Positions 1 to 64,000 of a DNA stretch of 64,000 nt are shown here, piece by piece. The notes under the pieces were generated by a model, which worked only from the letters and a program-made list of their open reading frames with translations, was not told the origin of the DNA and did no database searches. The number at the start of each line of letters is the position of its first letter. The stretch's first letter is position 1. The DNA is taken from the NCBI GenBank assembly GCA_002722055.1, contig PBKD01000009.1, positions 1-64,000 on the forward strand, read 5' to 3'. Made by a program: the position numbers and the translations under genes. This stretch comes from Rhodospirillaceae bacterium (GTDB taxonomy: Bacteria; Pseudomonadota; Alphaproteobacteria; SHVP01).

Positions 1-90
1 AAGAAGGCTACTAAAAAGAAGGCTACTAAAAAGAAGGCTACTAAAAAGAAGGCTACTAAAAAGAAGGCTACTAAAAAGAAGGCTACTAAG
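1..90 (+). repeat. Six tandem 15-bp units coding KKATK
   Basis: Unit AAGAAGGCTACTAAA is repeated head to tail six times from base 1. The first five are identical and the sixth ends in AAG rather than AAA. The array may start before the window. The unit length is a multiple of three, so gain or loss of copies keeps the frame and only changes the length of the basic tail. Near-perfect identity at the DNA level points to recent slippage or unequal recombination. Confidence 0.95.
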
Positions 91-108
91 AAAAATACAA
101 TAAACTAG
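1..108 (+). CDS. topA: DNA topoisomerase I, C-terminal tail (partial)
   Basis: The open frame enters from the left edge and stops at TAG 106-108. Only 35 residues are visible, made of repeated Lys-Lys-Ala-Thr-Lys blocks followed by KKNTIN. Nothing catalytic lies in the window. The assignment rests on context: in many alphaproteobacteria topA ends in a lysine/alanine-rich tail and is followed by rnr, a Nudix gene and rpmG, exactly the order seen here. A basic tail of this kind would bind DNA non-specifically. A histone-H1-like protein is the main alternative. rnr begins 63 bp downstream. Confidence 0.6.
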   Translation, partial: KKATKKKATKKKATKKKATKKKATKKKATKKNTIN

Positions 109-171
109 AAAACTATCAAGATAGGTAATTAAAATAAAATTTATTCTTAAATTGATTTTGTAACTAAATTA

Positions 172-2301
172 ATGAACGATATAACTCACTCCGATCACTG
201 CTTATCCGAAAGAACTTTACTAGAATATATTCTTAAGGATAATAGATCTAAAAGTAAAAAAAATATTGAAAAGTATTTTAATTTAAATTTAAATACACAT
301 ACGAAAAAAAATCTAGATAAATTTTTAAATAAACTTATTAAAGAAGGAATGATAACTAAAATAAAAAGAAATTTTTATGCTAGTATTATACCTATAAATA
401 AAAAAATAATTTTTATAGTAACTAAAGTAGAAAATAAGAAAATATTTTCTTTACCATTAAAATATCGTGGCAAAATAAAATATTTTAATTTATCGTTAAA
501 TCAAAGTAATAATAATCTGATTGACGTACTACAATTAGGACAAAAATTCTATGGATCTGTAAATTTTGACTTCACGAATAAATATAATGTAAATTTTATC
601 AAAACCATTGAAACAGAAAAAAGTGAACTAATTCTTGGTGTTTTGTGTTATAGAAATAAAAAATTTTATATTCAAAGAAATGAAGAAAGAAAAAAATTTA
701 TCGAAATAATTCCTGACAATAAAATAAAAATAGAGAATGGTATACTAGTCAAGGCTAAGTTGATTAAACAAACTAAAAATATGAGAGCCAAGATAGTTGA
801 AATAATTGGAAATATAGATTCTGTTGAAAGCTTAAATAAATATATCATAGAAAAATACGATCTACCAAAAAAATTTTCAGAGCAAATAGAAATAGAAGCT
901 AAAAGTTTTTCTAGAATTAAAATTAAAGACAACAGAAAGGATCTTAGAGATATCGATTTTATAACTATTGATCCTGATGATGCTATGGATCATGATGACG
1001 CTATTTGGGCTTCTAAAGATGTTAACCCTTCAAATAAAAAAGGATGGTTAATTAAAATTGCGATAGCTGATGTATCTTTTTATGTGAAAGAAAACTCATT
1101 AATAGATAAAGAAGCATTTAATAGATGTTTTTCACTATACTTTCCAAATAAAGTTATTCCCATGCTACCTTTTAATCTCTCTAATAATCTTTGCTCTTTA
1201 AAAAGTGACGAAGATAGACCTGCCATAGTTTTAAATGCTACCTTAAATTCTAAAGGTGAAATAATAAATTATGAATTTATTAGGGCATTAATAAATGTTT
1301 CAGTAAACCTAAACTACCAAGAATTTAATGAATTTATGATAGGAAAGAATAGTTTTGATAAAGGAAGTAGTTTGAAAAACACTATAAATGATTTAATAGA
1401 AAGCTATATTTCTCTTAAAAAAGCGAAAAAAAGAAGAAACCCCTTAGAACTTAAATCTTTAGAACCTCAAATAATTACTAAAGATAACAAAGTACATGAT
1501 ATAATAGAATCTGAACATCTAGAAAGCCATAATCTAGTAGAAGAGTTTATGGTTACCGCAAACTCATGTGCAGCAAAATTTCTTATAGAAAATAAAATAA
1601 AAGGTTTATTTAGAGTTCACGATAAACCTAATGAGATAAAAATAAATCAATTCAAAAAAAATTTAAATAATTTAAATATTAAATTCAAGAGTGAAGACTG
1701 CGTATCAACAAATTTTTTTAATACAATAATTTCAGAATACGGTGATAAAAATGTCTCAAATATAATCAATTTAGCTGCTCTTAGGTGCCAGTCCCAAGCA
1801 AATTATAGTTATAACAATATAGGACATTTTGGTCTATCTTTAGAAGCATATACGCATTTTACTTCACCTATCAGAAGATATTCAGACCTGTTAATTCATA
1901 GAGCTATCTTAAATGATATTAATATTGAAAAAGGTAGATTTTCAGATAACAAACTCGCTATACAAATTTCTGAATTAGAAAAAAATAATGTTATAATTGA
2001 GAGAAATATAAAGGATATATATTCGGCATTGTTTTTAAGTAAAAAAACAGGCGAGCATTTTAATGCGTGTATTACTAGTATTAAAAAGTTTGGTGTATTT
2101 ATCTCTTTAAATAACTATAATATAGAGGGCTTAGTACCAAAAAGAAAATTAGACAATGACTTTCTTATATATGATTATACAAACGAACTATTCATTAGTA
2201 AGAAGAAGAAGAAAATTTTTAAGATAGGAGACCCTATAAAGGTTAAATTAATCGATACAAATATTTTAGTTGGTCATGCATCATTTGAGAGGATAGTATA
2301 A
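172..2301 (+). CDS. rnr: Ribonuclease R
   Basis: 709-residue 3'-to-5' exoribonuclease of the RNB (RNase II) family, which degrades structured RNA and takes part in rRNA and tRNA quality control. An N-terminal winged-helix-like part (about 10-70) precedes cold-shock-type RNA-binding regions. The RNB catalytic signature follows, with aspartates at 267, 273, 275 and 276 (DPDDAMDHDD) that bind the metals. The HFTSPIRRYSDLLIHR block typical of the family lies near 560-575. An S1 domain (about 635-705) closes the protein. It is somewhat shorter than E. coli RNase R (about 810) and lacks a long lysine-rich tail. The Nudix gene starts 28 bp later, so the two probably share a transcript. Confidence 0.96.
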   Translation: MNDITHSDHCLSERTLLEYILKDNRSKSKKNIEKYFNLNLNTHTKKNLDKFLNKLIKEGMITKIKRNFYASIIPINKKIIFIVTKVENKKIFSLPLKYRGKIKYFNLSLNQSNNNLIDVLQLGQKFYGSVNFDFTNKYNVNFIKTIETEKSELILGVLCYRNKKFYIQRNEERKKFIEIIPDNKIKIENGILVKAKLIKQTKNMRAKIVEIIGNIDSVESLNKYIIEKYDLPKKFSEQIEIEAKSFSRIKIKDNRKDLRDIDFITIDPDDAMDHDDAIWASKDVNPSNKKGWLIKIAIADVSFYVKENSLIDKEAFNRCFSLYFPNKVIPMLPFNLSNNLCSLKSDEDRPAIVLNATLNSKGEIINYEFIRALINVSVNLNYQEFNEFMIGKNSFDKGSSLKNTINDLIESYISLKKAKKRRNPLELKSLEPQIITKDNKVHDIIESEHLESHNLVEEFMVTANSCAAKFLIENKIKGLFRVHDKPNEIKINQFKKNLNNLNIKFKSEDCVSTNFFNTIISEYGDKNVSNIINLAALRCQSQANYSYNNIGHFGLSLEAYTHFTSPIRRYSDLLIHRAILNDINIEKGRFSDNKLAIQISELEKNNVIIERNIKDIYSALFLSKKTGEHFNACITSIKKFGVFISLNNYNIEGLVPKRKLDNDFLIYDYTNELFISKKKKKIFKIGDPIKVKLIDTNILVGHASFERIV

Positions 2302-2329
2302 TAACTAAATTAGTTATATTTTAAAAATA

Positions 2330-3034
2330 ATGATTATAAATAAACCTAGAGACGCTGCAAGCTTAATTTTATTTAAAGAAATTGATAATAAAATACATTT
2401 TCTTATGGGAAGAAGACCTGCTAAACAAAAATTTATGCCAAATATATTCGTTTTTCCAGGTGGAGCAGTAGAAGTAGAAGACTCAACGGTTGAGTATTCA
2501 AAAGACTTCACAAAATTGAACTTACTAGCTGTTTCCCATAACTGTTCAGTAAAAAAAGCAAGATCTTTAGGGCTAGCAGCAATAAGAGAAACATATGAAG
2601 AAACAGGATTATTAGTAGGCCAACCAAATTCTAGTTTTATTAATTCCCAACCAATTGGATGGAATATGTTTGTTAAAAAAAAAATAAAGCCAAGACTTGA
2701 TATTTTAAATTATATTGCAAGAGCTGTTACTCCAAAAGAACAAACTAAAAGATTTAATGCTAGATTTTTTTTATGTGATGCTCAATTTTGTCATGGAACA
2801 ATCGAAAAAAATGATGAACTATTAAATATAGATTGGTATCCAATTGAAAAAATAATTAAAAAATTAAAATTAGCTCAGGTTACTCAGTTAGTAGTCAGAA
2901 GAGCTGAAAATTTTCTTGAAAATCATAGTGATAAAATCTCTAATTTAACTATTCCTACGTATAGCAGAAGAAAAGGTGAGAGAGTAATTAGGTATAAAGT
3001 TTTTGATAAAAAAATTATTAATCACTTGACATAA
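2330..3034 (+). CDS. Nudix hydrolase, NUDT19-like
   Basis: 234-residue protein that should hydrolyse a nucleoside diphosphate linked to another moiety; the substrate cannot be read from sequence. The Nudix box is split. FPGGAVEVED (about 44-53) supplies the first glycines and acidic residue, then some 30 residues intervene before RETYEETGLL (about 87-96), which carries the metal-binding glutamates. Such an insertion is known from the NUDT19 branch, where CoA esters are substrates, so a CoA-type substrate is a reasonable guess only. The gene sits between rnr and rpmG, a common alphaproteobacterial arrangement. Confidence 0.85.
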   Translation: MIINKPRDAASLILFKEIDNKIHFLMGRRPAKQKFMPNIFVFPGGAVEVEDSTVEYSKDFTKLNLLAVSHNCSVKKARSLGLAAIRETYEETGLLVGQPNSSFINSQPIGWNMFVKKKIKPRLDILNYIARAVTPKEQTKRFNARFFLCDAQFCHGTIEKNDELLNIDWYPIEKIIKKLKLAQVTQLVVRRAENFLENHSDKISNLTIPTYSRRKGERVIRYKVFDKKIINHLT

Positions 3035-3076
3035 TTATTATCATAGTTATTTTAACCATTTTACCCGGAGATCCAT

Positions 3077-3244
3077 ATGGCTAAAACATCTTTTGTTAAA
3101 ATTAAACTAGTAAGTACTGCGGATACGGGTTACTATTACGTCACTAAGAAAAATCCAAAAACTCAAACTGAAAAAATGAATATAAGAAAGTATGACCCTG
3201 TTGTCAGGAAACACGTCGATTTTAAGGAAGCTAAAATAAAATAA
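3077..3244 (+). CDS. rpmG: 50S ribosomal protein L33
   Basis: 55-residue bL33 of the large subunit, near the E site. The start ATG is preceded by GGAG with a 6-nt spacer. The protein begins [20 protein letters not shown] and contains no cysteine, so it is the zinc-independent form. The usual KNPKT and KMNIRKYDP segments are present. It lies 42 bp after the Nudix gene, and its stop is only 3 bp from the stop of the convergent EipB-like gene. Confidence 0.96.
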
Positions 3245-3247
3245 AAC

Positions 3248-4051
3248 CTAACAATCAGATTTCATGTATTCTAGTTTCACTAACCTTGTGTCAATAATAA
3301 ACCTGCCGTAATCAAGAGTTAAATTATTAATAACTCCATTACTATATAAATTGAATTCCGCCTGATATTCTGGAATCATTATTTCATTACCTTGACTAAA
3401 ATATGCAATATTCAACCACCATGATTCTAAATCTTTTAACTGACTTAAGTACTTTTTATCTTCATAATTTTTTTTTGATTCTGATATAAATGCAATAGCA
3501 TTGTAAATTCCATCCGGACCAGATCCGTCATAAATTTTTTTCTCTGTAAATTTGATTTCTTTTTTTGATAAATTTATCAAATCTATAAAGTATTGCATTG
3601 GAAATAATACCTCCCGAGACAGAGTCAAATTTTTTACATCATTATTTTCAAAAGTTACAAAAATTTCTTTTGAATCTCTTACTGCATTACCAGTAAAACT
3701 CTCTATTAACTTACTATTTAAAAAATTTTTATTTGAAAAACTTAATTTATCACCATTTATCGACTCCCAGGCATAATAGTTATAATCGGAGAAAAACTGT
3801 AAGCCATTTGGATTATTTAACTTTAAAATCATTCTTTGTTTCTGAAAAAAACCTTTACAGGAACCTCTTACTTCAATAACCAAACGTCCCCTAGCATCAT
3901 TAATTTCTTTAGATCTACTTTTGTTTAATTTTATTTCGTAAACAGCTAAATGAGATTGTATTGACTTGGATGATGCATGAACTTCAGTTTCAGAAAAAAA
4001 GCTAACTAATAGTATAAAAAAAACAGAACATTTAAATAAATTATTTTTCAT
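3248..4051 (-). CDS. eipB: EipB-like (DUF1849) periplasmic envelope protein
   Basis: 267 residues. An N-terminal hydrophobic segment (about 7-20) followed by VHASS looks like a cleaved signal peptide, so the mature protein is periplasmic. The body matches the alphaproteobacterial DUF1849/EipB family as I know it: HLAVYEIKL, a DARGRLVIEVRGSC strand, and a late ESWWLNIAYF segment. EipB forms a beta-spiral with a conserved disulfide between an early and a C-terminal cysteine. Here Cys65 and Cys267 (last residue) fit those positions. In Brucella the protein supports envelope integrity. It is read divergently from the RidA gene and ends 3 bp from rpmG. Confidence 0.8.
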   Translation of the reverse strand: MKNNLFKCSVFFILLVSFFSETEVHASSKSIQSHLAVYEIKLNKSRSKEINDARGRLVIEVRGSCKGFFQKQRMILKLNNPNGLQFFSDYNYYAWESINGDKLSFSNKNFLNSKLIESFTGNAVRDSKEIFVTFENNDVKNLTLSREVLFPMQYFIDLINLSKKEIKFTEKKIYDGSGPDGIYNAIAFISESKKNYEDKKYLSQLKDLESWWLNIAYFSQGNEIMIPEYQAEFNLYSNGVINNLTLDYGRFIIDTRLVKLEYMKSDC

Positions 4052-4173
4052 TTTTATTTATTTCTATGATTAGTATTTAAATTGCTTAATAAATAACTAT
4101 AACTATTATAACATCTAATGAAAACATTTATTTAATTTAATTTTTTTAAACACTCTAAAATTCTGGATATAAA

Positions 4174-4641
4174 ATGAAATCAAATATATATGATAATTTA
4201 GAAAAAAATGGTATTAAAATTTCTAAACCACCCACTCCTCAAGGAAGTTACGTTCCGTGGATAATTACTGGAAAATATATCTATTTATCTGGTCAAATTC
4301 CTATTATAAATGGAGAATTACAGTTTAAGGGAACGGTTCCAAACGAAGTTTCTGTTGATAAAGCTATTGACGCAGCGAGAGTTTGTGCAATAAACCTTAT
4401 TAGTCAGGCGAATGTAGCTTGTAATGGTGATTTAAGTAAAATTAAAAGAATAGTCAAAGTTACTGGTTATGTCGCATGCTCAGTTAATTTTGAACAGCAC
4501 CCAACAATAATTAATGGCGCTTCAGATCTATTTAAGTCTATATTTGATGAAAATGGAAGTCATACAAGAGCAGCTATAGGTTGTGCATCTCTGCCACTTG
4601 GCTCTCCTGTTGAAGTTGAGGCTATATTTGAAAAAAAATAA
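4174..4641 (+). CDS. RidA/YjgF family protein
   Basis: 155-residue Rid-superfamily protein. The conserved YLSGQIP strand (about 49), the internal GDLSKIKRIVKVTGYV helix-strand and the C-terminal HTRAAIGCASLPLGSPVEVEA block are present. The arginine in HTRAAIG corresponds to the residue that binds the substrate carboxylate in RidA imine deaminases, so deamination of reactive enamines or imines is plausible. At 155 residues it is longer than classical RidA (about 128) and may belong to another Rid subgroup. The next gene starts 3 bp after its stop, indicating co-transcription. Confidence 0.88.
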   Translation: MKSNIYDNLEKNGIKISKPPTPQGSYVPWIITGKYIYLSGQIPIINGELQFKGTVPNEVSVDKAIDAARVCAINLISQANVACNGDLSKIKRIVKVTGYVACSVNFEQHPTIINGASDLFKSIFDENGSHTRAAIGCASLPLGSPVEVEAIFEKK

Positions 4642-4644
4642 ATT

Positions 4645-5823
4645 ATGGAAAAATATAATAATTTGAAAAAAAAATATTTAATAAATAATATAACAAATAT
4701 TACTTCAATTAATAATGATTCGTGGAATTCTTGCGCTGGAACTTCTAATCCATTTGTTTCATATGAATTTTTAGAAACACTTGAAGAAAGTAACTGTATT
4801 TCTGAAAAAACAGGTTGGATACCGTACCATTTAACAGTAAACGATAAAGAAAATAATTTAGTAGCCTGCTGCCCACTATATGTTAAAACGCATTCTCAAG
4901 GAGAGTATGTTTTTGATCATTCATGGGCAAATGCATTAGAACAAGCAGGAGGTAACTATTATCCGAAGCTATTAGTGGCAATACCTTTTACCCCAGTTTC
5001 AGGACCAAGACTATTAGTTAAAAGCAAAAATCATTCAAAATTCATAAAAAATATTATGATTGAACGTATAATTGAAATCGCAAAACAAAATAATTTTTCA
5101 TCTTTACATTTGAATTTTACACAAAATATAGATAATAACATTTTATTAAATAAAAATTTTTTAAGCCGAGTAGGAATTCAATTTCATTGGAAAAATAATG
5201 ATTATAAAGATTTTAATGATTTTCTTTTTTTTCTATCTTCAAGAAAGAGAAAATCAATTTTAAAAGAAAGAGAGAAAGCTTTAAAAGAAAAAATAAAAAT
5301 ATATACATTTACTGGTAAAAATATTACTTGTGAACATTTAGAATCATTTTATAAATTTTATATAGACACAACTTCAAAAAAATGGGGAATTCCTTATCTT
5401 AATAAAAAATTTTTTAATTTACTTAATGAAAAAATAAATAATAAAATAGTTTTAATAATGGCTAAAAGACAAGATGAATGGGTTGCAGGCGCAATGAATC
5501 TTCTTGGAGAGGATACTCTATATGGAAGGTATTGGGGTTGTTTAGAAGAACACAAGTTTTTACATTTTGAAATATGTTATTATCAAGCTATTGATTTTGC
5601 TATTAAAAATAAAATAACAAATGTACAGGCAGGAGCTCAAGGGCCACATAAATTAAGTAGAGGTTATCTCCCTGAAAAAACTTACAGTTGGCATTGGTTA
5701 AATAACTCGAGTTTAAATGAGGCTGTAAAGAAATTCTTGATTGAAGAAAAAAAATCTATAGATCAAACTATTGATTACTTTAAAAATTTATCACCTTACA
5801 AAAATAATGAGAATATTACCTAG
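4645..5823 (+). CDS. GNAT/FemAB-like protein (DUF482, 'peptidogalycan biosynthesis')
   Basis: 392 residues with the features I associate with PF04339 (DUF482), a double-GNAT/FemAB-like family. Visible landmarks are NPFVSYEFLETLEESNCIS near residue 34, DHSWANALEQAGGNYYPKLL near 90, FTPVSGPRLL near 113, and EICYYQAIDFAI with AGAQGPHKLSRGYLP in the last third. No characterised substrate is known to me; transfer of an acyl or aminoacyl group is the family-level guess. It follows the RidA gene by 3 bp. Its last 8 bp overlap the 3' end of the convergent clpA. Confidence 0.8.
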   Translation: MEKYNNLKKKYLINNITNITSINNDSWNSCAGTSNPFVSYEFLETLEESNCISEKTGWIPYHLTVNDKENNLVACCPLYVKTHSQGEYVFDHSWANALEQAGGNYYPKLLVAIPFTPVSGPRLLVKSKNHSKFIKNIMIERIIEIAKQNNFSSLHLNFTQNIDNNILLNKNFLSRVGIQFHWKNNDYKDFNDFLFFLSSRKRKSILKEREKALKEKIKIYTFTGKNITCEHLESFYKFYIDTTSKKWGIPYLNKKFFNLLNEKINNKIVLIMAKRQDEWVAGAMNLLGEDTLYGRYWGCLEEHKFLHFEICYYQAIDFAIKNKITNVQAGAQGPHKLSRGYLPEKTYSWHWLNNSSLNEAVKKFLIEEKKSIDQTIDYFKNLSPYKNNENIT

Positions 5824-8143
5824 TCAATTCCGTAGAAGTATTATTATTATTTTTTGAGGGGTTTTTAATTGCTACTCTTGGTTCATAAGAAAAATTTAAA
5901 TTATCATTTATTAAGTCTATTTTTATAACTCCACCTTTAGAAAGAGCACCAAAGAGTATTTCTTCAGTGATTGGAACTTTTATATTTTCCTGAATAAATC
6001 TTGATAAAGGCCTTGCTCCCATTAAATCATCAAAACCATTTACTCCAATCCAATCTTTTGCCTTATTACTTATCTCAATTACAACACCCCTTTCGGCCAA
6101 CTGAGACTCTAGTTGAGCTATAAATTTCTCTACAACCATTCTAATTATATCCATATTTAAACTAGAAAAGGTAATTATCGAATCTAATCTATTTCGAAAT
6201 TCAGGTGTAAAAAGTTGCTTTATCGCTCTATGATCTTCATCAGTTTTCAAACCCCTCTCAAATCCAATAGAATGTTTATTCATTTCTGAAGCACCAGCAT
6301 TAGTTGTTAAAATTAATATTATATTTCTAAAATTTACTGATTTACCGCTGTGGTCAGTAAGTTTGCCATGATCCATAACTTGCAAAAGAATATTAAATAA
6401 ATCAGGGTGAGCTTTTTCTATTTCATCAAGCAAAACAACGCTATGAGGGTTTTGATCGACTGCATCAGTTAATAAACCACCCTGATCAAAACCTACATAA
6501 CCTGGAGGTGCCCCTATCAACCTAGATATTGTATGCCTTTCTGTATATTCTGACATATCAAACCTTAAAAGCTCAACCCCAAGAATATCAGCTAATTGTT
6601 TTGCTACTTCCGTCTTTCCGACACCAGTCGGCCCAGAAAATAAATAACAACCTATTGGTTTTTCAGGCTCTCTTAAACCTGCTCTGGAGAGTTTTATTGA
6701 GTTTGATAAAGCCTCTATAGCAGCATCTTGTCCATAAACTACTGACTTTAGTTTAGTTGAAAGTTCTTTTAAATTATTTATATCATCTTTTGAAACGCTT
6801 TTTGGAGGAATCCTAGCTATCTTAGCTACAATTGACTCGATATCTTTTACACCTACAGTTTTTCTTCGTCTATTTTTTGGAATTAATTTCTGAGCTGCCC
6901 CAACTTCATCAATTACATCAATAGCTTTATCTGGGAGTTTACGTTCATTAATATATTTATTTGATAGTTTAACCGCTGCTTTAATTGCTTCCATTGTATA
7001 TTGAATATTATGAAATTCCTCATAATAATTTTTTAAACCTTTTAGTATTTTAATGGATTCATCAATTGAAGGCTCAACAACATCAATTTTTTGAAACCTT
7101 CTCAATAATGCTCTATCCTTTTCAAAGTAAGTTCTAAATTCTTTATAAGTTGTCGAACCAATACAACGAATATTTCCTGAGGATAGAGATGGTTTTAGTA
7201 AATTTGATGCATCCATAGATCCTCCAGAAGTTGATCCGGCACCAATTACAGTATGAATTTCGTCAATAAATAAAATTGAGTCATCTAACTTTTCTAACTC
7301 ATTTATAACTCCCTTTAATCTCTCTTCAAAATCTCCCCTATATCTCGTGCCAGCTAACAGAGCTCCCATATCTAAAGAAAAAATAACTGAATTCTCAAGT
7401 ATATCAGGAACTTTTTTATATACTATTCTTCGAGCTAATCCTTCAGCAATTGCAGTTTTTCCAACACCAGGATCCCCAACATAAAGAGGATTGTTTTTTG
7501 ATCTACGACAAAGTATTTGTATTGTCCTTTCTATTTCTAATTCTCTTCCAATCAAAGGATCAATTTTTCCTTCACTCGCTTTGTTATTCAAATCAATACA
7601 ATACATCTCTAATGCTGTTTTTGGTTTTTGATTATTCTCTGATTCATTAGCTATACCCTGCTCATCTTCTATACCCCGAATGGGTCTTTCAGTATTTTTC
7701 TCTGGATTTTTTGATACACCATGAGAAATATAAGTTACAGCATCTAACCTTGTCATATTTTGTTTTTCTAAAAAATAAATTGCATTTGAGTCTCGTTCAG
7801 AAAACATTGCAATCAAAACATTTGCACCTGTTACCTCTTCTTTTCCAGAAGATTGTACATGTATTAATGCTCTTTGAATTACTCTCTGAAGACCAGATGT
7901 GGGTCTTGCATCCTCTTCACTTTCTACAATAATAGAATCTAGCTCATTATCTAGATATTGCTCTATAGTGGTATTTAATAAATTAATATCTATATCACAA
8001 GCATCTAAAACATCTGATGCATCTTCATCTAGTGTTAGAGAGAGTAGTAGATGCTCTAAAGTGGCATATTCATGATTTCTATCATTAGCATAAACTAACG
8101 CTCTATGAAGTGATTTTTCTAAACTACTTGAGAAACTAGGCAT
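5816..8143 (-). CDS. clpA: ATP-dependent Clp protease ATP-binding subunit ClpA
   Basis: 775-residue class I Hsp100 unfoldase that feeds substrates to ClpP. It has a Clp N-domain (about 1-145), AAA1 with Walker A at 223-230 (GDPGVGKT) and Walker B DE at 294-295, and AAA2 with Walker A at 504-511 (GPTGVGKT) and DE at 573-574. No middle coiled-coil is inserted, so this is ClpA rather than ClpB. I chose the ATG at 8143: GGAG lies just upstream and the protein then begins [12 protein letters not shown] as in the family. A GTG 21 bp further up has no such support. The start overlaps the clpS stop (TAATG), implying translational coupling to the adaptor. Confidence 0.97.
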   Translation of the reverse strand: MPSFSSSLEKSLHRALVYANDRNHEYATLEHLLLSLTLDEDASDVLDACDIDINLLNTTIEQYLDNELDSIIVESEEDARPTSGLQRVIQRALIHVQSSGKEEVTGANVLIAMFSERDSNAIYFLEKQNMTRLDAVTYISHGVSKNPEKNTERPIRGIEDEQGIANESENNQKPKTALEMYCIDLNNKASEGKIDPLIGRELEIERTIQILCRRSKNNPLYVGDPGVGKTAIAEGLARRIVYKKVPDILENSVIFSLDMGALLAGTRYRGDFEERLKGVINELEKLDDSILFIDEIHTVIGAGSTSGGSMDASNLLKPSLSSGNIRCIGSTTYKEFRTYFEKDRALLRRFQKIDVVEPSIDESIKILKGLKNYYEEFHNIQYTMEAIKAAVKLSNKYINERKLPDKAIDVIDEVGAAQKLIPKNRRRKTVGVKDIESIVAKIARIPPKSVSKDDINNLKELSTKLKSVVYGQDAAIEALSNSIKLSRAGLREPEKPIGCYLFSGPTGVGKTEVAKQLADILGVELLRFDMSEYTERHTISRLIGAPPGYVGFDQGGLLTDAVDQNPHSVVLLDEIEKAHPDLFNILLQVMDHGKLTDHSGKSVNFRNIILILTTNAGASEMNKHSIGFERGLKTDEDHRAIKQLFTPEFRNRLDSIITFSSLNMDIIRMVVEKFIAQLESQLAERGVVIEISNKAKDWIGVNGFDDLMGARPLSRFIQENIKVPITEEILFGALSKGGVIKIDLINDNLNFSYEPRVAIKNPSKNNNNTSTELTR

Positions 8144-8493
8144 TAGTCTTTCTCCATTGTACACTGAAGTGGATGTTTATTCTGTCTTGCAAAGTCTGTA
8201 ACTTGGTTAATTTTTGTCTCTGCTATCTCATAGGTAAAGATACCACAAATTCCAACACCTTTTCCGTGTATATGAAGCATGATCTGAGTTGCTTCTTCTT
8301 TAGTCTTATTGAAAAATTGCTCTAATGCATAAACTACAAACTCCATAGGAGTATAGTCATCATTTAACATTAAAACTTTATATAAAGGGGGTTTTTTTGT
8401 TTTTCTCTCTACTTTGGTTACCAAGCCAGTCTCTGATAGATTCTCGTTATTATTATCAGACATCAAGATCTTATTAGAGTTCAAAACTATCAT
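8143..8493 (-). CDS. clpS: ClpA adaptor protein ClpS
   Basis: 116-residue N-end-rule adaptor that binds the ClpA N-domain and delivers substrates with destabilising N-terminal residues. The core is clear: [20 protein letters not shown], the substrate-pocket region, [13 protein letters not shown]-like C-terminal strands and a final [10 protein letters not shown]. The ATG at 8493 has AGGA 6 nt upstream. An ATG at 8463 (MSDNNNE) would give the more typical length but lacks a good ribosome-binding site. Coupled to clpA by a 1-nt stop/start overlap. Confidence 0.95.
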
Positions 8494-8530
8494 TAAATTC
8501 CTCATATAAAAATTCTAAAAATAAGTCCCT

Positions 8531-8558
8531 ATCTTAACAAACTACCAAACAAGCTCAA
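8531..8558 (-). promoter_or_regulatory. Possible promoter of clpS-clpA
   Basis: Read on the minus strand, TTGAGC (8558-8553), a 16-bp spacer and TAAGAT (8536-8531) make a moderate sigma70-like match about 40 bp before the clpS start. The hexamers match 4 of 6 positions each, so this is only a candidate. Confidence 0.35.
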
Positions 8559-8714
8559 CGATAAAAGAGCTTAAAGAATATAATTTTTTTTAACACCTTA
8601 CATTCAAGAAATACTGATTTATAAGGGTTTTTTGATATTTTCTTAGAAAATAACTAAGAATGTGATTATTAGTTTCAAAAGTTAAAAAATACTTAAATTA
8701 ATCTAAAACGCTGA

Positions 8715-8743
8715 TAGACAGGTTGTTTTTAATAGCCTATGAT
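8715..8743 (+). promoter_or_regulatory. Predicted sigma70 promoter of the dacA-like gene
   Basis: TAGACA (8715-8720), a 17-bp spacer and TATGAT (8738-8743) each differ from consensus at one position. Transcription would begin near 8750. That places the TTG at 8755 almost at the RNA 5' end and argues for the TTG at 8779, which has an AGG 7 nt upstream, as the true start. Confidence 0.6.
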
Positions 8744-8778
8744 TCTCAATTATTTTGATTAAATTATCAGGTAAAGTC

Positions 8779-9972
8779 TTGAATTTTTTTATATTTTTTA
8801 AAATAAGATTTTTTTTGTTAACTGGACTGATAATTTTTGTCCTCCCAATACTATTAATAACTTTTCCTTTTTCTGCAAAAGCAAAATATTCAGCGATTAT
8901 AATAGACAGCAATAATGGACAAGTTCTATATTCAAGAAATGCAAATACTCAAAGATACCCAGCATCACTAACTAAAATGATGACTCTTTATCTAGCTTTT
9001 GATGCATTATCTGAGAAAAAAATAAAACTAAATCAGAAATTATTAGTATCTAAAAGAGCACAAGGGCAAACGCCGTCAAAGATTGGCCTGAAGGCCGGAC
9101 AGAAAATAACCGTAGAAAATGCTATTCTTGCTATCATTTCAAAATCTGCTAATGATGCAGCAACAGTGATAGCAGAGTCATTAGCAGATTCAGAAATATC
9201 ATTTGCAAAGAAAATGACTAAGAAAGCAAAAGACCTAGGTATGAGAAGAACAAACTTTAGGAATGCTACAGGCCTGCCTAATAGACGGCAAAAAACTACT
9301 GCGAGGGATATGTCAATATTATCAAGAGCACTTTTGAATGACCACAAAAAATACTACCACTATTTCTCAACAAAAAAATTTAATTATAACGGACGTATCT
9401 ATGAAAATCATAATCAATTATTAACTAAATATAGAGGAACAGATGGCATCAAAACTGGATATATAAAAGCTTCAGGTTTCAATGTAGCTGCATCTGTTGA
9501 GAGGGGTGGAAAAAGACTGATAGGAATTGTTTTTGGAGGAAAAACAGCTAAAAGTAGAGATAAACACTTAGCCAAACTATTTGATAATGCTTTTAAGAAC
9601 TCAAAATCTAAAGCTAAGATCAATAAACCAGAATTTAAACCAATAAGTAAAGATATTCAAATTACTAAAATTAAAAATCAAAAGAAGCTAAAAAGAAATA
9701 TAAATAGTAATAAAATTAAAGATGACTGGTTGATTCAGATTGGTGCTTTCCTAAATAAAAGTGATGCGTATGAACAAATCATTAAAGCCTCACAAATATT
9801 TCCTTCAGGATTGTCGGATGGAACAGTTTCAATAACACCAGTTAGATCTGATGGTAATATTTTATTTAGAGCACGTATGAAGAAGTTACCAAGAGATAAG
9901 GCAAAAAAAGCTTGCCATATACTTGAAAATCATGGCATTCCTTGTAATGCAATTAGTATGTCTGGAAGTTAA
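8779..9972 (+). CDS. D-alanyl-D-alanine carboxypeptidase (PBP5/DacA family) with SPOR domain
   Basis: 397 residues. An N-terminal membrane/signal segment (about 8-34) ends near SAKAKY, placing the enzyme in the periplasm. The penicillin-binding domain shows all three motifs: Ser63-x-x-Lys66 (SLTK), Ser-Ala-Asn at 123-125 and Lys-Thr-Gly at 225-227. A basic linker (about 275-310) leads to a C-terminal SPOR domain (about 315-395, beginning DDWLIQIGAFLN). SPOR domains bind denuded septal peptidoglycan, so the enzyme probably trims pentapeptides at the division site. The start is TTG; the one at 8755 is the alternative, and the promoter position favours 8779. Confidence 0.9.
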   Translation: MNFFIFFKIRFFLLTGLIIFVLPILLITFPFSAKAKYSAIIIDSNNGQVLYSRNANTQRYPASLTKMMTLYLAFDALSEKKIKLNQKLLVSKRAQGQTPSKIGLKAGQKITVENAILAIISKSANDAATVIAESLADSEISFAKKMTKKAKDLGMRRTNFRNATGLPNRRQKTTARDMSILSRALLNDHKKYYHYFSTKKFNYNGRIYENHNQLLTKYRGTDGIKTGYIKASGFNVAASVERGGKRLIGIVFGGKTAKSRDKHLAKLFDNAFKNSKSKAKINKPEFKPISKDIQITKIKNQKKLKRNINSNKIKDDWLIQIGAFLNKSDAYEQIIKASQIFPSGLSDGTVSITPVRSDGNILFRARMKKLPRDKAKKACHILENHGIPCNAISMSGS

Positions 9973-9981
9973 GAATATAAA

Positions 9982-11382
9982 CTAGTATAATTGTTCCAGT
10001 CCTATATCTATCTTATTATCTTTTAAAATTTTAATTAGATCAGATTTAATTTTTTTTAATGAAGCCTCATTATCAGCTTCACATCTTATAGTTAAACATG
10101 CTTGTGTATTTGATGCTCGTAAGAGCCACCAACCTTCCCTAGAATTATACCTTATGCCATCAATATCTAATATATCTGCACCCTGGTTATAAAGGCTGGT
10201 CTTTATTTTTTGTACTATATTGAATTTTTCAGTTTCTTGGCATTCTATCCTTATTTCATTAGTATTAATCATTTTTGGTAATTCATCATATATGTGGTTT
10301 ATTGATTTTTTTTCATTAAAAATTGTTTTTAGAACTCTCAATGAGGCATAAATTGCATCATCAAAACCAAAATATTCATCAGAGAAAAAAATATGAGCAC
10401 TCATCTCACCACCAAGCAAAGCTCCTTCTTCCATCATTTTAGCCTTAATTAGAGAATGGCCAGAAGACCACATTATAGGGTTACCTCCTAATTTTTTTAC
10501 TTCTTCAAAAAAAACTGAACTACATTTTACATCACCTATAATCTTTGACCCTGGGTTTTTCCTTAATACGTCTCTGGATAATATTGCTAAAATCTGATCT
10601 CCCCATATTACTCTACCTAAACCATCTACAACTCCTAACCTATCTCCATCTCCATCAAAAGCGAACCCAATGTCACATTTATTAGTACTAACTACTTCCT
10701 TTAATTGTTTCAAATTTTCCTCAACAGTAGGATCTGGGTGATGATTTGGAAATGTTCCATCAATTACACCATTTATTAGATAGTGTTTTCCTGGTAACTG
10801 TAAAATTAATCTTGAAATTATATTTGAAGCTGCGCCATTACCTGGATCCCAAGCGATTTTTATATTTTCAGGTATAGCTATTTGCTCTATCAATTTATTT
10901 ATGTAATTCTCCTCGAGATCTTTTTTTACCACAGTACCTTTTCCCTCAACAAAAACGCCATTCTGGGAAATTTTTCCAAGATCTAATATATCATCACCAT
11001 AAAAAACTCTATTTGGCATGATAAATTTAAATCCATTAAAGTCTGGTGGATTATGTGAACCTGTAATCATTATGCCAGCGTCCGCTCCTTCAGAGTAAAC
11101 ACTATAATATAACATTGGACTTGGCACGCAACCTATTTCAATAATATCTAAACCAGTTGAAAACAGACCTTTAATTAAACTCTTAGATAACTCTGGTGAA
11201 CTTATTCTACCATCAAACCCAACACAGATTTTTTTTCCCGAAAATTTTTTTTGTAGAACAGTACCAAAAGAAGTACCAATAAAAAATGCATCTTTACTCG
11301 ATAAAGTACTATCAAGTATACCGCGTATATCATATGCACGAAGAATAGTTTCATGAAATTTATGATTAAGTTCTTTAACCAA
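9982..11382 (-). CDS. Phosphomannomutase/phosphoglucomutase
   Basis: 466-residue alpha-D-phosphohexomutase that interconverts hexose 6- and 1-phosphates. The phosphoserine loop TGSHNP places the catalytic serine at 109. The metal loop DGDGDR is at 243-248, the sugar-specificity loop GEMSAH at 325-330, and a C-terminal phosphate-binding RASNTQ is near 427. GEMSAH and overall length fit bifunctional PMM/PGM (AlgC-like) enzymes. Its start overlaps the end of ugd by 8 bp, and galU lies just upstream, so making glucose 1-phosphate for UDP-glucose is the natural role. It ends 9 bp from the convergent carboxypeptidase gene. Confidence 0.93.
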   Translation of the reverse strand: MVKELNHKFHETILRAYDIRGILDSTLSSKDAFFIGTSFGTVLQKKFSGKKICVGFDGRISSPELSKSLIKGLFSTGLDIIEIGCVPSPMLYYSVYSEGADAGIMITGSHNPPDFNGFKFIMPNRVFYGDDILDLGKISQNGVFVEGKGTVVKKDLEENYINKLIEQIAIPENIKIAWDPGNGAASNIISRLILQLPGKHYLINGVIDGTFPNHHPDPTVEENLKQLKEVVSTNKCDIGFAFDGDGDRLGVVDGLGRVIWGDQILAILSRDVLRKNPGSKIIGDVKCSSVFFEEVKKLGGNPIMWSSGHSLIKAKMMEEGALLGGEMSAHIFFSDEYFGFDDAIYASLRVLKTIFNEKKSINHIYDELPKMINTNEIRIECQETEKFNIVQKIKTSLYNQGADILDIDGIRYNSREGWWLLRASNTQACLTIRCEADNEASLKKIKSDLIKILKDNKIDIGLEQLY

Positions 11383-12709
11383 GAGGTCTACCCACTTTTC
11401 TCCCCAAACTTATATAATGAAAACCTAAATCAGTTAAATATGATGGTTTATACATATTACGAAAGTCAATTATAGTTTTTTGGTTTACCAAGTTAGCCAC
11501 CTTCTTAAAATCAATATTTTTTGAGTCAAATTCTGGCCATTCAGTCATAAAAATAATTGCATCAACGTTTTCTACAGCTTGATATAGATTTTTACACCAT
11601 ACAATAGAACCTTCAATTTTTTTTCTTGCTTCATCAATTCCTTGTGGATCATAGGCTCTTATATTGGAACCATATTCTATTAATTTAGGAATTAAATCCA
11701 TACTTGGGCTATCTCGTAAATCATCCGTCCCTGCCTTAAATGTTAAACCTAATATACAAAAATTTTTATTTCTTAAATCATTATTAAACTCTTCACTTAT
11801 TTTAGAAAAAATAAACGCTTTCCTGGAGTCATTTACTGAAACAGCTGCTTCAACAATTCTCAGTGGAGACTCATTTTGGGAAGCAGTGTGAATTAATGCT
11901 AATGTATCTTTGGGGAAACAAGAACCCCCATATCCTGGACCAGCGCTTAGGCCCCATCTACCTATCCTTTTATCTAGGCCCATACCATCCGCAACATCTT
12001 CAACATTCGCGCCAACTTTCTCACACAAATTCGATATCTCATTGATAAAGCTAATTTTAACAGCCAGAAAAGCATTTGATGCATACTTTGTAAGCTCAGC
12101 TGTTTGAGGATCTGTTTCAAAATACAAATCTTTGTTACTTTTGATTAATGGCTGATGTAGCTTATATAAAATAGAATGAGCTTCGGAATAATTACTACCA
12201 ACTACTACTCGACTTGGCCCCATAAAGTCTTGAACTGCAAGACCTTCTCTTAAAAACTCGGGAACCGAGGCAGTTTTAATCTTTTTATAATTAGGCTTGC
12301 TTTTAAAAATATTTTCAATAATTTTCATTGTTCCTACAGGAACAGTGGATTTCATAGCTACAATCATATCCTTATCGATACTTTCTGATAATTCCTCAGC
12401 TACACCAAATACAGAGCTTAGATCAGCCTCTCCGTTTTCTTTGCCTCTAGGCGTTCCAACTGCAATAAAAATAATATCTGCACTGTTTATTTCGCTTTTT
12501 AATTCTTTAGAAAACCTTAACCTACCCTTTTTCATATTTTTATGTACAAGGTCTTCTAATGATGGTTCAAATATTGGAACTATACCAGAGTTTAGATTAT
12601 CAATAATCTTTTTATCTTTATCTACACATACAACATTATTTCCTAACTCTGAAAAACAAACTCCAGAAACAAGACCTACATAACCGGTTCCAATCATTAC
12701 TATATTCAT
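11375..12709 (-). CDS. ugd: UDP-glucose 6-dehydrogenase
   Basis: 444 residues; oxidises UDP-glucose to UDP-glucuronate with two NAD+. An N-terminal Rossmann fold carries GTGYVG at 7-12. The substrate segment EFLREG lies at 151-156. The catalytic cysteine is Cys264 in GGSCFPKD, and a C-terminal UDP-binding domain follows. It lies between galU (12 bp upstream) and the phosphohexomutase (8-bp overlap), forming a complete route from glucose 6-phosphate to UDP-glucuronate for surface polysaccharide. Confidence 0.96.
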   Translation of the reverse strand: MNIVMIGTGYVGLVSGVCFSELGNNVVCVDKDKKIIDNLNSGIVPIFEPSLEDLVHKNMKKGRLRFSKELKSEINSADIIFIAVGTPRGKENGEADLSSVFGVAEELSESIDKDMIVAMKSTVPVGTMKIIENIFKSKPNYKKIKTASVPEFLREGLAVQDFMGPSRVVVGSNYSEAHSILYKLHQPLIKSNKDLYFETDPQTAELTKYASNAFLAVKISFINEISNLCEKVGANVEDVADGMGLDKRIGRWGLSAGPGYGGSCFPKDTLALIHTASQNESPLRIVEAAVSVNDSRKAFIFSKISEEFNNDLRNKNFCILGLTFKAGTDDLRDSPSMDLIPKLIEYGSNIRAYDPQGIDEARKKIEGSIVWCKNLYQAVENVDAIIFMTEWPEFDSKNIDFKKVANLVNQKTIIDFRNMYKPSYLTDLGFHYISLGRKVGRPLG

Positions 12710-12721
12710 ATATCTCTCAAT

Positions 12722-13588
12722 TTATATAAAAGTACGCAAGTAATTTAAAATATCGTTAGATAAATCATCTCTATCAATAGCAAAAGCAATATTAGCTCTC
12801 AAATAGCCAACTTTACTCCCACAATCAAATCTTTCACCTTCAATTTTTAAACCAAAATAATCTTCGTGCTTAGCTGTCCATGAAAGTGCATCTGTAAGTT
12901 GTATTTCGTCCCCAGTCCCTTTGATTTGCTTATCAAGATATTCAAAAATTTTTGGTGTTAGAATATATCTACCAACAACAGCATACTTTGAAGGAGCTTC
13001 TTTAAAAATTGGCTTTTCTACTAAACCTTTAATTTTAATTTTCTTCAATTCTTTATAATCAACATCTAAAACTCCATAACTTGAAATTTCTTCTCCTTCA
13101 ATCTCTTCAACAGCAACCATTCCACCTGTTCCATCATATTGATCAATCATTTGTTTTAAACAACTTTTTTTAGACATAAATATATCATCTGCAAGTAAAA
13201 CAGCGAAAGTATCCTCTCCAATTAAATTTCTGGCACACCAAATCGCATGTCCTAGTCCTAGTGGTTCCTGTTGCCTTGTGTATGCAACAGCTCCAGGTTT
13301 TGGCATTGAATTGATAATATTATTCAATTCATTGCTCTTGTTTCTTTTTCTTAATAGATTTACTAGTTCACTTGATTGATCAAAATGATCTTCTATTGCA
13401 GTTTTACCCCTACCAGTCACAAAAATAAATTCCTCAATTCCTGCGGATGCAGCTTCTTCAACAGCATATTGAATAAGAGGTTTATCAACTATGGGTAACA
13501 TTTCTTTAGGCAAAGCTTTAGTTGCAGGTAAAAATCTTGTTCCCATTCCTCCAACAGGGAAAACCGCTTTTTTAACACTATTTCTCAT
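12722..13588 (-). CDS. galU: UTP-glucose-1-phosphate uridylyltransferase
   Basis: 288 residues; makes UDP-glucose and pyrophosphate from UTP and glucose 1-phosphate. The nucleotide-binding loop GGMGTRFLPATKALPKE (13-29) and the internal VEKP and GRYIL segments identify it. Length equals the usual bacterial GalU. It is first of three sugar-nucleotide genes with ugd and the mutase. The membrane J-domain gene ends 61 bp upstream on the same strand, so the two groups could share a transcript. Confidence 0.96.
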   Translation of the reverse strand: MRNSVKKAVFPVGGMGTRFLPATKALPKEMLPIVDKPLIQYAVEEAASAGIEEFIFVTGRGKTAIEDHFDQSSELVNLLRKRNKSNELNNIINSMPKPGAVAYTRQQEPLGLGHAIWCARNLIGEDTFAVLLADDIFMSKKSCLKQMIDQYDGTGGMVAVEEIEGEEISSYGVLDVDYKELKKIKIKGLVEKPIFKEAPSKYAVVGRYILTPKIFEYLDKQIKGTGDEIQLTDALSWTAKHEDYFGLKIEGERFDCGSKVGYLRANIAFAIDRDDLSNDILNYLRTFI

Positions 13589-13649
13589 CTAGACCTCAAG
13601 AATATCATAAATGTATGTTTTGCCACGCAAATCAAATTTATTCAAGCAT

Positions 13650-14387
13650 TTATAGGTTTTTTAATAATAGTTCTTTAGCTTGATTTATTTTTGTAGCCAA
13701 AAAATTTGAACCACCCTGATCAGGGTGATTTTTTAGCATCAATCTATGGTGTGCTTCTTTAATCTCTTCCATAGTAGCTGTCTCATTTAAGCCCAATAAT
13801 AAATATGCCTCTTTTAAAGACATAGATTCAGTTTCATTTTCATAATTTTTATTATTATCCGCCTCTTCTCTCCAATCATGCTCATAAATTCTATCTAGAT
13901 AGGCCTCCAAAACATCCAATGATTCTCTATCACCCCTTACCTCTTCTCTTAACTCTATTAATTTTTCTAATGATAATTCTTCTAAATTAGTTCCAACAAG
14001 CTCACCCTGCTTAATAACTCCTGTAACTTTGCCATTACTTTGATCAAGCGACATTGAAAAAAATTTAGTCTCAATAGATGAAATATTTGATGCATTATTT
14101 TGATTAAAAGAATTTGGTTTAAAGTTTAAATTAAACAAATTTCTAATAAATTTACTGATCGCTAAGCCTGCTATAGTTCTTAAAGCAAAGTAAAAAACAG
14201 GAAGAACTAGCCATAAAAAGAATGAACTAAATTTTAAACCTATAAGTAAAATGAAGAAAATTAAAGATAGGATTATTAACCACTTAAAGAATTTAACTAT
14301 TTTTTTTGGGTCAGTATAGGCTACCATCCTTACTAAAAAAATGATGCATATTACTACAATTAGACCTAATATAAGCCAGATCATCAT
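13650..14387 (-). CDS. Membrane-anchored C-terminal J-domain protein
   Basis: 245 residues. Hydrophobic segments near 3-20, 38-55 and 57-75 anchor the N-terminus. The middle is charged, and a J-domain fills about 189-245 with the HPD tripeptide at 221-223 (LKNHPDQGG). HPD stimulates the ATPase of an Hsp70, so the protein probably recruits DnaK to the inner membrane. The layout resembles TIM14/DjlA-like co-chaperones with a terminal J-domain, not DnaJ itself (no G/F or zinc region). The start codon overlaps the VWA gene stop in an ATGA, implying coupled synthesis. The client is unknown. Confidence 0.85.
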   Translation of the reverse strand: MMIWLILGLIVVICIIFLVRMVAYTDPKKIVKFFKWLIILSLIFFILLIGLKFSSFFLWLVLPVFYFALRTIAGLAISKFIRNLFNLNFKPNSFNQNNASNISSIETKFFSMSLDQSNGKVTGVIKQGELVGTNLEELSLEKLIELREEVRGDRESLDVLEAYLDRIYEHDWREEADNNKNYENETESMSLKEAYLLLGLNETATMEEIKEAHHRLMLKNHPDQGGSNFLATKINQAKELLLKNL

Positions 14388-15088
14388 AATTTGGTAAGAA
14401 GTAATTTAATTTCATTAGGAGCAATTTTTATATTTTTTCTTAGACCTTCTTTTCCTCCAGCAACAAAAATAGCTATTGCTTTAAGTAAGTTTTTTAATGT
14501 GGATGAACTAGAAGAATTAAAAATTGTATGGAAACCATTTGTTATTCTAGCCATCTCTCCAAAGACAAAGTTAGCTTCTGGATTATTACCCTCCTGAAAA
14601 ATAAACATAGGAATACCTTTTAGTCCAATCTTACCCACATTATTTAATATTATATCAGGATTTTCTTCCATACAATCACCAATGAAAACAATTGCATTTA
14701 TTTTTGTTTTTTTTAATTCATATAAAGCATGAACTAAAAACTTATTTATTTGTGTTAAACCGCCTAAACACTGAACACTATCCATATAATTTATTATTTT
14801 TTTAGAATCACTACACCAAGGGAAAGCCGTAAAATTACTAAAACCTTGGTAATACGCAACCTGCATTTCTAGACCGCCAAGAGACAAAGAGGCCTCAAAC
14901 ATTTCTGCCTGAATATGACTAGCCCTATCCCACATAGGCTGCCTACTTGCAGTAGCATCTAAACCAAATAATATTTTTCCACTAGGATTATTATATGTTT
15001 TAGGGACAGAAGATAGTTTTTTAATAAATAAATCTAGGTCTTTATTTTTTTTATTCTTGCTTAAAAAATTTTTATTATTTTTAGACAT
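14384..15088 (-). CDS. VWA-domain protein, function unknown
   Basis: 234 residues with a lysine-rich N-terminus and a von Willebrand A-like fold. A MIDAS-type metal site can be traced: Asp44-x-Thr46-x-Ser48 (canonical DxSxS with Thr in the first hydroxyl position), Thr112 in GGLTQI, and Asp138 in FIGDCMEE. No signal peptide or membrane segment is seen, so it is probably cytoplasmic. It is joined by a 4-bp overlap to the membrane J-domain gene, suggesting a shared complex or task. I recall similar pairs in other alphaproteobacteria but no experimental function. Confidence 0.75.
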   Translation of the reverse strand: MSKNNKNFLSKNKKNKDLDLFIKKLSSVPKTYNNPSGKILFGLDATASRQPMWDRASHIQAEMFEASLSLGGLEMQVAYYQGFSNFTAFPWCSDSKKIINYMDSVQCLGGLTQINKFLVHALYELKKTKINAIVFIGDCMEENPDIILNNVGKIGLKGIPMFIFQEGNNPEANFVFGEMARITNGFHTIFNSSSSSTLKNLLKAIAIFVAGGKEGLRKNIKIAPNEIKLLLTKL

Positions 15089-15183
15089 AAAATTCGCTTC
15101 AAAAAAAATATTTCTTTATTATATAGGATATAGTATTATTTTATTAAGTTAAAACCATATGTTAATCATTTATTTTAAATTTT

Positions 15184-16308
15184 ATGAATAAATCTTCTTT
15201 TGATACAGATGTTTTGATTATTGGAGCTGGTGTTATTGGATTAAGTATAGCAAGGGAAATTGCTAAAAAAGGTCTAGATGTAATCATAGCAGAAAAAAAT
15301 AGATTTGCTGGCACGGAAACTAGCTCTAGAAATAGCGAGGTAATACATGCTGGTATTTATTATCCGAAAGATAGCTTGAAAACTAAATTTTGTATTGAGG
15401 GGAATAAAAAACTATATGATTATTGTGAAAAATATAAAATCCCCTTTAATAGATGTGGTAAATTAATAGTAGCTACGTCAGACGAAGAAATAAATAAACT
15501 TTTTAAAATAAAAAAAAATATAGATGAAATTGGATTAGTAGATATTAGCTTACTATCAAAAAAAGAAATTCATAATTTAGAACCTGAATTAAGGTGTTCT
15601 GGAGCTCTTTTTTCTCCTTCATCTGGTATATTAGATAGTCATTCATTCATTCAATCTCTTTTGACAGAGTTACAAGATTTAAATTGCACTGTAGCATTTA
15701 ATAGTAAGGTGGAAAAAGTTATTCATAGTAATGATTCTCTTATAACAGAAGTTAATGGAAACAATGAAAAAATAAATATTCGTTCTAAGTGTCTAATTAA
15801 TTGTGCTGGCCTCTCGTCACAAAGTGTTGCCAAAAAAATTATAGGTCTTAGTTCTGATCTCATTCCTAAACAATATTTTGCAAAAGGAACTTATTTTACA
15901 TCTTCTAAAAAAGCACCGTTTACTCATCTTATTTACCCTATACCAGAAAACCATGGCCTAGGCATACATTTTACTTTAGATCTATCTGGAAGGTCTAAAT
16001 TTGGTCCCGATCTGGAATGGATAGATAAAGAAGACTACTCAACAGATTTAAAAAAGAGAAAAATATTTTACGATCAGATCAAGAAATTTTGGGTTAATAT
16101 TGAGGAAAATAAGTTAGTACCAGATTATGCAGGAATTAGACCTAAGATATCTGGGCCAAATGATCAGTCAGCTGATTTTATAATCCAATTTCCTGAAAAA
16201 AATAATATAAGAGGGTTAGTAAATTTATTTGGGATTGAGTCTCCTGGTTTAACTGCTAGCTTAGCTATAGGTTATGAAATAGGATCAAGAATAGATGAAG
16301 TGTTATGA
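15184..16308 (+). CDS. lhgO: FAD-dependent oxidoreductase, L-2-hydroxyglutarate oxidase-like
   Basis: 374 residues of the DAO family. The FAD-binding Rossmann motif GAGVIGLSIAREIAKKG spans 14-30. The SRNSEVIHAGIYYP block (48-61) is the mark of the L-2-hydroxyglutarate dehydrogenase/oxidase branch. The closing GIESPGLTASLAIG segment (about 349-362) contacts FAD. The likely reaction is oxidation of L-2-hydroxyglutarate (or a similar 2-hydroxyacid) to the 2-oxoacid, passing electrons to oxygen or quinone. A monooxygenase and an isomerase-like gene follow on the same strand, so another hydroxyacid of a catabolic route is possible. Confidence 0.85.
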   Translation: MNKSSFDTDVLIIGAGVIGLSIAREIAKKGLDVIIAEKNRFAGTETSSRNSEVIHAGIYYPKDSLKTKFCIEGNKKLYDYCEKYKIPFNRCGKLIVATSDEEINKLFKIKKNIDEIGLVDISLLSKKEIHNLEPELRCSGALFSPSSGILDSHSFIQSLLTELQDLNCTVAFNSKVEKVIHSNDSLITEVNGNNEKINIRSKCLINCAGLSSQSVAKKIIGLSSDLIPKQYFAKGTYFTSSKKAPFTHLIYPIPENHGLGIHFTLDLSGRSKFGPDLEWIDKEDYSTDLKKRKIFYDQIKKFWVNIEENKLVPDYAGIRPKISGPNDQSADFIIQFPEKNNIRGLVNLFGIESPGLTASLAIGYEIGSRIDEVL

Positions 16309-16352
16309 ATACGTTAAAATTAATTGTTGAATTTATTGATAAGTTTTGGTAG
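16305..16352 (+). other. Tiny ORF (15 codons) bridging two oxidoreductase genes
   Basis: An ATG overlapping the lhgO-like stop (ATGA) opens a 15-codon frame, MNTLKLIVEFIDKFW, that ends 8 bp before the monooxygenase ATG at 16361. It has no clear ribosome-binding site. It may be chance, or translation through it could couple the two genes. Whether it is translated cannot be judged from sequence. Confidence 0.2.
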
Positions 16353-16360
16353 TGAAAAAT

Positions 16361-17584
16361 ATGATTGATAATTGTGAAGATAGAGTTTTAATTTCTGGAG
16401 CTGGACCAGTTGGTTTAACAGCAGCATTAGCATTACTAAACAAGGACATACCTGTAACATTAATTGATAGCTATAAAGATGTACCAACCGACCCAAGGGC
16501 CTCTACATTTCATCCTCCTACCATGGAACTACTTGAAAAAATTAATGTTACAAAAGAAATGCTAGAAAAAGGTTTAATTGTAAATAAATGGCAATATCGA
16601 GATAGAAAAAAAGGGATAGTCGCTGAGTTTGATTTAGAAATTCTATCAGATATTACTAAATATCCATTTAGATTACATTTTGAACAACATAAATATGCTC
16701 AAATGCTATTAAATAAAGTATCTAATTTTAAAATTTGTAGAGTAATAAAAAATTCAACTGTTTTAAAAACTTATCAGGATAGCAATGGAGTTAGTATTGA
16801 ATATAATGATAACGATTCAACTTTAAAAAAAATTAATGGTAAATTTTTAATTGGTTGTGACGGAGGTAAAAGTATTGTGAGACAAAATTTGGGAGTAAGT
16901 TTTAACGGATTAACTTTTGAAGAAAGGTTTCTTGTCTTAACAACTTCGTTTAATTTTAAACCATATGGATTTTCTGGAACATGTTATATATCTGATCCAG
17001 ATGAGTGGTGCTCAATTTTTAATGTTCCAGCTAATGGGCCTCCTGGACACTGGCGATTAGTTTTTCCAGAAAGTAGTAATAGAACTAAGAGCGAAATATT
17101 TAACGATTTAGAATGTCAGAAAAAAATACAAGATTTTTTTCCTCACCCAGAATCAAAGCTTTATGATATTCTTCATAAAAATATTTATAATGTTCACCAA
17201 AGGATAGCAGGTAAGTTTAGAGTTGGTAGAATTTTCCTCTGTGGTGACGCAGCACATATAAATAACCCTCTAGGAGGTATGGGTTTAAATTTTGGTATTC
17301 ATGATGCAATGAATATTGCTGAAAAAATTTATTTAGTTTGGACAAAAAAAGATAATGAAGATATTTTTGATAAATATGATAGGCAAAGAAGGACTGTAGC
17401 AGAGGAATATTTATTGGCTCAAACAGCACAAAATAAAAAAGATCTAGAAGAGAAAAAAACTGATCAGAGAATTAAGCGCCAGAAATATCTAAGTGATATA
17501 TCGAAAGATAATACTTCTGCAAAAGCCTATTTAATGAAAACAGCTATGTTTGAAAGCACCAAAAGAGCAAACGAAATAAACTAA
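16361..17584 (+). CDS. FAD-dependent aromatic monooxygenase (PHBH/TfdB fold)
   Basis: 407 residues of the FAD_binding_3 (PF01494) class. Three class motifs are present: GAGPVG at 13-18, the DG-type segment GCDGGKSIVR at 165-174, and the ribityl-binding GDAAH at 295-299 followed by NNPLGGMGLNFGIHD. Such flavoproteins hydroxylate phenolic or N-heteroaromatic acids using NAD(P)H and oxygen. The substrate is not readable. The ATG at 16361 is preferred over an in-frame TTG at 16346. No thioredoxin-like C-terminal domain is present, unlike phenol hydroxylase. It is followed 26 bp later by an isomerase-like gene. Confidence 0.87.
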   Translation: MIDNCEDRVLISGAGPVGLTAALALLNKDIPVTLIDSYKDVPTDPRASTFHPPTMELLEKINVTKEMLEKGLIVNKWQYRDRKKGIVAEFDLEILSDITKYPFRLHFEQHKYAQMLLNKVSNFKICRVIKNSTVLKTYQDSNGVSIEYNDNDSTLKKINGKFLIGCDGGKSIVRQNLGVSFNGLTFEERFLVLTTSFNFKPYGFSGTCYISDPDEWCSIFNVPANGPPGHWRLVFPESSNRTKSEIFNDLECQKKIQDFFPHPESKLYDILHKNIYNVHQRIAGKFRVGRIFLCGDAAHINNPLGGMGLNFGIHDAMNIAEKIYLVWTKKDNEDIFDKYDRQRRTVAEEYLLAQTAQNKKDLEEKKTDQRIKRQKYLSDISKDNTSAKAYLMKTAMFESTKRANEIN

Positions 17585-17610
17585 TTAAATACAGATATGT
17601 AGGTGATATA

Positions 17611-18357
17611 ATGAATGACTCACTTGGGTTTAGACTAAAAATAGGAACAATAGCACCTTCAACAAATACAATAGTTCAACCAGAGTTCAATGCAATGCAA
17701 CCTCTGGGGGTTACTACTCATATGTCAAGAATAATTACTCCAAATGTTAACTTAAGTTCTGACGATGATTTTACCGCTCATATTGAAAGAATGCGTTCAG
17801 GAATGAATATTGCTATAGATAGAGTAATGACTTGCAAACCCGATTGCTTAGCAAATGGCCTATCTTTAGAAGCTTTTTGGGATGGATTAGATGGTAGCCT
17901 AAATATTGTAAAAAAAATTGAGGAGGATTATGGTATAAAATGCTCTATGGGAAATAATGCGATATTAAAAGCATTAGAAATTCTAGAGATTAAGTCAAAA
18001 ATTTCAATTATTACACCTCATAAACCATTAGGTGATCAAAAAGTAAAAGAATTCTTTACCCAAGCAGGTTATGAAGTAATTGACCTTTTTAGTTTTAATA
18101 TAAATAAACCAGCTGATATATGTCATGTTAATAAATTAGAACTAATTGAAGCAATTAAGTTAGTAAATAGAAAAAAACCAGAGGCAATAGTCCAAGTTGG
18201 AACAGGGTTGTCTATGGCCTCGCTAGCTGCAAAAGCATGGGAGTGGCTAGAATTACCTGTAATTGCAATTAATACTTCAATTTTTTGGCATGCATTAAGA
18301 ACAAACAATATTAAAGATAAAATAAAGGGCTTTGGCCCGTTACTAGATAAGTATTGA
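17611..18357 (+). CDS. Asp/Glu racemase-fold protein, maleate isomerase/arylmalonate decarboxylase-like
   Basis: 248 residues. APSTNT (15-20) matches the carboxylate-binding loop of maleate isomerases, and the two-domain repeat of the Asp/Glu racemase superfamily is visible. The two positions that normally carry catalytic cysteines read NGLSLE (82-87) and VGTGLS (196-201), with no cysteine in either. A thiol-based cis-trans isomerisation or racemisation is therefore doubtful. AGGTG precedes the ATG with good spacing. Being next to the ring hydroxylase suggests action on a dicarboxylic breakdown product; this is inference. It ends 4 bp from the convergent isomerase gene. Confidence 0.78.
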   Translation: MNDSLGFRLKIGTIAPSTNTIVQPEFNAMQPLGVTTHMSRIITPNVNLSSDDDFTAHIERMRSGMNIAIDRVMTCKPDCLANGLSLEAFWDGLDGSLNIVKKIEEDYGIKCSMGNNAILKALEILEIKSKISIITPHKPLGDQKVKEFFTQAGYEVIDLFSFNINKPADICHVNKLELIEAIKLVNRKKPEAIVQVGTGLSMASLAAKAWEWLELPVIAINTSIFWHALRTNNIKDKIKGFGPLLDKY

Positions 18358-18361
18358 AGTT

Positions 18362-18970
18362 CTATTTTAATTTATTAATTAATTCATCTAAATAATCTAG
18401 ACGATCATTTCCCCAAAAAACGTCATTTTTATATGTAAACCATGGGGAGCCAATCATTCCCGAATCAACAGCACTTGATAGAGATTTATTATGCCATTCT
18501 CTGCCATTCTTATTTTTTATACTATTAATAATTATATTTCTTGAAGTATAAAACTTTGATAGACATGAAACTATGTCATCTATATTTTTTAAAACTATTC
18601 CTTTTTGCCATATTGAAGAGATTATAGATAGACTAATATTTCTTAAAACATCTTCATTCCCATCAGCCAATGAATATACACAATTATATACCTCGTCACA
18701 ATCAAAAGGAGGATCATCATCTGGAGGTATAAAAGGAAGACCATAGAAATTTGACATACGTTTACTATCAAGCCTTAAGTAATCCAATTTGCTTTTAGGA
18801 ATATTTATGCCGTTAAAGTCAGAGTAAACAACATTTAAAACATTTCTAAGTCTAACTGGCCTCCATAAAATTTTTTTATTATGTTTTAAAGCTATATCAT
18901 CAATTCTCTGAGAAGCAATATATGAAAAAGGGGAACCAAAAGAGATATAAAAAGTTATACAATCTTTCAT
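18362..18970 (-). CDS. 2-hydroxychromene-2-carboxylate isomerase family (DsbA fold)
   Basis: 202 residues with a thioredoxin/DsbA-type fold and no CxxC. The family signature near the start is FGSPFSYIASQ, with a Ser-Pro in place of the redox cysteines. The C-terminal half has GSPWFTYKNDVFWGNDRLD, the glutathione-binding cis-Pro loop and closing motif of the family. The type member isomerises a naphthalene breakdown product, but many members have other thiol-dependent roles. I chose the ATG at 18970, whose AGG overlaps the thiolase stop region; a TTG 18 bp upstream is less likely. It begins 7 bp after the thiolase gene, so the two form an operon. Confidence 0.85.
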   Translation of the reverse strand: MKDCITFYISFGSPFSYIASQRIDDIALKHNKKILWRPVRLRNVLNVVYSDFNGINIPKSKLDYLRLDSKRMSNFYGLPFIPPDDDPPFDCDEVYNCVYSLADGNEDVLRNISLSIISSIWQKGIVLKNIDDIVSCLSKFYTSRNIIINSIKNKNGREWHNKSLSSAVDSGMIGSPWFTYKNDVFWGNDRLDYLDELINKLK

Positions 18971-18977
18971 ATAAGAC

Positions 18978-20183
18978 CTATGCTGCAATAAGCTCTATAG
19001 CTACTGCTGTAGCTTCACCTCCACCTATACATAATGAAGCTATACCCTTATTTAAATTATTTTTTAAAAGAGCATTATATAAAGTTACCACAATCCTTGA
19101 ACCTGATGCTCCAATTGGATGGCCTAATGCACATGCGCCTCCATGAATATTAACAATACTTTGATCTAAGTTAAGGTCTCTCATAGCTGCCATAGTAACT
19201 ACAGCGAAAGCTTCATTTATTTCATACAAATCTACATCTTTACTACTCCAGTTTATCTTTTCATAAAGTTTTTTTATAGCCCCTATAGGAGCAGTTGTAA
19301 ATTTAGATGCTTCTTGACTATGAGTCGAATGACCTACAATTTTAGCTAGAGGTTTAAGTCCTTTCTTTTCTGCTGTTGATTTAAGCATTAAAACAAGGGC
19401 AGCTGCACCATCTGAGATTGCTGATGAATTAGCTGCAGTTACTGAACCTCCATCTCTAAATGCAGGTCTGAGCTGTGGTATTTTATCTATTTTTGCTTTG
19501 AATGGCAGCTCATCTTTTTCAATTATTGTTTCTGATTTTCTTGATTTAACTGTGATTGGCACAATTTCTTTTTTAAAACTTCCGTCTTCATTTGCTTTTT
19601 TAGCTTTTCTAAGAGACTCAATTGCAAAATTATCCTGTTGCTCTCTGGTAAACTGATATTCCTGAGCTGTATCCTCAGCAAAGGATCCCATAAGCTTGCC
19701 TGGGCTCTCAATAGAGTCTTCAAGGCCATCTAAAAACATATGATCATAAATTTTTCCATTTCCCATTCTATAACCCGCCCTAGCTTTATCTAATAAATAG
19801 GGAGCATTTGTCATACTTTCAAAACCACCTGCCACAGAAATTGAACTTGATCCTGCTATTAATTGATCCACAGCAAGCATTAGAGATCTCATTCCTGAAC
19901 CACACATTTTATTGACTGTAGTAGCTCCTGAACTTAGCGGAATCCCTCCGCTTAAAGCTGCTTGTCTTGCTGGAGCTTGACCTAGACCAGCTGGTAAAAC
20001 ACACCCCATAATAACATCATCAATATCTGATGGTGAAATTTTTGAATTCTTAATTGCAGCCTCAATTGCTGAACCACCTAAATCTGGGCCAGTTTTATTC
20101 GATAGTTCTCCTTGAAAATTACCAATGGGAGTCCTTGACATCCCAACTATCACAATTTCGTCATTAGAATTCATACTAGTCAT
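18978..20183 (-). CDS. Acetyl-CoA acetyltransferase (thiolase)
   Basis: 401 residues of the thiolase family. The nucleophile is Cys94 in NKMCGSGM. His356 lies in GACALGHPIGASG and the second catalytic cysteine Cys385 in SLCIGGGEA; NEAFAVV is also present. The sequence is closer to biosynthetic/degradative acetoacetyl-CoA thiolases than to long-chain FadA. It may condense two acetyl-CoA or cleave a 3-oxoacyl-CoA. The downstream DsbA-fold isomerase favours use at the end of an aromatic or branched-acid pathway, but this is inference. GGGG precedes the ATG. Confidence 0.93.
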   Translation of the reverse strand: MTSMNSNDEIVIVGMSRTPIGNFQGELSNKTGPDLGGSAIEAAIKNSKISPSDIDDVIMGCVLPAGLGQAPARQAALSGGIPLSSGATTVNKMCGSGMRSLMLAVDQLIAGSSSISVAGGFESMTNAPYLLDKARAGYRMGNGKIYDHMFLDGLEDSIESPGKLMGSFAEDTAQEYQFTREQQDNFAIESLRKAKKANEDGSFKKEIVPITVKSRKSETIIEKDELPFKAKIDKIPQLRPAFRDGGSVTAANSSAISDGAAALVLMLKSTAEKKGLKPLAKIVGHSTHSQEASKFTTAPIGAIKKLYEKINWSSKDVDLYEINEAFAVVTMAAMRDLNLDQSIVNIHGGACALGHPIGASGSRIVVTLYNALLKNNLNKGIASLCIGGGEATAVAIELIAA

Positions 20184-20337
20184 TATTAATCCCCACTAAA
20201 AATTAAAAAAATATTGCCTTAATTCTATCAACATTCTACAAAGACTAGCTATAAAAGTACATACTCGATTATAATTATAATCTACTTTTTAAAATTGCAC
20301 CTATCTAATAATAAAATTAAATCTCAAGAGGATAATT

Positions 20338-21213
20338 TTGCAATCAATCTTAAAAGCTCTTCACCCAAATATTAAAGGATCTCTTTGGATGTTAGGAATG
20401 GTTGTATCCTTATGTCTTTTAGCTGTAGCCGCTAGAGAATTATCTTCTAGACACGGACCATTTGAAATACAAATAATGAGACATAGCTTAAGCCTAATTT
20501 TCTTAATACCATTTATTCTAAAATATAGAAATATTAGGACAATAAAATTTCCTCTTCAATTACTTAGGAATACAAGTCACTTTTGCGCAACATCAGGTTG
20601 GGTCATAGCTATTACATTGATCCCTTTATCCGAAGTCTTTGCTATAGAGTTTACTACCCCTATTTGGGTGGCGGTCTTAGCTGTATTATTCTTAGGTGAA
20701 AAAATTAGTTTCCCAAAAATTGTTTCACTTTTATTTGGGATTATTGGAATAATTATTATTTTAAGACCAGGTTTTAATGTTGTAGGAGTTGGAACACTGA
20801 TTATGATTTTTTCAGCAATTGGTTTTGCAATAACAAACACAACTACAAAAGCTCTAACCCGTCATGACAGTTTAATTTCTGTACTTTTTTGGATGTCAGC
20901 TATTCAACTGCCTTTATCACTAATTGCCTCTTTATTTAAAATAAATATGATTCTTTTAGAAGATATACCATGGGTTTTACTCATAGGATTATGTGGAATC
21001 TTAAGTCATTATTCTCTTACAAAAGCCATGCAATTAGCAGAAGCTTCACTTGTTAATCCAGTTGATTTCCTAAGATTGCCATTGATTTCTATATTAGGTT
21101 TCTATATTTATCAAGAATCCATTGATATTTTTGTTATAATTGGTGCACTAATAATTTTTCTTGGAAACTATTATGCAATTTGGAATGAGAGTAAAAGAAA
21201 TAAACTAAATTAA
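20338..21213 (+). CDS. EamA-type drug/metabolite transporter
   Basis: 291 residues forming about ten hydrophobic helices in two homologous EamA halves, typical of inner-membrane DMT permeases. The FTTPIWVAVLAVLFLGEKI motif (about 104-122) closes the first half as in the family. The substrate is unknown. The start is TTG with AGAGG at proper spacing and no nearby ATG. The last 9 bp overlap the 3' end of convergent mgtE. The thiolase gene is divergent; 154 bp between them hold AT-rich DNA with no promoter I would defend. Confidence 0.88.
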   Translation: MQSILKALHPNIKGSLWMLGMVVSLCLLAVAARELSSRHGPFEIQIMRHSLSLIFLIPFILKYRNIRTIKFPLQLLRNTSHFCATSGWVIAITLIPLSEVFAIEFTTPIWVAVLAVLFLGEKISFPKIVSLLFGIIGIIIILRPGFNVVGVGTLIMIFSAIGFAITNTTTKALTRHDSLISVLFWMSAIQLPLSLIASLFKINMILLEDIPWVLLIGLCGILSHYSLTKAMQLAEASLVNPVDFLRLPLISILGFYIYQESIDIFVIIGALIIFLGNYYAIWNESKRNKLN

Positions 21214-22602
21214 GGCCCAAGCAGCAAGACCCAAGAAAGCAAAGAAACCTATTACATCTGTAACTGTTGTTACAAATACAGTTGCTGCTAAAGCAGGATC
21301 CGCACCAAATCTATGCAAAAGCAGAGGGATAATAATACCCGAAACTCCTGCGGCTAACATATTGATAATCATTGCAGTAAATAAAACAATTGATAGATCT
21401 AAATTTGAGAACCATAACCAAGAACCGATAGAAATAATAAATGCAAATATAATTCCGTTAAATAAAGCTATTAATATCTCTTTGTTTATGAATCTAAATG
21501 CATTTGAATAAGTTATATTTTTAGAAGCAATCGCCCTTACAGTCACTGTAAGAGTTTGGGTTCCTGCATTCCCCCCCATTGATGCTACAATTGGCATTAA
21601 TACTGCAAGCGCAACAAGTTGTTCAATCGTACCATCAAACAGATAAATTATATAGGATGCAATTATTGCTGTCATTAAATTGACTAAAAGCCATATAAAT
21701 CGATTTTTTGTTACTACAAAAAAAGTATCATTTATTCCTGCTTCCCCAGCTCTAGCTAGGCGCAGCATATCATCATCTGCTTCTTCAGTTATAACATCCA
21801 CTATATCATCATGCATAATAACCCCAATCAGCTTATTAGAAGTATCAACTACTGGAGCTGAGACAAGATCATATTGTTGAAAAATATATGCTACTTCCTC
21901 TTGATCCATGTCAGCGTTTATCAAAACTCTAATTGGCTCCATTATTTCAGATATTATTATGTGTCTCTGTGATCTCAATATTAAATTTAGTGGAACAATA
22001 CCTATTGGTCTATATACTGAGTTAATTATAATTAATTCATAGAATTCACTGGGCAAATTAGTCTCATCCCTTAAGAAGTCAATTACATTACCAACACTCC
22101 AACTAGTTGGAATTGATAAATGATCACGTTGCATCAATCTACCTGCAGAATACTCTGGAAAATTAAGTGATTCCTGGATTAAAATTCTTTCATTTTTATC
22201 CATTTTTGAAAGAAGTTCATGCTGAGTATTGCTATCAAGATCATCGAGCACCTCAATAACTTCATCAGTATCAAGATCCTCTAAGGCTTCTGCAGTTTGA
22301 TCAGAGCCAATTATTTTTATTACTAAATCTAATGTTGTATCATCTAGCTTGGATAAAACCTCTGGTTTCAAAGAGTCTTTTAATATATTACATAATTTTA
22401 TTCTTAATTCTGGTCTAATTTTTTCAATTAATTCAGCTATATCAGCAGAATGTAATCTGTTAGTAATTATAAGAATATTATTTTTATCATTTTTTTTTAT
22501 TAGTTTTTCTATATTAAAAACTAACCTATCAGACAAAATTAAATCATCAAAAAAATCAATTTCACTAATATTATTTTTCTTTTGTGAAATAATTCTCTTC
22601 AC
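21205..22602 (-). CDS. mgtE: Magnesium transporter MgtE
   Basis: 465 residues. It has a cytoplasmic MgtE N-domain of helical repeats (about 40-150, with LEDLDTDEVIEVLDDLDSNTQHELL), a CBS pair (about 155-280) that senses Mg2+, and five C-terminal transmembrane helices (about 300-465). The pore motif MPIVASMGGNAGTQT is near 340 and AADPALAATVFVTTVTD-like sequence is near 430. The channel opens when cytoplasmic Mg2+ is low. It lies 16 bp after maeB on the same strand, and its end overlaps eamA by 9 bp. Confidence 0.95.
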   Translation of the reverse strand: MKRIISQKKNNISEIDFFDDLILSDRLVFNIEKLIKKNDKNNILIITNRLHSADIAELIEKIRPELRIKLCNILKDSLKPEVLSKLDDTTLDLVIKIIGSDQTAEALEDLDTDEVIEVLDDLDSNTQHELLSKMDKNERILIQESLNFPEYSAGRLMQRDHLSIPTSWSVGNVIDFLRDETNLPSEFYELIIINSVYRPIGIVPLNLILRSQRHIIISEIMEPIRVLINADMDQEEVAYIFQQYDLVSAPVVDTSNKLIGVIMHDDIVDVITEEADDDMLRLARAGEAGINDTFFVVTKNRFIWLLVNLMTAIIASYIIYLFDGTIEQLVALAVLMPIVASMGGNAGTQTLTVTVRAIASKNITYSNAFRFINKEILIALFNGIIFAFIISIGSWLWFSNLDLSIVLFTAMIINMLAAGVSGIIIPLLLHRFGADPALAATVFVTTVTDVIGFFAFLGLAAWALI

Positions 22603-22618
22603 CTTTAAATGAGTTTAA

Positions 22619-24895
22619 TTATTCTTTAATACTACTCGATGCTTGTACTGAAGCTAATGCTGTAATATTAACTAAACCTCTTACAGTTATCGATGGATTA
22701 ACTATATGAGCAACTTTGGACAAACCAGCTAGAATAGGGCCAACAGATAAACCATCCGTTAAAGATTTAGCCAGCGCAAAACTTACTGATGCTGAGTCCT
22801 GATTAGCCATAACAAGAAGGTTGGCTTCACCTTTTAAAATACCATCAGGGAAAATATAATTTCTTGATGACTCTGAAAGAGCCAGGTCAGCATTCATTTC
22901 TCCATCAACATTAAGTGAGGGGTTTTCTTGTTTTATCTTTGCAAATGCCTGCTGCATTTTAGAAACCATAGAATCCGAATGACTTCCAAAGTTAGAATGA
23001 GTTATAAGAGCAATATTGGGTTTGATTCCAAATTTTTCAACTACTTTAGATGATAAGCTTACTATTTCTGAAATTTGATCAGCAGATGGATTCAAATTTA
23101 CTTCTGTATCTGTGATAAAAATTGTTTTATTAGGTGTAACTAAAAGCTGCAATGCACAAGGAGCTGTAACACCCTCTTCAAGCCCAAGAATATCAACACA
23201 GTATTGCAAATGACGACCATACCTCCCAACATACCCACAAACAAGAGCATCTGCGTCTCCTCTTTTTACTGCTAAAGCACCAATTACTGTGTTTCTAGTT
23301 CTTACGATTGTTCTAGCTGCGTTTGGCGAAACACCTTTTCGAGACATAAGATTATGATAAGTTGTCCAATACTCCCTGTATCTTGTATCATCTTCTGGAT
23401 CAATAATTTCAACATCTTTATCAAGACTGAAGTGCAAACCAGCTTTTTCCATCCTCATCTCAATTACATACCTTCTACCTATTAATATCGGTGATGCAAT
23501 ACCTTCATCAATTGCTATTTTTACTGCTCTTAAGACATTCTCTTCTTCAGCTTCTGCATATGCAATTTTCATAGGCTTCGATCTTGCTTGTTCAAAAATT
23601 GGCTTCATAACAAAACCTGTTCTATAAACATATTGAGCTAACTTATCTTCGTAAGATCTAAGGTCATCTATAGGTCTGGTTGCAACACCTGTTTCTATTG
23701 CTGCTTTTGCTACAGCACTAGAAACTTTTATAATTAATCTTGGATCAAAGGGTTTAGGTATTAAATAATTAGGGCCGAATTCTAACTGTTGACCCGAATA
23801 GGCCTTTGCAACGACATCTGAAACTTCAGCTTTAGCTAAATCTGCTATTGCATATACGGCTGCAATTTTCATAGCTTCATTTATTTCTGTTGCACCCACA
23901 TCTAAAGCACCCCGAAACATAAATGGGAAACATAAAACATTATTTACTTGATTTGGGTAGTCTGAACGACCTGTCGCAATTAATGCATCAGGCCTTACAT
24001 CCGTTACATCTTCTGGTAAAATTTCAGGATTAGGATTGGCTAATGCAAGAATAAGTGGCCTACTAGACATTTTTTTTACCATATCTTTGGATAAAACTCC
24101 CTCAGTTGAAACACCTAGAAAAATATCAGCATCTTCTATTGCATCATTTAAGTCTCTCGCATTAGTCTCAATTGCGTACTTTAACTTATACTCATCCAAA
24201 TCACTTTTTCTTCCTTTATGAATAACCCCCAATCTATCACAAACAATTATATTATCTGGTTTCATTCCCATCTCTACCAGAAGATCAAGACATGCTAATG
24301 CAGCTGCACCAGCACCAGAACAAACTAGGTTAGCTTTGGATATATCTTTATCAATGATTCTTAGTCCATTTATAAGAGCAGCAGCTACACAAATTGCTGT
24401 CCCATGCTGATCATCATGAAAAACCGGTATCTTCATTTTTTCCCTAAGCGCTTTCTCTATAATAAAACATTCAGGCGCCTTAATATCTTCTAGATTAATA
24501 CCTCCAAAAGTTGGCTCTAATGCTGATACTGTATCAATAAACTTTGAAGGATCTGAAGCATCAACTTCTATATCGAATACATCAATATCAGCAAATTTTT
24601 TAAATAAAACACCTTTTCCCTCCATTACAGGTTTAGAAGCCAAAGGGCCGATATTTCCGAGACCTAATACTGCGGTACCATTAGTAATGACACCTACAAG
24701 GTTACTACGCACAGTATATTCAGCTGCATTTAGGGGATCTGCTTTTATTTCATTACATGCAGCAGCAACGCCTGGCGAATAGGCTAATGATAGATCTACC
24801 TGATTGGCCAGTCTTTTTGTAGGTTGAACTGATATTTTTCCAGCTTTTGGATTACGATGGTATTCCAATGCCATCTTATTAAGATCATCAGACAT
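22619..24895 (-). CDS. maeB: NADP-dependent malic enzyme, MaeB type
   Basis: 758 residues; decarboxylates malate to pyruvate. The N-terminal malic domain has AYSPGVA (38-44), the metal/substrate DDQHGTA (161-167) and dinucleotide-binding GAGAAAL (194-200). From about 430 the protein continues as a phosphotransacetylase-like domain that in this class senses acetyl-CoA rather than catalysing transfer. Length matches E. coli MaeB (759). Being next to mgtE may reflect shared transcription with a Mg2+ supply gene. The upstream 120 bp contain no convincing promoter. Confidence 0.97.
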   Translation of the reverse strand: MSDDLNKMALEYHRNPKAGKISVQPTKRLANQVDLSLAYSPGVAAACNEIKADPLNAAEYTVRSNLVGVITNGTAVLGLGNIGPLASKPVMEGKGVLFKKFADIDVFDIEVDASDPSKFIDTVSALEPTFGGINLEDIKAPECFIIEKALREKMKIPVFHDDQHGTAICVAAALINGLRIIDKDISKANLVCSGAGAAALACLDLLVEMGMKPDNIIVCDRLGVIHKGRKSDLDEYKLKYAIETNARDLNDAIEDADIFLGVSTEGVLSKDMVKKMSSRPLILALANPNPEILPEDVTDVRPDALIATGRSDYPNQVNNVLCFPFMFRGALDVGATEINEAMKIAAVYAIADLAKAEVSDVVAKAYSGQQLEFGPNYLIPKPFDPRLIIKVSSAVAKAAIETGVATRPIDDLRSYEDKLAQYVYRTGFVMKPIFEQARSKPMKIAYAEAEEENVLRAVKIAIDEGIASPILIGRRYVIEMRMEKAGLHFSLDKDVEIIDPEDDTRYREYWTTYHNLMSRKGVSPNAARTIVRTRNTVIGALAVKRGDADALVCGYVGRYGRHLQYCVDILGLEEGVTAPCALQLLVTPNKTIFITDTEVNLNPSADQISEIVSLSSKVVEKFGIKPNIALITHSNFGSHSDSMVSKMQQAFAKIKQENPSLNVDGEMNADLALSESSRNYIFPDGILKGEANLLVMANQDSASVSFALAKSLTDGLSVGPILAGLSKVAHIVNPSITVRGLVNITALASVQASSSIKE

Positions 24896-25015
24896 AATTA
24901 CACCAATGTTAAGTATAAAAATATAACACTAAACTATCTTTACAATAAGATACAGTATAAATAGATTTATTTATTAAATATATTAATTGGAATATTTGAG
25001 AGTCATTTTCAATAA

Positions 25016-25102
25016 TGGTGCGGTCGAGAAGACTCGAACTTCCATGGGAGTTATCCCACAGCGACCTCAACGCTGCGCGTCTACCAGTTCCGCCACGACC
25101 GC
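25016..25102 (-). tRNA. tRNA-Leu (GAG), CCA encoded
   Basis: The minus strand folds as an 87-nt class II tRNA. The acceptor stem GCGGTCG pairs with CGACCGC. The anticodon arm CAGCG-TTGAGGT-CGCTG gives anticodon GAG, a long variable arm is present, and the T arm contains GTTCGAGTC. The 3' CCA is encoded (25018-25016). It reads CUC/CUU leucine codons. It lies between fliN and maeB on the same strand. The 311-bp stretch 24896-25206 otherwise holds only AT-rich sequence with a weak promoter-like TTGATG...TATTCC just before the tRNA. Confidence 0.97.
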
Positions 25103-25206
25103 ACTTTACATTAGCGGAATAGCAAATTTATTTTGAAGCATCAAGCTCAATATTTATCTTTTTAGATAATAAATTAATAAATTATATTATTATCAAGGAA
25201 AACCTA

Positions 25207-25461
25207 TTATACATCCTCTAGTTTTCCAATTATTTTACTTATTGTAACAGCAACATTTTCCTTAGAAACCATCACTTCACCCTCTGCAATAAGTCTGTCG
25301 TTTGCCATAATTAAAGCTGGGTCGTCCACTGTTGTATCAAGCTCAATCACTGCTCCTCTTCCCATTTTTAGTAATTGGTGAATCGGCATATCTGATCTTC
25401 CTAACACAACAGAAAGCTCAACAGTTACATTATTTACAGCTTTTTCATCTTTATTAGACAT
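25207..25461 (-). CDS. fliN: Flagellar motor switch protein FliN (SpoA domain only)
   Basis: 84 residues, essentially a single SpoA domain: VELSVVLGRSDMPIHQLLKM, GRGAVIELDTTVDDPA, then NDRLIAEGEVMVSKENVAVTI. These follow the FliN C-terminal consensus closely. In flagellated cells FliN forms the lower C-ring and binds CheY. No other flagellar gene lies in this window; neighbours are tRNA-Leu and lipB. At 84 residues it lacks the N-terminal extension most FliN have. It could act in a flagellum encoded elsewhere, or be a SpoA protein kept for another purpose. Confidence 0.85.
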   Translation of the reverse strand: MSNKDEKAVNNVTVELSVVLGRSDMPIHQLLKMGRGAVIELDTTVDDPALIMANDRLIAEGEVMVSKENVAVTISKIIGKLEDV

Positions 25462-25543
25462 TTTTTTTCTGCTTAAATCAATTAGGTTCTTCTAAAAGAA
25501 TACTCTTATAATAATAATTTATTAATGAAAGATTAAATTTTAA

Positions 25544-26185
25544 ATGGAAATTAGTAAACACAATATTAATTGGATTATAGATAAGTCTCCTGTTAACTAT
25601 GAAATAGCAGTATCTAGAATGAAAAATATTGTTAAAAAAATATATCTAGGCTCAGAAAATGAAATCATATGGTTATTAGAGCATCCAGAAATTTATACAG
25701 CAGGTACAAGTTCTAGTAAAACTGACTTAATTGGAAATACAAACATACCTATCTATAAGACTGGAAGAGGAGGAAAAATTACCTATCATGGACCAGGGCA
25801 AAGAGTTATATATACTATGATAGACTTAAGAAAAAGAAAGAGAGATGTAAAAATATTTGTAAATAAACTTGAAGAAACTGTTATAAACTCTTTAAAAGAA
25901 TTGAATTTAAATGCAGTTAGACTGCCAGGAATTGTAGGTGTATGGATAGAGTCAAGAGAGAAAAAATATAAAAAAATTTCTGCTGTTGGAATAAGAGTTT
26001 CAAAATGGGTAACATTTCATGGAATTTCGGTTAATATAAATCCTAATTTAAATAATTACTCAGGAATTATTCCTTGTGGAATTAAAGAGCATGGAATAAC
26101 ATCTCTAAAAAACGAGGGAATACCTATATCAATGGAGGAATTTGATATAATTTTTAAAAAAAATTTTTTGAGAATATTTAAATAA
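25544..26185 (+). CDS. lipB: Octanoyl-ACP:protein N-octanoyltransferase LipB
   Basis: 213 residues; moves the octanoyl chain from ACP to lipoyl domains, the first step of lipoate synthesis. The RGGKITYHGPGQ motif spans 75-86. Catalytic Lys144 lies in KKISAVGIR and Cys178 in IIPCGI, both conserved and correctly spaced. The gene is read divergently from fliN and converges on the acylphosphatase gene with 6 bp between stops. lipA is not in the window. Confidence 0.95.
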   Translation: MEISKHNINWIIDKSPVNYEIAVSRMKNIVKKIYLGSENEIIWLLEHPEIYTAGTSSSKTDLIGNTNIPIYKTGRGGKITYHGPGQRVIYTMIDLRKRKRDVKIFVNKLEETVINSLKELNLNAVRLPGIVGVWIESREKKYKKISAVGIRVSKWVTFHGISVNINPNLNNYSGIIPCGIKEHGITSLKNEGIPISMEEFDIIFKKNFLRIFK

Positions 26186-26191
26186 TAAAAT

Positions 26192-26467
26192 TTAATATTT
26201 AATTAAAAACCCTTTTTCATTATTTATTGAGATAGTATCTTTTAATAAATAATGTTCAACTCGATTAACATCTGATAGTTTTGATCCTTTGTAAGATAGT
26301 TCAATCAATTTTTTTAAATCATCTTTACTGCAATTAACTAAAGCCTCAACAGATCCATCATTTTTATTATAAACGCAACCTGTAATACCCATCATATCAG
26401 CCATATTTTTGAACCAATATCTGTAACTTACTCCTTGAACTTTTCCGTAAATATTTATTTTAAACAT
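26192..26467 (-). CDS. acyP: Acylphosphatase
   Basis: 91 residues, the usual size of this small enzyme, which hydrolyses acyl phosphates. The phosphate loop VQGVSYRYWF (9-18) carries the catalytic arginine, and VYNKNDGSVEA supplies the catalytic asparagine. The usual GFR of the loop is SYR here, a mild variation. The gene begins 19 bp after pccA, so it is probably translated from the propionyl-CoA carboxylase message. Confidence 0.92.
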   Translation of the reverse strand: MFKINIYGKVQGVSYRYWFKNMADMMGITGCVYNKNDGSVEALVNCSKDDLKKLIELSYKGSKLSDVNRVEHYLLKDTISINNEKGFLIKY

Positions 26468-26486
26468 TGGTAATTATTTATCAAAT

Positions 26487-28442
26487 TTATTCAAATTCAA
26501 TAATTATATCATCTATCATTAGAGAGTCATTTTGTTTTTTTAAAACTTTTTTTACCACACAATCCTTATCTGCAACTAAAATATTCTCCATCTTCATAGC
26601 ATCAATTACAACTAGTAATTCACCCTTTCTTACCTTTTGACCTTCTTCAACACCTACTCTAATAAGAAGACCTGGCATAGGTGAAATAAGATACTTACTT
26701 AAATCTGGATCATCTTTAATTGGCATAAAAGAGGTAAGATTACTTGTATACTCATTCCTAAATTTTAATTCATATTCATTACCTTTAATATTTACTTTAT
26801 GACCTTCATTTAAAATATCTACCTGAGCCAAATATGATACATTATTTACTAAGCATTTAAATAAAATCTCTCCAGGCACCCATTCACTTGTTACTTCATA
26901 AATTACTTTACCTATATGAACTGTGCAAACACCATCACAATATTTATAATCTAATTTAATCTGTTTTTTATTTATAAAACATACCATGTCAACAAAAGAT
27001 CGAGTCAAATGTCTATATCTAAATTTACAATCTATAAATGCTCCGATAGCTATTACAATTTTAAATGATTCTTCATCTAAACTTGAATCTATGTATCCAT
27101 CTGGCCAAACCTTTGAAATAAAATCAGTTGAATAATTACCTTCTTTAAATGAGTCTACAGACAAAATATTTCTCATAAAGCTAATATTATTTCTTATACC
27201 TCTTATAACAAAGCTATCTAAAGCATTAGCCATTAAATCAATAGCTTTCTTTCGTGATGAACCATAGCTAATAACTTTTGCAATCATTGGATCATAAAAC
27301 CTTGATATTTCCGATCCTTCAGATACACCACTATCTACCCTTATTTTATCTATATTATTTGGCTCTTGATATTTTATTAATCTTCCTATTGATGGCACAA
27401 AGTCTCTTGCTGGGTCTTCGGCATAAGCTCTACATTCAATTGCGTAACCTGAGAATTTTACTTCTTGCTGATTTAGCCTTAATTCTTCTCCGTTAGCTAT
27501 CCTAATCATTTCTTCTACAATATCCACACCAGTTATTAACTCTGTTACAGGATGTTCAACTTGTAACCTTGTATTCATCTCAAGAAAATAAAAATTTTTT
27601 TCATTATCTACAATAAATTCAATTGTACCCGCAGAAGAATAATTAACAGCCCTTGCCAAATCGACCGCTTTTTCTCCCATAGAGGACCTTAAACTCTCAT
27701 CTAAAAAGGGACTAGGAGCCTCTTCTATAACTTTTTGATGTCTTCTTTGTATACTGCACTCTCTTTCACCTAAATGTATAATATTACCAAAATTGTCTGC
27801 TAAAACTTGTATTTCTATATGCCTTGGTTGTTGTATTAATTTTTCAATGAATATTCTATCGTCTCCGAATGAAGATTGAGCCTCACTTCTTGCACGTTCA
27901 AGACTATCTTTAACCTGTTGAGGATTATTTGCTACTCTCATCCCTTTTCCACCACCTCCAGCAGATGCTTTTATCATCACAGGATACCCAATTGAATCTG
28001 CTATTTCTTGTGCATGCTTTAAACCATCTACCTCTCCTATAAAACCTGGAACAGTTGAGACGTTAGCTTTATCTGCAAGCATCTTCGACTCAATTTTATC
28101 ACCCATTAATGAAATTGCTTCTTTCGAAGGCCCTATGAAACAAATCCCTGCTTTATTCACAGCATCAACAAAATCAGCATTTTCTGACAAAAATCCATAC
28201 CCAGGATGAATAGCATCAGCTTCACTCTCCTTTGCAGCTTTAATTATAGCATCTAAATTTAAATAACTTTCTTTAGATTCCGACTTACCAATATACATAG
28301 ACTCATCAGATAACCTAACGTGATTGGCAAATCTATCGGCATCAGAAAAAACAGATATTGTTTTTATTCCCATCCTTTTGGCAGATCTGATAACCCTACA
28401 TGCTATTTCACCTCTATTTGCAATTAAAATTTTAGAAAACAT
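26487..28442 (-). CDS. pccA: Propionyl-CoA carboxylase alpha subunit (biotin carboxylase + BCCP)
   Basis: 651 residues. A biotin carboxylase/ATP-grasp region (about 1-450) has the glycine-rich loop AGGGGKGM at 161-168. A linker BT-like domain follows, then a biotinyl domain with AMKM, whose Lys617 is 34 residues from the C-terminus as in biotinylated proteins. With PccB it makes methylmalonyl-CoA from propionyl-CoA, ATP and bicarbonate. Length fits PCC alpha; methylcrotonyl-CoA carboxylase alpha is the alternative, but partner PccB supports propionyl. The gene starts 28 bp after pccB. Confidence 0.94.
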   Translation of the reverse strand: MFSKILIANRGEIACRVIRSAKRMGIKTISVFSDADRFANHVRLSDESMYIGKSESKESYLNLDAIIKAAKESEADAIHPGYGFLSENADFVDAVNKAGICFIGPSKEAISLMGDKIESKMLADKANVSTVPGFIGEVDGLKHAQEIADSIGYPVMIKASAGGGGKGMRVANNPQQVKDSLERARSEAQSSFGDDRIFIEKLIQQPRHIEIQVLADNFGNIIHLGERECSIQRRHQKVIEEAPSPFLDESLRSSMGEKAVDLARAVNYSSAGTIEFIVDNEKNFYFLEMNTRLQVEHPVTELITGVDIVEEMIRIANGEELRLNQQEVKFSGYAIECRAYAEDPARDFVPSIGRLIKYQEPNNIDKIRVDSGVSEGSEISRFYDPMIAKVISYGSSRKKAIDLMANALDSFVIRGIRNNISFMRNILSVDSFKEGNYSTDFISKVWPDGYIDSSLDEESFKIVIAIGAFIDCKFRYRHLTRSFVDMVCFINKKQIKLDYKYCDGVCTVHIGKVIYEVTSEWVPGEILFKCLVNNVSYLAQVDILNEGHKVNIKGNEYELKFRNEYTSNLTSFMPIKDDPDLSKYLISPMPGLLIRVGVEEGQKVRKGELLVVIDAMKMENILVADKDCVVKKVLKKQNDSLMIDDIIIEFE

Positions 28443-28470
28443 TTATTTACCCAATTTTTATTGATTATAA

Positions 28471-30012
28471 TTAAAGAGGAATATTGTCGTGTTTTTTCCA
28501 TGGATTATTTAATTTTTTATTCTTCAACATATTTAAAGCACTGATAACTTTTTTTCTAGTATCTTTTGGCAGAATTATATCATCAATGAAGCCTCTACTT
28601 GAGGCAACAAAAGGATTAGCAAATTTTTTTCTATAATCCTCGGTTAATGCATCAACTTTTTTTATATCTTTAGCTTCATCTCTGAAGATTATTTCAACAG
28701 CCCCTTTTGGTCCCATAACAGCAATTTCCGCCGAAGGCCAAGCATAATTTATATCTCCCCGCAAATGTTTTGATGACATTACGTCATATGCACCTCCATA
28801 AGCCTTCCTAATTATACAAGTTATTTTAGGGACCGTAGCCTCTCCATAAGCAAATAAAAGTTTTGCCCCATGTTTTATTATTCCTCCGTATTCTTGGTCC
28901 GTACCTGGCATGAAACCTGGGACATCAACAAAAGTAATTATAGGAATATTGAAACAATCACAGAATCTAACAAACCTTGCTGCTTTTTTAGAAGCATTTA
29001 TATCCAAACATCCAGCTAGCACCATAGGTTGATTAGCTACAATACCAACTGAATAACCATTTAAACGTCCAAAACCTATAATAATATTTTTTGCAAAATC
29101 TTTCTGTAACTCAAAAAAATCTGACTCGTCTACTACTTTAAGTATTAACTCAAGCATATCATATGGCATGGTAGAGTCAGTTGGAACCAAACTATCTAAT
29201 GATAATTCAGATCTATCTTTAGGGTCCTCTGTATCTCTTTGTTCAGCTTGCTCATTATTATTTTGAGGAAGAAAATCTAAAAACCTTCTTACTTGAATAA
29301 GAGTCTGGATATCGTCATCAAATGCTAAATCGGCCACTGAAGATTTAGTTGTATGAGTTGAAGCTCCACCCAATTCTTCATGAGTAACTTCTTCATGAGT
29401 AACTGTCTTGACTACATCAGGACCAGTCACAAACATATGAGAAGTTTTATTCACCATAAAGATAAAATCTGTCATTGCAGGAGCGTAAACAGCTCCTCCA
29501 GCACAAGGGCCCATGATAAGTGATATTTGAGGAATTACACCAGATGCTAGCACTGTCTTTTGAAACACATTTGCATATCCTCCTAAAGATGCCACTCCCT
29601 CTTGGATTCGAGCACCACCTGAGTCATTTATTCCTATAATTGGAGCACCAACACTCATAGCCTTATCCATGATTTTACAAATTTTTTCTGCATGAGTTTC
29701 AGATAATGAACCCCCAAATACTGTAAAATCTTGACTAAATACAAAAACTAGCCTTCCATTAATTTTTCCATGGCCAGTCACAACTCCATCACCTGGAATT
29801 TTATTATTAGCCATTCCAAATTCTGTCTCTCTGTGCTCCACAAACATATCAAACTCTTCGAAAGATCCCTCATCTAAAAGAACCATTAATCTCTCTCTTG
29901 CTGTTAATTTTCCTTTTTGATGTTGCTTCTTTATTCTTTGAATACCTCCACCCTCAAGAGCAGAATTGACCCTGTTATTTAAATTTATCAAATTATCACT
30001 CTGTTCAACCAT
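28471..30012 (-). CDS. pccB: Propionyl-CoA carboxylase beta subunit
   Basis: 513-residue carboxyltransferase subunit. The N-half shows [14 protein letters not shown] and [19 protein letters not shown], with the glycine pair that stabilises the CoA-thioester enolate. The C-half has [19 protein letters not shown] and [17 protein letters not shown], the latter typical of propionyl/acetyl-CoA carboxylases of actinobacterial and mitochondrial type. It is first in the pccB-pccA-acyP operon. A weak promoter-like pair (TTGCAA, 18 bp, TATATT) lies at 30030-30059. Confidence 0.95.
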
Positions 30013-30074
30013 TTTTATTCCTTAAATAAAATATAATTACACTATATTCATTATTGCAATAATTCAAAAAAAAA

Positions 30075-31058
30075 TTAGTAATCATAAATTTTTTTTTCAA
30101 AATTTAACTCAATTTCATTTAATTTTGCTTTATTATATTTAAAACCAATATTATTTATAATTGCTTTCATATGGGATGGAATAGGTGCTTCTACTGAATA
30201 TTTTTCATAATCTCCTTCTTGAATAATAATTTTTTTTGCAAACAATTGAGTCATACTAAATACCCCTATTAAGTTTTTATCCATATTATCATAATATTTT
30301 CTATCCCCTACTATTGGACATCCAATTTCAGCACAGTGTACTCTTAATTGATGCTTTCTGCCTGTAATAGGAGATAATAGTAACCATGAATAATTTTCTA
30401 ATGTATCAATTACCTTATAGACAGAAATAGCTTTAAGTCCATTAGAGTCAATAACTACTTTTTCATAATTTTTTTTAATAATTTTTTTCTTTAAAGGAAA
30501 ATCGATTATACCAAAATCTTTTTCTGGCCTACCAGCTACTATCGCCCAATATAATTTCTTTATATGTGAATTGAAAAATTTTTCTTGAATTAGTCTTGAA
30601 GATTGCAAATCTCTTGCAACAATCAAAGCACCTGATGTATTCTTATCTATTCTATGAACAAGTCGAGCATTTGAACCTAACTCTGACCCCAAAGATGAAA
30701 TAATACTATCTACACTATATGATACTTTTGAACCATCCTGTACTGGCAAACCATATGGCTTATCAAAAATTATCATATTTTTATCACAGTACAAGATTCT
30801 TTGAGATAATATTTTATAGAATTCATTATTATTCAAAATTTTTTTCACTTTTTTAAAAATAAATGGTGGAACTCTAACTTCATCTCCGGATAAAACTTTA
30901 TAAGATACTTTTACCCTCCCTCCGTTTACCCTTACTTGCCCTGTTCGAATAAGCTTCTCAACATAGGTAAAGTTTAGATTCAAGAATTTTTTCTTTAGCC
31001 ACCAATCTAGCCTCTTACCTTCAAAGATATTTTCAATTATGTAACGATTATTAGTCAT
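30075..31058 (-). CDS. rluC: RluC/RluD-family 23S rRNA pseudouridine synthase
   Basis: 327 residues. An S4 RNA-binding domain (about 15-62) precedes the RluA-type catalytic domain with HRIDKNTSG at 135-143, where Asp138 is the nucleophile. The later HQLRVHC block is also present. The length and the S4 domain favour RluC or RluD over RluA; which uridines are modified cannot be read. It overlaps the end of crcB by 4 bp, a gene pairing often found in alphaproteobacteria. Confidence 0.9.
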   Translation of the reverse strand: MTNNRYIIENIFEGKRLDWWLKKKFLNLNFTYVEKLIRTGQVRVNGGRVKVSYKVLSGDEVRVPPFIFKKVKKILNNNEFYKILSQRILYCDKNMIIFDKPYGLPVQDGSKVSYSVDSIISSLGSELGSNARLVHRIDKNTSGALIVARDLQSSRLIQEKFFNSHIKKLYWAIVAGRPEKDFGIIDFPLKKKIIKKNYEKVVIDSNGLKAISVYKVIDTLENYSWLLLSPITGRKHQLRVHCAEIGCPIVGDRKYYDNMDKNLIGVFSMTQLFAKKIIIQEGDYEKYSVEAPIPSHMKAIINNIGFKYNKAKLNEIELNFEKKIYDY

Positions 31059-31435
31059 ATAGATATAACTTTGACTATGTAGACCCCAATAAAAAAAGCA
31101 AAAATACTTAAAAATACAGAAATGAATATATAGATAAAAGCATTCAAGACATTCCCTAATTGAATGAAATTAAAAAAATCTGATGAAAATGCGCTAAAAG
31201 TTGTAAAACCTCCAAGAAAACCAACTAATAAAAAATACCTTAAATCATGATTTAAACCAATTTTTGTGTTAAAAAGCTCGATAAGAATACCCATTAGCAA
31301 ACAACCTGTTATATTTACAAACAATGTTTGCATAGGGTATATTAAACCAAAATAACGAGAAAATAATAAATATACAAAATATCTTAAGATTGACCCTGAC
31401 GCTCCTCCAAGACCTATAAGAAAAACAGCTTTCAT
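31055..31435 (-). CDS. crcB: Fluoride channel CrcB/Fluc
   Basis: 126 residues with four hydrophobic helices. GGASGSILRY near the start and GFLGGFTTFSAFSSDF in the third helix are the Fluc pore signatures, including the phenylalanines and TFS track. It exports fluoride as a dual-topology dimer. The ATG at 31435 lies 9 nt after AGGG; an ATG 9 bp upstream overlaps that site and is less likely. No fluoride riboswitch can sit in the 34 bp before it, so it is expressed with rarA. Confidence 0.94.
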   Translation of the reverse strand: MKAVFLIGLGGASGSILRYFVYLLFSRYFGLIYPMQTLFVNITGCLLMGILIELFNTKIGLNHDLRYFLLVGFLGGFTTFSAFSSDFFNFIQLGNVLNAFIYIFISVFLSIFAFFIGVYIVKVISI

Positions 31436-31469
31436 AAAATACATCCCTGCTTAAAATTTAAAATTAAAT

Positions 31470-32762
31470 TTAATTTTGTTTTAATTTTTTTAATTTTAAC
31501 AATTTTTCTTTAATTATTTTTTCATAACCAAATGATTTTGGTTCATAAAATATTTTTTTTTTAATAGTTTCTGGAAAATAATTTTGCCCTGAAAAATTAC
31601 TTTCTAATAAATGATCATAAATATAATCTTTGCTGTATCCTAATTTTTTCATAAAATTATTTGGAGCATTAATAATATGCTTTGGTGGCGCTAATGAACC
31701 GTATTTTTTTGCTGTTTCTAATGCAGAAATCTGAGCTAAATATACGGAATTAGATTTCTCTGCAGCAGATAAATATATTACTGATTGATAAAGAAAAATT
31801 TCACCTTCAGGTAAACCAACAACTTGAAAAGATTCTCTTGCACTAATAATTTTTGTTAATGCCGATGGATCTGCTAACCCTATATCCTCGGATGCTATTC
31901 TTAATAATCTCCTAAAAATATATAGATGATCTTCACCTCCTAATAGCATCCTAGAAAGCCAATACAAAGAAGCGTCAGGGTCTGATCCACGGATACTTTT
32001 ATGTAGAGCACTGATAAGATTATAGTGATACTCACCAGATTTATCATATCTTAATGGTCTAACACTCATTAAACTACTAAGTGAAGATTTATCTAATTTA
32101 TTTAATTCACTGTCATTTATCATATCAATAATATTTAGAAGAGACCTTGCGTCACCATCAGCTATATCAAAAAGTGCATTCTTTCCGTCGTCTGTTATGA
32201 TAATTTTCTTTGATATAAATTTTATTGCTCTATTAAAAATTTTTTCAAGTTCACTATTTGGTATAGAATTCAATCTAAAAATATTGCACCTTGATATAAG
32301 AGCATCATTTAGGGAAAATGACGGGTTCTCAGTTGTTGCACCAATTAATACAATTATGCCTTCCTCAATTGCTCCAAGAAAACTATCTTGTTGTGCTTTA
32401 TTAAACCTATGAATTTCATCAATAAACAATAATGTCTTGATACCGCGGGAAATATTTATTCTAGCAGAATCCAATATCTTCTTAATTTCCGCCACACCTG
32501 AATGGACAGCAGAAATTTTAAAAAAATCATATTTTTTAGAGCTACAAAGCAACCTAGCTATTGTTGTTTTTCCAGATCCAGGTGGGCCCCATAATATAAG
32601 AGAAGAAATCTTACCAGTTTCTAACATCTTTAAAAAAAAACTATTATCTTTTATAAGATGATCTTGCCCAAAAACTTCATCAAAAATTTTTGGCCTCAAT
32701 TTTTCCGATAATGGTTTATTTATCGTTTGATTAAGATCAGAATTATCAAATAAATTTTTCAT
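31470..32762 (-). CDS. rarA: Replication-associated recombination protein A (RarA/MgsA)
   Basis: 430-residue AAA+ ATPase that acts at stalled replication forks. Walker A GPPGSGKT is at 59-66, Walker B DE at 115-116 in FIDEIHRFNKAQQD, and the sensor ATTENPSF lies near 143. A C-terminal tetramerisation domain follows with DPDASLYWLSRML and SEDIGLADP. Its ATG shares one base with the degP stop (TGATG), implying coupling. The GTG 3 bp upstream is part of that overlap and not needed. Confidence 0.95.
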   Translation of the reverse strand: MKNLFDNSDLNQTINKPLSEKLRPKIFDEVFGQDHLIKDNSFFLKMLETGKISSLILWGPPGSGKTTIARLLCSSKKYDFFKISAVHSGVAEIKKILDSARINISRGIKTLLFIDEIHRFNKAQQDSFLGAIEEGIIVLIGATTENPSFSLNDALISRCNIFRLNSIPNSELEKIFNRAIKFISKKIIITDDGKNALFDIADGDARSLLNIIDMINDSELNKLDKSSLSSLMSVRPLRYDKSGEYHYNLISALHKSIRGSDPDASLYWLSRMLLGGEDHLYIFRRLLRIASEDIGLADPSALTKIISARESFQVVGLPEGEIFLYQSVIYLSAAEKSNSVYLAQISALETAKKYGSLAPPKHIINAPNNFMKKLGYSKDYIYDHLLESNFSGQNYFPETIKKKIFYEPKSFGYEKIIKEKLLKLKKLKQN

Positions 32763-34183
32763 CACCTTATTGTGAGACGATATTCTCTTTCACCCCTTAA
32801 AAAAATTATAGTCCAATTATCATATTTATTTAAAACTCTCTTGATGTCACTTACTTTAGTTACATTTATACCATTTATTTTTTTTATAATATCACCTGGC
32901 CTTAAACTAGCATGGTAAGATCTAGAAAATCTATTTATACTTATAATTATTACCCCATTTGAGTACCTTAACGAGTTAATTCCCAACTCTTCTGCAAGAG
33001 CTGGTGATAAATTTGCTATTAAAGAACCAGAAAAAGGATTATCACCTTTAATTTCAGTAACATTTCTCTTAGGTACTTCAGGTGCAGCTGCCATGACGAG
33101 TTCAATAAAGATTAGTTTACCGTTTCTTAAAACTCTAAGTTTTATTTTTTCACCTATATTTGAAATCGCCACCCTATAAGATAGAGATGAATGATCAGCA
33201 ATAGGTATTCCATTGAATGAAATAATAATATCTCCATTTTTTATTCCAGCATTGTAAGAAGAACTAGCTGGGTACACTCTATCAACAATAAGTCCCTGAG
33301 TTTCTTTTACGCCTAATTTGTTGGATAAAGCTTTATTTAATTGTCTACCTTCTATACCAAGCCATGGCCTTACAATTATACCTTTATTTTTTGCAGCTCT
33401 TATTACAGATGCAACCATATTTGAAGGTATAGCAAAACCAATCCCAATTGATCCTCCTGTTCTAGAAAAAATAGCTGTGTTGATACCAGCTAACTTACCC
33501 TCAGAAGTAATTAGAGCTCCTCCAGAATTTCCAGGATTTATAGCTGCATCTGTTTGAATAAAAAATTGATAATCTCCAATACCAACCCTAGTTCTAGCTA
33601 AAGCTGAGATTATTCCTGAAGTAACAGTTTGGCCAACTCCAAAAGGATTGCCAATAGCTAGAACTATATCTCCCACCTCTAAAGTGTCAGAATTCATGAG
33701 TTTAATATAAGGCAAAAAGTTACTGCCTACTTCAATTTTTAAAATAGCTAAGTCTGTTCTAGGATCAGCCAAAACTAGTTTTGCATCAAATTCTCTTTTA
33801 TCAGAAAGTGCAACAGTTATTTTTTTAGCGTCTTTAATTACATGATTGTTTGTAACAACATATCCTCTTTTATCAATTATAACACCTGAACCAAGAGAAT
33901 TTGTAATTTCATTGCCTTTTTGTTGAGGAATAAATTCTTCAAAAAATTTTTTAAAAAAAGGATCTGAAAATAAAGGAGAATTGGAACTTTGATGGTCTTT
34001 CTTAGTAAAAATATTTACAACAGCTGGAGCGGCTTCCTTAACGAGTATAGAAAATGATAGTCTCTTTATAAGCGAACTTTGATCTAATTCACTTTCATGT
34101 GCTTTTGAATTTTGATTTATTGAAAGTAAATAAATAAACAGAGTTGATAAAACTAAAATTAAAATATTTGAATTTTTTTCCAT
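32762..34183 (-). CDS. degP: Periplasmic serine protease, Do/DegP-DegQ type
   Basis: 473 residues. A short basic N-terminus and hydrophobic helix (about 7-22) export it. The trypsin-like domain has His114 (TNNHVI), Asp144 (RTDLAI) and Ser220 (NPGNSGGA). Two PDZ domains follow, about 268-360 and 375-470. Two PDZ domains distinguish it from DegS. It degrades or chaperones misfolded envelope proteins. The ATG at 34183 is preferred; a TTG 24 bp upstream is possible. It comes 48 bp after rplQ with no hairpin terminator between. Confidence 0.94.
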   Translation of the reverse strand: MEKNSNILILVLSTLFIYLLSINQNSKAHESELDQSSLIKRLSFSILVKEAAPAVVNIFTKKDHQSSNSPLFSDPFFKKFFEEFIPQQKGNEITNSLGSGVIIDKRGYVVTNNHVIKDAKKITVALSDKREFDAKLVLADPRTDLAILKIEVGSNFLPYIKLMNSDTLEVGDIVLAIGNPFGVGQTVTSGIISALARTRVGIGDYQFFIQTDAAINPGNSGGALITSEGKLAGINTAIFSRTGGSIGIGFAIPSNMVASVIRAAKNKGIIVRPWLGIEGRQLNKALSNKLGVKETQGLIVDRVYPASSSYNAGIKNGDIIISFNGIPIADHSSLSYRVAISNIGEKIKLRVLRNGKLIFIELVMAAAPEVPKRNVTEIKGDNPFSGSLIANLSPALAEELGINSLRYSNGVIIISINRFSRSYHASLRPGDIIKKINGINVTKVSDIKRVLNKYDNWTIIFLRGEREYRLTIR

Positions 34184-34231
34184 ATCAACAAATTTTTTAC
34201 ATGGCAAAAAACTTATAATAAAAAATACTTT

Positions 34232-34663
34232 CTATTCAGATTTTTCTTCTTGATTCTCTAATTCATTATCTAAATCAGGCCCTGAGTCTAAGCCTTTCAC
34301 ATTTGGATCTCTGTCCACAAGCTCGATAACTGCCATTGGAGCTGAATCACCATATCTAAAACCATTTTTCATGACTCTAGTATATCCACCATCTCTAGAG
34401 GAATACCTTTCAGCTAGAACAGAGAATAATTTTTCTACTTGATCACATTTGCCTAATTTAGACAAAGCCTGCCTTCTAGAATGTAAATCCCCACGCTTTC
34501 CTAGTGTGATTAATTTTTCAATAATAGGCCTTAATTCTTTTGCTTTAGGAAGAGTAGTTTTTATTTGTTCATGCTTAATTAAGGATATAGCCATATTAGC
34601 AAACATAGCTTTTCTATGTGAACTGGATCTATTTAGTCTTCTTCCAGATTTACGATGCTGCAT
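34232..34663 (-). CDS. rplQ: 50S ribosomal protein L17
   Basis: 143 residues. It begins [20 protein letters not shown], the invariant bL17 start, and has the [17 protein letters not shown] segment. A short acidic tail ([11 protein letters not shown]) extends it beyond E. coli L17 (127). L17 sits at the polypeptide exit region of the large subunit. It is the last ribosomal gene of the superoperon, 19 bp after rpoA, and no hairpin with a T-run follows it. Confidence 0.98.
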
Positions 34664-34682
34664 AACTTTTACCTCTTAGAAA

Positions 34683-35720
34683 CTAGAAATTATCATCTAG
34701 TTTTTTTGCAAGTTCTTCAATATTTTCAGGAGGCCAATTTGGTACTTCCATGCCTAAGTGAAGGCCCATTTGTGCAAGAACTTCTTTAATCTCATTAAGT
34801 GATTTTCTTCCAAAATTAGGTGTCCTTAACATCTCACCTTCAGTCTTCTGAATCAAATCACCTATATAAACTAGGTTATCATTTTTCAAGCAATTAGCAG
34901 ACCTAACAGATAGTTCAAGTTCATCAACTTTTCTGAGTAAATTAGGATTGATTTCTGGTTCAGAACCACTTTCTTCAGGAACTTCTGGCTTTGGTTCCTC
35001 AAAATTAATAAATAACTGGAATTGCTCTTGCAAAATTCTTGCTGCAAATGCTACTGCATCCTCAGGTGAAATAGTGCCATTTGTAAGAACTTTTAGAGTA
35101 AGTTTATCATAATCGAGCTTCTGACCTTCTCTGGTATTATCTACTTTATATGACACTCTTCTTACTGGACTGTAAACCGCATCTACAGGCACGAGCCCTA
35201 TTGGTTGATCCTCAGATTTTTCTAAATCTGCAGCAACATAACCTTTTCCATTCTCAATAGTCATTTCCATTCTTATTGAAGCACCTTCATCAAGAGTGCA
35301 TATGACGTGGGATGGATTCATAAGCTCAACATCATGACCAAGTTCAATTTGGCTACCCGTAACTTGCCCTGGACCCACCGCATGTAAACGAACTTTTTTC
35401 GGCCCTTCTCCATGCATATTTAATGCTAATTGTTTTATATTTAGAACTATATCAGTTACGTCCTCTCTCACACCAGCTACAGAGGAAAATTCGTGTAAAA
35501 CTCCGTCAATTTGAACTGAGGTTACAGCTGTTCCTTGCAGTGATGAAAGCAATACTCTTCTTAAAGCATTTCCAAGTGTCAATCCGAAACCTCGCTCTAG
35601 TGGCTCAGCAACAATTGTAGCTTCACGATTTGGGTCCTCACCTTTTTCAATTGTTAAGTTTTCAGGCGAGATTAATTCTGTCCAATTCTTCTGAATCAGG
35701 TCGACAGTCCTATCTAACAC
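34683..35720 (-). CDS. rpoA: RNA polymerase alpha subunit
   Basis: 345 residues. The N-terminal dimerisation domain (about 1-235) contains [24 protein letters not shown]-type sequence. The C-terminal domain (about 265-345) has [13 protein letters not shown] and [17 protein letters not shown], which contact UP elements and activators. I place the start at GTG 35720 ([13 protein letters not shown]), because AGGA stands 7 nt before it. The ATG 39 bp upstream would add an untypical extension. It follows rpsK by 57 bp. Confidence 0.97.
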
Positions 35721-35777
35721 AGCGACTTCCTTCCATATTGTGATTGAAGCAAAATGCAATCAATCAATTAATCTATC

Positions 35778-36170
35778 TCATACTCTTCGCCGCTTAGGCG
35801 GCCTACAACCATTATGTGGTATGGGTGTAACATCCTTAATGCTTGTCACAGTTAACCCAACCGATTGAAGTGCACGCAAAGCAGACTCCCTTCCAGAACC
35901 TGGACCACGAACATAAACCTCAAGAGTCTTGAGACCGTGTTCTTGAGCCTTTTGACCAGCATCTGCAGCGGCTAATTGTGCTGCATAAGGAGTTGATTTA
36001 CGCGAACCTTTAAAACCTTGAGAACCTGCAGAAGACCAAGAAATAGCATTCCCTTGGGCATCTGTAATCGTCACAAGAGTATTATTAAATGTAGCATTAA
36101 CATGTGCCACACCTGAAGTTATATTTTTTCTCTCTCTTTTTTTTACTCTGCTTGTTGTATCTTTTGCCAT
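35778..36170 (-). CDS. rpsK: 30S ribosomal protein S11
   Basis: 130 residues, uS11 of the 30S platform near the mRNA exit and the 3' end of 16S rRNA. It carries [18 protein letters not shown] near 20 and ends [17 protein letters not shown], the near-universal C-terminus. It follows rpsM by 4 bp in the alpha operon. Confidence 0.99.
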
Positions 36171-36174
36171 TTAA

Positions 36175-36546
36175 TTAAGCTTTCTTCTTACCAGCTATAG
36201 GTTTAGCAGGTCCTTTTCTAGTTCTAGCATTGGTATGGGTCCTCTGTCCTCTCACAGGTAATCTTCTTCTATGTCTAAGCCCTCTATAACATCCAAGATC
36301 CATAAGTCTTTTTATGTTTATTGATACCTCTCTTCTAAGATCACCTTCTACAGTATATTCACCGTCAATTAGTTCCCTTATCTTCATTATTTCTGAGTCA
36401 TTTAGATCATTAACTCTTCTCTCAGGTTTTAAACCAGCTTTTTCTCTAATTTGCTTAGCCTTAGTTCGACCAATACCAAATATATATGTTAGCGCGATAT
36501 CTACACGCTTTCCTGTTGGGATATTTACTCCGGCTATACGCGCCAC
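36175..36546 (-). CDS. rpsM: 30S ribosomal protein S13
   Basis: 123 residues, uS13 of the 30S head, contacting the P-site tRNA with its basic tail and bridging to L5. [21 protein letters not shown] is the standard start, [19 protein letters not shown] lies near 86-104, and the tail ends in GKKKA. The start codon is GTG with AGGAG 7 nt upstream. A dedicated promoter lies between adk and this gene, so it heads its own transcription unit as well as being reached from spc. Confidence 0.99.
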
Positions 36547-36621
36547 TATAATTCTCCTAAAACTAATTTATAAAGTAACCCTAAAACTAAAAAATTACCA
36601 AAAAAACCCTTAAGGCGCGAG

Positions 36622-36650
36622 ATTATGTTTATCCTTAGCACTTAAGTCAA
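36622..36650 (-). promoter_or_regulatory. Predicted promoter of the alpha operon (rpsM-rpsK-rpoA-rplQ) with GC-rich discriminator
   Basis: On the minus strand TTGACT (36650-36645), 17 bp and CATAAT (36627-36622) each match consensus at five of six positions. The next bases are CTCGCGCC, a striking GC run in AT-rich DNA. The -35 overlaps the adk stop codon. The start site would be near 36614, giving a leader of about 68 nt. GC-rich discriminators are the mark of promoters inhibited by ppGpp/DksA. The rpsL promoter has the same CGCGCCT heptamer. Confidence 0.7.
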
Positions 36651-37309
36651 CCTTTTGCTGCAATCTTATCATCTAAAATCTCAGAAATTTGATTCTCAAC
36701 CTGATCTGAGCTATCCATTCCGTCTACAGACCTCAAAAGACCTTTATTTTTATAATATTCTAATAAAGGGGCTGTATGTGTATTATATACATCAAGTCTA
36801 TTCTTCATAACCTTTCTTGAGTCATCTGATCTTCGAGAAAAATCAGTATTGCCGCAAAAATCACAAACCCCAGCTTTTTTTGGCGTTACAAAACTATCAT
36901 TATAAACTGCTCCACATTCTGTACATGTAAATCTACCCGTAACCCGTTTTATAAGTAATTCATCATCAACTCTTAACTCAATTACAGCCGAGAGAGAACG
37001 ACCACGTAAATTTAAAAGCTTCTCCAGAGCTATTGCTTGACCCTCTGTTCTTGGAAAACCATCCAAAATAAATTTAGAGTCTCCAATTTTTTCTATTTTT
37101 TCAGATATAATGCCTATCATTACATCGTCTGGTACAAATTCACCTTTATCCATAATCTCTTTCGCTTTTTTTCCTAAATCAGTTCCATCAGAAACAGCAT
37201 TTCTTAACATATCACCTGTTGAAAGTTGAATATAACCTCTCTTTTCAACCAAAAGTTTTGCCTGGGTACCCTTTCCAGCTCCTGGGGGTCCAAGCAAAAT
37301 TATACTCAT
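36647..37309 (-). CDS. adk: Adenylate kinase, zinc-lid type
   Basis: 220 residues; interconverts 2 ADP with ATP and AMP. The P-loop GPPGAGKGT is at 7-15 and the DGFPRT segment at 83-88. The long LID carries Cys129, Cys132, Cys149 and Cys152, arranged CxxC...CxxC, so it should hold a structural zinc as in Gram-positive enzymes. It overlaps secY by 4 bp, the common secY-adk coupling. The alpha-operon promoter overlaps its stop codon. Confidence 0.98.
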   Translation of the reverse strand: MSIILLGPPGAGKGTQAKLLVEKRGYIQLSTGDMLRNAVSDGTDLGKKAKEIMDKGEFVPDDVMIGIISEKIEKIGDSKFILDGFPRTEGQAIALEKLLNLRGRSLSAVIELRVDDELLIKRVTGRFTCTECGAVYNDSFVTPKKAGVCDFCGNTDFSRRSDDSRKVMKNRLDVYNTHTAPLLEYYKNKGLLRSVDGMDSSDQVENQISEILDDKIAAKG

Positions 37310-38649
37310 CTTCCTTTACCTCTCAATTTTGATTTCTTGATTAAACCTTCATATTGATGCGCTAACAAATGAGATTGAATTTGGGCAACGGTATCCATTG
37401 AAACAGTAACAACAATTAATAGAGATGTTCCACCGAAATAAAATGGCACACCAAATCTAGAAATTAAAATTTCAGGGAGAACAGCTACCCCAACTAGGTA
37501 TATTGCGCCAATAACTGTCAAACGTGTTAAAACATGATCTAGATAATCAGCGGTATTTTTACCAGGTCTAATACCTGGAACAAAACCACCATTTTTTTTC
37601 AAATTATCTGCTGTATCAGATGGATTAAAAACAATGGAAGTATAGAAAAATGCAAAGAAAGCTATACCAGTTGCATATAAAAGTAGGTATAAGGGTTGAC
37701 CTCTACCCAAAAGAGCGGAAATAGTTGCCAACCAATCAGGTCCACCTCCAGCACTAAAATTTGCAAGAGTTATCGGAAGCAGAAGCAGCGAAGAAGCAAA
37801 TATAACAGGTATAACTCCTGAGGTATTAATTTTTAGAGGAATATGAGAACTTTCACCTCCAAACATTTTATTACCTGATTGCCTTTTTGGATATTGAACA
37901 ATTATTCTTCTTTGAGCTCTTTCCACAAAAACTACAAAAGTAATTAAAGCAACCATAGCAATAAGGAGAAAAACGATAAATATAGCTGATAAAGCACCAG
38001 TTCTTCCAAGTTCAAGGGTGGCTACAAGTGCAGAAGGAAGATTGGCAACAATTCCAGCAAAAATTATTAATGAAATTCCATTACCAACGCCCCTAGCAGT
38101 TACTTGTTCACCTAACCACATAAGGAATACTGTCCCTGATGTTAATGTAATAACAGTTGTAATTCTAAAAAAAGCACCTGGATCAATAACAGCTGATCCT
38201 TGAGAACTGTTCATACTTTCTAATCCAACTGCTATTCCATAGCCCTGAACAGCTGCAAGTATTACTGTTCCATACCTTGTGTATTGATTAATTTTTTTCC
38301 TACCTTGTTCTCCCTCTTTTTTTAATTGTTCAAATTTGGGAGATATTGCTGTCATCAATTGCATAATTATAGATGCTGAAATATATGGAAGAATATTCAA
38401 AGCAAAGATAGTCATTCTACCTAGAGCCCCACCAGCAAACATATCAAACATTCCTAAAATACCACCGGTATTTTGCTGAAAGATTTCTTGCATTATTATT
38501 GGATCAATTCCTGGAATTGGAATAAATGTGCCTAGACGATAGATAATAAGAGCACCAAGAGTAAACCAAATTCTCTTTTTTAATTCTGCAGCTTTACCTA
38601 AAGCACCAAAATTTAAATTAGCAGCAAGTTGATCAGCAGTTGAAGCCAT
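37306..38649 (-). CDS. secY: Preprotein translocase subunit SecY
   Basis: 447 residues with ten transmembrane helices, the protein-conducting channel of the inner membrane with SecE and SecG. The N-terminal half shows RLGTFIPIPGIDP (plug region) and MFAGGALGRMTIFALNI. The cytoplasmic loop VERAQRRIIVQYPKRQ contacts ribosome and SecA, and GTSLLIVVTVSMDT lies near the end. It lies between rplO (29 bp upstream) and adk (4-bp overlap). Confidence 0.98.
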   Translation of the reverse strand: MASTADQLAANLNFGALGKAAELKKRIWFTLGALIIYRLGTFIPIPGIDPIIMQEIFQQNTGGILGMFDMFAGGALGRMTIFALNILPYISASIIMQLMTAISPKFEQLKKEGEQGRKKINQYTRYGTVILAAVQGYGIAVGLESMNSSQGSAVIDPGAFFRITTVITLTSGTVFLMWLGEQVTARGVGNGISLIIFAGIVANLPSALVATLELGRTGALSAIFIVFLLIAMVALITFVVFVERAQRRIIVQYPKRQSGNKMFGGESSHIPLKINTSGVIPVIFASSLLLLPITLANFSAGGGPDWLATISALLGRGQPLYLLLYATGIAFFAFFYTSIVFNPSDTADNLKKNGGFVPGIRPGKNTADYLDHVLTRLTVIGAIYLVGVAVLPEILISRFGVPFYFGGTSLLIVVTVSMDTVAQIQSHLLAHQYEGLIKKSKLRGKGR

Positions 38650-38678
38650 TTTAAATATTTAAATCCCAATATAAATTT

Positions 38679-39188
38679 TTATTCATCATCTTTATTTTTC
38701 ACATCAGTTGGTGTATTTTTTTTAATACCATTGTCTAGAATTGTGACTTTACCTCCAGCTTTTTCTACTGCGTTTACAGCTGCCTTTGATGCGCTGTTAA
38801 CCTCAATGTTTATTGCTACAGATAAATTGCCCTTAGCAAGAAGTCTTAAAGAGGATTTAGCTGACTTTATGATTGACAATGATTTAAATTTTTCAATATC
38901 TAACTTATCAGAAGGTTTAATTTTGCCATTATCAATAAATGATTGAATTTTTCCAATATTTATAACTTCGTTACTAACCCTAAAAATATTAGTAAAACCC
39001 CTTTTTGGAAGCCTTCTATAGATAGGCATTTGACCGCCTTCAAAGCCCTTTATTGAAACTCCAGAACGAGATTTTGCTCCTTTATGCCCCCTTCCCGAAG
39101 TCTTACCACTTCCAGAACCTATGCCTCTTCCGACTCTTCTTGGCTTTTTTGCTGAACCGAAATTATCTGTTAATTCATTTAGCTTCAT
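38679..39188 (-). CDS. rplO: 50S ribosomal protein L15
   Basis: 169 residues, uL15 of the large subunit core. The start MKLNELTDNFGSAKKPRRVG and the glycine-rich GRGIGSGSGKTSGRGHKGAKS stretch (21-41) are typical. It runs about 25 residues past E. coli L15, ending in a charged DVKNKDDE tail. It is followed by secY, as in almost all spc operons. Confidence 0.98.
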   Translation of the reverse strand: MKLNELTDNFGSAKKPRRVGRGIGSGSGKTSGRGHKGAKSRSGVSIKGFEGGQMPIYRRLPKRGFTNIFRVSNEVINIGKIQSFIDNGKIKPSDKLDIEKFKSLSIIKSAKSSLRLLAKGNLSVAINIEVNSASKAAVNAVEKAGGKVTILDNGIKKNTPTDVKNKDDE

Positions 39189-39201
39189 TATTATTAATCC
39201 C

Positions 39202-39387
39202 CTAAGATTCCTCGATCTTAACTAAGTGTTTTACCTTATTAACCATTCCTCTTACAGACGGCGTATCTTCTAACTCAGACAAACGATTAATTTTATTCAG
39301 GCCTAGCCCAATCAAGGTACTTCTTTGTTGTCCAGGTCTACCAATAGGACTTTTGATTTGACGAATTTTTAATAATTGCTTTGCCAT
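39202..39387 (-). CDS. rpmD: 50S ribosomal protein L30
   Basis: 61 residues, uL30. [24 protein letters not shown] matches the family start, followed by the [19 protein letters not shown] helix. It lies between rpsE (16 bp) and rplO (13 bp). Its length is normal for bacteria that retain the protein. Confidence 0.98.
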
Positions 39388-39403
39388 AAATACCCCCTCT
39401 TAT

Positions 39404-39955
39404 TTAAGATGACTGAGAGCTAGTTTGCTCTGCACCTCTTCTTCTACCAACAATATCACTAACTTTTTTTCCCCTTTTAGAAGCAACTATTCTTGGAGAC
39501 ATTGTACTTTGGAGAGCATCAAATGTAGCTTTTATCATGTTATGAGGATTTGAAGATCCAGTTGATTTTGTAACAATATCTTGAACCCCAAGTGTTTCAA
39601 AAATAGCTCTCATTGGCCCACCTGCGATAATCCCAGTTCCAGGGGGAGCCGACCTTAAAACAACCTTTCCAGCACCAAAGTGACCTTGAATATCATGATG
39701 TAAAGTCCTTCCTTCCCTCAGAGGCACTCTAATCATATTTCTTTTCGCAGACTCAGTCGCTTTCCTTATAGCTTCTGGAACTTCTTTAGCCTTACCCTTA
39801 CCCCATCCAACTCTGCCTTTTTGGTCACCAGCCACTACAAGCGCAGCAAAACCAAATCTTCTACCACCTTTAACAACTTTAGCAACACGGTTAATCCCTA
39901 CAAGCTTATCTACTATTTCTGAATCTTGTTTATCTGAGGAATTTTGTCGAGACAT
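39404..39955 (-). CDS. rpsE: 30S ribosomal protein S5
   Basis: 183 residues, uS5, which helps form the mRNA entry channel and supports decoding accuracy. The double-stranded RNA-binding part holds [22 protein letters not shown]-type sequence and [20 protein letters not shown]. The C-terminal half has [19 protein letters not shown]. About 15 residues longer than E. coli S5, with polar extensions at both ends. Confidence 0.98.
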
Positions 39956-39970
39956 AATTTTTCCTTTTCT

Positions 39971-40327
39971 TTAAAATACCAAACCAGCTTCACGAGCAGC
40001 ATCTGCAAGTGCTTTTACTCTTCCATGGTATAAATACCTACCTCTATCAAAAACTACTTCCTTGATTCCAGCAGAAGTTGCTCTTTCAGCTATTGTTTTC
40101 CCAGTAATAACTGCTGATTCTTTTTTTGCATTACCACCCTCTGACTTTGTCTTTATTTCTAGGCTAGAGGCTGAAACAAGTGTTTTCCCGAGCTTATCAT
40201 CAATAATCTGAGCGTAAATATTTTTGTTTGATCTAAATACAGAAAGCCTTAGTCTGCCATTAGATTTCTTTCTTAAAGAGCTACGAACTCTTTGCTGTCT
40301 TTTATTTGTTTGAAATTTCTCAGACAT
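39971..40327 (-). CDS. rplR: 50S ribosomal protein L18
   Basis: 118 residues, uL18, which binds 5S rRNA in the central protuberance. It has the [18 protein letters not shown] strand, and the C-terminus [20 protein letters not shown] with REAGLVF is diagnostic. It is 2 bp downstream of rplF and 15 bp upstream of rpsE. Confidence 0.98.
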
Positions 40328-40329
40328 TT

Positions 40330-40863
40330 TTATTTCTTTTTACCTTCTTTTCTAACAATAAATTCATCTTTATACTTTACTCCTTTACCCTTATATGGTT
40401 CGGGAGGACGATAAGATCTAATCTCTGCAGCAACTTGACCAACTTTTTGCTTATCTATACCAGATACTGTTAATTGATTTTGGCCCTCTGCAGTTATTGA
40501 TATACCATTTGGAATTTTATAATTTACATCATGACTAAAACCTAGGTTTAAAACTAGATCTGAACCCTTAACTTGAGCTCTATAGCCTACACCATTAATC
40601 TCTAAGTGTTTTGTAAAACCATTAGTAACACCAATAATTAAATTATTTATAAGTGTTCTTTGTAATCCCCATAGAGCTTTTGAATTTTTAACTTCTTTAA
40701 TAGGTGAAAAAGATAATTGTGACTCTTTGTGCTTAACTTCAACACCTTCAACTAATGCCATACTCATTGATCCCTTGGGGCCTTTAACTGATATCTCACG
40801 ATTATCGATTTTTACATCAACACCTGAAGGAATATTTATGGGTATTTTACCTATACGTGACAT
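40330..40863 (-). CDS. rplF: 50S ribosomal protein L6
   Basis: 177 residues, uL6, near the sarcin-ricin loop. [17 protein letters not shown] starts the protein. The C-terminal domain has [20 protein letters not shown] and PYKGKGVKY, the conserved rRNA-binding end. Lengths and order (rpsH, rplF, rplR) are standard for the spc operon. Confidence 0.98.
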
Positions 40864-40888
40864 AATTTATTTCCTATATGACCCTTCA

Positions 40889-41287
40889 CTAAACCACATT
40901 ACAAAGCACCTCTCCGCCAACTTTTAATTCTCTCGCTCTAGAGTCAGATATTACGCCCTGAGGAGTAGACAAAATCACGATACCTAGACCACTACTAACA
41001 TTGGGTAATTCTTTAATACCTGAATAAACTCTTCTACCAGGACAAGAGACACGTTCAATATTTTTAATTACAGGTTTTCCATCATAATATTTTAGTTGTA
41101 TTTTTAATTCTGGTTTACCAACTTCAACTTCAAGATGTTCAAAATCCCTTATATAACCCTCATCTTTTAAGACATTTAATACATTTGCTCTTAACTTTGA
41201 TGCAGGACTGGTGACTTCAAGTAGACGAGCCATTTGTCCATTTCTAATCCTAGTTAACATATCAGCAAGGGGATCACTCATTGCCAT
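40889..41287 (-). CDS. rpsH: 30S ribosomal protein S8
   Basis: 132 residues, uS8, a primary 16S binder in the central domain; in E. coli it also represses spc mRNA translation. It starts MAMSDPLADMLTRIRNGQMA, and the C-terminal STPQGVISDSRARELKVGG block is conserved. AGGAGG stands 8 nt before the chosen ATG. Whether it autoregulates here cannot be seen; I found no obvious helix-21 mimic near rplE. Confidence 0.98.
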   Translation of the reverse strand: MAMSDPLADMLTRIRNGQMARLLEVTSPASKLRANVLNVLKDEGYIRDFEHLEVEVGKPELKIQLKYYDGKPVIKNIERVSCPGRRVYSGIKELPNVSSGLGIVILSTPQGVISDSRARELKVGGEVLCNVV

Positions 41288-41302
41288 GGATAATTCCTCC
41301 TA

Positions 41303-41608
41303 TTACCAACTTGATTTTACCATGCCAGGTATTTGCCCTAAAGAGGCTAATTCCCTAAGCGCTATTCGAGATAACTTAAGCTTTCTAGAGTAACCCCTTG
41401 GTCTTCCAGTAAGCATACAACGATTCCTTACACGAGTAGGAGAGGAGTTTCGGGGAAGCTTAGCTAATTTTAGAAAAGCTTCAAACCTCTCTTCTTGAGA
41501 AATAGATTTATCTTTTGCAATTTTCTTTAGCCTTTGTCTTTTCGATGCATAGCGATCAGACAAAGCCTTTCTTCTATTGTTTTTTTCTATTGCACTTTTT
41601 TTTGCCAT
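41303..41608 (-). CDS. rpsN: 30S ribosomal protein S14 (zinc-free form)
   Basis: 101 residues, uS14 in the 30S head. It begins [16 protein letters not shown] and has a single cysteine ([12 protein letters not shown]), so the CxxC pairs of the short zinc form are missing, as in E. coli. The ATG at 41608 follows AAGGA at good spacing; an ATG-rich extension upstream is rejected. Gaps are 19 bp to rplE and 15 bp to rpsH. Confidence 0.98.
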
Positions 41609-41627
41609 TAAAATAATCCTTAAATAA

Positions 41628-42170
41628 TTAACTAGTAAAAGGCATACCAAAGCCTTTTAAAAGCTCACATGCCTCATCATCGGTTTTAGCTGATGTAATA
41701 ATTGATATATCCATTCCTCTTATGGTTTCAACTTTATCATAGTCTATTTCGGGAAAAACGATATGCTCTTTAATACCCATTGAATAGTTTCCATTACCAT
41801 CAAAACTTTTTTTTGAAACACCCCTAAAGTCTCTAACTCTTGGCAAAGCTATATTTAACAACCTATCTAAAAACTCATACATTTTATCTTTTCTCAATGT
41901 GACCTTAGCTCCAATTGCAACCCCCTCTCGCAACTTGAAATTAGCAATTGATTTTCTTGCTTTAGTACTAACTGCTTTTTGACCAGCAATTAGAGTTAGT
42001 TGTTCACATACGCTTACTACTTTCTTAGAATCTGTTGCTCCTTCACCAATACCCATATTTATTACAATCTTATTTACTCTTGGCGCCGCCATAGTATTTG
42101 GGTAATTAAATTGCTTGACCAAATCAGGCCTTAATTCATTTTCATATTTTTCTTTTAGTCTTGGCTTCAT
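41628..42170 (-). CDS. rplE: 50S ribosomal protein L5
   Basis: 180 residues, uL5, which binds 5S rRNA and forms the intersubunit bridge to S13. Visible landmarks are [35 protein letters not shown] and the late [20 protein letters not shown]. The size matches E. coli (179). It follows rplX by 11 bp. Confidence 0.98.
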
Positions 42171-42181
42171 AATTTTATTCC

Positions 42182-42499
42182 TTAATTATCAATCACTTCA
42201 CCAGATCTTTTTGAAAACCTTACTTTTTTGCCATCTTCGAGAAACTTAAAACCTACCTTAGTTGGCTTTCCATCTTTTGGATCTTCAATAGATAAATTTG
42301 AAATGCTAATAGCAGACTCAACTTCTTTTATTCCCCCTGGATCTGCCTGTTTAGGAGCAATATGGCGCTTATATAAATTCACACCATCTACAACTGCTTT
42401 ATTATGAAGTTTGTCTATATTTAAAACTTTTCCTTTTTTTCCTTTATCCTTACCCTTGGTTACGACAACATTATCTCCCTTTCTTATTTTTGAGGACAT
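42182..42499 (-). CDS. rplX: 50S ribosomal protein L24
   Basis: 105 residues, uL24, an assembly initiator at the exit side of the large subunit. The KOW motif [20 protein letters not shown] (7-26) is clear. The [15 protein letters not shown] segment follows. Its start shares one base with the rplN stop. Confidence 0.98.
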
Positions 42500-42867
42500 T
42501 ATAAAACCTCCGGAGCTAAAGAAATTATCTTCATGTACTTTTTATCACGTAACTCTCTAGTTACTGGTCCAAAAATTCTTGAACCTATAGGCTCACCTTC
42601 TTTAGTTATAAGCACTGCAGCATTTTTATCAAATCGAATTGCACTTCCATCAGGCCTTCTAATTTCTTTAGCAGTTCTAACAATTACTGCTCTATGCATT
42701 TCACCTTTTTTTACTCTACCTTTGGGAATTGCCTCTTTAACTGAAACTACAATTATATCACCAACTCCTGCAGTTTTTCTTTTTGAACCTCCAAGAACTT
42801 TTATGCATTGCACACTTCTAGCACCTGAATTATCCGCTACACCTAATTTTGATTCTGCTTGAATCAT
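42499..42867 (-). CDS. rplN: 50S ribosomal protein L14
   Basis: 122 residues, uL14, at the subunit interface. It opens [20 protein letters not shown] and ends [13 protein letters not shown], both close to universal. [17 protein letters not shown] forms the rRNA/L19 contact. It lies 27 bp after rpsQ; the next gene, rplX, overlaps by one base. Confidence 0.99.
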
Positions 42868-42894
42868 TTTTATTTCCTAATCTTTAATATAAAT

Positions 42895-43122
42895 TCAGTA
42901 TACAACTTCCCAAGTCTTAAGCTTAGATATTGGGGCACACTCTCTAATATTCACAATTACACCTATCTGTATTTTATTTTCAGGATCATGGGCATGGTAT
43001 TTTTTAGATCTACGAATAGTCTTGCCGTAAAAAGGATGTGTTACTCTCCTCTCCACCTTTACAACAATAGTTTTATCACCCGATCGACTAACCACTCTTC
43101 CAGTAAGGTTTCTTCTAGGCAT
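42895..43122 (-). CDS. rpsQ: 30S ribosomal protein S17
   Basis: 75 residues, uS17, an early-binding OB-fold protein of the small subunit body. It starts [20 protein letters not shown], and [18 protein letters not shown] is the conserved centre. Its first 8 bp overlap the end of rpmC, so it is probably translated by reinitiation. Confidence 0.98.
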
Positions 43123-43330
43123 TTTTATCAGACCTTTCCATAGAGTTATTCAAATTATTAATAAAAGTTTTGACCCTTGCTATATCTTTCTTTACTTGAC
43201 CAACTCTTGCAGTATTTTCAAGCTGACCACTTACTTTTTGAAACCTCAAATTAAATGACTCCTTCCTTAAAGCAAGAAGCTCATCTTTAAGTTCATCTAT
43301 TGTCTTCCCTTTAAGTTTTTCAGCTTTCAT
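43115..43330 (-). CDS. rpmC: 50S ribosomal protein L29
   Basis: 71 residues, uL29, two helices at the tunnel exit beside L23, where it helps dock SRP and trigger factor. [20 protein letters not shown] and the [15 protein letters not shown] helix identify it. It follows rplP without any intervening base and overlaps rpsQ by 8 bp. Confidence 0.97.
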
Positions 43331-43750
43331 TTAATCAGACTCACTTATTCTAGAAATTAACTTTGTTTTCATAGGTAATTTAGCAGATGCCCTATCAAAA
43401 GCTTCTTTAGCTATATCAGAACCTACACCGTCAACCTCAAACATAACTCTTCCAGGCTTAACACGACACATCCAATACTCTGGTGATCCTTTACCTTTAC
43501 CCATTCTTACTTCAGTTGGCTTTGAGGAAACTGGCACATCAGGAAAGATCCTTATCCATATCCTTCCAGCCCTTCGCATATGCCTTGTAATCGCTCTTCT
43601 TGCAGACTCAATCTGTCGAGCTGTTACCCTTCCAGGTTCAATAGCTTTTAAACCGTATGAACCAAAATTTAGAGATGTACCACCTTTAGCATTACCATGG
43701 ATTCTACCCTTGTGAGCTTTTCTAAATTTTGTTCTTTTTGGACTTAACAT
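43331..43750 (-). CDS. rplP: 50S ribosomal protein L16
   Basis: 139 residues, uL16, which supports the A-site tRNA elbow. [19 protein letters not shown] and [21 protein letters not shown] are near-invariant. [20 protein letters not shown] follows. It is 3 bp after rpsC. Confidence 0.99.
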
Positions 43751-43753
43751 TTG

Positions 43754-44452
43754 TTACTGCCTCATACCTGATGGTGTCTGTTGGTTATCAGAAGATCTCT
43801 TGTCCTTAGCCATAGGATCATGACTCATTACTTCTCCTGTAAATACCCAGACCTTAACACCACAAATTCCATATGCTGTTTTTGCTTCTGACTCACCATA
43901 ATCAATATCTGCTCTTAAAGTATGAAGAGGCACTCTACCCTCCCTATACCATTCTGTTCTTGCTATCTCAGCACCACCAAGACGACCACCACAGTTTATC
44001 CTTATACCCTTCGCTCCAAGTCTTATTGCAGATTGAACAGCTCTCTTCATTGCCCTTCTAAATGCTACCCTTCTCTCTAATTGTTGAGCAATATTATCTG
44101 CAATTAATTTAGCATCTATTTCTGGCTTTCTTATTTCTACTATATTTAAATGGAGCTCGGATTCAGTCATTTTAGCAAGTTGACTTCTTAATTTTTCAAT
44201 ATCAGAACCTTTTTTTCCAATCACAACTCCGGGCCTAGCAGTATGTATAGTAATTCTAGCTTTCTTAGCAGGTCTCTCAATAATAATTTTACTTATTCCC
44301 GCCTGACTACCTAGTTTCTTATGAACAAATTCCCTGATTTTTAAATCCTCATGAAGTAATTTAGCATAATCACTACCATCAGCAAACCAACGGGAGTCCC
44401 ATGTTCTATTAACTCCAAGTCTTAAACCTATAGGATTAACTTTTTGTCCCAT
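43754..44452 (-). CDS. rpsC: 30S ribosomal protein S3
   Basis: 232 residues, uS3, at the mRNA entry site with helicase function. It begins [23 protein letters not shown] domain holds [20 protein letters not shown] (about 72-91), and the C-terminal domain has [20 protein letters not shown]. The ATG at 44452 shares a base with the rplV stop (TGATG); the GTG one codon earlier is not needed. Confidence 0.99.
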
Positions 44453-44832
44453 CACCCTTGCTCCTGAATTTCTTTAACCACTATAGTTAGATTGCTAAAA
44501 GGCTTAATTATACTAGCACCTCTCCCCCTTGCCCGAGCTCTCCATCTTCGCATCGCAAAAGCGCGTCCAACACTAGCTTCTGATACAGTTAATCTATCAA
44601 CATCAAGTTGATGGTTATTTTCTGCATTAGCTATTGCTGCTTGAAGAACCTTCTTAACATCATTAGAAATTCTTCTTTTCGAGAAGGTAAGGTCAGCAAG
44701 AGCTTTATCAACTTTCTTTCCTCTTATTAAACCGGCTACTAAGTTTAATTTTTGAGGACTAGTTCTAATAGCTTTAGATTTTGCTAAAGCCTCACTGTCT
44801 GATAACCGTCTTTGAGTTGCTTTTTTTCCCAT
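44452..44832 (-). CDS. rplV: 50S ribosomal protein L22
   Basis: 126 residues, uL22, whose extended hairpin lines the exit tunnel and is a site of macrolide resistance. [20 protein letters not shown] (about 21-40) and [18 protein letters not shown] (about 92-109, the hairpin) are normal. It lies 2 bp after rpsS and overlaps rpsC by one base. Confidence 0.98.
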
Positions 44833-44834
44833 AA

Positions 44835-45113
44835 CTAACTCCTAGTAGCTTTCTTATCACCACCGTGACCTGAATATGTCCTCGTTGGAGAGAATTCGCC
44901 AAATTTATGGCCGACCATACTTTCAGTTACTAAAACAGGAATAAACTTCCTACCGTTATAAACTCCAAAAGTTAAGCCTACAAACTGAGGAAGTATTGTA
45001 GATCTTCTAGACCAAGTTTTAATAACCTCTTTTCTTCCTGAGCTTTTAGAGGTTTCAGCTTTTTTCAATAAACCACCGTCTACAAATGGCCCCTTCCAAA
45101 CAGAACGCGACAA
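44835..45113 (-). CDS. rpsS: 30S ribosomal protein S19
   Basis: 92 residues, uS19, in the 30S head paired with S13. [20 protein letters not shown] is standard, and [20 protein letters not shown] is the conserved C-terminal stretch. It is 10 bp after rplB. Confidence 0.99.
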
Positions 45114-45123
45114 TTAATTTCTC

Positions 45124-45954
45124 CTACTTCTTTTTGTGTCTACTTCGCAAAATCATTTTTTGCGTAGATTTATTTTTTCTAGTTTTCTTTCCTTTAGTTG
45201 GCTTGCCCCAAGGACTAACTGGATGCCTACCTCCTGATGTCCTACCTTCACCTCCACCATGTGGGTGATCAATAGGGTTCATTGCAACCCCCCTAACAGA
45301 TGGTCTTTTACCAAGCCAACGCTTACGCCCCGCTGATCCAAGTTTTATATTTTGCTGATCAGGATTAGACACTGCGCCAACTGATGCCATACACTCAGAC
45401 CTTACCATTCTTTGCTCTCCTGATGATAATCTAAGCAGGGCATACCCTGAGTCTTTACCAACAAGCTGAGCATAAGTTCCCGCAGACCTTGCTATTTGTG
45501 CCCCCTTTCCTGATTTCATTTCAATATTGTGTATAATTGTTCCAACGGGTATGGAGCTTAACGGCAATGCATTACCAGGCTTAATTGGAGCATCTGAACC
45601 TGAAACAACTTTATCTCCAACTTTAAGCCTCTGAGGGGCTATAATGTAAGAAAGTTCTCCATCATCATATTTGATTAGCGCTATAAAAGCTGTTCTATTT
45701 GGATCGTACTCTAACCTCTCGACAGTAGCAGCGACACCAAACTTCTTCCTTTTAAAATCTATAATTCTGTACTTTTTTTTGTGACCACCACCTATTCTTC
45801 TAGCAGTAATGCGGCCCTTATTATTCCTACCACCATTTTTAGTTTTTCCTTCTGTTAGGGACTTAACTGGGGCACCGTTCCAAAGGCCAGCCCTGTCAAC
45901 AATAATTAGCGACCTTCTTGAGGGAGTGGTTGGGTTATGACTTTTTAAAACCAT
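45124..45954 (-). CDS. rplB: 50S ribosomal protein L2
   Basis: 276 residues, uL2, needed for subunit association and peptidyl transferase formation. [19 protein letters not shown] lies near 42-60. The C-terminal [20 protein letters not shown] contains the histidine implicated in peptide-bond formation. It abuts rplW directly. Confidence 0.99.
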
Positions 45955-46263
45955 TTAAATTCCTGTTGTTACGTCTATACTATTGCCTTCTTCAAGGGTA
46001 ATAAAAGCCTTTTTAAATTCTGGCCTTTTACCAACGGTACCTTTGAACCGTTTTATTTTACCATTCTGTCGAAGTGTATTAACATTTTTAACTTTTACTT
46101 TAAAAAGTTTTTCAATAGCTTCTTTAATCTCACGCTTGCTACTATCAATAGCAACATTAAATACAATCTGATTGTATTCAGATATGAAAGTAGATTTTTC
46201 CGTTACAACTGGTGAGCGAATAACTTCATACATTCTTTCTTGACTAATATGCTTTGACTTCAC
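45955..46263 (-). CDS. rplW: 50S ribosomal protein L23
   Basis: 102 residues, uL23, the docking point for trigger factor and SRP at the tunnel exit. [16 protein letters not shown] near the start and [20 protein letters not shown] in the middle match the family. The start is GTG, overlapping the rplD stop as GTGA, so translation is probably coupled. Confidence 0.97.
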
Positions 46264-46880
46264 TTTAGCCTCTTTTCCAAAATTTCTACGGCATCCTTAG
46301 TTAGAACTAAAATATCCTTACGAAGAATATCATAAACATTTATACCTTTTACTGATATCACGTCAGCATTAGGAATGTTCCTTATTGAGAAGTGGAAGTT
46401 TCTATCTATCTCGTTACCAGTTACAATTAAAACTGATTTCCAGCCTAAAGATTTAAAACTACTTACTAGTTCGGAAGTACTTGGCTTCTTTAAATCAATA
46501 CTATCGATTATATTTAATTTACTCTCTGCTTTCTTTGAAGATAGGGCGGTTTTTAGAGCTAAACTTCTAACTTTCTTTGGTAATTTAAAACTGTGAGACC
46601 TTACAACCGGACCATGCGAAACAGCTCCTCCTCTAAACTGTGTTGTACGAACTGATCCTGCTCTCGCTTTTCCACTACCTTTCTGATTCCATGGTTTTGC
46701 GGTAGTACCTCTAATTTCGGTTACGGATAGTGTTTTATGATTACCGCTTTGTCTTTTAGCAAGCTGCCATCTAACTATTCTATGTAATAAATCTGACCTA
46801 ATTGGTAGATTAAAGATAGAGTCATGCAAATCTACTTTGCCTACGTTCTTATTAGATAAAGAAGTGACATCAACTTGCAT
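46260..46880 (-). CDS. rplD: 50S ribosomal protein L4
   Basis: 206 residues, uL4, with an extended loop reaching the exit tunnel: [20 protein letters not shown] and [12 protein letters not shown]. In E. coli L4 also regulates the S10 operon; no S10 leader exists here because tuf lies 14 bp before rpsJ. I use the ATG at 46880 ([14 protein letters not shown]) with GGAG upstream. It overlaps the rplC end by 11 bp; a longer upstream frame belongs to rplC coding sequence. Confidence 0.98.
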
Positions 46881-47703
46881 CACTGTCTCCTTTTGTAGGT
46901 TTAGAAGAAGCTTCAGAGCTATCTTTTTTATCATTAGTCTTTTTGGACTTATGTGAATCATTGGGAACTTTATCACCCTCAGCTTTAACTTCTAAATTTT
47001 CGTTTTGATTATCTATTTTATTTTCAGAAGCAGCTTTCAAAGATGCAGGATACGGAACATCTGAAGATAATTTAAATTTTACAGAATCCTTAACCATTAC
47101 ATAACTTCCAGCAGATCCAGGAATAGCACCTTTAATGAGAATTAAGTCGCGAGATTCATCTAGCTTTACAACCTCTAAGTTCTGAATAGTTACTCTTTCA
47201 CTACCCAAATGCCCTGCCATTTTTTTGCCTTTAAAAACTTTTCCAGGGTCTTGGCATTGTCCTGTCGAACCATGAGATCTATGTGAGACAGAAACACCAT
47301 GAGAAGCTCTTAGGCCTGAAAAATTATGTCTTTTCATAGCGCCCGCAAAACCTTTTCCAACTGAAGTAGAAGTTACATCAACTTTTTGACCAGCTATAAA
47401 ATGATTTACAGACAATTCAGAACCAACATCTAACAAAGCGTCCTCACTAACTCTGAATTCCACAAGCTTAATCTTTGGTTCTACTTTGGGCTTAGCGAAA
47501 TGCCCTCTTTGCGCCTTAGATAAATTTTTTACTTTTGCAGCGCCAAAACCAAGTTGTAATGAATTATAACCATTTATATCTTTTGTGCGCTTAGCAACAA
47601 CTTTACAGTTATCAACCTTTAAAACAGTTACAGGCACGTGCTCTCCTGCTTCGGTAAAAATACGCGTCATACCCATTTTTTTAGCAATTATACCTGTTCG
47701 CAT
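46870..47703 (-). CDS. rplC: 50S ribosomal protein L3 with long charged C-terminal tail
   Basis: 277 residues, against about 209 in E. coli. The uL3 core (1-220) is normal: [36 protein letters not shown] and [20 protein letters not shown], where the conserved Gln near 152 is the methylation site in E. coli. From about 223 a low-complexity tail rich in Lys, Asp, Asn, Ser and Glu follows. Similar but Ala/Glu-rich tails occur in other alphaproteobacteria. The ATG at 47703 is used; the upstream frame overlaps rpsJ. Confidence 0.97.
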
Positions 47704-47719
47704 ATCTTTACCCGTAATA

Positions 47720-48034
47720 TTAAAGCTTAATTTCAACATCTACGCCGGCCGCAAGATCTAACTTCATCAATGCGTCCACAGTTTGCGGCGTAGGATCTAC
47801 TATATCAAGAACTCTTCTATGGGTCCTTATCTCAAATTGCTCCCTTGACTTCTTATCAATATGAGGAGATCTCAATACAGTAAATTTATCTATTTTATTA
47901 GGCAAAGGTATGGGACCTCTAACACTAGCTCCAGTTCTTCTTGCAGTAGTAACTATTTCACCAGTAGATTGATCAAGAACTCTATGATCAAAAGCCTTTA
48001 AACGAATTCTTATATTCTGCCCATCAATTGCCAT
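47720..48034 (-). CDS. rpsJ: 30S ribosomal protein S10 (NusE)
   Basis: 104 residues, uS10, which also joins NusB in antitermination and binds Nus[41 protein letters not shown] and the late [19 protein letters not shown] are standard. It comes 14 bp after tuf, so S10 and str operons are joined. Confidence 0.98.
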
Positions 48035-48048
48035 AATAATTATCCAAA

Positions 48049-49242
48049 CTAACCTTTTTCAATCGAAGCCACAACTCCAGCTCCAACAGTTCTTCCACCT
48101 TCTCTAATGGCAAAACGAAGACCGTCGTCCATTGCTATCGGAGCAATCAGCTCAACTTCCATTGTAACATTATCTCCAGGCATGACCATCTCTGTACCCT
48201 CTGGTAATTTGACCACGCCAGTTACATCGGTAGTCCTGAAATAAAATTGAGGTCTATAATTAGTAAAAAATGGTGTATGTCTTCCACCCTCATCTTTTGT
48301 TAAAATATAAGCTTCTGCTTTAAATTTGGTATGTGGTGTTATGCTTCCAGGTTTTGCCAGAACTTGACCTCTTTCAACATCTTCCCTGCCAACTCCCCTT
48401 ATTAAACAACCGACATTGTCTCCTGCCTCTCCAGAATCAAGAAGTTTTCTAAACATTTCAACACCAGTTACAGTTGTTTTGGAGGTGTCTTTAATACCAA
48501 CTATTTCAACTTCATCACCTACATTGACAATCCCTCGCTCAATTCTCCCAGTAACAACGGTTCCTCTACCAGAAATTGAGAAAACATCTTCAATTGGCAT
48601 TATGAAATCTTTATCTTTAGGTCTATCAGGCTGGGGAACATATTCATCTACAGATTTCATAAGCTCCATAATAGCGTCTTTTCCGGTAGCATCATCTTTA
48701 CCCTCAAGCGCTGCTAATGCAGAACCTTTAATTATTGGAATATCATCGCCAGGAAATTCATAAGCAGATAGAAGTTCTCTAACCTCTAACTCAACTAGAT
48801 CCAAAAGCTCAGCATCATCTACTTGATCAACTTTATTCAAAAATACCACTATTGCTGGAACACCAACTTGTCTTGCTAAAAGAATATGCTCCCTTGTCTG
48901 TGGCATTGGGCCATCTGCTGCATTTACAACCAAAATAGCGCCATCCATTTGAGCAGCACCAGTAATCATATTCTTCACATAGTCAGCATGACCTGGGCAA
49001 TCCACATGGGCATAGTGTCTGTTCTCAGTCTCATATTCAACATGAGCAGTGGCAATAGTTATTCCCCTTGCCCTCTCCTCAGGAGCTTTATCTATCTGAT
49101 CGTAAGCGGTGAAATCTGCTCCACCTGCGTCAGCTAAAACTTTTGTTATAGCAGCTGTTAAAGTGGTCTTACCATGGTCAACGTGACCGATTGTACCAAT
49201 GTTACAATGCGGCTTATTTCTCTCAAATTTTTCTTTACTCAT
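48049..49242 (-). CDS. tuf: Elongation factor Tu
   Basis: 397-residue GTPase that brings aminoacyl-tRNA to the ribosome. G1 GHVDHGKT is at 19-26, [12 protein letters not shown] (G3) near 80, and NKVDQVDD (G4) near 135. Domain 2 and 3 landmarks [18 protein letters not shown] and [12 protein letters not shown] are intact. It is 38 bp after fusA. Only one copy is in the window; whether a second exists elsewhere is unknown. Confidence 0.99.
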
Positions 49243-49280
49243 TTAATTAGTTCTCCTCTAACTTAAACTTTTAAAAACTA

Positions 49281-51356
49281 TTACGCTAATTTTGCACATA
49301 CCTCATCCGAAACTGCTTGAGGAACAGCCTCATAGCGTTCAAAATGCATAGTGAACTGAGCTCTTCCCTGAGTCATAGATCTTAATGTATTAACATAGCC
49401 AAACATATTAGCAAGAGGAACTAATGATTCTATGACCGTTGCGTTGCCTCTTGCTTCAGTTCCTGAAACCTGTCCTCTCCTACTATTCAAATCACCAATA
49501 ACATCACCCATATAGTCCTCTGGAGTAACAACCTCAACCTTCATAATCGGCTCTAAAAGCTTAACGCCAAGTTTTGGCTTTACCTCTCTAAAGGCTGATC
49601 TAGATGCAATTTCAAACGCCATAACACTTGAATCAACATCATGATGAGCCCCATCTTCAAGGATAACTTCAAAATCAATAAGCGGAAAACCAGCTAACAA
49701 GCCAGACTCAGCAACTGATTTTATTCCTTTTTCAACACCTGGTATATATTCTTTAGGAATATTTCCTCCTCTTATCTTATCTTCAAATTTTAACCCTGAA
49801 CCTGGATCTAATGGATTAAATGTCATTTTTACCCTAGCGAATTGACCTGAACCACCAGTTTGCTTTTTATGTGTATAATCTATTTGAGAGGACTGAGATA
49901 TAGTTTCTCTGTATGCTACCTGAGGAGCGCCAATGTTTGCTTCAACCTTAAACTCTCTCTTCATCCTATCAACAATTATTTCTAAATGAAGCTCACCCAT
50001 TCCTTTGATTATGGTTTGACCACTTTCCTCATCAGAAGATACTTGAAAAGAAGGATCTTCAGCAGCAAGTCTCGTTAGAGCCAAGCCCATTTTCTCCTGA
50101 TCATTCTTTGTCTTTGGTTCTACAGCAATCTCTATTACAGGATCAGGGAACTCCATCCTTTCTAAAATAACAGGGTTTTCTGGATCACATAATGTGTCTC
50201 CTGTTGTTGAAGTCTTTAAACCAGCAATCGCGACAATATCACCTGCACGGGCTTCCTTTATGTCTTCTCTATGGTTCGAATGCATCTGAAGCATTCTCCC
50301 TATTCTTTCTTTTTTATCTTTAACAGAATTTAAAACAGATGAACCAGACTCAATTACTCCTGAGTAAACTCTTACAAATGTAAGTGAGCCAACAAAAGGG
50401 TCTGTCATAATTTTGAAAGCTAAAGCAGAAAAAGGCTCATCGTCGCTAGTTTTACGGACAATCTCATCCTCAGAGTCAACCTTTGTACCTTTGATAGCAT
50501 CTACATCTGCAGGGGACGGCAAAAACTCTACAACGGCATCTAATAAAGGCTGAACTCCTTTATTTTTAAATGCTGAACCATTCAAAACAGGCACAAATTC
50601 AGAATTTATTGTTCCTTTTCTAATACATTTTTTTAATGTTTCTTCAGAAGGCTCACTTCCCTCAAGGTAAGCCTCCAAAGCATCATCATCTTGCTCCAAA
50701 GCGGTTTCAATTAATTGAGATCTCATATCCTGTGCCTTAATTTCTAAATCAGAAGGAATATCTTTAGTTGAAAACTTAGCCCCTAAACTCTCATCTTCCC
50801 AAATAATAGCCTTCATACTAATAAGATCAATAACACCATCATAGTCAGATTCCTTGCCAATTGGCAGCTGGAGTACTAACGGTTTAGCTCCAAGCCTGTC
50901 AGTAATCATTTCAACTGTCCTATCAAAGTTTGCACCAACTCTGTCCATCTTATTTACAAAACATATTCGAGGAACCCCGTATCTATCGGCTTGTCTCCAG
51001 ACTGTTTCAGATTGAGGCTCAACTCCAGCAACACTATCAAAGACCGCTACCGCTCCATCTAAAACCCTAAGACTTCTCTCTACTTCAATTGTAAAATCAA
51101 CATGGCCTGGCGTATCGATAATATTTATTCTTTGATCCTTCCAAAAACATGTTGTTGCAGCAGATGTTATTGTTATACCTCTTTCTTGCTCTTGCTCCAT
51201 CCAATCCATGGTTGCATTCCCATCATGAACTTCTCCAATTTTATGGGATATTCCTGTGTAAAATAGAATTCTCTCGGTAGTTGTTGTTTTTCCAGCATCT
51301 ATGTGCGCCATAATTCCAATATTTCTATATTTACTGAGCTGTGTTTTCCTAGCCAT
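49281..51356 (-). CDS. fusA: Elongation factor G
   Basis: 691-residue translocase GTPase. The P-loop AHIDAGKT is at 17-24, DTPGHVDF (G3) near 82 and NKMDRVGA (G4) near 136. Domain IV has [16 protein letters not shown] and the C-terminal region has [21 protein letters not shown] cut to normal length. It lies 19 bp after rpsG in the classic str order. Confidence 0.99.
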
Positions 51357-51375
51357 ATTAAATCACCTTAATACT

Positions 51376-51849
<474 letters not shown>

Positions 51850-51855
51850 TTACCC

Positions 51856-52227
51856 CTATTTTGGCCTTTTAGCGCCATATTTTGATCTCCTTTGACGCCT
51901 ATCACTAACACCTTGAGTATCTAGAACACCTCTAACAATATGGTATCTTACTCCTGGCAAGTCTTTTACTCTTCCACCTCTAATAATTACAACGGAATGT
52001 TCCTGAAGATTATGACCCTCACCAGGAATATAGCTAGTGACTTCGAAATTATTTGTAAGCCTTACTCTAGCAACTTTTCTTAATGCTGAATTAGGTTTCT
52101 TAGGAGTGGTAGTATATACTCGAGTACAAACTCCTCTTTTCTGAGGGCAACCTTCCATAGCTGGAACCTTATTTTTCTTTACAGGAGCAACTCTCGGTTT
52201 TCGCACCAATTGGTTAATTGTTGGCAT
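51856..52227 (-). CDS. rpsL: 30S ribosomal protein S12
   Basis: 123 residues, uS12, at the decoding centre. Lys43 in [11 protein letters not shown] and Lys88 in [13 protein letters not shown] are the wild-type residues at the positions where streptomycin resistance arises, and Asp89 is the methylthiolation site. It heads the str operon behind its own promoter and a leader of about 160 nt. Confidence 0.99.
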
Positions 52228-52283
52228 TTACCCTTCCTAATCTAAATTTCATGCACAAATAAAACTCAAAGACCCCTATAGAA

Positions 52284-52314
52284 TTAAGAGAGAAAAGAGT
52301 TTTTACTCACTTAA
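52284..52314 (-). promoter_or_regulatory. rpsL leader with two mutually exclusive hairpins
   Basis: In the leader RNA, TTAAGTGAG (52314-52306 and its flank) pairs with CTCTCTTAA (52292-52284) at eight of nine positions. Inside it a short perfect hairpin GAGT-AAAA-ACTC (52308-52297), followed by TTTT, uses part of the same strand. The two cannot form together, a layout seen in attenuators and in protein-responsive leaders. AT-rich DNA makes chance pairing fairly easy. Confidence 0.35.
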
Positions 52315-52392
52315 GAGCTTATGTAAACATCATGGCTTCTTTATAAAATGTGTTTAGGTTTTACCCTACGACCAATTCATATAGAGGCGCGC

Positions 52393-52421
52393 ATACTATG
52401 AACGCTTTGATGAATCGTCAA
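52393..52421 (-). promoter_or_regulatory. Predicted promoter of the str operon with GC-rich discriminator
   Basis: TTGACG (52421-52416), exactly 17 bp, then TAGTAT (52398-52393) on the minus strand. GCGCGCCTC follows at once and would lie between the -10 and the start site near 52386. It is the clearest promoter in the window. It stands in the 300-bp gap between rpoC and rpsL, the only large gap of the superoperon besides the L10 leader. The discriminator suggests growth-rate or stringent control. Confidence 0.75.
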
Positions 52422-52452
52422 GCTGAATTAGCTGTTTTTATTGGTTTTTCTC

Positions 52453-52486
52453 AAAAAAAGTGAAATTATTCAGTTTTATTGAATAA
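52453..52486 (-). terminator. Weak hairpin/T-run after rpoC
   Basis: On the minus strand TTATTCA (52486-52480) pairs with TGAATAA (52472-52466) over a 7-nt loop, and seven T residues come 6 nt later (52459-52453). The stem has a single G-C pair, so it would end transcription poorly. It lies about 40-75 bp after the rpoC stop and before the str promoter, the right place for a partial terminator. Confidence 0.3.
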
Positions 52487-52527
52487 AATAACTAACTTAT
52501 TTGAAAATCGAGGTTATTTTACATGAG

Positions 52528-56865
<4,338 letters not shown>

Positions 56866-56874
56866 TCAAAAAAA

Positions 56875-59800
56875 TTACGCACTAGATTGCATTAACTCAA
56901 CATCCATACCTAACGATCTAAGTTCCTTAACAAGAACATTAAATGACTCTGGAATACCAGCCTCAAAAGTATCATCACCTTGAATTATTGCTTCATAAAC
57001 TTTAGTCCTTCCAGCAACATCATCTGATTTTACAGTCAACATTTCTTGAAGGGTATAAGCGGCTCCATAAGCTTGAAGTGCCCATACTTCCATTTCACCA
57101 AACCTTTGTCCACCAAACTGCGCTTTACCACCAAGAGGTTGTTGTGTTACCAGACTATATGGACCTATTGAGCGAGCATGTATTTTGTCATCAACTAAAT
57201 GATGAAGTTTTAACATATAAATATAACCAACAGTAACTGGTCTTGCAAAAGATTCACCTGTTCTTCCGTCGGTTAAAAAAACTTGCCCTGAACTGTCTAG
57301 ACCTGCTTTTTCTAGCAACTCAACAATATTATTTTCATTTGCACCATCAAATACTGGTGTAGCCATTGGCACACCTGATCTGAGATTATCTCCTAACTCA
57401 ATTAACTCAGAATCATTAAATGATTGCAATTCATCTTGAACACTATTTGAGTAAATTGACTTATATTCGTTAACCAAACTTTCTCTATCCCCTGTTGATT
57501 GAAATTGATCAACAAGGCTTCCAATCTGGTTACCTAATCTATAAGCAGCCCAACCAAGGTGTGTTTCTAATATTTGGCCTACGTTCATTCTTGAAGGAAC
57601 ACCTAATGGATTTAAAACCACGTCAACTGGAGTACCATCTTCAAGATGAGGCATATCTTCAATTGGAATTATTCTTGAAATTACTCCTTTGTTTCCATGT
57701 CGGCCTGCCATTTTATCACCTGGTTGAAGTTTTCTTTTAACAGCAACAAAAATTTTGACCATCTTCATTACACCAGGTAGAAGTTCATCACCTCTCTGGA
57801 TTTTATCTACTTTATCCTCAAACCTTCTTCTAACTTCTCTTTCGGCAGCATCAAATTGAACCTTAAGCTGTTCCACAGACTCAGACACAGATTCATCCTT
57901 AAGTTCGACATGCCACCAATTATTTTTTGGAAGCTCAGATAAAGAATCGGATGAAATTGTTCCAGCGTTAGTAGTATCTTGACCAATAAGAAGATCTTTC
58001 AACCTATCAAAAGTATTTCTCTCTAAAATTGCTGTTTCATCGTCTTTATCTTTAGCTAAAGATTTGATTTCTTCTCTCTCAATTGCAAGCGCTCTTTCGT
58101 CTTTCTCGACCCCATGCCGATTAAACACCCTAACTTCAACTACGGTACCTCTTACGCTAGGGGGCAACCTTAGAGATGTATCTCTTACATCCGAGGCTTT
58201 TTCACCAAATATTGCTCTTAATAATTTTTCCTCAGGAGTCATTGGCGACTCACCCTTTGGAGTGACCTTACCAACAAGTATATCACCAGGACCAACATGA
58301 GCACCTACATAGACTATACCTGCTTCATCAAGGTTTTTTAGCGCTTCCTCTCCAACATTAGGAATATCTCTAGTAATATCTTCCTGACCAAGTTTAGTAT
58401 CTCTGGCCATCACCTCAAATTCTTCTATATGAATGGAAGTAAAAACATCGTCACTAACAACCCTCTCAGAGATAAGAATTGAATCTTCAAAATTATAACC
58501 TTGCCAAGGCATGAAGGCTACTAATACATTTTTCCCTAAGGCTAGCTCACCAATATCTGTTGATGGACCATCAGCAATAATATCACCTTCAGAAACTCTA
58601 TCACCAACTTTAACAACTGGCCTTTGGTTTATACATGTATTTTGGTTAGATCGCTGAAATTTTAATAAATTATATATATCCACACCTGGGGCACCCAGAT
58701 CAGAGTCTTGTTCAGCTCTAACAACAATCCTTTTTGCATCAACTTGTGTAACTAAGCCAGATCTTCTTGCAATTGCTGTTACTCCAGAGTCTCTTGCAAC
58801 CGTGGCTTCCATCCCAGTACCAACTAACGGAGCCTCTGCTTTTATTAATGGCACCGCTTGCCTTTGCATATTAGAACCCATCAAAGCTCTATTAGCATCA
58901 TCATTTTCTAAAAATGGAATCAATGCAGCAGCTACTGAGACTAATTGTTTGGGAGCAACGTCCATATATTCTATAGACTCAGGCGAAGACATAACAAATT
59001 CACCGCCTTTTCTGCAACTTACCAAATCTGCCGTAAACCTTCTTTTATCATCCAACTGTGCATTAGCCTGCGCAATTGTGTATCGGCCTTCCTGCATAGC
59101 AGATAAATAAACAACTTCATCTACTACTGCTCCATCAATAACCTTCTGATACGGCGTTTCAATGAAACCATATTTATTAACCTGTGCGTAAGTTGCTAGA
59201 GAATTAATTAGACCAATATTAGGACCCTCAGGGGTTTCAATTGGGCAAACTCTTCCATAATGAGTAGGATGAACATCTCTAACCTCAAAACCGGCCCTTT
59301 CTCGAGTTAGACCTCCAGGGCCAAGAGCTGATACTCTCCTTTTGTGTGTAATTTCAGCTAAAGGATTAGTTTGATCCATGAATTGACTAAGTTGACTAGA
59401 ACCAAAAAACTCTCTGACGGCCGCTGATGCAGGTTTGGAATTAATTAAGTCGTGAGGCACCACAGTATCAATCTCAACAGAACTCATTCTCTCGCGAATT
59501 GCTCTTTCCATCCTAAGCAACCCAACGCGATATTGGTTCTCCATTAACTCACCTACAGAACGAACTCTCCTGTTACCCAAGTGATCTATATCATCAACAT
59601 CGCCTCTTCCATCCTTCAAATCTACAAGACATTTAAGAATTGATAAAATATCTTCTTTTCTTAAAACTCTTACTTGATCATTAGTCTCAAAACCTAATCT
59701 TGCATTCATTTTTACCCTTCCCACTGGTGAAAGATCATACCTTTCAGGGTCAAAAAACAAACTTTGAAACAAATTTTGAGCTGTTTCTTCGGTTGGTGGC

Positions 59801-60951
59801 TCACCAGGCCTCATAACTCTATATATTTCTACTAAGGCTCTATCACGATCTGTAACTTTATCTGATGCCAAAGTATTCCTTATATATCCACCAACTGTAA
59901 CATGATCGACATCAATTGTAGGTAACTCCTTTATACCTCCTTGTAAAAGTTGTTCTAAAAGCTCTTCATCTATCTCATCTCCTGCCTCAACATATACAAG
60001 GCCAGTAGATTCATCGATTATATCAACTGATGCAAATCTTCCTAATAATTCATCATTTGGAACTAGAAGTTCAGTTATATTTTGACCATCAAGTTTCCTC
60101 AAAACCCTTCCTGTAACTTTAGTTCCTGCCTCAATAATCACATTCCCTGATTTTGCGTCTACTAAATCCCTTGAGGCCTTTAAGCCTCTTAACCTCTCGG
60201 GGTTGAAAGGCATTTTCCAGCACTCTCTTTTTTTATCTCTCACAAATGTAACGGTATTGTAAAAGTAAGACAAAATTTCTTCTTGATTCATGCCTAATGC
60301 ATACATGAGAGTTGTAGCGTGAAGTTTTCTTCTTCTATCGATTCTTACATGAACAATATCTTTAGCATCAAATTCAAAATCCAACCAAGATCCTCGATAC
60401 GGTATAATCCTGGCTGCAAAGAGAAACTTTCCTGAAGAATGAGTTTTTCCTTTATCGTGATCAAAGAATACCCCCGGAGATCTATGCATTTGGCTTACAA
60501 CAACTCTCTCTGTTCCATTCACAATAAAGGTTCCATTTTTGGTCATTAGAGGCATATCACCCATATAGACCTCAGCTTCTTTAATGTTTAAGATTGATCT
60601 TGAATCTGTCTCCTCATCAACATCAAAAACTATTAGTCTTAAAGTTACTTTCAAAGGAGCCGCAAAAGTCATTCCTCTTTGTTGACATTCTTCTACATCA
60701 TATTTTGGGCTTTCTAGTTCGTACTTTACATATTCTAGAGAGGCAGTTTCTGAAAAATCAGTAATTGGAAAAACAGACTTAAAAACAGCTTGAAGACCAA
60801 CTTCTTCCCTTGAACTTTCATCTATACCAAATTGTAAAAAAGCATCCCAAGAAGTTTTTTGGACTTCAATTAAATTAGGCATTGGCGCAGCAGAGCCAAT
60901 CTGACTAAAATCTTTTCTAATTCTTTTACGTCCTGTAAAAGTCAGAGGCAT
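56875..60951 (-). CDS. rpoB: RNA polymerase beta subunit
   Basis: 1358 residues. It begins [15 protein letters not shown]. The rifampicin-binding cluster, [20 protein letters not shown] then [10 protein letters not shown] (about 512-545), has the susceptible residues at the usual Asp, His and Ser positions. [17 protein letters not shown] near 1050 contacts the active site. I use the ATG at 60951, with AAGGA upstream; a TTG 18 bp earlier overlaps that ribosome-binding site. It follows rplL by 108 bp. Confidence 0.99.
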
Positions 60952-61059
60952 GTCTTTATTTCCTTTCAAAGTTTCAAAATGACTTCTCCAACTTGATAAT
61001 AGCTGGATGATTAGGAGAATTTCCTTTAAAATATAAAAAAGCTAGTTTAAATAAAGGAA

Positions 61060-61437
61060 CTACTTAACTTCAACAGTTGCTCCAGCAGCTTCAAGTTGCT
61101 CTTTGATTTTAGCAGCCTCTTCTTTGTTGACACCTTCTTTGACGTCTTTAGGAGCACCCTCAACTAAATCCTTTGCCTCTTTCAAACCAAGACCAGTTAT
61201 AGCCCTTACTTCTTTAATAACATTTATCTTTTTATCTCCAATGGATGATAAAACGACAGTAAATTCATCTTTTTCTTCAGCAGCCGTATCTCCACCCGCT
61301 GGAGCACCTGCAGCAGCAACTGCGACTGGCGCTGCAGCTGATACACCCCATTTTTCCTCAAGTAATTTTGATAGCTCTGCTGCTTCAATAACTGTTAAGT
61401 CTGAGAGCTGATCTACTATTTTATTTAAATCTGTCAT
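61060..61437 (-). CDS. rplL: 50S ribosomal protein L7/L12
   Basis: 125 residues, bL12, the mobile stalk that recruits translation GTPases. The N-terminal dimer domain (1-33) is followed by an alanine/glycine-rich hinge ([16 protein letters not shown], about 37-52). The C-terminal domain contains [20 protein letters not shown] and [11 protein letters not shown] at the end. It comes 51 bp after rplJ. Several copies bind each L10, but no extra regulatory signal is visible for raising its output. Confidence 0.99.
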
Positions 61438-61488
61438 GTTTGCACCCTTAATTAAAAAAAATGTTAAAAATTAAACTCATACCTAGGT

Positions 61489-61995
61489 CTACGTGTTTCC
61501 ATAAGAACTAATAACCCTTGCAACCTGACCTGCTGGTGCTTGGAGTACACCAGCTACTTTTGTTGCTGGAGAATTAATTAAACCAAGTATTTTAGCTCTT
61601 AATTCATCCAAGGATGGAAGACTTGCTAATTCATTAATCCCTCTTGCATCTAAAGGGGTTTCCCCCATAGCCCCTCCAACTATGACTAATTTTTTATTAG
61701 ACTTTGCAAATGCTGAAACAACTTTGGGAGCTGCAATTACATCATCTGAGTAAGCCAAAGCAGTTGGACCAGAAAACAAGTCAGAGATGTGGTCATATCT
61801 AGTATTTTTAAGAGCAAGTTTTACAAGCCTATTTTTTGCGACTTTAAACTTTCCGCCAGCTTGACGCATCTTACTTCTCAAATCTGTAACTTCAGATACT
61901 GAAAGACCCATGTTTTGAGTAACAATTAAAACCTGTGCCTCAGAAAAAATATCACTCAAAGACGCAACTTGTTGTTCTTTTTGAGCTCGGTCCAA
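61489..61995 (-). CDS. rplJ: 50S ribosomal protein L10
   Basis: 168 residues, uL10, base of the L12 stalk and translational repressor of its own message. I place the start at TTG 61995, which gives MDRAQKEQQVASL, the form seen across alphaproteobacteria, with GGAGG 8 nt before it. The ATG at 62010 is part of the sequence around that ribosome-binding site. KNRLVKLALKNT and the GPTALAYS segment are conserved. An L10-leader-like RNA lies upstream. Confidence 0.96.
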   Translation of the reverse strand: MDRAQKEQQVASLSDIFSEAQVLIVTQNMGLSVSEVTDLRSKMRQAGGKFKVAKNRLVKLALKNTRYDHISDLFSGPTALAYSDDVIAAPKVVSAFAKSNKKLVIVGGAMGETPLDARGINELASLPSLDELRAKILGLINSPATKVAGVLQAPAGQVARVISSYGNT

Positions 61996-62132
61996 ATATC
62001 TACCCTCCATATTTAGTCAACAAAAGCTAATGAACAGAAAAAACTGTGCATTAAGTGCTCACAAAAATAGTTGCTCAGACAGAACAAATTGCAAATAACT
62101 GGATTAAACATCTAAAGCTCAAGCCAGAAAAT

Positions 62133-62183
62133 CTGTCTAAACAGGATATTACTCACTAAATGTGACCCTGCAGTCTGAGACAG
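62133..62183 (-). ncRNA. L10 leader (autoregulatory RNA before rplJ)
   Basis: The 250-bp gap before rplJ contains nested pairings on the minus strand. CTGTCT pairs with AGACAG at the outside (62183-62178 with 62138-62133). CAGG pairs with CCTG inside (62170-62167 with 62145-62142). TCAC-ATTTA-GTGA forms the tip (62165-62153). An asymmetric GTAATAT bulge separates the inner two stems. This is the shape of the known L10 leader, which free L10 (with L12) binds to repress translation. Position and architecture agree; a covariance search was not possible. Confidence 0.7.
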
Positions 62184-62245
62184 AGTATGGACAACTAGGT
62201 CCACTAACTAAAATACTCTTAAAAAATAATTTCTAATGAAAACTT

Positions 62246-62938
62246 CTAATTGATTAAACTAGCCACGTCTACCCTTATTCCAGGCCCAACCGATGAACTT
62301 ATAGAAATTTTCTTAATAAAAGTACCTTTTGCCCCACTAGGTTTAGAAGAATTTACAGCTTTTGTAAATGCTTTTAAGTTAGCAATTATCTGATCCTCCG
62401 AAAAACTCGACTTACCTACTCCAGCATGAATAATTCCAGCCTTTTCAACTCTAAACTCAATTTGCCCACCCTTTGCATCATTTACAGCTTTTGTAATATC
62501 AACTGTAACTGTTCCCAATTTAGGATTTGGCATCATCCCTTTAGGGCCAAGAACTTTTCCAAGTTTTCCAACTACAGCCATCATATCAGGTGTAGCGATA
62601 CACCTATCAAAAGGAATATCTCCATTTTGTACCTTTTCAGCTAAATCATCAGAACCAACAAAATCAGCTCCTGCTGCTTTTGCTTCATCTGCTTTTTCGC
62701 CTTTTGCAAATACACCTATTTTTATTGTTTTACCTGAACCACTTGGAAGTGAAACCATGCCTCTAACCATCTGGTCCGAATGCTTGGGATCAACTCCTAG
62801 ATTCATAGCTATATCAATTGTTTCATCAAACTTAGCTGTAGCATTCTCCTTCAGTAATTTAACCGCTTCAGAGACAGAGTAATCTTTTTCCACCTCTATT
62901 TTAGCTAATGCGTTATTATATCTTTTACCTCTAGTCAT
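62246..62938 (-). CDS. rplA: 50S ribosomal protein L1
   Basis: 230 residues, uL1, of the mobile L1 stalk that moves E-site tRNA out. [39 protein letters not shown] and [17 protein letters not shown]-type sequence are present. It lies 3 bp after rplK and is followed by the L10 leader. In E. coli L1 represses the rplK-rplA message; the short leader before rplK was not resolved. Confidence 0.99.
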
Positions 62939-62941
62939 AAT

Positions 62942-63370
62942 TTAACCAACCACTTCTACTCCAATTGACCTCGCAGAACCTTTAAGCATCTCTACCGCTC
63001 CATCAATATCATTAGCATTTAAATCTGGCATTTTTTTCTCAGCAATTTCCTTTAATTGAGATACAGTGACCTGTCCCGCCGAAGTCCTGCCTACCAGAGA
63101 AGACCCCTTCTTTATTTTTGCAGCTTTTTTTATAAAATAACTAACTGGAGGTTGACGAATTTCAAAACTAAAAGATTTATCAACGTATACCTCTATAGTT
63201 GTTGGAATTGGAACTCCTTGCTCCATGTCCTGAGTTTTAGCATTAAATGCTTTACAAAATTCCATTATATTTATCCCCCTTTGACCAAGAGCTGGACCTA
63301 TTGGAGGAGAAGGGTTAGCCTGACCAGCAGGCACTTGTAATTTTATATACCCATCAACTTTTTTTGCCAT
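62942..63370 (-). CDS. rplK: 50S ribosomal protein L11
   Basis: 142 residues, uL11, base of the GTPase-associated centre. The N-terminal proline-rich [20 protein letters not shown] (about 16-35) is the thiostrepton-site segment. The C-terminal RNA-binding domain ends [12 protein letters not shown]. It lies 75 bp after nusG and 3 bp before rplA. Confidence 0.99.
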
Positions 63371-63412
63371 AATTTATCTCTATTACTCTCTATAGTACTT
63401 TTGAAGAATAAA

Positions 63413-63440
63413 ATCATATTTTATATATTCTTTTATACAA
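63413..63440 (-). promoter_or_regulatory. Possible promoter between nusG and rplK
   Basis: TTGTAT (63440-63435), 16 bp and TATGAT (63418-63413) on the minus strand, in the 75-bp gap. The -10 is good and the -35 moderate. A promoter before rplK-rplA is known in several bacteria. The DNA here is very AT-rich, so chance matches are likely. Confidence 0.3.
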
Positions 63441-63445
63441 ATAGA

Positions 63446-63976
63446 TTAAATTTTCTCAACTTGTGTATATTCTAATTCAACAGGAGTTGCACGTCCAAAT
63501 ATAGATACCGCAACTTTTAACCTAGCTCTCTCTTCATCAACTTCCTCCACAATACCATTAAAGGAGGTAAAAGGCCCATCTGCTACCCTTACTTGCTCTC
63601 CAACCTCAAATGTAATTGAAGGTTTTGGTCTTTCTATTCCCTCTTGAACCTGATACATAATTCTATCAATTTCTGTCTTACTTACAGGTGAAGGAGTTGA
63701 CCCGGAACCTAAAAAACCACTGACTTTTGGAGTATTTTTGACTAAATGATAAGTTTCATCAGTCATTTCAATTTTTGCTAAAACATATCCAGGAAAAAAC
63801 TTTCTATCAGAATTTACTTTTTTACCCCTTCTCATTTCAACCACTTCCTCAGTAGGCACCAATACTTCTTCAATGTTTTTGCCAAGACCTTTTGCTTCAG
63901 CTTGATCTTTTATGGATGCCGCTACCTTTTTCTCAAACCCAGAATAAGCTTGAATTATATACCAATGAGAAACCAA
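63446..63976 (-). CDS. nusG: Transcription termination/antitermination protein NusG
   Basis: 176 residues. The NGN domain (about 3-110) begins HWYIIQAYSGFEKKVAASI and binds the polymerase clamp. The KOW domain (about 123-176), with GEQVRVADGPFTSFNGIVEE, contacts Rho or S10. The start is TTG at 63976 with GGGGG at proper distance and no ATG near. It begins 3 bp after the presumed secE stop. With no hairpin terminators apparent in the window, the NusG-Rho link may matter here. Confidence 0.98.
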   Translation of the reverse strand: MVSHWYIIQAYSGFEKKVAASIKDQAEAKGLGKNIEEVLVPTEEVVEMRRGKKVNSDRKFFPGYVLAKIEMTDETYHLVKNTPKVSGFLGSGSTPSPVSKTEIDRIMYQVQEGIERPKPSITFEVGEQVRVADGPFTSFNGIVEEVDEERARLKVAVSIFGRATPVELEYTQVEKI

Positions 63977-63979
63977 ATC

Positions 63980-64000
63980 TTATCCCCCTAAACCTAAAAT
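63980..64000 (-). CDS. secE: SecE, last codons (partial)
   Basis: The minus-strand frame entering at the right edge reads Ile-Leu-Gly-Leu-Gly-Gly then TAA at 63982-63980. Only six codons are visible, so the product cannot be recognised from sequence. The name comes from the near-universal secE-nusG gene order and the 3-bp gap to nusG. Confidence 0.4.
   Translation of the reverse strand: MLGLGG

Follow-up and report, generated by a model that had tools for sequence, protein, structure and literature searches.

A G+C-rich discriminator, probably kept by selection, at the str and alpha operon promoters of an A+T-rich alphaproteobacterium

The heptamer CGCGCCT, which is shared by the promoters of the str operon and the alpha operon, is probably the G+C-rich discriminator of two ribosomal protein promoters of the sigma-70 type, preserved by selection as the lineage turned A+T-rich. 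At both operons it is most likely a classic discriminator of the stringent type, from which we infer a response to ppGpp. What is seen directly is the position of the element, its rarity, its conservation, and the presence in the same genome of genes for DksA (TIGR02420, 149 bits, above the cut-off) and for a full-length RelA/SpoT protein, Rsh (TIGR00691, 733 bits). The features concerned all lie on the minus strand of the window, by which we mean the whole 64,000-nucleotide stretch of DNA that was analysed.

52416-52421, minus strand: -35 element TTGACG of the rpsL (str) promoter, as read in the sequence.
52393-52398, minus strand: -10 element TAGTAT of the rpsL promoter, with a 17-bp spacer to the -35.
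52385-52392, minus strand: G+C-rich discriminator GCGCGCCT of the rpsL promoter, made up of G at 52392 and CGCGCCT at 52391-52385.
52337-52387, minus strand: two-helix leader RNA at the start of the predicted rpsL transcript, with its core at about 52380-52343.
51856-52227, minus strand: rpsL, ribosomal protein S12, first gene of the str operon (TIGR00981, 225 bits).
36645-36650, minus strand: -35 element TTGACT of the rpsM (alpha) promoter, overlapping the adk stop codon TGA (36649-36647).
36622-36627, minus strand: -10 element CATAAT of the rpsM promoter, with a 17-bp spacer, as aligned with two congeners.
36613-36621, minus strand: G+C-rich discriminator CTCGCGCCT of the rpsM promoter, made up of CT and then CGCGCCT at 36619-36613.
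36175-36546, minus strand: rpsM, ribosomal protein S13, first gene of the alpha operon (TIGR03631, 178 bits).
36647-37309, minus strand: adk, adenylate kinase, the upstream neighbour of rpsM (NF001380, 265.8 bits).

The initial annotation had described the rpsL promoter as TTGACG-17-TAGTAT, which is how it reads at 52421-52393 of the minus strand, and had placed CGCGCCT at nearly the same point in the rpsL and rpsM promoters; the heptamer is indeed offset from the -10 by 1 nt at rpsL and by 2 nt at rpsM. At both promoters, which appear to be of the sigma-70 type, it would thus lie between the -10 and the start site, the two start sites being predicted from the sequence. Along the minus strand the genes of the str region are ordered rpoC, then rpsL, rpsG, fusA, tuf, rpsJ and on, and the closest matches of rpsL with named lineages are alphaproteobacterial. 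The adk gene is found between secY and rpsM, a gene order known from Alphaproteobacteria. Its stop codon falls inside the rpsM -35 (GGTTGACT), an arrangement that is kept in two congeners.

The discriminator is G+C-rich relative to its surroundings, and it is conserved. Comparison within the genus covers rpsM, the rpsL locus not being recoverable from the congener assemblies. In two same-genus genomes (G001, G002) the rpsM discriminator CTCGCGCCT is identical and the -35 is kept, with substitutions in the spacer and the leader and, in one of the two, a difference at the first base of the -10. At rpsL, GCGCGCCT recurs with different spacer sequences in the same-family genomes G006, G008, and G009, the close variant CCGCGCCT is present in G004 and G034, and TTGACG-17-TAGTAT is itself found in the same-family genomes G005, G008, and G009. 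More widely, TTGAC is kept in 28 of the 30 rpsL upstream regions examined, and rpsL and rpsM are preceded by promoters of the TTGAC type in named genomes and in most of the further genomes searched within the class.

Measured over the six bases after the -10, the GC fraction of the discriminator is 0.84 at rpsL, against 0.53 for the rest of the upstream region (28 promoters; Wilcoxon p 4e-6), and 0.83 at rpsM, against 0.49 (27 promoters; Wilcoxon p 9e-6); these p-values are only indicative because the compared genomes are related, and the choice of promoters by score brings in some selection bias, the discriminator bases themselves being unscored. Part of this class-level comparison consists of G+C-rich genomes, in which a G+C-rich discriminator tells less. 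Within the A+T-rich subset the values are 0.64 versus 0.36 at rpsL (6 genomes) and 0.67 versus 0.32 at rpsM (8 genomes, three of them of the same genus). In the genome under study all six bases of the rpsL discriminator are G or C, and the rest of its upstream region has 29% GC, compared with 53-66% in same-family genomes. A test less dependent on composition compares C with G at the second base beyond the -10. Among the 28 rpsL promoters this base is C in 23 and G in 2 (p 2e-5), and over 77 mostly proteobacterial loci it is C in 60 and G in 6. The two promoters described here have C at rpsL and T at rpsM.

At the rRNA promoters of E. coli, G+C-rich discriminators contribute to the short life of the open complex. 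Contact with sigma region 1.2 is reportedly weakened when the second position after the -10 is C (work of Haugen and others, 2006). In the promoters considered here, the stretch of non-template strand that separates the -10 from the start site, being G+C-rich and containing C, would make poor contact with sigma region 1.2; the same strand would resist melting, leaving the open complex short-lived. As growth slows, (p)ppGpp with DksA, a low level of the initiating NTP, or relaxation of the DNA could then shut off both operons. A GC-rich discriminator is typical of promoters that ppGpp/DksA inhibits (PMC9304144; PMC8422995), and the stringent response of the alphaproteobacterium Caulobacter also acts by way of RNA polymerase, DksA, and CdnL (PMC11034885). 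The stringent-type reading of the rpsL and rpsM elements is based on such known ppGpp/DksA promoters, on the likeness to E. coli, and on the presence of DksA and Rsh in the genome. Several points count against it: Alphaproteobacteria also use CdnL/CarD, the second position at rpsM is T and not C, the upstream regions of other ribosomal protein genes and of tRNA genes in this genome are without the element, and a number of other A+T-rich alphaproteobacteria have no G+C-rich discriminator at rpsL.

A G+C-rich discriminator might instead set melting, supercoiling sensitivity, or the choice of start site, and not specifically the response to (p)ppGpp/DksA. The supercoiling-sensitive promoters of enterobacteria do bear the same discriminator signature as the ppGpp-repressed ones (PMC8422995), and the absence of a G+C-rich rpsL discriminator from several other A+T-rich alphaproteobacteria (L102, L103, L112; L069) would also suit such a role. 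We consider it unlikely, however, that this is the whole function of the element: both DksA and a complete Rsh are present, and plain melting energy does not predict the large excess of C over G at the second position of the rpsL discriminator.

GC content in the window is 26-34% over positions 1-36000 and 35-39% over 36000-64000, the part that holds the ribosomal protein and rpoBC genes and in which GC skew is strongly negative. The intergenic DNA of the window (2,957 bp) has 24.5% GC, and the only two runs of at least six G/C bases within it are the rpsL and rpsM elements. CGCGCCT occurs 3 times in the window versus 0.45 expected from shuffles, the third copy lying inside rpoC. In the whole genome (2.16 Mb in 15 contigs, 99% complete) there are 18 copies, versus 7 of the reversed control pattern, and the only two that are intergenic are those of the rpsL and rpsM promoters. 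The other 16 are in open frames, and a genome-wide CGCGCCT regulon was ruled out on that ground. Since a base-composition model predicts about 0.26 intergenic copies, the intergenic count alone is only mildly surprising. The strong part of the observation is that both copies stand directly after the -10 of a ribosomal promoter, a placement that chance does not give.

A strict scan for a promoter followed by a block of G/C bases (TTGAC-N17-19-TANNNT-N0-2-SSSSS) returned 3 distinct sites, namely rpsL, one site in an open frame, and one before a small predicted membrane protein, and gave no enrichment over the reversed control. A promoter-like sequence with a G+C-rich discriminator, TTGACA...TATGAT-TCCGGCAC, is present in intergenic DNA at 1501-1534 of L211, upstream of a small predicted membrane protein (ORF 1602-1871).

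That the same heptamer recurs at two promoters, with no further intergenic copy, is also what might be expected if a dedicated DNA-binding regulator bound there to coordinate the two operons; the initial annotation had named a regulator of ribosome synthesis as one possibility. The comparison with relatives makes such a regulator very unlikely, because the relatives vary the word while keeping its G+C richness. The words CGCGGCTC, CCGGGCCG, GCGCCACT, and CCGCCCAC are all found at the same position, the C at the second position persists, and there are same-family genomes (L090, L123) in which the words at the rpsL and rpsM promoters differ from one another. The feature that is kept is therefore a G+C-rich discriminator and not one operator sequence. 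Drift of the word with retention of G+C would seem to fit contacts with RNA polymerase better than it fits an operator.

In this genome the element is not common to ribosomal promoters, although the initial annotation had suggested that it might be. CGCGCCT is absent upstream of rplK, rplJ, and rpoB and upstream of rpsA, rpsB, rpsF, rplM, rpmI, rplS, rplU, rpsO, rpsP, rpmB, and rpsT (these eleven located with a concatenated E. coli query), and it is also absent upstream of the 33 tRNA genes, out of 34, that were looked at. The proposal of a stringent-control discriminator thus loses its generality; it retains the position of the element, its G+C richness in an A+T-rich background, its conservation, and the company of DksA and Rsh. 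The initial annotation had set two findings against itself in advance, absence from other ribosomal promoters and equal frequency at random intergenic sites. The first proves true of most other ribosomal promoters; the second is not the case.

Among the other ribosomal protein genes examined, only rpmI has a G+C run behind a TAGTAT. The sequence TAGTAT-T-CCGGCGGGGC, in which 10 G+C bases in a row follow the -10-like TAGTAT with no clear -35, lies about 51 nt before the gene (L256); it may represent another discriminator, or else one part of a leader hairpin of rpmI-rplT (CGGC GGGGCAT GCCG). The 99% complete assembly yielded no 16S or 23S rRNA; the first bases of contig C15 seem to be the tail of a 5S gene that lies upstream of a tRNA (L174). 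Promoters guessed upstream of the 16S genes of relatives were too uncertain for use.

It is also quite improbable that the pair of elements arose by coincidence or is a mere remnant of ancestral G+C richness. Same-family genomes have 53-66% GC at the rpsL locus, so a G+C-rich ancestor is probable, and composition by itself would supply the 0.26 intergenic copies given above. However, the neighbours of the elements have drifted to A+T, including leader-stem pairs, A-U in this genome but frequently G-C among relatives; the elements have not, and the rpsM element is unchanged in three congeners.

The start of the predicted rpsL transcript shows a second conserved feature, the two-helix leader RNA. 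Alignment of 19 rpsL leaders gives a fold composed of an outer stem, an internal loop (GGYnG/ARACGC), and an inner stem (UAGn..nCUA). Two-sided changes are seen in 9 of its 12 pairs, and the covariation score, which was reached by none of 500 shuffles, is also above that of every slid version. A covariance model built without this window has its sole match in the 64 kb at 52387-52337 (29.7 bits, E 2.2e-6). The full leader model also finds further rpsL loci outside the seed, and it has no match in 30 rpsM loci or in the other ribosomal protein loci of this genome. The fold is common to many alphaproteobacterial rpsL leaders; in some relatives (L010, L029, L058, L111) long hairpins have been inserted in the inner loop of the leader. 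Searches of Rfam gave no match for the window, the leader, or 11 rpsL loci. The outer-stem pairs in this window are mostly A-U or G-U and those of relatives are often G-C; the structure has therefore been kept while its composition drifted.

Because rpsL leaders carry a conserved fold, and in some relatives (L123, L124) the first part of the rpsM mRNA is able to fold into a G+C-rich hairpin, one might suppose that selection acts on the G+C stretch not as promoter DNA but as the 5′ half of a hairpin in the mRNA. This is highly improbable, for the core of the rpsL fold begins at 52380, downstream of the element at 52392-52385, and the first 34 nt of the genome's own two transcripts fold weakly (z -0.5 and -0.3).

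The promoter assignment gains further support from the leader fold, whose start lies immediately beyond the discriminator. The function of the fold would most likely be feedback by a ribosomal protein of the str operon. This RNA, unlisted in Rfam, may be a more novel part of the locus than the discriminator. It is possible, although we hold the view only tentatively, that the str operon is under two adjacent controls, a G+C-rich discriminator that senses growth rate and a leader RNA that begins with the first bases of the transcript, binds a ribosomal protein, and is more widely distributed than the SAR11 rpsL motif.

The retention of a G+C-rich discriminator by two ribosomal operons in spite of A+T drift would provide evolutionary evidence, from outside the enteric models, for the importance of an element of only a few bases. 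It also suggests a route to stringent-type promoters in A+T-rich genomes, where such an element stands out from the background. If the leader RNA does bind a ribosomal protein, it would supply a missing piece in what is known of how the alphaproteobacterial str operon is regulated by feedback.

The discriminators described here resemble those of well-known E. coli promoters. E. coli rrnB P1 (TATAAT-GCGCCACC) is likewise G+C-rich directly after the -10, to be compared with GCGCGCCT at rpsL; it has C at the second position, as does rpsL, whereas rpsM here has T. A G+C-rich block also follows the -10 of the E. coli S10 promoter (TATAAT-GCGCGGGC). The likeness extends to the same two operons, for the rpsL promoter of E. 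coli (TAAAAT-TCGGCGTCC) is of the same -35/-10 type with a G+C-rich discriminator, and the E. coli alpha (rpsM) promoter, again of the same type, has the G+C-rich discriminator AGCCAGCC. In E. coli, rpmJ precedes rpsM; here adk takes this position, with its stop codon within the rpsM -35. Unlike the stringent promoters of E. coli, the element studied here is set in an intergenic background of 24.5% GC and is found at only two ribosomal operons, and its response is a putative one.

The rpsL leader can be compared with the rpsL motif of Candidatus Pelagibacter ubique, a three-stem junction whose reported occurrence is limited to SAR11 and marine metagenomes (PMC2704228). That motif and other rpsL leaders (PMC2965389) are likewise structured 5′ leaders between rpoC and rpsL, and a conserved bulge in the outer stem is seen both in the Pelagibacter motif and in the fold described here. 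The present fold is built of two helices and an internal loop, whereas the Pelagibacter motif is a three-stem junction, and on this published description the two may differ.
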